From Acidimicrobiaceae bacterium (GTDB lineage: Bacteria; Actinomycetota; Acidimicrobiia; Acidimicrobiales; Ilumatobacteraceae), in NCBI GenBank assembly GCA_024641005.1, contig JAHEDX010000039.1, forward strand, positions 1-37,234: 37,234 nucleotides of DNA. The letters are read 5' to 3'. This document shows positions 1 to 37,234 of the stretch, piece after piece. A program made the position numbers and the translations under genes. Position 1 is the stretch's first letter; each line of letters begins with the position of its first letter. The notes beneath the pieces are model-generated. The model did no database searches, was not told the origin of the DNA, and saw only the letters and a list, made by a program, of their open reading frames with translations.

Positions 1-96
1 GGCAGAAGCTACGCCGCGACGACCCTGGTAGTAGGGATTCCGTCGTGCCTCGCGTCCGGCGAGTCGCCACCGCCCAGCGGCAGGCGCAATAGACGT

Positions 97-173
97 TGGT
101 CGGGATGGGGAGATTCGAACTCCCGACCCCCTGCTCCCAAAGCAGGTGCGCTACCAGGCTGCGCCACATCCCG
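97..173 (-). tRNA. tRNA-Pro (anticodon UGG), CCA encoded
   Basis: On the minus strand the sequence folds as a complete cloverleaf. It has a 7-bp acceptor stem (CGGGATG with CATCCCG), a GCGC D-stem, anticodon stem CCTGC/GCAGG around loop TTTGGGA (anticodon TGG), and a T-arm GGGAG-TTCGAAT-CTCCC. The discriminator A is followed by CCA in the DNA at 97-99. The total is 77 nt. The TGG anticodon reads proline CCN codons. The gene stands alone, divergent from the beta-propeller gene. Confidence 0.96.
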
Positions 174-189
174 TGTACGTAGGCGAGCC

Positions 190-216
190 AGCGTATCGGG
201 ATCCGGATCGCCTCAA
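190..216 (-). promoter_or_regulatory. Probable tRNA-Pro promoter
   Basis: Read on the minus strand, TTGAGG (211-216) and TACGCT (190-195) are separated by 15 bp. The second box lies 16 nt before the tRNA 5' end. This is a plausible -35/-10 pair, with a spacer shorter than the ideal 17. Confidence 0.4.
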
Positions 217-227
217 CCGGCTCCGGG

Positions 228-233
228 TAGCCT
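228..233 (+). promoter_or_regulatory. -10 box before the beta-propeller gene
   Basis: TAGCCT is identical to the box before glyS. It is followed after 6 nt by ATC at 240, which opens a hydrophobic N-terminus in the frame of the downstream gene. No ATG, GTG or TTG lies in frame between this box and 279. Confidence 0.35.
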
Positions 234-278
234 CGCTCGATCGACCGTCGACTCGTCGTCCTCGGGCCGCTTCTCGCG

Positions 279-1520
279 ATGACGGCCGTGCTCGTGGCGA
301 TCGCCGTGACTCGAGACAGCCCGACCGATGTGACGCCGCCGATCGAGACGAGCGCACCGGGTGCGCCTGATATCACGGTCGACGACCTCACGGTGACCGG
401 CGGTGCGTTGGATGATGATGTAGCCGCGGACACCGTCGATTCGCTTCCGTCGACGACCACAGGCATGCCGACGACCACCACGACGGTGGCGCCGCTCGCT
501 CCCGCCGACGGGAAGACGTCGAGTGAACGACGGCTCGTCGACGCGTTCATCGTGCAGGATGCCGACCTGCAGCCCAAGAGCATCGTGGCCTCCGGCGACG
601 GGCTCTTCTTCGCCCAGAACATGATGTATCGGCACAATGTCGCCGTCTACGACCGGTCCGGCAACAAGGTCGCCACGATCCCCGACGAGGTCGACCTCGC
701 GGCATTCGGCATCGCCGGGGGAGTGATAGCCCAAGGATCACCCGTCGAGGCTGCGTTCACGCCCGACGGTCGCTACGTCTATGTGTCGAACTACAAGATG
801 TTCGGCAGCGGATACGACCCGGTCGCCGACGACGGCTGCGATCGAGGCAGTTGGGACGACAGCTTCGTCTACAAGATCGACGTCGCCAGTTTCGAGATCG
901 TGGCGGTGGTGCCGACCGGCGCTGTCCCCAAGTACCTGGCGGTCACACCAGACGGGTCACGGCTCGTCGTATCCAACTGGTGCGGCTTCGACGCGTCGAT
1001 CATCGACACGGCGAACGACACGGAACTCGGACGGGTCGACCTGGGGCGCCATCCACGGGGCATCGCGATCCGCAGTGATTCCCGCTACGCGTACGTGACC
1101 GTGATGGGGGAGGCCCGGATCGACGTGATCGACCTCCGGTCCATGAACGTGGTGAATACCGTTCCCGACCCGGGCACGACCCCGCGCCACCTGGTGCTGT
1201 CGAGCGATGATCGCTATCTCTTCGTGTCGAACCACACCATGAACTCGGTACGCAAGATCGATCTACAGGCAGGCTCGGTCGTCGGCATCGCCAGCACCGG
1301 GGTCGAAACCCGCTCGATGGCGCTGTCCGACGACGGCGAGAGCCTGTATGTCGTCAACTACCAGGACGGCACGGTCAGCAAGGTCCGCACCAGTGACATG
1401 GCGGTCCTGCAGACCGTCAACTCCGGCGTCCACCCGGTCGGCATCACCTACGACCCCGACACCCGTCAGGTGTGGGTGGCCAACTATGCAGGCAGCCTGC
1501 GGGTGTTCCTCGACGAGTGA
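279..1520 (+). CDS. YVTN-type beta-propeller protein, exported or membrane-anchored
   Basis: This 413-aa protein has a hydrophobic N-terminus, a Thr-rich linker (about residues 50-72, TTTGMPTTTTTVAP) and a C-terminal propeller. At least six blades end in the strand pattern DGRYVYVSNY, DGSRLVVSNW, DSRYAYVTV, DDRYLFVSNH, DGESLYVVNY, DTRQVWVANY, spaced about 42-45 residues apart. YVTN/NHL-like propellers of this kind are usually extracytoplasmic binding or surface proteins; the ligand cannot be told. The ATG at 279 cuts into the hydrophobic segment. The frame is open back to the TAG at 228 and encodes a typical signal-anchor start (IDRRLVVLGPLLA) from ATC 240, so the true N-terminus may be longer. 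The gene converges on the reductase gene with an 8-bp gap. Confidence 0.8.
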   Translation: MTAVLVAIAVTRDSPTDVTPPIETSAPGAPDITVDDLTVTGGALDDDVAADTVDSLPSTTTGMPTTTTTVAPLAPADGKTSSERRLVDAFIVQDADLQPKSIVASGDGLFFAQNMMYRHNVAVYDRSGNKVATIPDEVDLAAFGIAGGVIAQGSPVEAAFTPDGRYVYVSNYKMFGSGYDPVADDGCDRGSWDDSFVYKIDVASFEIVAVVPTGAVPKYLAVTPDGSRLVVSNWCGFDASIIDTANDTELGRVDLGRHPRGIAIRSDSRYAYVTVMGEARIDVIDLRSMNVVNTVPDPGTTPRHLVLSSDDRYLFVSNHTMNSVRKIDLQAGSVVGIASTGVETRSMALSDDGESLYVVNYQDGTVSKVRTSDMAVLQTVNSGVHPVGITYDPDTRQVWVANYAGSLRVFLDE

Positions 1521-1528
1521 GCCGGCCG

Positions 1529-2752
1529 TCAGTCGGGGTCGAGTACGTCGAAGGTGATTCCCGCGTGCTGGACCAGCCGATCGATGAGGCGGTCGCCGAA
1601 TGCCGTCGCCGGGGTCCAGAAGCCACCGGCGGTGATGTTGCGATCGAGTTCGAGGAACCCGAGGGCTGTCTCGGCGAGCATCTTTGCCGTCGAGCCATAC
1701 CCGGGGTCGCGGTCTCCGGTCACCTTGGTCACCAGCTGGTCGCCGGCCGCGGTTCGTCCGTAGAAACGAAGATCGAAATGGCCGGCCTCTTGAGCGGCGG
1801 GCGTCGGGCCCTCGCCAGGTTCGGGCAGGAAGCGTCCGAGTAACCGGCGCGTGGGCCCGAGCATCGCCATGCCGGCGAACCCCGCCAGTCCGCCACTGAC
1901 AGCTGTCGCCTTCATCGCGCCGACGGGTCCACCGCCCACCAGCATGGCCTCGTCGTATTCGAAGTCGTCGCCCCACGGCCTGCCCAGCAGGGCGTGGCTA
2001 CGTTGCACGATCCGCGTGTTGGCTGCGGCCATGACGAACGGGGCGACCCACTCGCCCGACGCGGCGTCGGGGCGAGGCCGCGTCACGTTCGGCTGACGGG
2101 GCCCGGTGCGCATGTCGGCCGGAGCCAACGCGTACGGATTGGCGAGAATCTTGCGCAGATCGTGGTCGTGGCGGACTTCTTCGACCACGTTCAACATGCT
2201 GGCGATCGTTCCGCCGCTGGCTCCGCCCTTCAGAGACTTCACCCGCAGCGAGATCGAGGCACAGGGCTCGCCGAAACGCTCGATCGCCTGCTGTTGGGTG
2301 AACCAGACACCGAGATCGGATGGGATCGAATCGAAGCCACACGCGTGCACCACGCGCGCTCCGCTGGCGGCGGCTGTGTCCTGGTGGGCGTCGATCATGG
2401 AGAGCATCCACTGCGGCTCGCCGGTGAGGTCGCAATAGTCGGTACCCGCTTCGGCAACTGCGGCCACGAGCGGTGAGCCATACAGTGCGTATGGGCCGAC
2501 GGTCGACACGACCACCTTGGTGCACTCGGCGAGTGCCCGCATCGCCTCCGTGTCGGCGGCGTCGGCCACGATCTGCTCGACATCGGCGCCGGTGTCGGCA
2601 GCGACCTCGCGGAGCTTGCCGGCATTTCGTCCTGCGATCGCCCACCGGATGTCGCCGTTCGCTCCGATCCGCTCGACGAGGCGCCGGGTCAAGATCTGAC
2701 CCACGAAACTGGTTGCGCCGAACACGACGAGGTCGAACTGACGGTTCTTCAT
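1529..2752 (-). CDS. Saccharopine dehydrogenase-like, trans-acting enoyl reductase family
   Basis: This 407-aa protein opens with a Rossmann fold of the saccharopine dehydrogenase NADP-binding type (DLVVFGATSFVGQ near residues 7-19, then WAIAGRN), continues with VVSTVGPYALYGSP and YCDLTGE, and has a long alpha/beta C-terminal part. The pattern matches the mycobacterial Rv2449c/Rv2953 group. Rv2953 is a trans-acting enoyl reductase in phenolic glycolipid/PDIM synthesis, but most family members are uncharacterised. The substrate here is unknown; a lipid-related reduction is only inferred. The start at 2752 (MKNRQFDL) directly precedes the Rossmann strand. An upstream ATG at 2788 would overlap the divergent gene. 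CACACT lies 6 nt before the start, consistent with a leaderless mRNA. Confidence 0.85.
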   Translation of the reverse strand: MKNRQFDLVVFGATSFVGQILTRRLVERIGANGDIRWAIAGRNAGKLREVAADTGADVEQIVADAADTEAMRALAECTKVVVSTVGPYALYGSPLVAAVAEAGTDYCDLTGEPQWMLSMIDAHQDTAAASGARVVHACGFDSIPSDLGVWFTQQQAIERFGEPCASISLRVKSLKGGASGGTIASMLNVVEEVRHDHDLRKILANPYALAPADMRTGPRQPNVTRPRPDAASGEWVAPFVMAAANTRIVQRSHALLGRPWGDDFEYDEAMLVGGGPVGAMKATAVSGGLAGFAGMAMLGPTRRLLGRFLPEPGEGPTPAAQEAGHFDLRFYGRTAAGDQLVTKVTGDRDPGYGSTAKMLAETALGFLELDRNITAGGFWTPATAFGDRLIDRLVQHAGITFDVLDPD

Positions 2753-2766
2753 GTCACGAGTGTGAC
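2753..2766. promoter_or_regulatory. Inverted repeat between divergent genes
   Basis: GTCAC-GAGT-GTGAC is a perfect 5-bp inverted repeat with a 4-bp centre. It sits at the start codon and -10 region of the reductase gene and 22 bp before the cysteine-cluster gene. A dimeric regulator could control both genes here; this is inference. Confidence 0.35.
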
Positions 2767-2788
2767 ACCCCCTCGTCACGATGACCAC

Positions 2789-3010
2789 ATGAACCAGACG
2801 CCCGAGCGCAGTCTCACGATCTCTTGCGACGACTGTTCCATGCAGTGCACTTCGGCCTGTGCCGACTGTGTGGTCACGTTCCTCCTACGTGACGACGCCG
2901 TCGAGCCCGAACACGACACGCTGGTGCTCGACCTCGAGCAGGCCAGGGTGGTGCGCATGTTCGGCAACGCCGGTCTCGTCCCCGATCTGAAGTTCCGCGT
3001 CGCCGGATGA
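2789..3010 (+). CDS. Small cysteine-cluster protein of unknown function
   Basis: This is a 73-aa protein whose residues 13-27 carry five cysteines as C-x2-C-x3-C-x3-C-x2-C (CDDCSMQCTSACADC), followed by a hydrophobic VVTFLL and a mixed acidic tail ending FGNAGLVPDLKFRVAG. The spacing suggests a zinc or iron-sulfur site, but I recognise no characterised family. I chose the ATG at 2789 because the cysteine block then starts near the N-terminus and CACGAT lies 6 nt upstream. The stop is 61 bp before queG on the same strand. Size, codon bias and the intact frame support a real gene. Confidence 0.7.
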   Translation: MNQTPERSLTISCDDCSMQCTSACADCVVTFLLRDDAVEPEHDTLVLDLEQARVVRMFGNAGLVPDLKFRVAG

Positions 3011-3059
3011 CCCTGTCGAGCCCCGGTTGCCGATGTACCGACGGCTCGCGAAGTGCCCG

Positions 3060-3065
3060 TACGCT
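3060..3065 (+). promoter_or_regulatory. -10 box of queG
   Basis: TACGCT is followed by 6 nt and then GTG at 3072. It supports this GTG over the upstream in-frame ATG codons at 3027 and 3033. Confidence 0.55.
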
Positions 3066-3071
3066 GGTCGG

Positions 3072-4136
3072 GTGCGACGCCCGGATCCGCTGCCTTCGTG
3101 GGACGAGGTCACCGAACTCGCGTCCCTGCACGGCATCGATCATGTCGGCGTTGCCCCGGTCGCAGTGCTCGAACGAGCACGAACGGCGCTCAACGAGCGC
3201 AAGGCCGCCGGGCTTCATGCCGGCATGGGGTTCACGTATCGCAACCCCGAGCGTTCGACCGACCCGCTCCGGGCGGTGGCAAATGCTCGCTCGATCATCG
3301 TGGCCGCCCGCCCGTATCGTGCCGACGAAGAGCCCGAGCGCCCCGAGGGTGTCCAAGCAAGGGTCGGGCGCTACGCCTGGGTCGACCACTATGCGCCCTT
3401 GCGGGCCGGGTTGCGAGCGATCGCGATTCGTCTTCGGCGTGCCGACCATCGCGCGGTGGCATTCGCCGACGACAACTCGATCGTCGATCGCGAAGTGGCC
3501 TACCTCGGTGGCCTGGGCTGGTTCGGCAAGAACGCCAACATCCTGCTCCCCGGCGCCGGCAGCTTCTTCGTGCTCGGCTCGATCGTCACCACTGCCGAGT
3601 TCCCGGTGGGCCGGCCGGTCGACGACGGCTGCGGAACCTGCCGACGTTGTATCGATGGTTGCCCCACCGGTGCGATCGTCGCACCCGGCGTCGTCGACGC
3701 GAACAGGTGTCTCGCCTGGCTCGTTCAACAGCCAGGCTCGTTTCCCGTCCAGTTCCGAGAAGCGCTCGACGATCGGCTCTACGGCTGCGACGACTGCCAG
3801 GAGGTGTGCCCTCCTGCCGTGCGGTTGGGCAACAAACATCGCGTCGACCTCTCGGTGTCATCGGGCGGCGAGCCGGTACAGGCGTGGGTCGATGTGCTCG
3901 ATCTGCTCGAATCGACCGACGAACAACTCATCGACCGACATGGCCGCTGGTATCTCGCGAATCGGGACCCTGTGTGGTGGCGTCGCAACGCATTGATCGT
4001 GCTGGGCAACCGCGGTGACCTGTCCGATCCTCGGACGCGCAGCGTCATCGATCGATACCGAACCCACACCGACCCGATCCTTCGCGAACATGCCGAGTGG
4101 GCGGCGCAACGCCTCGCGCAGGTGAGCGTTCGATGA
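3072..4136 (+). CDS. queG: Epoxyqueuosine reductase QueG
   Basis: This 354-aa protein catalyses the last step of queuosine synthesis in tRNA, reducing epoxyqueuosine to queuosine with cobalamin and two [4Fe-4S] clusters. The active-site stretch DNSIVDREVAYLGGLGWFGKN-like carries the conserved Asp and the WFGKN motif. Two ferredoxin-type cysteine sets follow: CGTCRRCIDGCP with a later C (CLAW), and CDDCQEVCP. The C-terminal region resembles the usual short helical extension. GTG 3072 gives a normal N-terminus (VRRPDPLPSWDEV), with a -10 box just upstream. The stop overlaps the next start by 4 nt (ATGA), so it is translationally coupled to the glycosyltransferase, although the two functions look unrelated. 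Confidence 0.93.
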   Translation: MRRPDPLPSWDEVTELASLHGIDHVGVAPVAVLERARTALNERKAAGLHAGMGFTYRNPERSTDPLRAVANARSIIVAARPYRADEEPERPEGVQARVGRYAWVDHYAPLRAGLRAIAIRLRRADHRAVAFADDNSIVDREVAYLGGLGWFGKNANILLPGAGSFFVLGSIVTTAEFPVGRPVDDGCGTCRRCIDGCPTGAIVAPGVVDANRCLAWLVQQPGSFPVQFREALDDRLYGCDDCQEVCPPAVRLGNKHRVDLSVSSGGEPVQAWVDVLDLLESTDEQLIDRHGRWYLANRDPVWWRRNALIVLGNRGDLSDPRTRSVIDRYRTHTDPILREHAEWAAQRLAQVSVR

Positions 4137-5266
4137 AGCATCTCCTCGTCACCAACGACTTTCCACCCAAGATCGGTGGTATCCAATCATTGCTCTGGGA
4201 GTGGTGGCGCCGGCTCCCTGCCGACCAGTTCGCCGTGCTCACCAGCCCATATGCCGGCACCGCAGAGTTCGACGCCGAGCAGGCGTTCCGTATCGAGCGT
4301 GTCCGAGAACCGGTGTTGCTGCCGCATCCCCTGATGGTGCGGCGCGTCAACGAGATGGCGGCAGATTTCGGTGCGGAACTGGTGGTGCTCGATCCTGCGG
4401 TACCGCTCGGGTTGATCGGTCCATCGCTCGACCTGCCGTACGACGTCGTCTTGCACGGCGCCGAGGTCACGGTGCCGGGGCGCCTGCCGGGCAGCAGGCA
4501 AGGGCTGGCGTACGTCTTGCGCAACGCCCGGCACATCATTGCTGCCGGCCGGTATCCGGCAGCCGAGGCCGATCGAGCCGCTGGTCGTGCACTCCCGACC
4601 ACGGTGGTACCACCGGGCGTCGACACGTCTCGTTTCCGCCCGCTCGACGACGCCGAACGCCGCTTGGCACGAAGCGACCTCGGTCTGCCGGTCGACGGCC
4701 AGGTGATCGTCGGCGTCTCGCGACTGGTGCCGCGCAAGGGGTTCGACACGGCGATTCGAGCGGTCGCCCAGATGCGCGCCACTCACCCCGATCTGGTGCT
4801 TGCCATCGCCGGTCGCGGCCGCGACGAGGACCGGCTTCGCAAACTCGCCGCCGAGCTCGACGCTCCCGTCCAGTTCCTGGGTCGGGTCCCACACGACGAT
4901 TTGCCACGCCTCTACGGCTGCGCCGACGTCTTCACCATGCTGTGCCGCAACAGATGGGGTGGGCTCGAACAGGAAGGCTTCGGCATCGTGTTCGTCGAGG
5001 CGGCCGCCTGTGGCGTGCCCCAGGTCGCCGGCGACAGCGGGGGAGCCGCCGAGGCGGTCGGCGACGGTGAGACCGGCATCGTCATCCGCCGCCCCGACAA
5101 CCCGGCGTCAGCGGTACCCGACACGGTGGCGGCCTTCACGACACTGCTCGACGACCCAGATCTGCGGCATCGCATGTCGATCGCCTCGCGCCGTCGCGCC
5201 GAGATCGACTTCTCGTACGACGTGTTGGCGGCACGTCTCGGCGCGGCACTCGAAATCAGCGCCTAA
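4133..5266 (+). CDS. GT4 glycosyltransferase, PimB'-like mannosyltransferase
   Basis: This 377-aa GT-B fold enzyme begins KHLLVTNDFPPKIGGIQ, the N-terminal signature of the PimB' group (Rv2188c). That group moves the second mannose from GDP-mannose onto phosphatidylinositol monomannoside at the inner leaflet. The C-terminal nucleotide-sugar domain shows GVSRLVPRKGFD, the glycine-rich AIAGRGRDEDRL and the retaining EX7E-type region EQEGFGIVFVEAAACG. Length matches the family. The start ATG 4133 overlaps the queG stop. In mycobacteria and streptomycetes similar genes lie near an SRPBCC protein and a ROK glucokinase, as here. The family is sure; acceptor specificity is not proven. Confidence 0.85.
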   Translation: MKHLLVTNDFPPKIGGIQSLLWEWWRRLPADQFAVLTSPYAGTAEFDAEQAFRIERVREPVLLPHPLMVRRVNEMAADFGAELVVLDPAVPLGLIGPSLDLPYDVVLHGAEVTVPGRLPGSRQGLAYVLRNARHIIAAGRYPAAEADRAAGRALPTTVVPPGVDTSRFRPLDDAERRLARSDLGLPVDGQVIVGVSRLVPRKGFDTAIRAVAQMRATHPDLVLAIAGRGRDEDRLRKLAAELDAPVQFLGRVPHDDLPRLYGCADVFTMLCRNRWGGLEQEGFGIVFVEAAACGVPQVAGDSGGAAEAVGDGETGIVIRRPDNPASAVPDTVAAFTTLLDDPDLRHRMSIASRRRAEIDFSYDVLAARLGAALEISA

Positions 5267-5269
5267 CCT
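5264..5269 (+). promoter_or_regulatory. -10 box of the small membrane protein gene
   Basis: TAACCT overlaps the stop codon of the glycosyltransferase gene and lies 7 nt before GTG 5277. It gives an internal promoter within the cluster. Confidence 0.55.
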
Positions 5270-5276
5270 GGGCGAT

Positions 5277-5768
5277 GTGACCGCACGCGACGCGATCGTC
5301 CAGGTGAACCTGGTGCTCACCGCCGTCTTCGCAGTCACCGCCGCGTACGCGGCGACCGTGTTCTCGACCACAGCGCAATGGATCGGGGCGGCGACGGCGA
5401 TGCTGCTGTTCGCGATCGGGGTGTTCGCATTCATCTGGTCGTACTGGATCGCGGTGCAACGCAGCAGGTCGGACGAGATCGCGGTGACACAGTTGTACAT
5501 GTTGATGGGCGACGCCATCCCGTCACCCGTTCGACGCACCATGAACCTCACGTTGGTGGTGCAGTTCGTGATCGCCATCGCCACCACGCTGGCCCGTCCC
5601 AACGGTCCTGACGGCAATCCCGGCTCGTCGCTGGCCGTCGGCTTCCTCGTGCCGATGCTCGGTTTCGGGCTGAACGGTTTGTGGGCGGTGTACCACGGCA
5701 ACTTCGCAACCCGCGCGGACGTCCCCAATTCGAGTGAGGAAATCAGGCAGAATGCAGACCATGGCTGA
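5277..5768 (+). CDS. Four-helix membrane protein of unknown function
   Basis: This 163-aa protein has four predicted transmembrane segments: about residues 9-29 (NLVLTAVFAVTAAYAAT), 35-60 (WIGAATAMLLFAIGVFAF and on), 87-105 (LTLVVQFVIAIATTLA) and 115-137 (LAVGFLVPMLGFGLNGLWAV). A polar loop with RSRSDEIAVTQLYMLMGDAIP joins helices 2 and 3. The arrangement resembles small conserved actinobacterial membrane proteins found beside SRPBCC/glucokinase genes; I know of no function. GTG 5277 places helix 1 directly after a short N-terminus. It overlaps the next gene by 8 nt. Confidence 0.75.
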   Translation: MTARDAIVQVNLVLTAVFAVTAAYAATVFSTTAQWIGAATAMLLFAIGVFAFIWSYWIAVQRSRSDEIAVTQLYMLMGDAIPSPVRRTMNLTLVVQFVIAIATTLARPNGPDGNPGSSLAVGFLVPMLGFGLNGLWAVYHGNFATRADVPNSSEEIRQNADHG

Positions 5769-6195
5769 GACCGCGACTGAGACCGTGACCATTGCGGCAC
5801 CACTCGAACAGGTGTGGGCGATCGCCACCGATCTCGAGAAGTACCCGGTGTGGACGCACGACGTGAAAGATGTCGTGATCGCCAGCCGCGACGACGAAGG
5901 CCGCCCGAGCCAGGTCGAGTTCCGTACCTCGGCATTGGGACGCAGCACGCACTACACGCTGTCGTACGATTACGCCGAAGCACCCAACGTGCTGGCCTGG
6001 TCGATGATCAAGGGTGACATCCAACGCTCGATCGACGGCGCCTTCAAATTTCAACCGACGCCTGAAGGCGGAACGCACGTCCAGTACGACCTCGCGATCG
6101 AGCTGGTGGTTCCGTTGCCCGGGTTCGTCAAGCGGCGCGCCGAGCGGCGCATTCTCAACGCGATCAAGGAACTGAAAGCGTTCGCTGAAACGTGA
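5761..6195 (+). CDS. SRPBCC-fold cyclase/dehydrase-like protein
   Basis: A 144-aa START/Bet v1-like (polyketide cyclase/dehydrase) protein. It begins with ETVTIAAPLEQVWAIATDLEKYPVW, the usual opening of this family, and ends in the long C-terminal helix (VKRRAERRILNAIKELKAF). It resembles mycobacterial Rv2185c, whose gene also lies near pimB'. Such proteins bind hydrophobic ligands; the ligand is unknown. ATG 5761 is preferred to ATG 5752 because CAGAAT ends 7 nt before it. The gene overlaps the membrane-protein stop by 8 nt and shares GTGA with the next gene. Confidence 0.85.
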   Translation: MAETATETVTIAAPLEQVWAIATDLEKYPVWTHDVKDVVIASRDDEGRPSQVEFRTSALGRSTHYTLSYDYAEAPNVLAWSMIKGDIQRSIDGAFKFQPTPEGGTHVQYDLAIELVVPLPGFVKRRAERRILNAIKELKAFAET

Positions 6196-7148
6196 GCACC
6201 CCGGTACGTCGCTTCGTCGGCATCGACGTCGGCGGAACGAAGTGCCTTGGTGTCGCACTCGACGAGCACGGCCATGTCGTCGCCGAACAACGCCGACCCA
6301 CGCCGCGCGGTGATGGCAGCCTTCCGGCTCTGATCGACACACTCGCCGAGCTCGCTGGCGCGCTCGGCCCGTTCGACGACGTCGGCGTGGGAGTCCCCGG
6401 TCTCGTGACGCGCGACGGCGTCCTGCGGGCCGCACCGAACCTCGATGGCGTGGCCGATTTCGATGTCGCCGGATTGCTCGGCGCTCGGGTCGACCGGCCG
6501 GTACACGTCGACAACGACGCGACCTGTGCTGCGGTCGCCGAGTGGATGTACGGCGCCGGCCGGGGAGCATCCGACATGGTGCTCGTGACGCTGGGAACCG
6601 GCATCGGCGGTGGCCTGGTCGCCGGAGGTCGCCTGCAGCGTGGCCGCAACGGGTTCGCCGGTGAATACGGGCACATGGTGGTCGATCCGTCCGGGCCCCC
6701 CTGCCCGTGCGGTCGTCGTGGCTGTTGGGAGCGCTACGCATCCGGATCGGGCCTGGCTCGACTGGCGCGTGAGGCGGCGGTCGGCGGTCGAGTGAGCCGG
6801 GTGCTCGACATCGCCGGCGGTGATCCCGAGGCGGTGCGGGGCGAGATGGTGCAACAGGCAGCTCGCGAGGGTGACATCGACGCGCTCGCAGTCATCGACG
6901 ACTTCGGGCGTTGGGTGGCGATCGGTCTCGTCAACCTCACGAATGCGCTCGACCCCGAGATGTTCGTGCTCGGTGGCGGGCTCGCGATGGGTGCCGATCT
7001 GTACCTCGGTCCGATCCGGCGGTGGTTTGGTGAGCTGATCTACCAACCCGACCTGCGCGCTTTGCCGGCGATCGAGTTCGCGTCATGGCAAGAGCGAGCG
7101 GGCGCCGTGGGCGCCGCGCTGCTCCACCGCGCTCACGAACCCGGGTAG
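6192..7148 (+). CDS. glk: ROK-family glucokinase
   Basis: A 318-aa sugar kinase that phosphorylates glucose to glucose 6-phosphate in the cytoplasm. It shows the phosphate-1 motif DVGGTK (residues 12-17), the glucose-binding VDNDATCAA, the LGTGIGGG phosphate-2 stretch, E-x-GHMVV, and the ROK zinc signature CPCGRRGCWE. The length fits bacterial ATP-glucokinases such as streptomycete GlkA, whose neighbourhood also contains an SRPBCC gene. GTG 6192 overlaps the preceding stop (GTGA). The 3' end overlaps the convergent ppa gene by 16 bp. ATP versus polyphosphate as donor cannot be decided by eye. Confidence 0.9.
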   Translation: MSTPVRRFVGIDVGGTKCLGVALDEHGHVVAEQRRPTPRGDGSLPALIDTLAELAGALGPFDDVGVGVPGLVTRDGVLRAAPNLDGVADFDVAGLLGARVDRPVHVDNDATCAAVAEWMYGAGRGASDMVLVTLGTGIGGGLVAGGRLQRGRNGFAGEYGHMVVDPSGPPCPCGRRGCWERYASGSGLARLAREAAVGGRVSRVLDIAGGDPEAVRGEMVQQAAREGDIDALAVIDDFGRWVAIGLVNLTNALDPEMFVLGGGLAMGADLYLGPIRRWFGELIYQPDLRALPAIEFASWQERAGAVGAALLHRAHEPG

Positions 7149-7636
7149 TTGGCCCTCGCCGTCTCGATTTCGCGCCACGCCTCGTCGCGCCCGCCCATAC
7201 CGGTGGTCGACGAGTACTTGTTCGGTTCGAGCGCCTTGTACACCTCGAAGAAATGCTGGATCTCGGCGCGCAACTGCGGTGTCAGGTCGGTGATGTCGTT
7301 CACACTTGCCCACCGTGGCTCTTTCGGAGGGACACAGATCAGCTTCGCGTCCTCGCCTGCCTCGTCGCGCATGTACAGCACGCCGACCGGTCGCGCCTCG
7401 ACCCAGACGCCGGGGTAGACGGGGTCTTCGAGTAACACCAGCGCGTCGAGCGGATCGCCGTCGCCGGCCAGCGTGTCGGGCACGAAACCGTAGTCAGCCG
7501 GATAGGTCGTCGCCGTGAAAAGCCGCCGGTCGAGGAAGACGCGACCGCCCTCGTGGTCGATCTCGTACTTGTTGCGGCTGCCGCGCGGGATCTCGATCAC
7601 GACGAAGATGCACCCCTCGGAGGGCTGTTTACTCAT
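7133..7636 (-). CDS. ppa: Inorganic pyrophosphatase, family I
   Basis: This 167-aa soluble enzyme hydrolyses pyrophosphate and pulls biosynthetic reactions forward. The family signature is clear: EIPRGSRNKYEID, the YPADYGFVPDT loop, and the metal-binding DGDPLDALVL, with KYEID and KPPKEP-like substrate regions and full length. ATG 7636 begins MSKQPSEG. Longer frames upstream would run through the divergent aminotransferase gene. GATGAT lies 6 nt before the start. Only 39 bp separate it from the divergent start codon, so the two promoters overlap. Confidence 0.95.
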   Translation of the reverse strand: MSKQPSEGCIFVVIEIPRGSRNKYEIDHEGGRVFLDRRLFTATTYPADYGFVPDTLAGDGDPLDALVLLEDPVYPGVWVEARPVGVLYMRDEAGEDAKLICVPPKEPRWASVNDITDLTPQLRAEIQHFFEVYKALEPNKYSSTTGMGGRDEAWREIETARANYPGS

Positions 7637-7661
7637 CGCGGAATCATCGCACACCAACCGA

Positions 7662-7667
7662 TATCGT
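7662..7667 (+). promoter_or_regulatory. -10 box of the aminotransferase gene
   Basis: TATCGT is followed by 8 nt and ATG 7676. It lies within the palindrome CGATATCG (7659-7666) in the 39-bp ppa/aminotransferase divergent spacer. Confidence 0.5.
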
Positions 7668-7675
7668 CCATTGCC

Positions 7676-8881
7676 ATGGAGTTCCGGCGCATCGAGAATC
7701 TGCCCCCGTACGTGTTCACGATCATCAACAACCTGAAGATCGAGGCACGTCGCAACGGGGCAGACGTCATCGACCTGGGATTTGGCAACCCCGACATCCC
7801 GTCGCCCGACATCGCCGTACGCAAACTTGCGGAGGCCGCCCAGAATCCGCGCAACCATCGCTACTCACTCAGTCGCGGCATCCCCAAACTGCGCGAGGCG
7901 ATCGCCGGCTACTACAAGAAGACGTGGGACGTCGATCTCGACCCCGAACTCGAGATCACCAACACGATTGGCTCGAAGGAGGGCTTCAGCCACTTGATGT
8001 GGGTGCTGCTCGATCGCGGGGACGCTGCGATCGTGCCCACGCCCAGCTACCCGATCCACATGTACGGGCCACTGTTCGCCGGCGCCGATCTGCGCCAGGT
8101 CCCGATCAGGGGGCTCAGCCATCCGGAGGCGCGTGAGAACTTCGCGGAGGACTTCTTCGAGAGCTTGCACACTGCCTACGACGTCGGCTGGCCCAAGCCG
8201 CGCGTCCTCGTGATCTCGTTTCCGCACAACCCCACCGGTGCGAGCGTCGACCTGGCGTTCATGCAGCGGGTGGTCGACTTCTGCCGCGAGCGCGACATGA
8301 TCGTCGTGCACGACTTCGCCTACGCCGATGTCGGCTTCAACGGGGTCAAGCCGCCCAGCATCCTGCAAGCCGAGGGTGCCAAGGAGGTCGCCGTCGAGCA
8401 GTACTCGATGACCAAGAGTTTCTCGATGGCGGGCTGGCGCAGTGCTTTCATGCTGGGCAACGCCGAGGTCGTGCAGGCGCTCGTCAAGCTGAAGAGCTAT
8501 CTCGACTACGGCATGTTCCAACCGGTGCAGATCGCGTCGACGGTCACGCTCAACGAAGCCTCCGATTTCCCCAAAGAGATCTGTGCGACCTACGAGCGTC
8601 GGTGCGACGCACTCATCGAGGGCTTGGCGCGTATCGGATGGGATGTTCCCAAGCCCGGTGGCACGATGTTCGTGTGGGCGCCGATTCCCGAGCCCTACGC
8701 CGAGATGACCTCGGTCGAGTTTTGTTCGATGATCGTCAACGAGTGCGACGTAGCGCTGTCCCCCGGTGTCGGTTTCGGCCCCGGCGGCGAGGGTTTCGCC
8801 CGCTTTGCACTGATCGAGAACGAGAAGCGCATCCAGCAGGCGTTGCGCAACCTGCGTCGCGGGTTGACCAAGCTCGGCTGA
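7676..8881 (+). CDS. Class I/II aminotransferase, AlaC-like
   Basis: This 401-aa PLP enzyme is of the AspC-fold type. Its N-terminus (FRRIENLPPYVFTIINNLK, then DVIDLGFGNPDIPSP) closely resembles the alanine-synthesising transaminase AlaC/YfdZ and related LL-diaminopimelate aminotransferases. IGSKEGFSHL lies in the PLP-phosphate region, followed by PSYPIHMYG, HNPTGA, HDFAYADVGF, and SMTKSFSMAGWR with the Schiff-base lysine. Arg near the C-terminus (GEGFARFAL) would bind the substrate carboxylate. It is followed after 61 bp by an ACT-domain protein, a pairing that suggests amino-acid metabolism. The transaminase class is sure; alanine as product is inference. Confidence 0.88.
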   Translation: MEFRRIENLPPYVFTIINNLKIEARRNGADVIDLGFGNPDIPSPDIAVRKLAEAAQNPRNHRYSLSRGIPKLREAIAGYYKKTWDVDLDPELEITNTIGSKEGFSHLMWVLLDRGDAAIVPTPSYPIHMYGPLFAGADLRQVPIRGLSHPEARENFAEDFFESLHTAYDVGWPKPRVLVISFPHNPTGASVDLAFMQRVVDFCRERDMIVVHDFAYADVGFNGVKPPSILQAEGAKEVAVEQYSMTKSFSMAGWRSAFMLGNAEVVQALVKLKSYLDYGMFQPVQIASTVTLNEASDFPKEICATYERRCDALIEGLARIGWDVPKPGGTMFVWAPIPEPYAEMTSVEFCSMIVNECDVALSPGVGFGPGGEGFARFALIENEKRIQQALRNLRRGLTKLG

Positions 8882-8929
8882 CCGTCGCGTCGTTCACGGC
8901 CACGAAACGCCCTCGCAACACGTCATGTC

Positions 8930-8935
8930 TACGCT
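8930..8935 (+). promoter_or_regulatory. -10 box of the ACT-protein gene
   Basis: TACGCT stands 7 nt before GTG 8943. It argues for that codon rather than ATG 8925 as the start. Confidence 0.5.
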
Positions 8936-8942
8936 CGAACCC

Positions 8943-9557
8943 GTGCATACGGTGATCGTCCGAGTCTGGTTGCCCGACCGTCCCGGAGCGCTCGGACAGG
9001 TCGCCAGCCGTATCGGTGCCGTCCGCGGTGACGTCCTCGGCATCGAGATCCTCGAGGTCGGTGGAGGTCGGGTCATCGACGAACTGGTCGTCGCGTTGCC
9101 CGACGCAGAACTCGTCGACCTGATGGTCAACGAGGTGCATGCGATCGACGGTGTCGCCGTCGAGCACGTGCGACCGATCGCCGGCGATCATTCCGACGGT
9201 GGGCTGATCGCTCTGTCCGTGGCCGCCGAGGTTGCCGAGACCGATCCCGGGAATCGGCTCGAGGCGTTCGCCGAAGGGGTGCAACGGCTCACCGAATCCG
9301 ATTGGGTGATGGTGGTTCGGGCCGGTGAAGCCGTCGCTACGTGCGGCGCGGCACCTTCGGCTGACTGGGTCACCTCGCTGATCTCCGGCAGCAGCCATCT
9401 CGGCGGATCCCACACCGCCGCGGGCGACATGTTCTGGGCAGATCTGCCGGCGGTGGGGATGTGGGTCGCGGCAGGACGAGAAGGCCGCCCGGTGCACGAA
9501 CGCGAACGAGTACGCCTCGACCTCTTCGTGCGGATCGCTGACTCGCTCTTCGGCTGA
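8943..9557 (+). CDS. ACT-domain protein with a second, unassigned domain
   Basis: A 204-aa protein. Residues 1-75 form an ACT domain (VRVWLPDRPGALGQVASRIGA, then DVLGIEILEVGGGRVIDELVV), the small-molecule sensor fold often binding amino acids. The remaining about 125 residues start near GGLIALSVAAEVAETDPGNRLEAF and include VMVVRAGEAVATCGAAP and MFWADLPAVGMWVAAGREGRPVHERE. This looks GAF-like but I cannot assign it firmly. GTG 8943 begins VHTVIVRV and has a -10 box 7 nt upstream; ATG 8925 would add six residues. It may regulate or sense the product of the upstream aminotransferase; this is inference from position. Confidence 0.8.
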   Translation: MHTVIVRVWLPDRPGALGQVASRIGAVRGDVLGIEILEVGGGRVIDELVVALPDAELVDLMVNEVHAIDGVAVEHVRPIAGDHSDGGLIALSVAAEVAETDPGNRLEAFAEGVQRLTESDWVMVVRAGEAVATCGAAPSADWVTSLISGSSHLGGSHTAAGDMFWADLPAVGMWVAAGREGRPVHERERVRLDLFVRIADSLFG

Positions 9558-9570
9558 GCGGATCTCGTCG

Positions 9571-11079
9571 CTAGTCGGTCGCCCAACCTCGGGATCGCTC
9601 GACGGCCCGCAACCACTGCGCGTGTGCCAGATCGGTGAACGTCCGGTCTGGTTCGGGCTCGAAGGTCGCGTCGAGCTGCCAAGTGGACTGAATCGCGTCG
9701 AGGTCCGGCCAGACACCTTCGGCCAGGCCGGCCAGGAACGCTGCGCCCAGAGCGGTCGTCTCCTGATCTACCGGTCGGCGCACGGTGGCGCCGAGTTGAT
9801 CTGCCTGCATCTGCAACATGAAGTCCATGACCGACGCTCCGCCGTCGACACGCAGGTCGGTGATCGGAGTACCGCTCGCCGCCACCATCGCGTCGACGAC
9901 ATCGCGGGTTTGATATGCCATCGCCTCGACCACGGCCCTCGTGATGTGAGCCCTGGTGGTGCCACGGGTGATCCCGACGATGGTCCCGCGGGCATACGGG
10001 TCCCACCACGGTGAGCCCAGCCCGGTGAATGCCGGCACGACGTACACACCGCCGCTGTCCTGAACGCTCTGGGCCAACGGTCCGGTCTGGGCGGCGTCGT
10101 CGATGATGTTGATGCCGTCACGCAGCCATTGGATCGCGGCGCCGGTGACGAAGATCGCACCTTCCAGGGCGTACGCGACGGTTCCGTCGGCGAGTTCCCA
10201 GGCGATCGTCGTGAGCATGCCGGGTGTCGGCGCCGGACAGGTCGATCCGACATTGAGTAGCACGAAGCTGCCGGTCCCGTAGGTGTTCTTGGCCATGCCC
10301 GGCTCGAAGCAGGCCTGTCCGAACAGGGCCGCCTGTTGATCTCCGGCGACTCCGCTGACCGGGATTCCCGCCGGCACGGCGCTCGTCTCGGCTGTGACAC
10401 CGAACCGACCGCTCGACGGGTGCACCTCTGGAAGCGCCGCGATCGGAATGTCGAGCAAGGCGCAGAGCTCGGGGCTCCACCGTCGTTCGACGATGTCGTA
10501 GAGCATCGTGCGGCTGGCGTTGGTGACGTCGGTGGCGTGGACGCTGCCACCGGTCAGATGCCAGATCAGCCACGTGTCGATCGTGCCGAGCGCGAGATCG
10601 GCGTCGACGGGAATGTCGCGGTGGTGAAGCATCCATTCGAACTTGGTGCCGCTGAAATAGGGGTCGAGTACCAGGCCGGTTTGGGAGCGGACCAGATCGA
10701 GATGGCCTTCGTCGGCGAGCTGGTCGCAGCGTGCTGCGGTACGGCGGTCCTGCCACACGATTGCGTTGCCGTACGGCACGCCCGTCGACCGGCTCCAGGC
10801 GACAACGGTCTCGCGCTGATTCGTGATGCCGATCGCAGCGACCGACTCGCGTCCCACCTCGTCGACCACCTCGCACAACGTGGCGACGGCCGCCGCCCAG
10901 ATCTCCTCGGCATCGTGCTCGACCCACCCGGGCTGCGGAAAGTGCTGAGCGAACTCGCGGTACGCGGATACGGCGGGGCGCCCATCGACGAACACGGCCC
11001 TGCTGCGAACACCGGTGGTGCCGGCGTCGATCGCGACCACGCAGGTGTCGTTGCTCACGGTCGTGACCGTATCCGACAT
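9571..11079 (-). CDS. glpK: Glycerol kinase
   Basis: A 502-aa FGGY-family kinase converting glycerol to glycerol 3-phosphate. It shows the phosphate-1 loop (VVAIDAGTTGVRSRAV), the glycerol-binding region GNAIVWQDRRT, TDVTNASRTMLYDI, GDQQAALFGQ, NTYGTGSF, and DGGASVMDFMLQMQAD in the C-terminal lobe. Length is typical. I start at ATG 11079 (MSDTVTTV); a longer upstream frame covers the neighbouring membrane-protein gene and is not family-like. It lies 4 bp after that gene, forming a two-gene unit. No glycerol facilitator gene is present nearby. Confidence 0.95.
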   Translation of the reverse strand: MSDTVTTVSNDTCVVAIDAGTTGVRSRAVFVDGRPAVSAYREFAQHFPQPGWVEHDAEEIWAAAVATLCEVVDEVGRESVAAIGITNQRETVVAWSRSTGVPYGNAIVWQDRRTAARCDQLADEGHLDLVRSQTGLVLDPYFSGTKFEWMLHHRDIPVDADLALGTIDTWLIWHLTGGSVHATDVTNASRTMLYDIVERRWSPELCALLDIPIAALPEVHPSSGRFGVTAETSAVPAGIPVSGVAGDQQAALFGQACFEPGMAKNTYGTGSFVLLNVGSTCPAPTPGMLTTIAWELADGTVAYALEGAIFVTGAAIQWLRDGINIIDDAAQTGPLAQSVQDSGGVYVVPAFTGLGSPWWDPYARGTIVGITRGTTRAHITRAVVEAMAYQTRDVVDAMVAASGTPITDLRVDGGASVMDFMLQMQADQLGATVRRPVDQETTALGAAFLAGLAEGVWPDLDAIQSTWQLDATFEPEPDRTFTDLAHAQWLRAVERSRGWATD

Positions 11080-11083
11080 CGGC

Positions 11084-11431
11084 TCAGCGACGCCGCTTGT
11101 GGTTCCTGCTGTCGCCACCGCCCGTTCGGCTGGTGGGTGCCGGCTTCGGGCGTGGTGAGTTGACCTCGGGCGCCGTGGTGGTCGACTTGGAGCCTCGCGT
11201 CGGTGCCTCCGCGCGGAGTTCTCTGAGGCTCTTGCGCTGATAGCCGAACTTGGCGAGGACGTAGCCGAAACCCAGGTACAAGGGGCCACTGACCAGGAGC
11301 CCGAGGATGATGCCCGCAAGTGGGGTCGAACGGAAGAACAGGACGAACAGCACGCCCATGATGCCGACGTACAACAACCATTCACGGAACATCCGCTGCC
11401 ACGGAACCGGACGAGATGCATCCCAAGCCAC
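11084..11431 (-). CDS. Small two-helix membrane protein
   Basis: This 115-aa protein has two transmembrane segments, about residues 18-34 (WLLYVGIMGVLFVLFF) and 38-60 (LAGIILGLLVSGPLYLGFGYVLA). A basic, Pro/Ser/Thr-rich C-terminal tail ends KRRR. The shape recalls the DUF4229-type small actinobacterial membrane proteins, but I cannot confirm this. GTG 11431 has an AGGA sequence about 9 nt upstream, so unlike many neighbours it looks Shine-Dalgarno led. It precedes glpK by 4 bp and is divergent from pfkA. Confidence 0.7.
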   Translation of the reverse strand: MAWDASRPVPWQRMFREWLLYVGIMGVLFVLFFRSTPLAGIILGLLVSGPLYLGFGYVLAKFGYQRKSLRELRAEAPTRGSKSTTTAPEVNSPRPKPAPTSRTGGGDSRNHKRRR

Positions 11432-11513
11432 GAATCATTTCCTAGCAGCTCCGCCATGTCTCTCGAAAGCGACGTGGAGTGCTGTAAGCGTTTGCAGTGG
11501 CGGCTTCGTCTCG

Positions 11514-11519
11514 TAGTAT
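11514..11519 (+). promoter_or_regulatory. -10 box of the phosphofructokinase gene
   Basis: TAGTAT, near consensus, is 8 nt before GTG 11528. Confidence 0.6.
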
Positions 11520-11527
11520 CCCCGTTC

Positions 11528-12562
11528 GTGCGAGTCGGAGTGTTGACCGGTGGCGGAGACTGCCCGGGCCTCAACGCCGTGCTGCGCGCCGTCGTACGCA
11601 AAGGCGAGCGTTACTACGGCGACGAGATCGTGGGATTCCGCGACGCGTGGGACGGCGTCATGGATCGCCGTACGACCCCGCTCACCATCGAGACGATGCG
11701 CGGCCTGCTCCCGCGCGGCGGCACGGTGCTCGGAACCAGACGCGGCAGCCCATTCGACCGGCCCGAGGGCGTCGATCAGGTCGAGGCCACGATGTCCGAC
11801 ATGGGCATCGACGGGCTGATCGTCATCGGTGGCAACGGGTCACTCAGCGTCGCGAACAAGTTGTACACCGAGCGGGGCATCCCGATCGTGGGTATCCCGA
11901 AGACGATCGACAACGACATCGAGGGAACCGAGGTCACGTTCGGATTCAACACGGCGGTCCAGATCGCGACCGACGCGATCGACCGTCTGCACACCACTGC
12001 CGAGAGCCACGACAGGGTGATGGTGGTCGAGGTCATGGGTCGGCACAGCGGATGGATCGCCACGCACGCAGGGATCGCGGGCGGCGCAACGGTCGTGATG
12101 ATCCCCGAGCGTCCCTTCAACATCGAAGAGGTGTGCGATCGCATCACCCGGCGGCATCAGCGTGGCCGGTTCGCGTCGATCGTGGTGGTCGCCGAGGGGG
12201 CGCTGCCGCTTCCCGGCACCATCGAGGTCGCCGACCGCGAGGTCGACCAGTTCGGTCACATCCAACTCGGCGGCATCGGTGCGCTCGTCGCACAGGAGAT
12301 TCGTGCCCGTACCGGTTTCGAGACCCGACCGGTGCTGCTCGGACATGTCCAACGAGGCGGAACGCCGACCGCGGCCGACCGTGTGCTCTCGACTCGTTTC
12401 GGTGTGGAAGCGATCGATGCGGTTCACCGGGGCGCGTGGGGGCAGATGGTCGCGCTGCAGGCCGATCGAATCGTCGAGGTTCCCCTGTCGCAGGTGGCGG
12501 GGCGCACCCGTCAGCTCGACCTGTCGTTGTTCGACGACGTCGCCCAGGTCTTCTTCGCCTGA
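11528..12562 (+). CDS. pfkA: 6-phosphofructokinase, PfkA superfamily
   Basis: A 344-aa glycolytic enzyme phosphorylating fructose 6-phosphate. It contains VGVLTGGGDCPGLNA at the N-terminus, LGTRRGSP, the nucleotide/metal site VIGGNGSLSVA, the active-site PKTIDNDIEGTE, MGRHSGWIA, IPERPF and LGHVQRGGTPTAADR. PKTIDND places it near the actinobacterial mixed-substrate group (as in Streptomyces PfkA2). The Gly after GGN fits ATP rather than pyrophosphate use, but the residue equivalent to Asp103 of E. coli PfkA is Asn. GTG 11528 is supported by the -10 box and by the immediate start of the first strand. It ends 18 bp from the convergent lipoprotein gene. Confidence 0.92.
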   Translation: MRVGVLTGGGDCPGLNAVLRAVVRKGERYYGDEIVGFRDAWDGVMDRRTTPLTIETMRGLLPRGGTVLGTRRGSPFDRPEGVDQVEATMSDMGIDGLIVIGGNGSLSVANKLYTERGIPIVGIPKTIDNDIEGTEVTFGFNTAVQIATDAIDRLHTTAESHDRVMVVEVMGRHSGWIATHAGIAGGATVVMIPERPFNIEEVCDRITRRHQRGRFASIVVVAEGALPLPGTIEVADREVDQFGHIQLGGIGALVAQEIRARTGFETRPVLLGHVQRGGTPTAADRVLSTRFGVEAIDAVHRGAWGQMVALQADRIVEVPLSQVAGRTRQLDLSLFDDVAQVFFA

Positions 12563-12580
12563 GCCGGCGTCGCCCAGCCG

Positions 12581-13174
12581 TCAGACCCCTGCCGGCAGGG
12601 CCGGATACGCAGGCTGGGCTGTCTGCACGAAACCCGGATAGTCGTAGATCCGCAACGGGTCCGAAGTGGTGTCACCGTCCGGCTTCGGCCATGCCACTTC
12701 CTCACCGTTGATCACGAGTTGCACGGACTCGACGCCTTCGATCTCGGTGGCCGTGTACACGATCTGGGCGATCGCCTGGGACAGGCTTTGGCCGGTGAGA
12801 TCCGACAGTTCGTCGGTGAGGTCGAGGATCAGGATCTGCCCTTTCGAGCGGGCGGAGATCAGTTCGGTCGACGGCGGGATGAACGAGCTGTACTGCGCCG
12901 CGATCTCGTCGTCGTTCGGCCCCAGCAGCAAGATTCTGATGAGGTCCTCCCGCTGGGCGGCATCGCGTGGGACCGAGCGCAACAGGCGCTCCTCGCCGGG
13001 TGCGACGAGATAGATCCGGTCGGCGCCGAAAGCGTCTGATCCCGATGAGCTGCCGGCGATCGCCAGGCTGCGTTCGTCTTCGGGAAGATCACGCGGTGCC
13101 GAATCGGTCGGGATGCCACAGGCGCCGAGTGCGAACACCACGGCTGCGATGAGGAGCACACGCTTGGCCATCAT
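12581..13174 (-). CDS. GerMN-domain lipoprotein (LpqB-like, short form)
   Basis: A 197-aa lipoprotein. It has a signal peptide KRVLLIAAVVFALGAC with a lipobox (LGAC), a short linker, and a GerMN domain (about residues 50-175) with LIRILLLGPNDDE, ISARSKGQILILDLTDEL and LSQAIAQIVYTATEIEGVESVQLVINGE. It lacks the C-terminal propeller of mycobacterial LpqB, which is encoded after mtrA-mtrB and modulates that system. Here too it follows a kinase gene, overlapping its stop (ATGA), so it probably acts with that kinase outside the membrane. An alternative ATG one codon later is equally possible. Confidence 0.85.
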   Translation of the reverse strand: MMAKRVLLIAAVVFALGACGIPTDSAPRDLPEDERSLAIAGSSSGSDAFGADRIYLVAPGEERLLRSVPRDAAQREDLIRILLLGPNDDEIAAQYSSFIPPSTELISARSKGQILILDLTDELSDLTGQSLSQAIAQIVYTATEIEGVESVQLVINGEEVAWPKPDGDTTSDPLRIYDYPGFVQTAQPAYPALPAGV

Positions 13175-14640
13175 TCGTCGAGCTCCTCAGCTGGGAGCTC
13201 GATCACGAACCGCGCTCCCGGTTCGCCATCGAGCCGATCCTCGATCCATACCCGTCCACCGTGCATACGTACATGTTCGTCGACGAGAGCGAGTCCGAGC
13301 CCTGCACCATCGCTCGATGCGCGCCGCCCGGCGACGCCGCCCCGCGCGAACCGCTCGAAGATCAGTCCTCGCTCACTCTCGGGCACACCTGTGCCGTGGT
13401 CCTCGACCGCGATCCGGATCGCGGACACGGGTTGGTCAGGCGGATCGACCTCCGTGATCGAGATCTCCGGTGATCCACCGCCATGGAGGCGTGCGTTGTC
13501 GATCAGGTTGGCGACGACCCGGGCGAGGCGCCTGCGGTCACCGTTGATGAGCACCATCTCGGCGCGCGGCGACACCACGATCGGCGTCTGCGGCATGCTG
13601 CTGACACCGACCGCTTGGCGCACGAACTCGGCCGCGATCAGTTCTTCCATGTGCAGGCGTACCGCTCCGGCATCGAACCGGCTGATCTCGAGGAGGTCCT
13701 CGACGAGGCCCTGGAACCGGACGACATCGCCCTTGAGCAGGTCGAGTGCCGCCTGGGCCCGTTCGGGCATCTCGTCGCGTCGCGCGTCCATCACTTCGAC
13801 CGATGCCGACAGCGTCATCAGAGGTGACCGCAGCTCGTGGCTGACGTCGGACGCGAATCTCGCATCACGCTCGATGCGACTCTGCAGGGCGGTGGCCATG
13901 TCGTTGAACGAGTTCGCCAGCACGCTGAGATCGGGGTCTTCGGTGGGTTCGAGGCGAGTGTCGAGGCGTCCACCGGCGATGGCCTTGGCGGCCTGTGCCG
14001 CCACGCCCACCGGTCTCACGGCGCGACGGGCGGCGAATGACCCGGCCAGGACCGCGAGTGCAGTGGTGATCATGCCGCCGAGCACCAGCGAGAGACGGAC
14101 CGACTGCAAGGTGTTGTCGACCTCGTCGAGGCTGAAGAACTCGAAGTAGGCCGCGTCGGAGGTCGCGAGCTGATACCCGACGACGATGTTCGGCTCGTTC
14201 TCGACATTGACGATCATGCGGGACGCGACTCCGTCCGCGATCACCCGGTCGACCAGTGCCTGGGGGAGTTGGTTCTGGTCGTAGCCGGCACGTCCAGGGG
14301 TCCACAGTTCGTTGTACCAGACCAGCGGACGCTGAACCCCGAGGTCTTCGAGCCTCGTCATGGCCGGTTGTGCTGTGGCCGGGCTGCCGCGCAGTGCTTC
14401 CACGACGATCGAGGCGTTACGACGCGCGGCGGCCCTGGCGTCGTTGTCGCGCTGCTGCACGACGCTGGTACGGGTGAAGCCGTAGGTGATGAACGCCAGG
14501 AAGAGCGAAAGCATCAGGGCGCCCATCGTGAAGATCAGCATGATGCGTCGTCGCAGGCCCCATGCCCGCTTGGTCGGTTCCCCCAGCGAGACGGCGCCGA
14601 AGCCGTCGAGTGCTTCGGGATCCGTTGCGCTGCTGGTCAC
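13171..14640 (-). CDS. Sensor histidine kinase, MtrB-like
   Basis: This 489-aa membrane kinase has a cytoplasmic N-terminus, TM1 at about residues 32-52 (IMLIFTMGALMLSLFLAFITYGF), an extracytoplasmic sensor region of about 130 residues, TM2 at about 183-203, a HAMP domain, HisKA with the phospho-acceptor His in FASDVSHELRSPL, and a HATPase domain with NLIDNARLHGGG, DHGTGVP and GAGLGLALVDEH. It lies 28 bp after the response regulator gene and overlaps the lipoprotein gene, the order of mtrA-mtrB-lpqB. A role in envelope or cell-division control is inferred from that resemblance. Confidence 0.9.
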   Translation of the reverse strand: MTSSATDPEALDGFGAVSLGEPTKRAWGLRRRIMLIFTMGALMLSLFLAFITYGFTRTSVVQQRDNDARAAARRNASIVVEALRGSPATAQPAMTRLEDLGVQRPLVWYNELWTPGRAGYDQNQLPQALVDRVIADGVASRMIVNVENEPNIVVGYQLATSDAAYFEFFSLDEVDNTLQSVRLSLVLGGMITTALAVLAGSFAARRAVRPVGVAAQAAKAIAGGRLDTRLEPTEDPDLSVLANSFNDMATALQSRIERDARFASDVSHELRSPLMTLSASVEVMDARRDEMPERAQAALDLLKGDVVRFQGLVEDLLEISRFDAGAVRLHMEELIAAEFVRQAVGVSSMPQTPIVVSPRAEMVLINGDRRRLARVVANLIDNARLHGGGSPEISITEVDPPDQPVSAIRIAVEDHGTGVPESERGLIFERFARGGVAGRRASSDGAGLGLALVDEHVRMHGGRVWIEDRLDGEPGARFVIELPAEELDE

Positions 14641-14668
14641 GAACGGTCACCCACGGGAGGCCTCGGGG

Positions 14669-15349
14669 TCACGTCTGGAGACGATAACCGAGGCCGCGGA
14701 CCGTGACGACGTGGCGAGGGTTCGCCGGGTCCTGCTCGACCTTGGTACGCAGCCGGCGGACATGCACGTCGACCAGGCGTCCGTCACCGAAGTAGTCGTA
14801 GCCCCACACCTTGTCGAGCAGCGCTTCGCGGCTGAACACCTTGCCGGGGTTCTCGGCGAGCTCGCACAACAGGCGGAATTCGGTCTTGGTGAGGTGCACC
14901 TCGTGTCCGCTCTGCAGCACCTTGCCCTCTTCGGGTATCAGTTCGAGGTCACCGAAGACGAGGCGAGCGTGCGAGGGCGACGACGGGCGGATCCGTCGCA
15001 GCAGGGCGCGGATTCGTGCCGACAACTCTTTTGCGGCGAACGGCTTCGTGAGATAGTCGTCGGCGCCCGCTTCGAGGCCTGCGACGATGTCGTGGGTGTC
15101 GTTGCGCGCGGTCACCATCACGACCGGAACGTCACTGGTGCGTCGGATGGTGCGGCACAGCTCGAACCCATCGATGCCGGGCAACATGATGTCGATCAGT
15201 ACGACATCGGGCGTGATGATGTTGAACAGCTCGATCGCCTCTTCGCCACTCCCGGCTTCGTCGACGGTCCAGCCCTCGTCCTCGAGGGCGAGCTTCACCG
15301 CCGAACGGATGCGTTCGTCGTCCTCCACGGCCAGGATGCGGGTTCCCAC
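14669..15349 (-). CDS. OmpR-family response regulator, MtrA-like
   Basis: A 226-aa regulator. The receiver domain (residues 1-115) has the acidic pair EDD, the phospho-acceptor Asp in VVLIDIMLPG, the switch Thr in MVTARND, and KPF. The C-terminal winged helix has TKTEFRLLCELAENPGKVFSRE, VWGYDY and VDVHVRRLRTKVE. This is close to actinobacterial MtrA. GTG 15349 is chosen because CATCAT ends 6 nt upstream and VGTRILAVEDD then opens the receiver; an ATG at 15367 adds six residues. A small inverted repeat (CCTCA-AAAC-TGAGG, 15362-15375) lies in its promoter region. It is the first gene of the three-gene unit. Confidence 0.92.
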   Translation of the reverse strand: MGTRILAVEDDERIRSAVKLALEDEGWTVDEAGSGEEAIELFNIITPDVVLIDIMLPGIDGFELCRTIRRTSDVPVVMVTARNDTHDIVAGLEAGADDYLTKPFAAKELSARIRALLRRIRPSSPSHARLVFGDLELIPEEGKVLQSGHEVHLTKTEFRLLCELAENPGKVFSREALLDKVWGYDYFGDGRLVDVHVRRLRTKVEQDPANPRHVVTVRGLGYRLQT

Positions 15350-15395
15350 CCACACATGATGCCTCAAAACTGAGGTGAATCACGGGCATTGCCGC

Positions 15396-16190
15396 TCAGA
15401 TGGAACGAATTGCCGCGAGCACTGCCTGATGGACACCGGGTGCCGCGGCCAACAGCTGTTCGGGGCGGGCCCTTCCGCCGTCGAAGTCACTCGTGAGCGC
15501 GCCGGCTTCACGGGCGATCAGCTCGCCCGCGGCGGCGTCCCAGGCATTGAGGTGTAGTTCGTAGTAGGCGTCGAGACGGCCGCAGGCCACCATGCACAGG
15601 TCGACGGCCGCGGAGCCGAGTCGTCGGATGTCGCGGACCCGTGCGATGAGTTCGGTCAGGAACTCGGCTTGTTGACGCCGGGTTTCGGCGCGATAGCCGA
15701 AGCCAGTGCCGACCAGTGCCAATGCCAGTTCGGTTTGCGAGCTGGCCGAGATCGCCGCTCCGTCGCGGGTCGCTCCGGCACCGAGCGCAGCCGTGAACAT
15801 CTCGTTCATCGGCGGCACGAAGACTGCTCCCGCTTGCATCTCGCCCTCGTAGGCGACTGCGATCGAGCACGACCACGCAGGTTGGTCGTAGACGAAGTTG
15901 GTCGTGCCGTCGATCGGATCGATGAACCAGGCGTACCCGCTGCTGCCGTCGTCGGCGGTGCCTTCCTCGCCGATGATCGCGTCGAGGGGCCGCAGCCGCC
16001 TCAGTTCACCGACGATGTGGGCTTCGGCGGCCCGGTCGAACTCGGTGACGACGTCCGTTCTCGAGGATTTCGTGTCACCACCCATCCGGATGGTGGAGCG
16101 GCGACCGTGCAGGGCGATCGTGCCGGCCTCGCGTGACAGGCGTTCGGCGAGCGCTCGCAGCGTGGCTCGATCTGTTGCGGTGGGATTCAC
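15396..16190 (-). CDS. Inositol monophosphatase family protein
   Basis: A 264-aa Mg-dependent, lithium-sensitive-type phosphatase. It has the metal-site motifs IIGEEG and WFIDPIDGTTNFV, and the C-terminal WDAAAGELIAREAG. It probably dephosphorylates inositol phosphate (for phosphatidylinositol and PIM synthesis) or a related sugar phosphate such as histidinol phosphate; the substrate cannot be fixed from sequence. GTG 16190 overlaps the upstream stop (GTGA) and matches the usual N-terminus; a longer ATG frame would cover the membrane-protein gene. Confidence 0.9.
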   Translation of the reverse strand: MNPTATDRATLRALAERLSREAGTIALHGRRSTIRMGGDTKSSRTDVVTEFDRAAEAHIVGELRRLRPLDAIIGEEGTADDGSSGYAWFIDPIDGTTNFVYDQPAWSCSIAVAYEGEMQAGAVFVPPMNEMFTAALGAGATRDGAAISASSQTELALALVGTGFGYRAETRRQQAEFLTELIARVRDIRRLGSAAVDLCMVACGRLDAYYELHLNAWDAAAGELIAREAGALTSDFDGGRARPEQLLAAAPGVHQAVLAAIRSI

Positions 16191-16468
16191 AGCGGGGCGT
16201 GACCGGCGCGCTCGCGGTCGGAGATCTCGCGCCATTCACCCATCGCCCGCAGCGCCAGTACCGAGACGATCGCCATGCCACCGGCAGACATCACGGCGCC
16301 GACCAGCAAGCCGATCCCCTTCGGCACCGCGCAGTCGCCGTCGCACTGCAGATCGACGAGGGCGTAACCGATCAGACCACCCGCCAGCCCGCCGAGCAGG
16401 ATGACGACGAACGCAATGATGCGGGCGGCGACCGGAGGGATCGCCGAGAGGGGACGTTGCTCCGACAC
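16187..16468 (-). CDS. Small two-helix membrane protein
   Basis: A 93-aa protein with TM1 at about residues 15-38 (ARIIAFVVILLGGLAGGLIGYALV) and TM2 at about 50-73 (GIGLLVGAVMSAGGMAIVSVLAL). A loop between them has two cysteines (LQCDGDCAV). The tail is charged (GEWREISDRER). I recognise no family. GTG 16468 is supported by TAGGCT 6 nt upstream. It is coupled to the inositol phosphatase gene through a 4-nt overlap. Confidence 0.72.
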   Translation of the reverse strand: MSEQRPLSAIPPVAARIIAFVVILLGGLAGGLIGYALVDLQCDGDCAVPKGIGLLVGAVMSAGGMAIVSVLALRAMGEWREISDRERAGHAPL

Positions 16469-16474
16469 GCCTTC

Positions 16475-16480
16475 AGCCTA
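16475..16480 (-). promoter_or_regulatory. -10 box of the membrane protein/inositol phosphatase unit
   Basis: TAGGCT on the minus strand lies 6 nt before GTG 16468. Confidence 0.5.
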
Positions 16481-16522
16481 GGACTTGCTGAGTGCCCGAC
16501 CGGCTCGCAGTCGTTCAGTGCG

Positions 16523-16528
16523 TAGAGT
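16523..16528 (+). promoter_or_regulatory. -10 box of the DPM1-like gene
   Basis: TAGAGT is 8 nt before GTG 16537. It supports this GTG against ATG 16492. Confidence 0.55.
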
Positions 16529-16536
16529 TCTTCGCC

Positions 16537-17274
16537 GTGCACGTCGTCGTCGTCGTTCCCACTTACAACGAGGCCGGCACGATCGTCGCGTTGTGCGAGC
16601 AGATCCGCACCGCATTGCCCGATGCCGACGTGCTGGTGGTCGACGATTCGAGCCCTGACGGCACCGCCGGCCTGGTGCAGCTGGCGGGGGAGCGCTTGGG
16701 TCACCTGTCGGTGCTGCGGCAGGCTGGGAAGGGCGGGCTGGGGGCGGCATATCGAGCTGGATTCGCATGCGCGATCGAGTCGGGGGCCGAGATCTGCATC
16801 CAGATCGACGGCGACCTGTCACACGACCCGGCAGTGCTCCCGGCGTTGGTGGCCAACATCGAGCACGGCGCCGACCTCGCGATCGGTAGCCGCTACGTGC
16901 CGGGAGGACGCACCGTCGATTGGCCCCGGCGGCGTCAGGCGCTGTCGCGATGGGGAAACCGCTACGCCGCCGGTGTGCTCGGTCTCGCCGTCAACGACGC
17001 GACGGCCGGCATGCGCGCCTACTCGGTGACAGCGTTACGTCAGATGAACTTCGAAACTGTCCGCGCCGACGGATACGGGTTCCAGGTGGAGATGACCCAC
17101 CGCTTGGTCCGTTCCGGAGGAAAGATCGTCGAGTTCCCGATCACGTTCAGGGAACGCGTCGCTGGGGTGTCCAAGCTCTCGGGTGGGATCGTGGGCGAGG
17201 CGTTGATGCTCGTTGCCCGGTTGTGGCTGGCCGATCGGCGCGGCCGACGTCAGCGCCGTCGCAGCGGCCGCTGA
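16537..17274 (+). CDS. GT2 glycosyltransferase, polyprenol-phosphate mannosyltransferase-like
   Basis: This 245-aa cytoplasmic-face enzyme is of the DPM1/Ppm1 type, which transfers mannose from GDP-mannose to polyprenyl phosphate. It begins VVVVPTYNEAGTI, then VLVVDDSSPDGTA, GKGGLGAAYRAGF, the metal-binding IDGDLSHDP, IGSRYVPGG, DATAGMRAYS, GYGFQVEM and the FRERVAGVSKLSGG motif typical of this subgroup. It ends in basic residues with no transmembrane domain and no fused N-acyltransferase domain as in some mycobacterial Ppm1. The lipid acceptor would come from the UppS pathway encoded in the same window. Confidence 0.9.
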   Translation: MHVVVVVPTYNEAGTIVALCEQIRTALPDADVLVVDDSSPDGTAGLVQLAGERLGHLSVLRQAGKGGLGAAYRAGFACAIESGAEICIQIDGDLSHDPAVLPALVANIEHGADLAIGSRYVPGGRTVDWPRRRQALSRWGNRYAAGVLGLAVNDATAGMRAYSVTALRQMNFETVRADGYGFQVEMTHRLVRSGGKIVEFPITFRERVAGVSKLSGGIVGEALMLVARLWLADRRGRRQRRRSGR

Positions 17275-17289
17275 GACCCGGCCGCGACT

Positions 17290-18672
17290 TCAGACCGTCG
17301 ATCGAGAGGGGATGATGTCGTATCGCTGGATGACCGGCGGAGCGACCGGTGCCAGCGCGAACGTGATCTGCACCGCCTGCTCTTCCGGGCCCGTACACGA
17401 GATGCGGGCCCTGGCCTCGTTGATCGCCTCGACCGAAGTGATCGTGAGGGGGCGGTAGAGCGACGCCGCGGAGCGGCGACGTGCCCAGCTGTCGTCGAGT
17501 TCCACATTGTCGGCGAACAATTGCGTCGCGCGTGTGTCATCCCAGTCGTTCAAGAGTGCGACCAACCGCGAGGCTGCATGGTGCAGCCGGCCGTGGGCCG
17601 GGCGGGCGTGTGGCACAGGGTCGATCTGGTCCGACAGCACGTCGAGCATCTGCAGACCCAACTCGGTCATCGGCGCGTAAGTGGCGTTCGAGAGCGCGAT
17701 CACGCCCAATCGTCTGCCGAGTCGCCAGCTCATGTTCGACCCGTAACCTGGCAGGCCGCCCGAGTGTGTGACCACCGAGCCGCGCCGCGGTTCGTGGAGA
17801 ACGCGGAGCCCATAGCCATACGAAGCTGCGTACGAAGCGCCGTCGCCGTCCCGCATACCCGTGTAGCGCTGTGAGGTCTGCATCTCGCGTCGTGATGAGC
17901 GCTGCAGTGGACCGTCCTCAGGGTCGTCGCGCGCCGGAAAGGCCGCATCGAGCCAACCGACCCATGTCGCGAGATCTGACACCGTGGTCCACAGGCCACC
18001 CATCGAAGCGATCAGGCCGTCGCCGAGCGGAGGTAGTTCGTCCACGTAGTGGTCGTCCAGCCGACGCATGGGGCGCGCCCAGCGGTCGTGGCCGGGTCGC
18101 ACCCAGGTGGTCTCCGTCATGCCGAGTGGACCGAGGAGCCGATCGGTGATGTGTGCCTGGATCGGATGCCCTGAGACCCGTTGCACGACGCGACCCAACA
18201 CCGCGTACCCGAAGTTCGAGTATTCGTAGGCGACTCCGGTGGGCTGAGCGAACACAGGCCCCGACTCGATGATCGAGTCGAACTCGTCGTCGGTGAGGTC
18301 GAGATGCCGATCCGCCCAGTCGTCGTCGGTGACCAATCCGCTCGTCATCGACAACAGGTCGCGGATCGTGATCGGTGGGGCGTCACCGGTCGGGCTCCGA
18401 AGCGAATCGAGCTCTGGGACGTGGCGCCCGATCGGGTCATCGAGTTGGAACGCTCCCTCGTCGCGTAGCAGCAGGGTGGCCGCCGCCGAGAACGACTTGG
18501 TCATCGATGCGATCCGGTACACGGTTCGTTCGTCCACGGTGCCGACGGCGCCGGCGACGGCGAGACCACCGTCTTGCACCGCGCCCCACGCGATCGTCGG
18601 GCATCGGTGTCGGACGGCGAAGGCCTCGACCAGTTGGTCGAGCGGGGAGCGATCGATCGGTCGTTCGGACAT
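17290..18672 (-). CDS. Serine beta-lactamase-like hydrolase (class C/esterase EstB family)
   Basis: This 460-aa protein has the penicillin-binding fold motifs: SxxK as SMTK (IASMTKSFSAAATLL), YxN as YSNFGYAVLG, and HxG as THSGGLPGYGS. The last about 100 residues form an extra C-terminal region (ATQLFADNVELDDSW and on). Many such proteins are esterases or peptidases rather than lactamases. No N-terminal signal peptide is visible from ATG 18672, which suggests a cytoplasmic enzyme. CAGAAT lies 6 nt upstream. An ATG at 18696 would precede it in the same frame but adds an unlike-family extension. It is convergent with the DPM1-like gene. Confidence 0.88.
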   Translation of the reverse strand: MSERPIDRSPLDQLVEAFAVRHRCPTIAWGAVQDGGLAVAGAVGTVDERTVYRIASMTKSFSAAATLLLRDEGAFQLDDPIGRHVPELDSLRSPTGDAPPITIRDLLSMTSGLVTDDDWADRHLDLTDDEFDSIIESGPVFAQPTGVAYEYSNFGYAVLGRVVQRVSGHPIQAHITDRLLGPLGMTETTWVRPGHDRWARPMRRLDDHYVDELPPLGDGLIASMGGLWTTVSDLATWVGWLDAAFPARDDPEDGPLQRSSRREMQTSQRYTGMRDGDGASYAASYGYGLRVLHEPRRGSVVTHSGGLPGYGSNMSWRLGRRLGVIALSNATYAPMTELGLQMLDVLSDQIDPVPHARPAHGRLHHAASRLVALLNDWDDTRATQLFADNVELDDSWARRRSAASLYRPLTITSVEAINEARARISCTGPEEQAVQITFALAPVAPPVIQRYDIIPSRSTV

Positions 18673-18751
18673 GCCCAGATTCTGGCGGCTGTGCAAGCAG
18701 CACTCGTGACGCCGATCGACTTCGCACCAGGGCGGCCGGGTGTTCAGCGCG

Positions 18752-18757
18752 TAGCGT
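18752..18757 (+). promoter_or_regulatory. -10 box of the LLM oxidoreductase gene
   Basis: TAGCGT stands 7 nt before ATG 18765. An earlier ATG at 18759 starts only 1 nt after the box. Confidence 0.55.
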
Positions 18758-18764
18758 GATGGCC

Positions 18765-19733
18765 ATGAACGACTCAGAGATCGTCTTCGGAGCCTTCGTC
18801 CCGCAGGGGTGGAAGATGGAACTGGTGGGCATCGACGGCGCTGTCGACAAGTGGAACAAGGCTGTCGAGGTGGCCCAACTCGCCGAACGCCTCGGCTATG
18901 ACTCCATCTGGGTCTACGACCACTTCCACAATGTTCCCCGGCCCGCTCACGAAGCGGTGTTCGAGTGCTGGACCACGATGGCAGCGATCAGTCAGCTCAC
19001 CTCCACGATCCGCCTCGGGCAGATGGTCGGATGTAACAGCTATCGCAACCCGGGAGTGCTCGCAAAGATCACGTCCAACGTCGACGTCATCTCTGGCGGC
19101 CGTCTCGACTGGGGCATCGGTGCCGGCTGGTACGAGAACGAGTACCGCGCGTTTGGTTTCGATTTCCCCAAACCGAAGGACCGCATCGGCATGTTGGAGG
19201 AGACCGTGCAGATCGTGCGGTCGATGTGGACCGAGCCCGAGACGACGTTCTCCGGGCAGTACTACGACCTCAAGCGGGCGAACTGCGACCCGAAGCCGTT
19301 GCAGCAGCCGGCGCCGCCGATCTGGATCGGAGGTGGCGGTGAGCAGCTCACCCTCAGGGTCGTGGCGAAGTACGCCGATTGCTCGAACTTCGGCGGACCG
19401 CCGGAAGCATTCGCCCGCAAGCGCGATGTGCTGCGGGAGCACTGCGCAGCGGTGGGGCGCGATCCCGATGCGATCCGGATGACGTGGTCGCCCGAGGTGT
19501 TCATCCGTCGTACCGAAGCCGAAGTGGACGCCGCGGGTTCGTTGGCCGTGTGGGGTCAGCCCGTCGACGAGTGGCGGGCCAACAATCTGGTCGGCACCGT
19601 CGAACAGGTCGCCGAGAAGATGCGTTCGTACGTCGAGCTGGGCTGCCGCGGGTTCGTGCCGTGGTGTTCCGACTACCCCGACACCGAGACGCTCGAACTG
19701 CTCGCCACCGAGATCATGCCGGAGTTCCGCTGA
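18765..19733 (+). CDS. Luciferase-like (LLM class) oxidoreductase, probably F420-dependent
   Basis: A 322-aa TIM-barrel flavin/F420 enzyme. Family features are VEVAQLAERLGYDSIWVYDHF, IRLGQMVGCNSYRNPGVLAKITSN in short segments, the GGRLDWGIGAGWYENEY stretch, DRIGMLEETVQIVRSMW, and PPIWIGGGGEQLTLRVVAKYAD. These fit the F420-dependent actinobacterial LLM group. The oxidised or reduced substrate is unknown. The stop shares TGATG with the carbonic anhydrase start, so the two are co-translated. Confidence 0.88.
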   Translation: MNDSEIVFGAFVPQGWKMELVGIDGAVDKWNKAVEVAQLAERLGYDSIWVYDHFHNVPRPAHEAVFECWTTMAAISQLTSTIRLGQMVGCNSYRNPGVLAKITSNVDVISGGRLDWGIGAGWYENEYRAFGFDFPKPKDRIGMLEETVQIVRSMWTEPETTFSGQYYDLKRANCDPKPLQQPAPPIWIGGGGEQLTLRVVAKYADCSNFGGPPEAFARKRDVLREHCAAVGRDPDAIRMTWSPEVFIRRTEAEVDAAGSLAVWGQPVDEWRANNLVGTVEQVAEKMRSYVELGCRGFVPWCSDYPDTETLELLATEIMPEFR

Positions 19734-20263
19734 TGTCCGAGGTCCCGGAGACCGACACGTTCGCGCCGAACGCCGATGAGCTGTTGGCATTCAATGCCGA
19801 CTATGCGGCCACGTTCAGTGACGATCACCTGCCTGTCGCTCCTCAGCGACGACTGGCGATCGTCGCGTGTATGGACTCTCGCATGGACATCTTCGAGATG
19901 CTCGGTCTGGCACACGGCGAAGCGCACGTGATCCGCAACGCCGGCGGGGTGATCACCGACGATGTGATTCGATCGCTCTGTCTCTCTCAGCGCTTCCTGG
20001 GCACCCGCGAGGTGATCTTGCTGCACCACACCGACTGCGGACTGCAGCGGGTCACCGAGGACGCCTTCAACGCCGAACTCGAAGCCGAGATCGGCATCAA
20101 GCCGTGGTGGGCGCTCGAGTCGTTCACCGATCCGTACACCGACACGCGCCAGTCGATGCGGCGGCTCGACATGACGCCGTTCGTACCCCACAAGAACCAC
20201 GTGCGTGGTTTTGTCTATGACGTCGACAGCGGGCGACTCAACGAGGTCTCCCTCGACGATTGA
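19733..20263 (+). CDS. Beta-class carbonic anhydrase
   Basis: This 176-aa zinc enzyme interconverts CO2 and bicarbonate. Zinc ligands are seen in IVACMDSRMD (Cys, with the Asp/Arg dyad) and HHTDCG (His and Cys). GEAHVIRNAGG and TDDVIRSLCLSQRFLGTREV match the Rv1284 (MtCA1) subgroup, as does the ending VRGFVYDVDSGRLNEV. The start overlaps the previous stop by one base (TGATG). The pairing with an F420-type oxidoreductase could mean that that enzyme releases or uses CO2; this is speculative. Confidence 0.93.
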   Translation: MSEVPETDTFAPNADELLAFNADYAATFSDDHLPVAPQRRLAIVACMDSRMDIFEMLGLAHGEAHVIRNAGGVITDDVIRSLCLSQRFLGTREVILLHHTDCGLQRVTEDAFNAELEAEIGIKPWWALESFTDPYTDTRQSMRRLDMTPFVPHKNHVRGFVYDVDSGRLNEVSLDD

Positions 20264-20296
20264 CGGCTGCCGCGAGGTGGACCTGCCGGGCGAGGC

Positions 20297-20755
20297 TCAG
20301 ACGTAGCTGCGGAAGATGATCTCTGCGACGCAGCTGGGCTTGGAGGCGCCTTCGCACTCGAAGGTGAACTCCATCACCATCTGGACGCCACCTGCGATGT
20401 CGGTGACCTCGAGCAATTTCACTCCGAGGCGCAGTCGTGAGCCGACCATGACCGGCGATGGGAAACGGATCTTGTTGGCGCCATAGTTGACGCCCATCGA
20501 GAATCCGGTGATCGTCACGACCTGCGGGTACAGCGCCGGTCCGAGTGACAGTGTGAGATATCCGTGAGCGATCGGTCCACCGAACGGGCCGGCGTTGGCC
20601 CGCTCGACGTCGACGTGGATCCACTGGTGATCGCCGGTGGCTTCGGCGAACAAGTTCACCTGGTCCTGGCTGATCTCGACGTAGGGGCTGTATCCGAGAT
20701 GTTCGCCGACGAGGCTCTTGAGTTCATCGGCGCCGTTGATGATGCGTGCAGACAT
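20297..20755 (-). CDS. MaoC-type (R)-specific enoyl-CoA hydratase, Rv0130 (HtdZ)-like
   Basis: This 152-aa single hot-dog protein has the hydratase 2 motif FAEATGDHQWIHVD with the catalytic Asp and His, followed by AGPFGGPIAHGYLTLSL, VNYGANKIRFPSPV and the C-terminal SKPSCVAEII. These features agree closely with mycobacterial Rv0130, an (R)-hydratase acting on acyl-CoA. ATG 20755 (MSARIING) is preferred to 20767. CATGCT lies 7 nt upstream. It is divergent from the acyl-CoA synthetase gene with 46 bp between start codons, suggesting joint fatty-acid metabolism. Confidence 0.9.
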   Translation of the reverse strand: MSARIINGADELKSLVGEHLGYSPYVEISQDQVNLFAEATGDHQWIHVDVERANAGPFGGPIAHGYLTLSLGPALYPQVVTITGFSMGVNYGANKIRFPSPVMVGSRLRLGVKLLEVTDIAGGVQMVMEFTFECEGASKPSCVAEIIFRSYV

Positions 20756-20801
20756 GTCCGTCAGCATGTCATCCCGGTTCGAGGTGATACGAATACTGGC
20801 G

Positions 20802-22361
20802 ATGACTGACCTGTTGACCGCCCACGCCGCACATCAGCCCGACAAGCTCGCCGTCATCGACGACCGCGGCGCGGGAGCCGTTCGAAAGCTCACGTACGCA
20901 GAGCTCGAAGACCGCTCGAACCAGCTCGCTCACGTGCTGCGCGAGTTGGGAGTGCGACCCGGGCACAAGATCGTGTGGTGCGGACAGAACTCGCAGGGCA
21001 TCGTCGAGATCGTCAACGCGTCGCGGAAGGTGGGCTCGACGGCCGTGCCGCTCAACTACCGTCTCAGCGACGATGAGGCGGCCTATGTCACCGACCACTC
21101 CGACGCTGTGCTGGTCTACGTCGATGCGGCGTATGCCGATCTGTTCACGAGAATCAGCGCGGACATCCCCAAGGTCGGGCACGTGCTGGTGTTCGACGGC
21201 GATGCGCCCGATGGCATGATCGCCTGTGATCCGCTCGTTGCGGCGGCGTCGATCGAACCACCACCCGAGCCCGATGCCGACGATGCCGACGGCGCCACCA
21301 TGATCTACACCTCGGGGACGACCGGCAAGCCGAAGGGGGCGTACCGGCGCCGGGTCAGCACGGTGGCGCAGTCCACAGCGATGCTGGCGTTCATCGGCTA
21401 CTCGACTGACGACGTGTACCTGACCACCGGCCCGCTCTATCACTCCGGCCCGGGCGGTTTCATGGGGATCGCGCTGGCGATGGGGCAGACGATCGTGCTG
21501 CAGCACAAGTTCGACCCCGAGGACTGGTTGCGACTGTTGGAGACGTACCGGTGCACGTCGACCTTCGCTGCTCCGACACCGATCCGGATGATCTGTAACG
21601 TTCCCGGCGAGGTCATCGCGAAGCACGACCGATCCTCGATGCGAGTTATGATCGCGAACGCCGCACCCTGGAGCTTTGCCCTGAAACAGCAGTACCTGGC
21701 GGCCTTTCCCGCCGAGTCGCTGTTCGAGGTGTACGGCTCGACCGAGCTGGGTGTCAACACGATCCTGAGGCCCGAGGACCAGATGCGCAAGCCCGGATCG
21801 TGCGGCAAGGAGGCTCCGATGGTCGAGATCCGCCTGTACGACGCGGACGGCGGCATCGTCACCGGCACCGGTCCAGAGGCCACCGGCGAACTCTTCGTTC
21901 GTTCCGAGTCGGTGTTCGCCGATTACTACAAGCAACACGACAAGTTCGAGGAGGACCATCGCGAGGGTTTCCAGACGGTGGGCGACATCGCCTACCGCGA
22001 TGATGAAGGATTCCTGTACATCTGTGATCGTAAGAAGGACATGATCATCTCCGGTGGCATGAACATCTACCCGGCAGAGATCGAGGCGGCCCTCGAGCAC
22101 CACCCCGACATCTACGAAGCGGCGGTGTTCGGCATCCCCAGCGAGGAATGGGGCGAGACGGTGCACGCTGTCGTCGTGCGTCGCGCCGGCTGCGATCTAG
22201 CGGAAGCCGATGTCGTCGCGTACGCACGCGAACATCTGGCCCGGTACAAGGTGCCACGCTCGATCTCGTGGCTGGAGGAACTTCCGAAGACCGGCTCCGG
22301 CAAGGTGCTCAAGCGTGAGCTCCGACAGCCCTTCTGGGAAGGCCACGGCAGCAATGTCTGA
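20802..22361 (+). CDS. Acyl-CoA synthetase (AMP-forming), FadD type
   Basis: A 519-aa ANL-superfamily enzyme activating a carboxylic acid as acyl-adenylate and then acyl-CoA. It shows the P-loop-like MIYTSGTTGKPKGAYRR, LYHSGPGG, the VYGSTELG motif, TVGDIAYRD, the hinge DRKKDMIISGGMNIYPAEIE and the C-terminal catalytic Lys in LPKTGSGKVLKREL. Chain-length preference cannot be read off. ATG 20802 begins MTDLLTAHAAHQPDK, a family-typical start. The 3' end overlaps the era start by 8 nt. Confidence 0.92.
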   Translation: MTDLLTAHAAHQPDKLAVIDDRGAGAVRKLTYAELEDRSNQLAHVLRELGVRPGHKIVWCGQNSQGIVEIVNASRKVGSTAVPLNYRLSDDEAAYVTDHSDAVLVYVDAAYADLFTRISADIPKVGHVLVFDGDAPDGMIACDPLVAAASIEPPPEPDADDADGATMIYTSGTTGKPKGAYRRRVSTVAQSTAMLAFIGYSTDDVYLTTGPLYHSGPGGFMGIALAMGQTIVLQHKFDPEDWLRLLETYRCTSTFAAPTPIRMICNVPGEVIAKHDRSSMRVMIANAAPWSFALKQQYLAAFPAESLFEVYGSTELGVNTILRPEDQMRKPGSCGKEAPMVEIRLYDADGGIVTGTGPEATGELFVRSESVFADYYKQHDKFEEDHREGFQTVGDIAYRDDEGFLYICDRKKDMIISGGMNIYPAEIEAALEHHPDIYEAAVFGIPSEEWGETVHAVVVRRAGCDLAEADVVAYAREHLARYKVPRSISWLEELPKTGSGKVLKRELRQPFWEGHGSNV

Positions 22362-23247
22362 TTCTCCGATCCCCGACGCAGAGCCTGACGCACGACCCGG
22401 CACCGGCCTCAGGACCGGCTTCATCACGTTCGTCGGCCGGCCGAACGTCGGCAAGTCGTCACTGGTCAACGCGATCTGCGGTCAGAAGGTCAGCATTGTC
22501 TCCGACAAGCCTCAGACCACGCGACACCGCATCATGGGTGTGCTGACCCGGCCCGATGCCCAACTGGTCTTCGTCGACACTCCAGGACTCCACAAACCGG
22601 TCTCGGCGCTGGGCGAGCGGGTCAACGCCACGGCGATCGAGAGCACCGTCGACGTCGACGTGCAATGTCTGGTTCTCGACGCGACCATGCCGTTCGGCAA
22701 GGGAGACCGCTGGGTCGCCGAGAAGCTGCAGATGAAAAGGGCGGTGGTGATCGTCAACAAGATCGATATCGCCTCCAGCGACCAGGTGATCTCGATGTTG
22801 GCGGCCGCCGGCTCACTCGACGCCGAGGCCTACTTCCCGGTGTCGGCACAGACGGGGGAGGGCATCGGCCCGCTGGTCGAGCATCTCGCGGCCCGGCTCC
22901 CCGAGGGACACAAATACTTTCCCGACGACGAGGTCAGCGACATGCCCGAGGAGCAGTTCGTCGCCGAACTCGTTCGAGAGCAGCTGCTTGCCGTCACTCG
23001 CGACGAACTCCCGTATTCGATCGCGACTCGCGTCACCGAATGGGAGTGGCCACGGATTCGTGTCGACATCATCGTCGAGCGCGACAGCCAGAAGGGCATG
23101 GTGATCGGCAAGGGCGGCAGCGTGCTGAAGGAGGTCGGTACACGTGCCAGGGCCCAGATGCCCGATGGCGTCTATCTCGAGCTGAGGGTGAAGGTCGACA
23201 AGGACTGGCAACGCAGGCCCGACCGCGTCGAACGCCTGGGGTACTGA
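22354..23247 (+). CDS. era: GTPase Era
   Basis: A 297-aa ribosome-associated GTPase needed for 30S maturation and 16S rRNA 3'-end handling. G1 is GRPNVGKSSL, the switch region has KPQTTRHRIMG, G3 is DTPGLHKP, G4 is VNKID and G5 lies near FPVSAQTGEGI. The C-terminal KH domain includes ERDSQKGMVIGKGGSVLKEVG. The short N-terminal extension (about 25 residues) is unremarkable. It overlaps the acyl-CoA synthetase gene. In many bacteria era lies beside recO; here recO is about 7 kb away. Confidence 0.96.
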   Translation: MSDSPIPDAEPDARPGTGLRTGFITFVGRPNVGKSSLVNAICGQKVSIVSDKPQTTRHRIMGVLTRPDAQLVFVDTPGLHKPVSALGERVNATAIESTVDVDVQCLVLDATMPFGKGDRWVAEKLQMKRAVVIVNKIDIASSDQVISMLAAAGSLDAEAYFPVSAQTGEGIGPLVEHLAARLPEGHKYFPDDEVSDMPEEQFVAELVREQLLAVTRDELPYSIATRVTEWEWPRIRVDIIVERDSQKGMVIGKGGSVLKEVGTRARAQMPDGVYLELRVKVDKDWQRRPDRVERLGY

Positions 23248-23254
23248 CGGGGCA

Positions 23255-24004
23255 TCAGCCGCCGGCGGCCTCATCGACGGTCGTCGTGGTCGTTGCGGTG
23301 GGGACGGGTGGCGTGAGTGATGTCGTCACGACCAGGCTTGCGAAATCGACGAACGCCAGCGGCTCGCCGGGGTCGCTGGATCCGCCGAGCGACGGGACGA
23401 ACACGGCGAACGGGTCGCCATCGGCTTCGAACCGGACGAATCCGATGGCTCCTTCGTCGGCGGTCACGAACGAAGTGAGCGTCAACACGATCTGAGCGGT
23501 CGCTCTGCGTTGCTCATCGTTCGACAGCCGCCGCAGCACACTCGAATCGAGTTGCACGGTTGCAGTTGCCCGCTCGAGCAGCACCTCTTTGATCAGCCCC
23601 GGACGCACCGAACTACGAAGCCCGAACGACGAGATGTCGCCCAATGGGGACTCGAGTTGGCCGATCACGTTGCTGATCGGAACCGGGGCGATCAGATCAC
23701 GGCGAATCGGTTGCATCTCGTCGGAGAACCCGATCGTGTAGAAGACCTCGACCGGCGATGTCAGCGGAGCCGGGACCGTGGTCGTCGACGTGCTGTCGGT
23801 TGGATCTTCGGGCAGTGAATCCGGCACGACGGCGAGCGTGGTGGATGTCGTCGTCGAGGTCGTCGTGTTCGTGAGATTGTCGGGCAGATCGGCCGGGTTG
23901 TACGGCGAGACGCGCTCGTCGGTCGGCAGGCTGCACGCGATCATCACCAATGGCAATGCCATCACGGTGATCAATCGAAGCCGGAAGGTCGTGGTCGGCA
24001 TCAT
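23255..24004 (-). CDS. GerMN-domain lipoprotein, second copy
   Basis: This 249-aa protein has a signal peptide with lipobox-like MIAC (LRLITVMALPLVMIAC), a long Thr/Ser-rich linker (about residues 45-85), and a GerMN domain (VEVFYTIGFSDEMQPIRRDL, RPGLIKEVLLERATATVQLDSSVL, EQRRATAQIVLTLTSF). The end is again Thr-rich. It overlaps the kinase stop at 24001-24004, the same arrangement as the copy at 12581-13174, and is presumably the external partner of that kinase. Sequence identity to the other copy is low, so the duplication is old or the domain evolves quickly. Confidence 0.85.
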   Translation of the reverse strand: MMPTTTFRLRLITVMALPLVMIACSLPTDERVSPYNPADLPDNLTNTTTSTTTSTTLAVVPDSLPEDPTDSTSTTTVPAPLTSPVEVFYTIGFSDEMQPIRRDLIAPVPISNVIGQLESPLGDISSFGLRSSVRPGLIKEVLLERATATVQLDSSVLRRLSNDEQRRATAQIVLTLTSFVTADEGAIGFVRFEADGDPFAVFVPSLGGSSDPGEPLAFVDFASLVVTTSLTPPVPTATTTTTVDEAAGG

Positions 24005-25398
24005 GAGCTCTCCGTTGGGAGTCGGACGACGAATCGTGCGCCACCGCCGGGGCGGTCCTCGACCCATGCCTCGCCGCCGAGTGCGGCTGCATGTTCGGCG
24101 ACCAGCGCGAGACCCAGGCCAGTTCCGATCCGATTCCGCGCTGCGCTGCCCCGCGCGAATCGTTCGAAGATTCTGGTGCGCTCGCTCGCTGCGACGCCAG
24201 GGCCCTCGTCCTCGACGGCCAGCAACACCGACTTCTTGACCGGCGACGGTTCGATCGAGATCCTGACGGGCCCGCCTCCGTGGTGGGTTGCGTTGTCGAG
24301 CAGGTTGCCGAGTATTCGCTCGAAGCGAACCCGATCGACCTGGGCGCGGCGTTTGGCACGTCGGTGTACCTCGATCGAGAGGTCGCCGTAGCCGAACCGT
24401 TGAGACACCCGGTCGGCGAGTTCGACGAGATCGACGGACTCCGAGTGCAGATCGTGCGCTCCGGCCTCGAGCCGAGACAGCTCGAGCAGATCGATCACCA
24501 TGTCGTCGAAGCGGCGAATCTGGCTGACCACCACATCGAGTGCCTGTTGCGTCCGCTCGGGAAGGTCCGCCCGTCTCGCATCGAGCACTTCGACCGCAGC
24601 GGTGAGCGCCGTGATCGGGGAACGCAACTCGTGACTGACGTCAGATGCGAATCGCTGCTCACGTTCGATCCGCTCTTGGACGGCGTCCGCCATGTCGTTG
24701 AACGAGCCGGCGAGGCGGTTCAGGTCGGGGTCGGTCTCTTCGTCGAGTCTTGCTCCGAGCGTTCCCGAGGCGATGTCACCGGCGGCATCGGCCACCCGTG
24801 ACAGTGGCCGGAGCAGCCTGCGGCTGGTCGACCAGCCGAAGAAGGTGGCGATCAGCGTCGCGAGGACCGCCCCGACGATCAGCGCCGAGGCCAACACGCG
24901 CAACGTCCGCTCGGTGGTCTCGAGTGGGAACGCCTCGATGTACCCGACGTCGTGTGCCCTCAGGCTGATGCCGACGCCCACCCAGGGCTTGCCGTCGTCG
25001 TCGCTGAAGAGCTGCTGGCCTGACTGCCCACTACGTACCGATTCGACGAGCTGCGACGGAAGATCTTCGACGGAGTACCCGATCCGCGAAAACACGTTGA
25101 CGGGGCGCGCCGGGAACTCAGCGCTGGTCAGCAAGGCCGCGAAGCCACCTTGCTCGGTGTCGAGGTCCTGCACGGCCTGCGCCACGGTGCGGGCGTCGGG
25201 TGACGTGTCGAGCAGATCATTCATGTTCGTCGCGTGCTGGATCGCCGTGACCTTGGCGGCGCTGACCCGCTGGTCGAGCAGCGAGTTGCGGGCGAACAGA
25301 AAGGTGGCGAGTGTGAGGCCGATGCCGCCGAGCAGGGCCATGGCGCCGAAGAACAGCGTCACACGGGTGCTGAGACGCAGCGATCGACGACGGGCCAT
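24001..25398 (-). CDS. Sensor histidine kinase, MtrB-like, second copy
   Basis: A 465-aa kinase. TM1 lies at about residues 13-34 (TLFFGAMALLGGIGLTLATFLF), an extracytoplasmic region of about 125 residues follows, then TM2 at about 168-190, HAMP, HisKA (FASDVSHELRSPI) and HATPase (NLLDNATHHGGG, DEGPGVA, GTGLGLALVAEH). The HisKA and HATPase sequences closely resemble those of the kinase at 13171-14640, while the sensor regions differ, so the two likely read different signals. ATG 25398 has CACACT 7 nt upstream. The cognate regulator is most likely the divergent gene at 25685. Confidence 0.9.
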   Translation of the reverse strand: MARRRSLRLSTRVTLFFGAMALLGGIGLTLATFLFARNSLLDQRVSAAKVTAIQHATNMNDLLDTSPDARTVAQAVQDLDTEQGGFAALLTSAEFPARPVNVFSRIGYSVEDLPSQLVESVRSGQSGQQLFSDDDGKPWVGVGISLRAHDVGYIEAFPLETTERTLRVLASALIVGAVLATLIATFFGWSTSRRLLRPLSRVADAAGDIASGTLGARLDEETDPDLNRLAGSFNDMADAVQERIEREQRFASDVSHELRSPITALTAAVEVLDARRADLPERTQQALDVVVSQIRRFDDMVIDLLELSRLEAGAHDLHSESVDLVELADRVSQRFGYGDLSIEVHRRAKRRAQVDRVRFERILGNLLDNATHHGGGPVRISIEPSPVKKSVLLAVEDEGPGVAASERTRIFERFARGSAARNRIGTGLGLALVAEHAAALGGEAWVEDRPGGGARFVVRLPTESS

Positions 25399-25597
25399 GG
25401 GCAGTAGTGTGGCACCGACTGGTGTCGCAGTGCCGATCAGCGTGGTCGGAAGTGGTCTGAATCCGAGTCTCAGCGCCGGGAGATCGCCGCTGCCGGTGAG
25501 GCGCCAGGGGGAGGAAGGCACCCCACCGGGGCAGCGTGAACGATCATCATGTTCGTCGCCGTCTGTGACGAGAGCACACCGAGACTGTGCGATTTCT

Positions 25598-25610
25598 GTA
25601 ACAAAGAACC
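25598..25610 (+). promoter_or_regulatory. Candidate OmpR-type half-site pair
   Basis: GTAAC-aaa-GAACC resembles the spaced direct repeat bound by MtrA-type regulators. It lies about 60 bp before the -10 region of the regulator gene, inside the 286-bp kinase/regulator spacer. Autoregulation is a guess. Confidence 0.25.
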
Positions 25611-25628
25611 CGAATTCGATCACGAACC

Positions 25629-25662
25629 TCCTGCTGACGGACTGTTTTCTCAGATAGCAGGA
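25629..25662. promoter_or_regulatory. Inverted repeat upstream of the response regulator
   Basis: TCCTGCT (25629-25635) and AGCAGGA (25656-25662) are perfect 7-bp inverted arms around 20 nt. They flank the expected -35 region of the gene starting at 25685. This is a possible operator. Confidence 0.3.
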
Positions 25663-25684
25663 TCCGTGGCACACTGTGAGGACC

Positions 25685-26368
25685 GTGAACACCCTGCTCT
25701 TCATCGAGGACGACGACGGCATCCGCCTCGCTCTCCGGCTCGCTCTCGAGGACGAGGGGTACACGGTGCACGAGGCCGTCAACGGCACCGAGGGTCTCGA
25801 AACGTTCCGTCAACACGAGGTCGATCTGGTGCTGCTCGACCTGCGACTCCCCGACATGTCCGGGTTCGACGTGTGTCGAGCATTGCGCTCCGACAGCATC
25901 GTCCCGATCATCATCATCACGGCTCAGACCGATACCTACGACATGGTCGCCGGGCTCGAGGCCGGAGCCGACGACTATGTCACCAAGCCGGTGGTTCCCA
26001 AAGAGTTGGCAGCCCGAATTCGTGCATTGCTGCGGCGCGTCCATCTCCAGGAGAGCATCCCGTCGCCCCGGTCGATGAAGTTCGGCGACATCGAACTTCG
26101 TCGTGAGCAGGGCATCGTGCTGCGCCAGGGCGACGAGCTGAGCCTGACGAAGACCGAGTACCGGTTGTTGTGCGAGTTCGCCGATCATGCCGGCGCCGTG
26201 TTGTCACGTGATCAATTGCTCGAACGCGTGTGGGGCTACGAGTATCTGGGTGATTCCCGGCTGGTCGACGCTCACGTTCGGCGCTTGCGGTTGAAAGTCG
26301 AAGACCATCCGGATGACCCGAAACTGATCGTGACGGTGCGAGGCATCGGCTACCGCCTGATCTCCTGA
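25685..26368 (+). CDS. OmpR-family response regulator, MtrA-like, second copy
   Basis: A 227-aa regulator with receiver motifs IEDDDG, the phospho-acceptor in LVLLDLRLPDMSG, IITAQTDTYD and KPV (instead of the usual KPF). The winged-helix domain has LTKTEYRLLCEFADHAGAVLSRDQ, VWGYEYLGDSRLVDAHVRRLRLKVE and a TVRGIGYRL ending. Its overall pattern parallels the regulator at 14669-15349. GTG 25685 follows CACACT after 9 nt. It faces away from its presumed kinase gene, unlike the collinear first module. Confidence 0.92.
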   Translation: MNTLLFIEDDDGIRLALRLALEDEGYTVHEAVNGTEGLETFRQHEVDLVLLDLRLPDMSGFDVCRALRSDSIVPIIIITAQTDTYDMVAGLEAGADDYVTKPVVPKELAARIRALLRRVHLQESIPSPRSMKFGDIELRREQGIVLRQGDELSLTKTEYRLLCEFADHAGAVLSRDQLLERVWGYEYLGDSRLVDAHVRRLRLKVEDHPDDPKLIVTVRGIGYRLIS

Positions 26369-26407
26369 CTGCCATCGCGTCGGCGGATCCGGGCGGATCC
26401 GGAGGGT

Positions 26408-27160
26408 TCAGGTCGGCCAGATGGGCCGGCGCTTCTCACGGAAGGCTGCCATTCCCTCAGCGGCGTCAGGTCCGTTGAACATCCGCTCGCTGAGGGCGCC
26501 CATCTCGGCGAAGGCTTCCGAGCGTTCGAGTCGAGGGACACGATCGAGCAATCGCTTCGTCTCGGCCACCGCCCGCGGGGCCCCGGCACGGATGCCATCG
26601 CACAGCGCTCCCACGGTCTCGGCCACGTCGTCGCTCACGTGGGTGATGAGACCCATCGAGCGGGCCTCGCCCGCGTCGAAGGGTTCACCGGTCAGCATCG
26701 CCGCCGCGATCTTGCTCGCATGGACGCGACGCAGAATCGGCACCGAGATGATCGCCGGCGCGACGCCGATCCGTACCTCGGTCAGAGCGAAGGACACGGA
26801 CGGGTGCACGACCACCAGGTCACACGAGGCCATCAAGCCGATCCCGCCTGCCCGAACAGCGCCCTCGACCGCGGCGATGGTAGGGACTGTCGAGTCCATG
26901 AGTTGTTCCAACACTGCGACGAACGGCCGCGAGTCCGTTGCGCCGCCACCGGTCGACCGTTCTTTGAGATCTGCACCGGCGCAGAACGCGGGGCCTTCGT
27001 GGCGTACGACGATCGCCCTGGCGGTCGACGACGAGGCAGCTGAGAGCAGATCACCGAGTTCGGAGACGAGTTGGAGTGACAGCGCGTTGCGGTTGTGTTG
27101 TGAGTCGAGCGTGATGGTGGCGATGTCACCTTCGAGGTCGAGACGGACGAGTTCTCCCAT
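26408..27160 (-). CDS. Enoyl-CoA hydratase/isomerase family protein
   Basis: A 250-aa crotonase-fold protein. It has NALSLQLVSELGDLL, the first oxyanion-hole segment EGPAFCAGADLKE, and AVEGAVRAGGIGLMASCDLVV with the second oxyanion glycine region. The usual first catalytic Glu position is occupied by Val (ALTEVRIGVAPA retains the second Glu-containing segment), so the exact reaction is unsure. It is probably an acyl-CoA hydratase or isomerase in fatty-acid degradation. ATG 27160 (MGELVRLD) is chosen over an ATG 57 nt upstream, which adds an unlike-family basic extension, and has TACGGT 8 nt before it. Confidence 0.88.
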   Translation of the reverse strand: MGELVRLDLEGDIATITLDSQHNRNALSLQLVSELGDLLSAASSSTARAIVVRHEGPAFCAGADLKERSTGGGATDSRPFVAVLEQLMDSTVPTIAAVEGAVRAGGIGLMASCDLVVVHPSVSFALTEVRIGVAPAIISVPILRRVHASKIAAAMLTGEPFDAGEARSMGLITHVSDDVAETVGALCDGIRAGAPRAVAETKRLLDRVPRLERSEAFAEMGALSERMFNGPDAAEGMAAFREKRRPIWPT

Positions 27161-27168
27161 GGTCAGCG

Positions 27169-27174
27169 ACCGTA
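27169..27174 (-). promoter_or_regulatory. -10 box of the enoyl-CoA hydratase gene
   Basis: TACGGT on the minus strand lies 8 nt before ATG 27160. Confidence 0.5.
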
Positions 27175-27288
27175 GTGTCCTCGATCGGCCGGATCGCGAG
27201 GCGAGGCGACCGGTCATGGCCGGCGCCCGGGTCGCGCGACGTGGGATCAGGCGCCTGCAGCGGGCCTGCTGGCCCGTGGTTCGTACGC

Positions 27289-29190
27289 TCAGTCTTCGCG
27301 AAGGTGCCGCAAGAACGTCTCGACCTCGCCGCGGTCGCGCGTTCTCTTCATGGGAGGCAACGCCTTGATGATGTCCCAGCGGTACCTGGCCGAGCCGAGT
27401 CTCGAGTCGAGCACGGCCACGACCCCGTGGTCGGTGGCGTTGCGAATCAAACGTCCCGACGCCTGGGCGAGCAGGGTTGCCGCACGGGGTACGTCGATCT
27501 GGGAGAACGCGCTCGGCCCGAGTTGTTCCCTGCGTGCGGACAGCAGGGGATCGTCGGGTCGGGGAAATGGCAGTTTGTCGATCACGACGAGCGACAGCGT
27601 GCTACCGGGGACGTCGACGCCCTGGAACATCCCGGTCGTCGCGAAGAGGCAGGTCTCCTCCGATTCGGCGAACTTCCGCACCAGCGCCGGTTTCGGCAGG
27701 TCACGTTGTGTGAGGATCGGCACCGAGACCTTGTCGCGGACAGCATCGACCGCGTCGTCCATGGCTGCCCAACTCGTGAACAGGGCCAGCGTGCGCCCGC
27801 CGGCCGCCTCGATCAGGGCGATCAACTCTTCCGCGACTGCGGCGCGGAACTTCGGCGACTTGGGGGGTGGGAGGTGCATCGCGCAGTACAACATCGCCTG
27901 GGCGTCGTAGTCGAACGGGCTACCGACATCAGCCTCGGTGGTGGTCGACTCGGGCAGCCCGACCCGTCGGCTGAGCGATGACGGGATGGTGGCGCTCGTG
28001 AGGATCGCGGTGTGCTGCTCCCATACACCGAGGCTCAGCGTGGGCCCGACGTCGAGCGGGGCGATCTCGAGTCTCGGGTTGTCGCGGTTTCCGGACACGA
28101 ACGGCACGGTGCCGTCCCCCGCCCGCAACGCAGCTTCGACCGATTCCATCGTGCGAGTGATCATGCGTTGGGCGCGCAACTTGCGCTGTTGGGCGTCTTC
28201 GACGCTGGTGTCGATGGCCTGGACCGCCTCGCCGACTCGTGTCAGGCGGAGTTGTGCCTCGTGCAACCCCTCGACGATCGCGTCGGGAAGGGGTGTCGCC
28301 AATCGTTGACCTGCGAACGGTGACAACGCGTCGCGCATGACCGACGCAAGATCGGTGATCGCTCCGATGAGCTGAGGATCTTCGAGGAACCGGCGAACCG
28401 TCGCACCGACCGTGACGAATCGCCCGGGCGCGATCTGCACTCCGACGGTGTCGCTCATCGTGTCCTCGAGCACGTGTGCCTCGTCGAAGATGATCAGGTC
28501 GTGTTCAGGCAGGATGGCGCCGCCACTGCCCACGTGTAGGCCGTACAGGTGGGTGTTGACGACGACGACGTCAGCGGCCTGGGCGCGGCGCCTGGCGAGT
28601 TCTGCGAAGCATTCCTGGCCCATCGGACAGCGGTCGGCGCCAGGACATTCGTCCGAGCCCACGCTGACGGCCTTCCATGACGCGTCACCGGGGTTCCAGT
28701 CCAACTCGGCCTGGTCGCCGGTCGCGCTGGTTGCCGCCCATTCTCCGAGTTGCTTGATCTCGAGTTTCGTGGTGGCTGCCATGTCGTCGATCTCGAGTTG
28801 GGCCTGGGCTGGATCGTTGGTCTCGCGGAGGCGCTGCAGGCAGATGTAGTTGCTGCGACCCTTCAACACGGCCCACTCGACGTCGATGCCCTGGCGCACC
28901 AACTCGGCTTGGAGGAACGGGAGATCCTTGCTGGCGAGCTGATCTTGCAGTGCCTTGGTTGCCGTGGCGACGACCGTCCGTCGGCCGGACACGATTGCGG
29001 GGATCAGATACGCCAGCGTCTTGCCGGTGCCGGTGCCGGCCTGCACGACGAGATGGCGGCCCTGTTCGATCGCATCGGCGACGAGCTCGGCCATCTCGCG
29101 TTGGCCGAGCCGTTCTTCCGCGGCGGGTAGGGCGGCCGTGACGGCGTCGAGGACCACGACCGCCGAAGCGGTCGCGCGTGGGACGCTCAT
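27289..29190 (-). CDS. DinG/XPD-type iron-sulfur DNA helicase
   Basis: This 633-aa superfamily 2 helicase has the Q-motif region GQREMAELV, Walker A AGTGTGKT (residues 51-58), the four-cysteine Fe-S insertion (NYIC ... DECPGADRCPMGQEC), the DEAH box in LIIFDEAHVLED, motif III-like ILTSATIP, and the C-terminal motifs TTGMFQGVDVPGS and QASGRLIRNATDHG. It is the actinobacterial DinG/YoaA-like family, unwinding 5' overhang, R-loop or G4 structures in DNA repair. There is no exonuclease domain. ATG 29190 overlaps the uppS stop (ATGA), so it is the second gene of that unit. Confidence 0.93.
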   Translation of the reverse strand: MSVPRATASAVVVLDAVTAALPAAEERLGQREMAELVADAIEQGRHLVVQAGTGTGKTLAYLIPAIVSGRRTVVATATKALQDQLASKDLPFLQAELVRQGIDVEWAVLKGRSNYICLQRLRETNDPAQAQLEIDDMAATTKLEIKQLGEWAATSATGDQAELDWNPGDASWKAVSVGSDECPGADRCPMGQECFAELARRRAQAADVVVVNTHLYGLHVGSGGAILPEHDLIIFDEAHVLEDTMSDTVGVQIAPGRFVTVGATVRRFLEDPQLIGAITDLASVMRDALSPFAGQRLATPLPDAIVEGLHEAQLRLTRVGEAVQAIDTSVEDAQQRKLRAQRMITRTMESVEAALRAGDGTVPFVSGNRDNPRLEIAPLDVGPTLSLGVWEQHTAILTSATIPSSLSRRVGLPESTTTEADVGSPFDYDAQAMLYCAMHLPPPKSPKFRAAVAEELIALIEAAGGRTLALFTSWAAMDDAVDAVRDKVSVPILTQRDLPKPALVRKFAESEETCLFATTGMFQGVDVPGSTLSLVVIDKLPFPRPDDPLLSARREQLGPSAFSQIDVPRAATLLAQASGRLIRNATDHGVVAVLDSRLGSARYRWDIIKALPPMKRTRDRGEVETFLRHLRED

Positions 29191-29903
29191 CGAACGAGTG
29201 CGATCGCAGCGTCGAGGTCGGCGGCGTCGAAGTCAGGCCAGGCAGCGGTGGTGAAGTGGATCTTCGAGCCGGCGCTCTGCCAGAGCAAGAAGTTCGACAC
29301 CCGCTGCTCGCCGCTGGTGCGCACCATCACATCGACGGGTGGCAGCTCCGGCAGGTACAGGTGAGCGTCGATCGTCTCGGGTGTGATCGCTTCGCCCGCC
29401 GACCTCGCGGCGCGGACTGCGCTCATGAGCTCGGTTCGGCCGCCGTAGTCGAAGGCGACGGTCAACACCATGCCGGTGTTCGAGGCAGTGTCGTTGATCG
29501 CTTTGCGGATCGCCCGCTGGACGTACTTGGGGGTGCGCGCCGCAGCGCTGTCGAAGGGACGTCCGATCCACTGGACGCGAACGTTGAGGTCGTTCAGTTC
29601 GCGAACCCGTCCGAACAACTTCTCGTGCAGACCGAGGATGTGGCGCACCTCGCCCCGGGGCCGAACCCAGTTCTCGGTCGAAAAGCCGAAGACGGTGAGC
29701 CAGCCCACGTTTCGGGTGACCGCGACACGGACGATGCGAGCGAGATTCTCCTCGCCTTCGGTGTGGCCCGCAGTACGAGGAAGATCACGGTTGCCGGCCC
29801 ACCTGCCGTTGCCGTCCATGATGCACGCGACATGCAGCGGTCGCAGCGGAGACGAAACCCCGGAGGGCTCATCCGTTCCGGTTGCGCTGATCGTGTCGTT
29901 CAC
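29187..29903 (-). CDS. uppS: cis-Prenyltransferase (UppS family), lacking the C-terminal RxG
   Basis: A 238-aa enzyme expected to condense isopentenyl diphosphates onto an allylic primer, making the polyprenyl diphosphate lipid carrier for cell wall and glycan synthesis. Catalytic features are intact: HVACIMDGNGRWA (Asp30 equals Asp26 of E. coli UppS), GHTEG, LTVFGFSTENWVRP, AFDYGGRTEL and VRTSGEQRVSNFLLWQ. Two features differ. At the position of E. coli Glu213 (YAEL, a Mg site) it has Lys214 (AGSKIHF), and the protein ends at IALVR, before the family's C-terminal RRFGG. Both missing elements are present in the divergent neighbour. GTG 29903 is supported by TACCGT 9 nt upstream. The stop overlaps the helicase start. 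Confidence 0.92.
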   Translation of the reverse strand: MNDTISATGTDEPSGVSSPLRPLHVACIMDGNGRWAGNRDLPRTAGHTEGEENLARIVRVAVTRNVGWLTVFGFSTENWVRPRGEVRHILGLHEKLFGRVRELNDLNVRVQWIGRPFDSAAARTPKYVQRAIRKAINDTASNTGMVLTVAFDYGGRTELMSAVRAARSAGEAITPETIDAHLYLPELPPVDVMVRTSGEQRVSNFLLWQSAGSKIHFTTAAWPDFDAADLDAAIALVR

Positions 29904-29912
29904 AGGCAACCC

Positions 29913-29918
29913 ACGGTA
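29913..29918 (-). promoter_or_regulatory. -10 box of the uppS-helicase unit
   Basis: TACCGT on the minus strand is 9 nt before GTG 29903, in the 64-bp spacer shared with the divergent paralogue. Confidence 0.5.
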
Positions 29919-29967
29919 GTGGCAGGGGAGGCGGGCGAGACGGGCTTTGGCGTGGGAGAATGCATGG

Positions 29968-30561
29968 GTGAAGCAGTCCACCCCGGTGCCGACGCCCGAC
30001 CCTGCCCAGCGGCCATCGAGAGCGAAGGCGCCGAACTCGTCACTTCGTCACGTCCTGCTGGTGGGTGGAACCTTGGGGGAGTGGGCGGCGATGTCCGATG
30101 CCGAATGGTCGCACCGCGTGGGGGAGTTGGGTGCGCTGTGTGCCGATCTCGGGATTCCGTGGTTGACCTTGAGGGCCTACGAGCAAGGGCGTGACGAGGC
30201 GGCCGGCAATCTGACGCGTTGGCAGCACTCGGTCGACGGGTGTGACATCGTCATCGATCCGTCCGGGGACGGGCGTCAGCGCTTCGCCGACGCGATGCAA
30301 CGGCTCGATCGCGCCGACGAGGTCAACGAAGCATCGGTTGCCGCTGCGCTGTACGAGCCGGCGGACTCCGAGCCCGACCTGGTCGTCGTGTTGGGTCCAC
30401 CGACCCAGCTGCCACCATCGCTGGTGTGGGAGCTCGCCTATGCCGAACTGGTCTTCGCCCCGGCATCGTGGCAGCAGCTCGCCGCCGCTGATCTCGCGGG
30501 CGCGGTGGCCGATTTCTCCAGCCGGCGTCGTAGGTTCGGCGGTCTCGACGACGATGAGTGA
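29968..30561 (+). CDS. Degenerate UppS paralogue, possible NgBR/Nus1-like accessory subunit
   Basis: This 197-aa protein aligns with UppS at both ends but lacks the catalytic machinery. HVLLVGGTLGEWA (residues 28-40) matches HVACIMDGNGRWA with the catalytic Asp replaced by Gly34. GIPWLTLRAYEQ replaces the LTVFGFSTENW region, and the RTSGExRxS substrate motif is replaced by VLGPPTQLP. It keeps LVWELAYAELVF (Glu160 equals E. coli Glu213) and the C-terminal RRRRFGG (RxG at 189-191), which the adjacent UppS lacks. In eukaryotic NgBR, a catalytically dead cis-prenyltransferase homologue, the RxG completes the partner's active site. A similar role is inferred. GTG 29968 follows GAGAAT by 6 nt. It overlaps recO by 8 nt. 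Confidence 0.82.
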   Translation: MKQSTPVPTPDPAQRPSRAKAPNSSLRHVLLVGGTLGEWAAMSDAEWSHRVGELGALCADLGIPWLTLRAYEQGRDEAAGNLTRWQHSVDGCDIVIDPSGDGRQRFADAMQRLDRADEVNEASVAAALYEPADSEPDLVVVLGPPTQLPPSLVWELAYAELVFAPASWQQLAAADLAGAVADFSSRRRRFGGLDDDE

Positions 30562-31282
30562 GCTGTACCGCGATGTCGGTGTCGTGCTGCGCACGTACAA
30601 GCTGCGCGAGTCCGATCGCATCGTGGTGTTCATGACCGCCGAGAACGGCAAGGTTCGCGCCGTCGCCAAGGGAGTACGAAAGACGAAATCGAAGTTCGGG
30701 TCCCGACTCGAACCGATGAGCCATGTCCGTCTGTTGCTGTACCGCGGCCGCGAGCTCGACATCGTCAGCCAAGCCGAGTCGGTCGAGCCATTGTCGCCGT
30801 TGCTCTCCACGCTCGATCGGGCGTCCCAAGGTATGGCTGCGATCGAGGCCGTCGACCAACTCGGCCTCGAACGAGAACCGAATCCCCACCTCTATCGCAT
30901 GGCGGTCGGCGTGTTGCGCACGATCGCGGCGCGCCCGTCGGCCCTCAACGTGCCGGCGTTCTACTGGAAGCTCCTCGCGGCAGAAGGCCTCGAGCCTCAT
31001 CTCGACGCGTGTGTTCGGTGCGGAGAGTCAGAGCCCGAGGCCCAGCTCGTGTCGTTCGACGTGAACGAGGGTGGGGTGATGTGTCGGGCGTGTCGGTCCG
31101 GGGTGCCGATATCACCAGCTGCACTCGGGATCATGCGTGACATCCTCGGAGGGCGCCTCAACGAGGCGCTCTCACTCGACGAGTCTCCGGCCACACATGA
31201 GGTCGGCGGGCTGGCGACACGGGCCCTCGAACACCACATCGAGCGCCGACTCAAGGCCGTCGCCATGTTCGAACGGCACTGA
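30554..31282 (+). CDS. recO: DNA repair protein RecO
   Basis: A 242-aa recombination mediator that helps load RecA at gaps, with RecR. The N-terminal OB domain begins LYRDVGVVLRTYKLRESDRIVVF and continues KVRAVAKGVRKTKSKFGSRLEPM. A helical domain follows, with a zinc site CVRCGE ... CRACRSG. The C-terminal helix (LEHHIERRLKAVAMFE) is typical. ATG 30554 overlaps the end of the UppS-like gene by 8 nt, so recO depends on it for translation. In many actinobacteria recO lies directly beside uppS, which suggests the degenerate gene sits in the ancestral uppS position. Confidence 0.93.
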   Translation: MSELYRDVGVVLRTYKLRESDRIVVFMTAENGKVRAVAKGVRKTKSKFGSRLEPMSHVRLLLYRGRELDIVSQAESVEPLSPLLSTLDRASQGMAAIEAVDQLGLEREPNPHLYRMAVGVLRTIAARPSALNVPAFYWKLLAAEGLEPHLDACVRCGESEPEAQLVSFDVNEGGVMCRACRSGVPISPAALGIMRDILGGRLNEALSLDESPATHEVGGLATRALEHHIERRLKAVAMFERH

Positions 31283-31321
31283 CGAACACTCGCCGGGTTG
31301 GCGCCCCACGACGGGATGTGT

Positions 31322-31801
31322 TCAGGCGTGCCAGTCGAGGACTTCGCCCGCGCCGCCGAGCAGCATCGTGCCCGGAAACACCCGCAGTCGCCACGGTGTG
31401 AGTTCGAGCACCGCAAACTCAGGTCGCGTCGGATCGGTCCACACCGGGATGATCGCGGGGTCGTAGCCGACCGACCCGGGAGCGTTCTTGAACAAGTTCC
31501 AGATTCGGATGCAGGTGTCGTCATCGTGATGCCACGTCACACGACACTCGGCGGTGGCGATGTCGTGCTGAGCGTCCCAGTAGCTGACCGATACGTAGGG
31601 ACTGTGCGCGATGCCCGCAACCTTGACCGGCGTGGGACCGGTGGCGATCCATCCGGTCAGTCGCTCACCGTCGAACTGCCAGATCGGGTGCAGCACACGG
31701 GAGCGGGGGCGATTCGCAGCATCGACGGTGGCAACGGTTGCCCACACGATTCGGTGTGCCACGTCGATGAACGGTGACGAGATCTGCTGGAGCGAGGCCA
31801 T
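31322..31801 (-). CDS. PPOX-fold (pyridoxamine 5'-phosphate oxidase-like) protein
   Basis: A 159-aa split-barrel flavin/F420-binding type protein. The N-terminal helix is followed by VWATVATVDAANRPRSRVLHPIW, where the Arg-Ser-Arg loop commonly binds cofactor phosphate. Then come GWIATGPTPVKVAGIAHSP, VSVSYWDAQHDIATAECRV and a C-terminal LELTPWRLRVFP strand pair. Actinobacterial members often use F420 or heme; this one cannot be assigned. GAGGAT lies 6 nt before ATG 31801. It is divergent from glyS across the tandem repeat. Confidence 0.85.
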   Translation of the reverse strand: MASLQQISSPFIDVAHRIVWATVATVDAANRPRSRVLHPIWQFDGERLTGWIATGPTPVKVAGIAHSPYVSVSYWDAQHDIATAECRVTWHHDDDTCIRIWNLFKNAPGSVGYDPAIIPVWTDPTRPEFAVLELTPWRLRVFPGTMLLGGAGEVLDWHA

Positions 31802-31851
31802 GAACGGATCCTCTCACGCCGGCGGGAGCGCCGCCATCGGACGAGGTGCCT

Positions 31852-31980
31852 GTGCCAGGTCAGAACGTCCGGTGCCCGGTCAGAACGTCCGGTGCCCGGT
31901 CAGAACGTCCGGTGCCCGGTCAGAACGTCCGGTGCCAGGTCAGAACGTCCGGTGCCAGGTCAGAACGTCCGGTGCCAGAT
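31852..31980. repeat. 20-bp tandem direct repeat, six core copies
   Basis: CAGAACGTCC occurs six times exactly 20 bp apart (31861, 31881, 31901, 31921, 31941, 31961), alternating with GGTGCCAGGT or GGTGCCCGGT. The variable base gives the order A, C, C, C, A, A, A, the first and last half-units being slightly altered. A frame reads through on the plus strand, but 20 is not a multiple of 3 and the region lies between divergent start codons, so I treat it as non-coding. It could be an array of protein-binding sites for the glyS or PPOX promoters, or a simple variable-number repeat. Confidence 0.95.
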
Positions 31981-32059
31981 CGTCAAGCCCGACGGTGTGG
32001 CATCGCTGTTGCACGAGAGCCGTCGATGAAGTCCCCAGTGAAATCACCGGGCGTGCATC

Positions 32060-32065
32060 TAGCCT
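32060..32065 (+). promoter_or_regulatory. -10 box of glyS
   Basis: TAGCCT is 9 nt before ATG 32075 and 80 bp after the end of the tandem repeat. Confidence 0.55.
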
Positions 32066-32074
32066 GGACGCCCT

Positions 32075-33385
32075 ATGCCGGCAACCGAGCTCGACCAGAT
32101 CGTCAACCTCTGTAAGCGTCGCGGATTCGTGTATCCATCCGCCGAGATCTACGGCGGTTTCCGGTCCACGTACGACTACGGCCCGCTGGGTTCGTTGCTG
32201 CTGCGCAACGTGAAGGACGCCTGGGTGCGGGCGATGGTGCAACAGCGTGACGATGTCGTGCTGATCGATGCCGCCATCCTCGGGCCGCCCCAGGTCTGGG
32301 AGGCGTCTGGCCATCTCGCCAACTTCACCGACCCACTGGTCGATTGCACCAACTGCAAGAACCGGTTCCGTGAAGACAAGCTCGAAGACCCCGATACCTG
32401 CCCGAGTTGCGGCAAGACCGGCTCGTTCACCGAAGCACGCCAGTTCAACCTGATGTTCAAGACACAGGCGGGGCCGATCGCCGATTCCGGCGCAGATGCC
32501 TATCTGCGACCCGAGACGGCACAGGGCATGTTCACGAACTTCGGTCAGGTGCTCCAGACGAGCCGGAAGAAGCCACCGTTCGGCATCGCCCAGGTCGGCA
32601 AGAGCTTCCGGAACGAGATCACCCCTCAGAACTGGATCTTCCGGACTCGTGAGTTCGAGCAGATGGAGATGGAATTCTTCGTCCCGCCCGTCGACGGGCC
32701 CCAGTGGTACGAGTACTGGTGCGCAGAGCGACTCGATTGGTACATCCGCCACGGGATCCCCGCCAACATGCTGCGCGTCCGGGCCCACGGTGACGACGAG
32801 CTGTCGCATTACTCGACCGGCACGTCCGACGTCGAGTTCCTGTTCCCGTGGGGATGGGACGAACTCGAAGGCATCGCACAACGCACCGATTACGACCTCA
32901 AGCAGCACGCGCAACATTCGGGCGAGCGTCTCGACTACTTCGACCAGCAGAACAACGAGCGGTACGTGCCGTACGTGATCGAGCCGGCCGCCGGTGCCAC
33001 CCGCACGATGGCGGCATTCCTGCTTGCGGCGTATGACGAGGAGACGGTCAACGACGACACGAGAACGGTGCTGCGGCTGCACCCGCGTCTCGCGCCATAC
33101 AAGCTTGCAGTCTTACCACTGTCGAAGAAGGACACGCTGACGCCTCTCGCTCACGAAGTGCGTGCACTGCTGAGTGATCGTTACATGGTCGACTACGACG
33201 AGACTCAGGCGATCGGGCGCCGCTACCGCCGCCAGGACGAGATCGGTACGCCGTTGTGTGTCACCGTCGATTTCGACTCGCTCGACGACCAGGCGGTCAC
33301 GATTCGCGACCGCGACACCATGGACCAGGTGCGCGTGCCCATCGCCGAACTGCTCTCCGTCGTAGCCGAGCGGCTCGGCTTCTGA
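32075..33385 (+). CDS. glyS: Glycyl-tRNA synthetase, homodimeric class II type
   Basis: A 436-aa enzyme charging tRNA-Gly. It begins DQIVNLCKRRGFVYPSAEIYGG and YDYGPLGSLLLRNV, has a zinc-type pair CTNC ... CPSC inserted in the catalytic domain, AYLRPETAQGMFTNF, motif 2 GKSFRNEITPQNWIFRTREFEQME, the motif 3 region IEPAAGATRTMAAFLLAAY, and a C-terminal anticodon-binding domain (LAPYKLAVLPLSKK). This is the single-chain alpha2 form usual in Actinobacteria. The stop is only 16 bp before trpC, but trpC has its own promoter there. Confidence 0.96.
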   Translation: MPATELDQIVNLCKRRGFVYPSAEIYGGFRSTYDYGPLGSLLLRNVKDAWVRAMVQQRDDVVLIDAAILGPPQVWEASGHLANFTDPLVDCTNCKNRFREDKLEDPDTCPSCGKTGSFTEARQFNLMFKTQAGPIADSGADAYLRPETAQGMFTNFGQVLQTSRKKPPFGIAQVGKSFRNEITPQNWIFRTREFEQMEMEFFVPPVDGPQWYEYWCAERLDWYIRHGIPANMLRVRAHGDDELSHYSTGTSDVEFLFPWGWDELEGIAQRTDYDLKQHAQHSGERLDYFDQQNNERYVPYVIEPAAGATRTMAAFLLAAYDEETVNDDTRTVLRLHPRLAPYKLAVLPLSKKDTLTPLAHEVRALLSDRYMVDYDETQAIGRRYRRQDEIGTPLCVTVDFDSLDDQAVTIRDRDTMDQVRVPIAELLSVVAERLGF

Positions 33386-33387
33386 GA

Positions 33388-33393
33388 TAACTT
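33388..33393 (+). promoter_or_regulatory. -10 box of trpC
   Basis: TAACTT begins 3 bp after the glyS stop and lies 8 nt before GTG 33402. Confidence 0.55.
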
Positions 33394-33401
33394 CGCGCTC
33401 C

Positions 33402-34175
33402 GTGACCACCTACCTCGACCGGATTCTCGAGCGTCACCGCGAGCTGGCCGCAGCAGACGGCCGGTCGCTCGAGCGGCTGATCGCCGAGGCCCGGGGTTGT
33501 CCTCCTACTCGGGGCTTCCGAGCAGCGTTGACGGGTCGTGAACGCTTGGCCGTGATCAGCGAGATCAAGCGACGGTCGCCGTCCAAGGGGGCGCTCAACG
33601 CCGATCTCGATCCCAGCGTGCTGGCCGGGCAGTACGAGGCCGGTGGCGCGTCCTGCGTGTCGGTGCTGACCGATGAGGAGTTCTTCGGCGGTTCGGTATC
33701 CGACCTGCAAGCAGCGAGGGCGGCGTGTTCGCTGCCGGTGCTCCGAAAGGACTTCACCGTGTCGTTCCATGATGTGGTCGATGCCAGGATGATGGGCGCC
33801 GACTGCGTACTGCTGATCGCGGCTGCGCTCGGCACCGGCGAGCTGAACGAACTGCATGTCCTCGCCACCGAACTCGGCCTCGACGTTCTCGTCGAGATAC
33901 ACGACGAGGTCGAGCTCGAGAGAGCGCTCGAGGCGGGCGCGGCGATGATCGGCGTCAACCAACGCGACCTCGTCACGTTCGAGGTCGATCACGATCGTGC
34001 AGTGCGCGTCGGCCGATCGATTCCTGACGGCATCGTGAAGGTCGCCGAATCCGGCGTGCGGGGTCGATCCGACGCCAGCGCGTTGCACGAGGCAGGGTTC
34101 CATGCCGTTCTCGTCGGGGAGACGCTCGTGACGTCGGGTGATCCGATGCGAGCGGTCTCGAGGCTGATCGGCTGA
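33402..34175 (+). CDS. trpC: Indole-3-glycerol-phosphate synthase
   Basis: This 257-aa TIM-barrel enzyme forms indole-3-glycerol phosphate from CdRP, the fourth step from chorismate to tryptophan. It shows the N-terminal LDRILERHRELA helix, VISEIKRRSPSKGAL (catalytic Lys), SVLTDEEFFGGS, VLRKDF (Lys), LVEIHDEVELERAL, IGVNQRDL and ESGVRGRSDA. GTG 33402 is the natural start. trpF follows after about 210 bp, not in overlap, so the trp genes here form at least two transcription units. Confidence 0.95.
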   Translation: MTTYLDRILERHRELAAADGRSLERLIAEARGCPPTRGFRAALTGRERLAVISEIKRRSPSKGALNADLDPSVLAGQYEAGGASCVSVLTDEEFFGGSVSDLQAARAACSLPVLRKDFTVSFHDVVDARMMGADCVLLIAAALGTGELNELHVLATELGLDVLVEIHDEVELERALEAGAAMIGVNQRDLVTFEVDHDRAVRVGRSIPDGIVKVAESGVRGRSDASALHEAGFHAVLVGETLVTSGDPMRAVSRLIG

Positions 34176-34185
34176 GCGTGGCGTC

Positions 34186-34203
34186 GAGCCGGACGATCGG
34201 CTC
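34186..34203 (+). terminator. Weak hairpin after trpC
   Basis: GAGCCG and CGGCTC form a 6-bp stem around a 6-nt loop 11 bp after the trpC stop. No T-run follows. It could help end the transcript. Confidence 0.3.
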
Positions 34204-34212
34204 TCCGGCCGC

Positions 34213-34239
34213 TCGTGTGGGTTCTCGTGTGGGTTCTCG
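34213..34239. repeat. Short direct repeat
   Basis: TCGTGTGGGTTC occurs twice in immediate succession, followed by TCG, between trpC and trpF. No function is apparent. Confidence 0.6.
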
Positions 34240-34316
34240 TCAACCTCGCCGGCCACGACGCTGGCTGGGGAGGCGACCCCTCGAAATCGTTCCGGACAGC
34301 GTTCGGCCAGCTCGGC

Positions 34317-34322
34317 TAGGAT
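34317..34322 (+). promoter_or_regulatory. -10 box before the trpF upstream ORF
   Basis: TAGGAT is 7 nt before GTG 34330, not before the trpF ATG at 34389. It predicts a transcript that starts with the short ORF. Confidence 0.5.
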
Positions 34323-34329
34323 CGATCAC

Positions 34330-34398
34330 GTGACCAGGGATTTCGCGGCATCCGGCCGTTTCGCCCCATCGACCGGGATGGCTTTCGGATGTTCGTGA
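34330..34398 (+). CDS. Putative 22-codon leader ORF overlapping trpF
   Basis: GTG 34330 opens a 22-codon frame (MTRDFAASGRFAPSTGMAFGCS) that ends at TGA 34396-34398, overlapping the first codons of trpF (ATG 34389) in another frame. Its -10 box and spacing match those of genuine leaderless starts in this window. It contains no Trp codon, so it is not a classic attenuator peptide. A plausible role is to bring ribosomes to trpF, which has only a weak Shine-Dalgarno sequence. The peptide is not recognised. Confidence 0.4.
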   Translation: MTRDFAASGRFAPSTGMAFGCS

Positions 34399-35042
34399 AG
34401 ATCTGCGGTATCACCAATGAAGACGATGCCTTGTTCGCCGTCGCCATGGGTGCCGACGCGGTCGGGTTCGTGTTCGCTCCGTCGACTCGCCAGGTGGCTC
34501 CGCAACTGGTGTACGACATCACGCGGCGGCTGCCACCGGAGGTGTTGACCGTTGGTGTGTTCCGCGACGAGCACCCGTCACGTGTCATCGAGATCGCCAA
34601 CCGATCCGGTGTGCGGGCTGTTCAGCTGCACGGCAGGGAGACGCCCGAGCAGACGATCGAGATCGCTCACAACGTCCGGTATGTCATCAAAGCCTTCGCT
34701 TCGAACTCGCCCCACCTGCAGCGTGCCGATCAGTACGGAACCGACCTCGTGTTGGTCGATGCCCCGAGCCCGGGTTCCGGCAAGGTGTTCGACTGGGACC
34801 TTGCCGGCGAAGTGCCCGGCGGCCTGCGCCTGATCCTGGCGGGTGGACTCGACCCCGACAACGTCGCCGATGCCATCGAGGTCGTAGAACCGTGGGGCGT
34901 CGACGTCTCGTCGGGAGTCGAGGCCGCTCCGGGGCTCAAGGACCCCACCAAGGTACGAAGATTCATCGCCAACGCACGCGCTGCGGCTCCCACCCCCTAT
35001 CTCGGTCCGGACGAGCTGCCGTACGACTGGGCCGACGAATGA
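34389..35042 (+). CDS. trpF: Phosphoribosylanthranilate isomerase
   Basis: A 217-aa TIM-barrel enzyme converting phosphoribosyl anthranilate to CdRP. It starts MFVKICGIT with the catalytic Cys, has AVGFVFAPSTRQV, VGVFRD, VQLHGRE, the catalytic Asp in LVDAPSPGSGKVFDW (family usually GGTGxxFDW), LILAGGLDPDNV, GVDVSSGVE and a C-terminal DPTKVRRFI helix. The last about 25 residues extend past the usual end. The gene follows the predicted leader ORF and precedes trpB by 21 bp. Confidence 0.94.
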   Translation: MFVKICGITNEDDALFAVAMGADAVGFVFAPSTRQVAPQLVYDITRRLPPEVLTVGVFRDEHPSRVIEIANRSGVRAVQLHGRETPEQTIEIAHNVRYVIKAFASNSPHLQRADQYGTDLVLVDAPSPGSGKVFDWDLAGEVPGGLRLILAGGLDPDNVADAIEVVEPWGVDVSSGVEAAPGLKDPTKVRRFIANARAAAPTPYLGPDELPYDWADE

Positions 35043-35063
35043 ACGGATGACACCGAGAACACC

Positions 35064-36257
35064 ATGACCGATATCGCGAGACCCCCCACGTTCGATCCCG
35101 ACTCGCTGATGACCGAGCCCTCAGATGCCGGCCGCTTCGGCGAGTTCGGCGGCCGGTTCGTCCCCGAGACGCTGGTGCCTGCGTGTCAGGAACTCGAGGC
35201 CGGGTTCCGCATCGCATGGGCCGACCCCGAGTTCCGAACCGAACTCGACACGATCCTGCGCGACTATGCAGGGCGTCCGTCCATGCTCACCGAGTGCTTC
35301 CGGCTCGGTGAGCAACTGGGCGTGCGGGTGTTGCTCAAGCGCGAGGACCTCAACCACACCGGCTCACACAAGATCAACAATGTGCTCGGGCAGGCGTTGC
35401 TCGCCAAACGGATGGGCAAGACCCGGCTCGTCGCCGAGACCGGGGCCGGTCAACACGGCGTGGCAACGGCCACGGCAGCCGCCCTGATGGGTCTCGAGTG
35501 CAAGGTGTACATGGGCGCGGTCGACGTCGACCGGCAAGCCCTCAACGTCTTCCGGATGCAGTTGCTCGGCGCTGATGTCGAGGCGGTGCACAGTGGGTCG
35601 AAAACGCTCAAGGACGCGGTCAACGAGGCGATGCGCGATTGGGTCGCGACCGTGGGCAACACGCATTACTGCCTCGGCTCGGTCATGGGCCCGCACCCGT
35701 ACCCGTGGATGGTGCGCCAGTTCCATCGCGTCATCGGGGACGAAGCCCGCGAACAATGCCGCCGGCTGACCGGGGGTGACCCGGACGTCGTCGTGGCTTG
35801 TGTCGGCGGAGGCTCGAATGCGATCGGTATCTTCTCCGGCTTCGTCGACACGCCAACGCGGTTGGTGGGGGTCGAACCCGCAGGTGGTGCAGCGGTCCGG
35901 AGGGGCGTTCCCGGTGTCGTGCACGGCATGCGGAGCTACCTGATGCAAGACGAGTACGGCCAGGTCGAAGAAGCCGTGTCGATCTCGGCCGGGCTCGACT
36001 ACCCGGGCGTCGGGCCCGAGCACTCGTATCTGTCTTCGATCGGGCGTGCCGAGTATCCGAACGTCACCGACGACGAGGTGGTCGAGGCATTCCAGCTCCT
36101 GTCCCGCACCGAGGGCATCATCCCGGCACTCGAATCGGCCCATGCGATCGCCTGGCTGTCGAGGGAGGCATCGACGCTGCAGGGGCAGACAGTGATCGTG
36201 AACCTGTCGGGCCGCGGCGACAAGGACGTCGCTCAGATGATGGACATCCTCCGATGA
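35064..36257 (+). CDS. trpB: Tryptophan synthase beta chain
   Basis: A 397-aa PLP enzyme making tryptophan from indole and serine. Key stretches are [30 protein letters not shown] with the PLP lysine, [14 protein letters not shown], the [12 protein letters not shown] region, [12 protein letters not shown] (phosphate binding), [19 protein letters not shown] and NLSGRGDKD at the C-terminus. It is the classical TrpB1 type that pairs with TrpA. The stop overlaps the trpA start (ATGA). Confidence 0.97.
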
Positions 36258-37048
36258 GTCCGCAATCTCACGGTCTGCCGCCCGGTCGGCTCGAATCCGA
36301 GTTCCGCGCCAAGCGAGCTGCAGGCCGGAAACTGTTGGTTCCCTACATCACCGGTGGATATCCGGGGTGGATGGACGCGATCCGTGCCGCTGCAGCGAAC
36401 GGAGCCGACGCAGTCGAGATCGGTGTGCCGTTCTCTGATCCGGTGATGGACGGTCCCGTGATCCAGCAGGCCTCGCAGGCGTCGCTCGAACTGGGGTCCA
36501 CCCCGGCTTCGATCCTCGACGAGGTGCCGAACCTCGACGTTCGGATCCCACTCTTGGTGATGACCTACTACAACATCGTCCATCACGAGGGGCACCGCCG
36601 GTTCGCACATCGGTTGGTCGAGGCCGGCGTCTCGGGTTGCATCCTTCCCGACCTGCCGCTCGAGGAATCCGAGCCGTGGTGCCGGGCGGCCGACCAGGAA
36701 GGCATCGAAACCGTGATGCTCGCCGCGCCCACGGCACCTGACGAGCGACTCCCGCGCGTGGCCGCACGGGCTCGTGGGTTCTTGTACTCGGTCGGCCTGC
36801 TCGGGGTGACAGGGGAACGCGACGCGTTGGCGACGACGGCGACCGCCCTGGCGGTCCGGCTGAAGGCGATCACCGACGTGCCGGTCCTCGTCGGCGTGGG
36901 TGTGTCGAATGCTGCTCAGGCGTACGAGGCGACGCGAGTCGCCGACGGGGTGATCCAGGGCGCGTCCGTTGTTCGCAGGTTGATGGAGCACGGCCCCGAC
37001 GCAGTCGGCGCCTATGTCGCCGAAGTTCGTTCGGCGATCGACGCCTGA
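36254..37048 (+). CDS. trpA: Tryptophan synthase alpha chain
   Basis: A 264-aa TIM-barrel subunit cleaving indole-3-glycerol phosphate and channelling indole to TrpB. It has [13 protein letters not shown], the catalytic Glu and Asp in [66 protein letters not shown] and [11 protein letters not shown]. The 4-nt overlap with trpB supports equimolar synthesis of the complex. A strong hairpin follows 16 bp after the stop. Confidence 0.97.
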
Positions 37049-37064
37049 CCGATCGCCCGACGCG

Positions 37065-37092
37065 GAGAAGGGCCCGTCTCCGGGCCCTTCTC
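37065..37092 (+). terminator. Intrinsic terminator after trpA
   Basis: GAGAAGGGCCCG and CGGGCCCTTCTC form a perfect 12-bp stem with loop TCTC, followed by GTTGGGTTT, a poor but T-containing tail. It is the strongest hairpin I found in the window. Confidence 0.85.
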
Positions 37093-37143
37093 GTTGGGTT
37101 TCCGCCACTGCGCACCGTTGTCGTCGCCCGGGTGCACCCGATC

Positions 37144-37149
37144 TACAGT
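37144..37149 (+). promoter_or_regulatory. -10 box of the gene entering the right edge
   Basis: TACAGT stands 7 nt before ATG 37157. Confidence 0.5.
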
Positions 37150-37156
37150 CGGTTCG

Positions 37157-37234
37157 ATGTCCTCCTCGAACTGTGAACTGTGCGAAGCCACAAGGATGAC
37201 GCAGTGGTGGTTTGAAGATGAGGTCTGTTGGGTG
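37157..37234 (+). CDS. 5' part of a small cysteine/Trp-rich protein gene, cut by the window edge
   Basis: Twenty-six codons are open to the end of the window. The peptide starts MSSSNCELCEATRMTQWWF and continues EDEVCWV, with C-x2-C near the N-terminus. The opening resembles small zinc-binding, HIT-like actinobacterial proteins, but the fragment is too short for assignment. The -10 spacing matches other leaderless starts here. Confidence 0.5.
   Translation, partial: MSSSNCELCEATRMTQWWFEDEVCWV

Follow-up and report, generated by a model that had tools for sequence, protein, structure and literature searches.

Bacterial UppS is the standard homodimeric cis-prenyltransferase and an antibiotic target. 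To our knowledge, the layout in which a catalytic subunit is joined by a catalytically dead helper has so far been described in eukaryotes and archaea. The yeast counterparts of the human pair DHDDS/NgBR are Rer2 or Srt1 and Nus1. In the human enzyme, according to PMC7573591, the NgBR tail enters the DHDDS active site and DHDDS alone is weakly active. PMC8131916 describes an active homodimer without the RxG motif, Methanosarcina MM_0014, and cites the Methanosarcina mazei paralogues MM_0618 and MM_1083, whose heteromeric cis-prenyltransferase presumably supplies the glycosyl carrier. A review assigns homodimeric enzymes to bacteria and plants and heteromeric ones to eukaryotes (PMC7839719). 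No earlier report of a bacterial split cis-prenyltransferase was found in the open-access papers searched.

The window, a stretch of 37,234 nucleotides from a genome of the family Ilumatobacteraceae, carries two divergent UppS-like genes (Table 1), located and read just as the sequence-only reading had described them. Their starts are assumed; alternative in-frame codons are GTG at 29981 and TTG at 29947. Judging by the residues that they keep and lose, the two proteins very probably make up a heteromeric cis-prenyltransferase that produces the polyprenyl diphosphate of the cell. In the profile search that had been proposed as a check, both exceed the PF01255 cut-off of 27 bits, the catalytic protein with 215 bits (profile positions 1–208 of 219) and the partner with 41.5 bits (positions 125–219). 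The source genome (94% complete) contains exactly these two PF01255 matches, and the separate full-length UppS named beforehand as a counter-example is not among them.

Table 1. Features of the locus, in window coordinates.
Feature	Position	Strand	Description
Catalytic subunit gene	29187..29903	-	238 aa, GTG start; UppS-type, all catalytic motifs, ends before RxG tail
Catalytic D30-G-N-G-R34	29802..29816	-	Diphosphate/Mg site; unchanged in 118/118 catalytic rows and in 20/20 single UppS
Catalytic R195-TSGE-x-R201-x-S203	29295..29321	-	IPP site; R195, T196, S197, E199, R201 and S203 invariant, 118/118
Catalytic Lys214	29262..29264	-	E. coli Glu213 position; Glu in 10/118 catalytic rows vs 20/20 single UppS
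Intergenic spacer, 64 bp	29904..29967		Between divergent start codons
Partner subunit gene	29968..30561	+	197 aa, GTG start assumed; dead cis-prenyltransferase homologue with C-terminal RxG
Partner Glu160	30445..30447	+	Equivalent of E. coli Glu213; Glu in 106/106 partner rows
Partner RxG tail R186-R-R-R-F-G-G192	30523..30543	+	R186, R188, R189, F190, G191 in 106/106; G192 in 105/106
recO	30554..31282	+	PF11967/PF02565; 8-bp overlap with partner; context is the ancestral uppS-recO slot
DinG-type helicase	27289..29190	-	PF13307, PF00270, synteny; 4-bp overlap with catalytic gene; the name DinG-type is this analysis's own

Aligned to E. coli UppS, the catalytic protein retains D30-G-N-G-R34, H47, FSTENW, R81 and R195-TSGE-x-R201-x-S203, while the partner has Gly34 at the Asp26 position, VLGPP in place of RTSGE and no FSTENW region, and keeps Glu160 and the RxG tail. 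This division had already been read from the DNA for both proteins, and it extends to the family, from which 118 catalytic and 106 partner rows were counted, with 20 single UppS as comparison. The catalytic motifs are present in 118/118 catalytic rows, and Glu160 and R-x-RRFG in 106/106 partner rows, a retention that excludes a chance pattern. None of the 118 catalytic rows has RxG at the conserved place (L121 alone has an isolated R-Q-G); the motif is present in 19 of the 20 single UppS, the twentieth of which (L008) reads RLFGG. No catalytic or partner row combines the catalytic motifs with RxG at the conserved place. The proposed loss of Glu213 from the catalytic subunit holds for the window protein and is common in the family, but is not universal (ten of the 118 rows keep Glu). 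Median pairwise identity is 42% for the partner versus 69% for the catalytic subunit, in which Gly73, Ile89, Trp112 and Asp152 are also fixed (118/118).

The similarity of the partner to cis-prenyltransferases, which the earlier reading had seen mainly at its ends, covers the whole fold. Its profile aligns with UppS chains along their entire length (best E 4.9e-21), and the best NgBR chain scores far more weakly (E 1.5e-4). AlphaFold2 gives models of the partner (pLDDT 88.9, pTM 0.82) and of the catalytic subunit (pLDDT 88.7, pTM 0.84), and in Foldseek the best matches of the partner model, among the 50 listed, are UppS with a probability of 1.00, a TM-score of about 0.5–0.6 and an rmsd of 5.6–9.5. 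No hydrophobic segment was seen by eye in the 26 residues ahead of the partner core. With no visible N-terminal anchor and with UppS chains far closer than NgBR, the partner does not fit the NgBR/Nus1 lineage. In a sample of the phylum, the best matches of its profile outside the family are UppS from its own order. These matches and the two E values suggest that the pair evolved in bacteria, independently of the eukaryotic pair.

Gene order tells the same locus in two states. Relatives have dinG< uppS> recO>, and Ilumatobacteraceae have dinG< cat< partner> recO>, with the catalytic copy inverted and adjoining dinG. The dead copy thus occupies the old uppS slot. The divergent arrangement recurs in 110 of 110 loci that have both genes, two of which (L001 and L002) are the window itself. 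In two genomes the partner is retained although it lies ~9 kb (G008) or ~2 kb (G065) away from the catalytic gene. In the three genomes of the group g42, which read dinG< recO>, neither gene remains; two of the three have a full-length UppS elsewhere.

The members with a single UppS (G020, G225 and G226) may have branched off before the pair arose or may have reverted from it. The GlyRS tree nests them among pair-bearers (98/98), as does the combination of GlyRS with RpoB (94/98); RpoB alone fits either placement. The recO tree groups G020 with g42 (95/89), and an AU test does not reject a single clade of pair-bearers (p 0.54). In a tree with single UppS, the stem of the catalytic clade is long (1.97), and its place among them is therefore not firm. 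One further genome, G138 (72% complete and assigned to g13), gives no match for RecO or GlyRS, and its full-length UppS groups with g42; the assembly was regarded as poor or mis-binned and excluded from the RpoB and combined trees.

Both genes were detected in 191 of 221 Ilumatobacteraceae genomes and in 76 of the 79 with a completeness of 90% or more. Relatives that have one gene of the pair and not the other, which had been named as evidence against the pair, number ten of 221; they are 60–89% complete except G081 (98%), in which the partner begins at base 5 of a contig, and in four of the five catalytic-only genomes the locus ends at a contig edge. The apparent stop in the partner of G076 adjoins masked bases, which are translated as X, and is more likely an assembly gap than a broken gene. 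Strains named in the records include Ilumatobacter nonamiensis YM16-303 and Desertimonas flava SYSU D60003. The survey of Acidimicrobiia suggested earlier bore out co-retention of the two genes in this family, but not their spread across the class at large. In the phylum sample, 11 of 11 family genomes score 169–268 bits with the partner profile and nothing comparable was found in 385 non-family genomes, the best of which gives 107.9 bits for a full-length UppS. In the class sample, 18 of 19 family genomes score 133–268 bits, the nineteenth being the single-UppS genome G225, and nothing comparable was found in 228 non-family genomes (best 107.9 bits).

In the proposed mechanism, uppS would have been duplicated in inverted orientation, and the catalytic and partner proteins would assemble into a dimer of the UppS type in which one active site works. 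The RxG tail of the partner would cross the interface and complete the catalytic subunit's IPP/Mg site, much as the NgBR tail serves DHDDS, and neither homodimer could substitute for the heterodimer. The polyprenyl diphosphate formed would be the precursor of an undecaprenyl-phosphate-type cell-wall carrier. At the position of E. coli Ala69, which we take to be a chain-length position, all 118 catalytic rows have Gly, so a carrier of non-standard length is conceivable, if rather doubtful.

Covariation between the two proteins is concentrated at the presumed dimer interface and may point, indirectly, to a complex. Ten of the top 20 inter-protein pairs lie there, a number reached by 111 of 20,000 rotations, and the pair ranked second joins equivalent positions of the two chains (catalytic L159 and partner F106). 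With a strict definition of the interface the signal is weaker (389 of 20,000 rotations at the top 20 and 1,678 of 20,000 at the top 10), and the equivalent pair 160–107 ranks only 5,714 of 19,050. The set is small, with 123 sequences and an Neff of about 37, and its scores are inflated by shared phylogeny.

The catalytic subunit could instead be a self-sufficient homodimer with a tail-independent site, and the partner a regulator, scaffold or chain-length modifier, useful and not needed for catalysis. Loss of RxG alone is no proof of dependence on a partner, given the active homodimer MM_0014 (PMC8131916) and the weak, residual activity of DHDDS alone as a homodimer (PMC7573591); the four fixed changes peculiar to the catalytic subunit also fit such an enzyme. 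Yet the invariant residues of the partner include the equivalents of the active-site Glu213 and of RxG (106/106), and co-retention in 76 of the 79 good genomes likewise makes a dispensable partner improbable.

That the pair makes a side product, or that the partner pairs elsewhere, with an unseen full-length UppS making the essential carrier, is very unlikely. Some of the source genome is missing, and since three of 175 good genomes of the class lack any PF01255 match, the search could overlook a gene in one genome. However, G001, G009 and G021, pair genomes assembled in a single contig, have two matches each and no more, which largely refutes an unseen enzyme, and among the matches listed, best first, a full-length one (1–219) occurs in only four family genomes, all without the partner. 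A decaying paralogue, a pseudogene in progress carried by an operon with recO, has next to no probability: the lack of most catalytic residues, the divergent sequence and the 8-bp overlap with recO would suit it, but it was rejected because the tail and Glu160 are invariant in 106/106 rows, and the partner persists at a distance from the catalytic gene and is missing together with it in g42.

The split of the lipid-carrier synthase in Ilumatobacteraceae, which are environmental bacteria, looks like an independent invention. An inverted duplicate of uppS and its original probably degenerated in complementary fashion, at the same residues as in DHDDS/NgBR, and the pair is probably the sole polyprenyl-carrier synthase of these cells, with one active site per heterodimer. 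The ancestral gene order is visible in relatives, and the route from a homodimer to an obligate heterodimer can be asked about here. The bacterial pair also opens the question of why it is RxG and Glu213 that part company in both cases. The two proteins, small and apparently soluble, could offer a simple model system for the human disease enzyme DHDDS/NgBR.

Homodimeric UppS (E. coli, M. luteus, M. tuberculosis Rv2361c) has the same fold and holds all motifs in one protein, whereas in Ilumatobacteraceae the set is divided, the catalytic motifs being those of the catalytic subunit and the tail and Glu213 those of the partner. The features of a heteromeric type are found together: a catalytic subunit without RxG, a dead homologue with RxG (106/106) and co-occurrence (191/221). 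MM_0618/MM_1083 is likewise an enzyme of two paralogues, but archaeal, and was compared by its published description. In alignment, human DHDDS has HSC at the Glu213 equivalent and no RxG, and NgBR has LTE and RLG. The likeness of the bacterial pair to DHDDS/NgBR thus concerns the same positions, with RxG and the Glu213 equivalent lost from the catalytic subunit and kept by the dead homologue, although ten of the 118 family catalytic rows, unlike the window protein and DHDDS, keep Glu. It extends to the RTSGE block, in whose place both dead subunits have a stretch that contains Gly-Pro. In contrast to NgBR, the bacterial partner has only about 197 residues, shows by eye no membrane anchor and is far closer to UppS; in contrast to DHDDS, the bacterial catalytic protein stops directly behind the core, without a C-terminal extension.

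In the sequence-only reading, two adjacent proteins of the cis-prenyltransferase family, a UppS and its dead homologue, had been proposed to form an obligate heterodimer. A PF01255 profile search places both in the family, and they are the only PF01255 matches in the genome, which measures 4.1 Mb and is 94% complete. The catalytic gene overlaps that of a dinG-type helicase by 4 bp, and the partner gene overlaps recO by 8 bp. Nearby lies a tandem array (31852-31978) of 6.3 copies of the 20-bp unit GTGCCAGGTCAGAACGTCCG with 98% matches, where chance would produce none; it is flanked by the gene of glycyl-tRNA synthetase and by a PNPOx-like gene that neighbours recO.

Cis-prenyltransferase genes of the window and their PF01255 matches
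Gene	Position	Strand	PF01255 match
Catalytic UppS	29187-29903	-	215 bits, profile 1-208 of 219
Partner	29968-30561	+	41.5 bits (cut-off 27), profile 125-219

The two proteins divide between them the motifs of an ordinary UppS. The catalytic alignment has 118 rows including the window (116 distinct, G043 and G059 having been fetched twice; L001 and L002, the window itself, were omitted), and D30, G31, N32, R34, W35, H47, F74-STENW79, R81, R195, E199, R201, S203, N204 and W208 are invariant in all of them. Glu213 of E. coli UppS has a role in the active site. Its equivalent is Glu in 20/20 single UppS used for comparison (4 listed in Ilumatobacteraceae, the other 16 from elsewhere in the order) versus 10/118 catalytic rows, where Lys (45), Ala (25) and Arg (15) are found at this position. 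An RxG tail is present in 19 single UppS, the exception being L008 (RLFGG), and in none of the 118 catalytic tails at the conserved place; one (L121) carries R-Q-G off that place. In the partner alignment (106 rows including the window; omitted were L002 as a duplicate, L130 for a gap, and L079 and L110 as truncated where their contigs end), Glu160 and the tail residues R186, R188, R189, F190 and G191 occur in every row and G192 in 105, while G34, W39, D137, W154, E155 and Y158 are likewise invariant (106/106). The partner drifts faster than the catalytic subunit, as its median pairwise identity over 105 loci is 42% versus 69%. Despite this drift, its invariants include the tail and the Glu, whose counterparts in ordinary UppS serve the active site.

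The catalytic subunit also has a signature of its own, Gly73, Ile89, Phe97, Trp112, Thr124 and Asp152, found in 118/118 catalytic rows and 0/20 single UppS. Gly73 occupies the position of E. coli Ala69, which is Ala in all 20 single UppS and which we take to be a chain-length position. This signature makes a changed product length possible.

The partner profile aligns over 23-194 with residues 16-249 of M. luteus UppS, and the partner is about 60 residues shorter, a difference that falls mostly in a single stretch following the FSTENW position. AlphaFold2 monomer models of both proteins are good, and Foldseek places that of the partner among UppS. Covariation between the chains was scored as mutual information with background correction over 123 non-redundant sequences out of 178 paired ones (Neff ~37). 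The presumed interface comprised both C-terminal segments and segments mapped by eye from the DHDDS/NgBR interface description (PMC7573591). Ten of the top 20 inter-protein pairs fall in it, equalled by 111/20,000 rotations; in an initial run, nine of 20 did. Without the C-terminal segments, the interface holds five of the top 20 (389/20,000 rotations) and two of the top 10 (1,678/20,000). Out of 19,050 pairs, the highest rank belongs to catalytic 210 and partner 129, followed by catalytic L159 and partner F106, which are equivalent positions in the two chains in our alignment (GGRTEL/DGRQRF). The pair one helical turn beyond (163 and 110) ranks 39, and 160 with 107 ranks 5,714. The maximum covariation of 0.42 exceeds that of 20/20 pairing shuffles (highest 0.23), through which phylogeny persists.

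Each of 221 Ilumatobacteraceae genomes was searched with PF01255 and with the partner profile; the lists of single matches had an upper limit, but every genome has its own row in both searches, and the two were combined by hand (191+2+5+5+1+4+13). Both genes are present in 191, a few having one gene fragmented, as is the case for the partner in G076 and the catalytic gene in G175. The catalytic gene is accompanied by a partner fragment in two (G043, G208) and stands without a partner in five that are 60-86% complete (G059, G105, G114, G184, G191), with contig ends seen at the four inspected (G059, G114, G184, G191). Five others, 68-98% complete, have a partner but no clear match for the catalytic gene (G045, G064, G067, G069, G081), and the partner of G081 starts at base 5 of its contig. 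G140 yields only a piece of 49 residues at the very first base of a contig, four genomes carry a single full-length UppS (G020, G225, G226, G138), and 13 that are 55-84% complete have no match to either profile. Of the 79 genomes with completeness of 90% or more and contamination of 5% or less, 76 have the pair, one the partner only (G081) and two a single UppS (G020, G225). The best 80 of 340 matching stretches, a non-independent sample because it overlaps with the genomes surveyed, include Ilumatobacter nonamiensis YM16-303 and Desertimonas flava SYSU D60003. The catalytic gene is divergent from the partner in 76 of them; of the other four, L164 and L182 start close to where their contig ends, and the catalytic gene is ~9 kb away in L159 and on another contig in L204 (apparently G024). 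In G008 (L240:2764-12020), to which L159 also appears to belong, ~9 kb of other open frames separates the two genes, both retained with dinG and recO. The G065 assembly has two different catalytic-gene contigs (L247, L248), one with a partner ~2 kb off, perhaps reflecting a strain mixture.

The partner profile was run on class and phylum samples. Of the 247 class genomes, 19 are Ilumatobacteraceae; it scores 133-268 bits in 18/19 family genomes versus at most 107.9 in the 228 others. The same ceiling applies to 385 non-family genomes of the phylum sample, where the best 14 non-family matches all belong to the same order as Ilumatobacteraceae. Two PF01255 matches occur in many families of the class. 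Twenty-five non-family genomes with two or odd matches, from 41 listed, were inspected match by match: all matches are full length (1-219) except nine partial pieces, five of which lie no more than 13 bases from where a contig starts, the other four being in G396, G404, G418 and G306. In none of the 25 does a catalytic gene of the family's 1-209 form stand next to a partner. The PF01255 search has its limits, since three of 175 good class genomes (G253, G280, G325; listed as 90-100% complete) give no match, which could mean that the gene escaped the search, that it falls in a gap of the assembly or that it is truly absent.

Gene order points to how the pair arose. With loci oriented by recO and dinG sought in 1.5-kb flanks, uppS is followed by recO in the same direction (uppS> recO>) in 16/20 single-UppS loci, and dinG lies divergently upstream in four and overlaps in a fifth; the remaining four of the 20 loci (L019, L032-L034) have neither arrangement. 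The commonest family order, dinG< cat< partner> recO>, is found in 153/197 loci (two overlapping collections pooled), most of the other 44 being read as cut loci or as an effect of ordering overlapping frames. In one set of loci, 110 hold both genes, and the two are divergent in all 110. These orders show that the dead copy occupies the ancestral uppS slot, with the catalytic copy lying inverted beside dinG. In a tree of Acidimicrobiia UppS, the catalytic rows (33/33) group together with support 100/100 as a single clade on a stem of 1.97. Within the family, G020 has a full-length UppS in the order dinG< uppS> recO>. In group g42 (G225, G226, G227; loci L279, L280, L281), dinG lies immediately next to recO, with overlapping open frames and neither gene of the pair between them. 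A full-length UppS is encoded elsewhere in G225 and G226, and its closest grouping is with the UppS of G026 (family f3); G227 (81% complete) has no PF01255 match. The arrangements of G020 and g42 represent either the ancestral state or later replacement.

Loss of RxG alone does not prove heteromeric dependence, because the Methanosarcina enzyme MM_0014 lacks RxG and functions as a homodimer, according to PMC8131916, where an archaeal heteromeric pair is also cited. Among the matches listed in a search of open-access literature, with subscription papers and preprints largely outside its scope, we found no bacterial heteromeric cis-prenyltransferase. What is new here we rate as a known working principle that, on the sequence evidence, would operate in a domain of life new for it, and we infer an independent origin of the bacterial pair. 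As described in PMC7573591, the NgBR tail crosses the interface of the human enzyme, and the backbone nitrogens of Leu291 and Gly292 bind phosphate in the IPP site. The DHDDS sequence (...LLWQTSHSCLVF...) has neither Glu213 nor RxG, and NgBR (...LPWHIRLTEIV...EQRLGK) carries the Glu213 equivalent and RxG, which is the same partition between subunits as in the bacterial pair. By analogy, the partner tail would act in trans, as the NgBR tail does, with one working site per heterodimer, and the mechanism of the bacterial pair would be that of the human enzyme.
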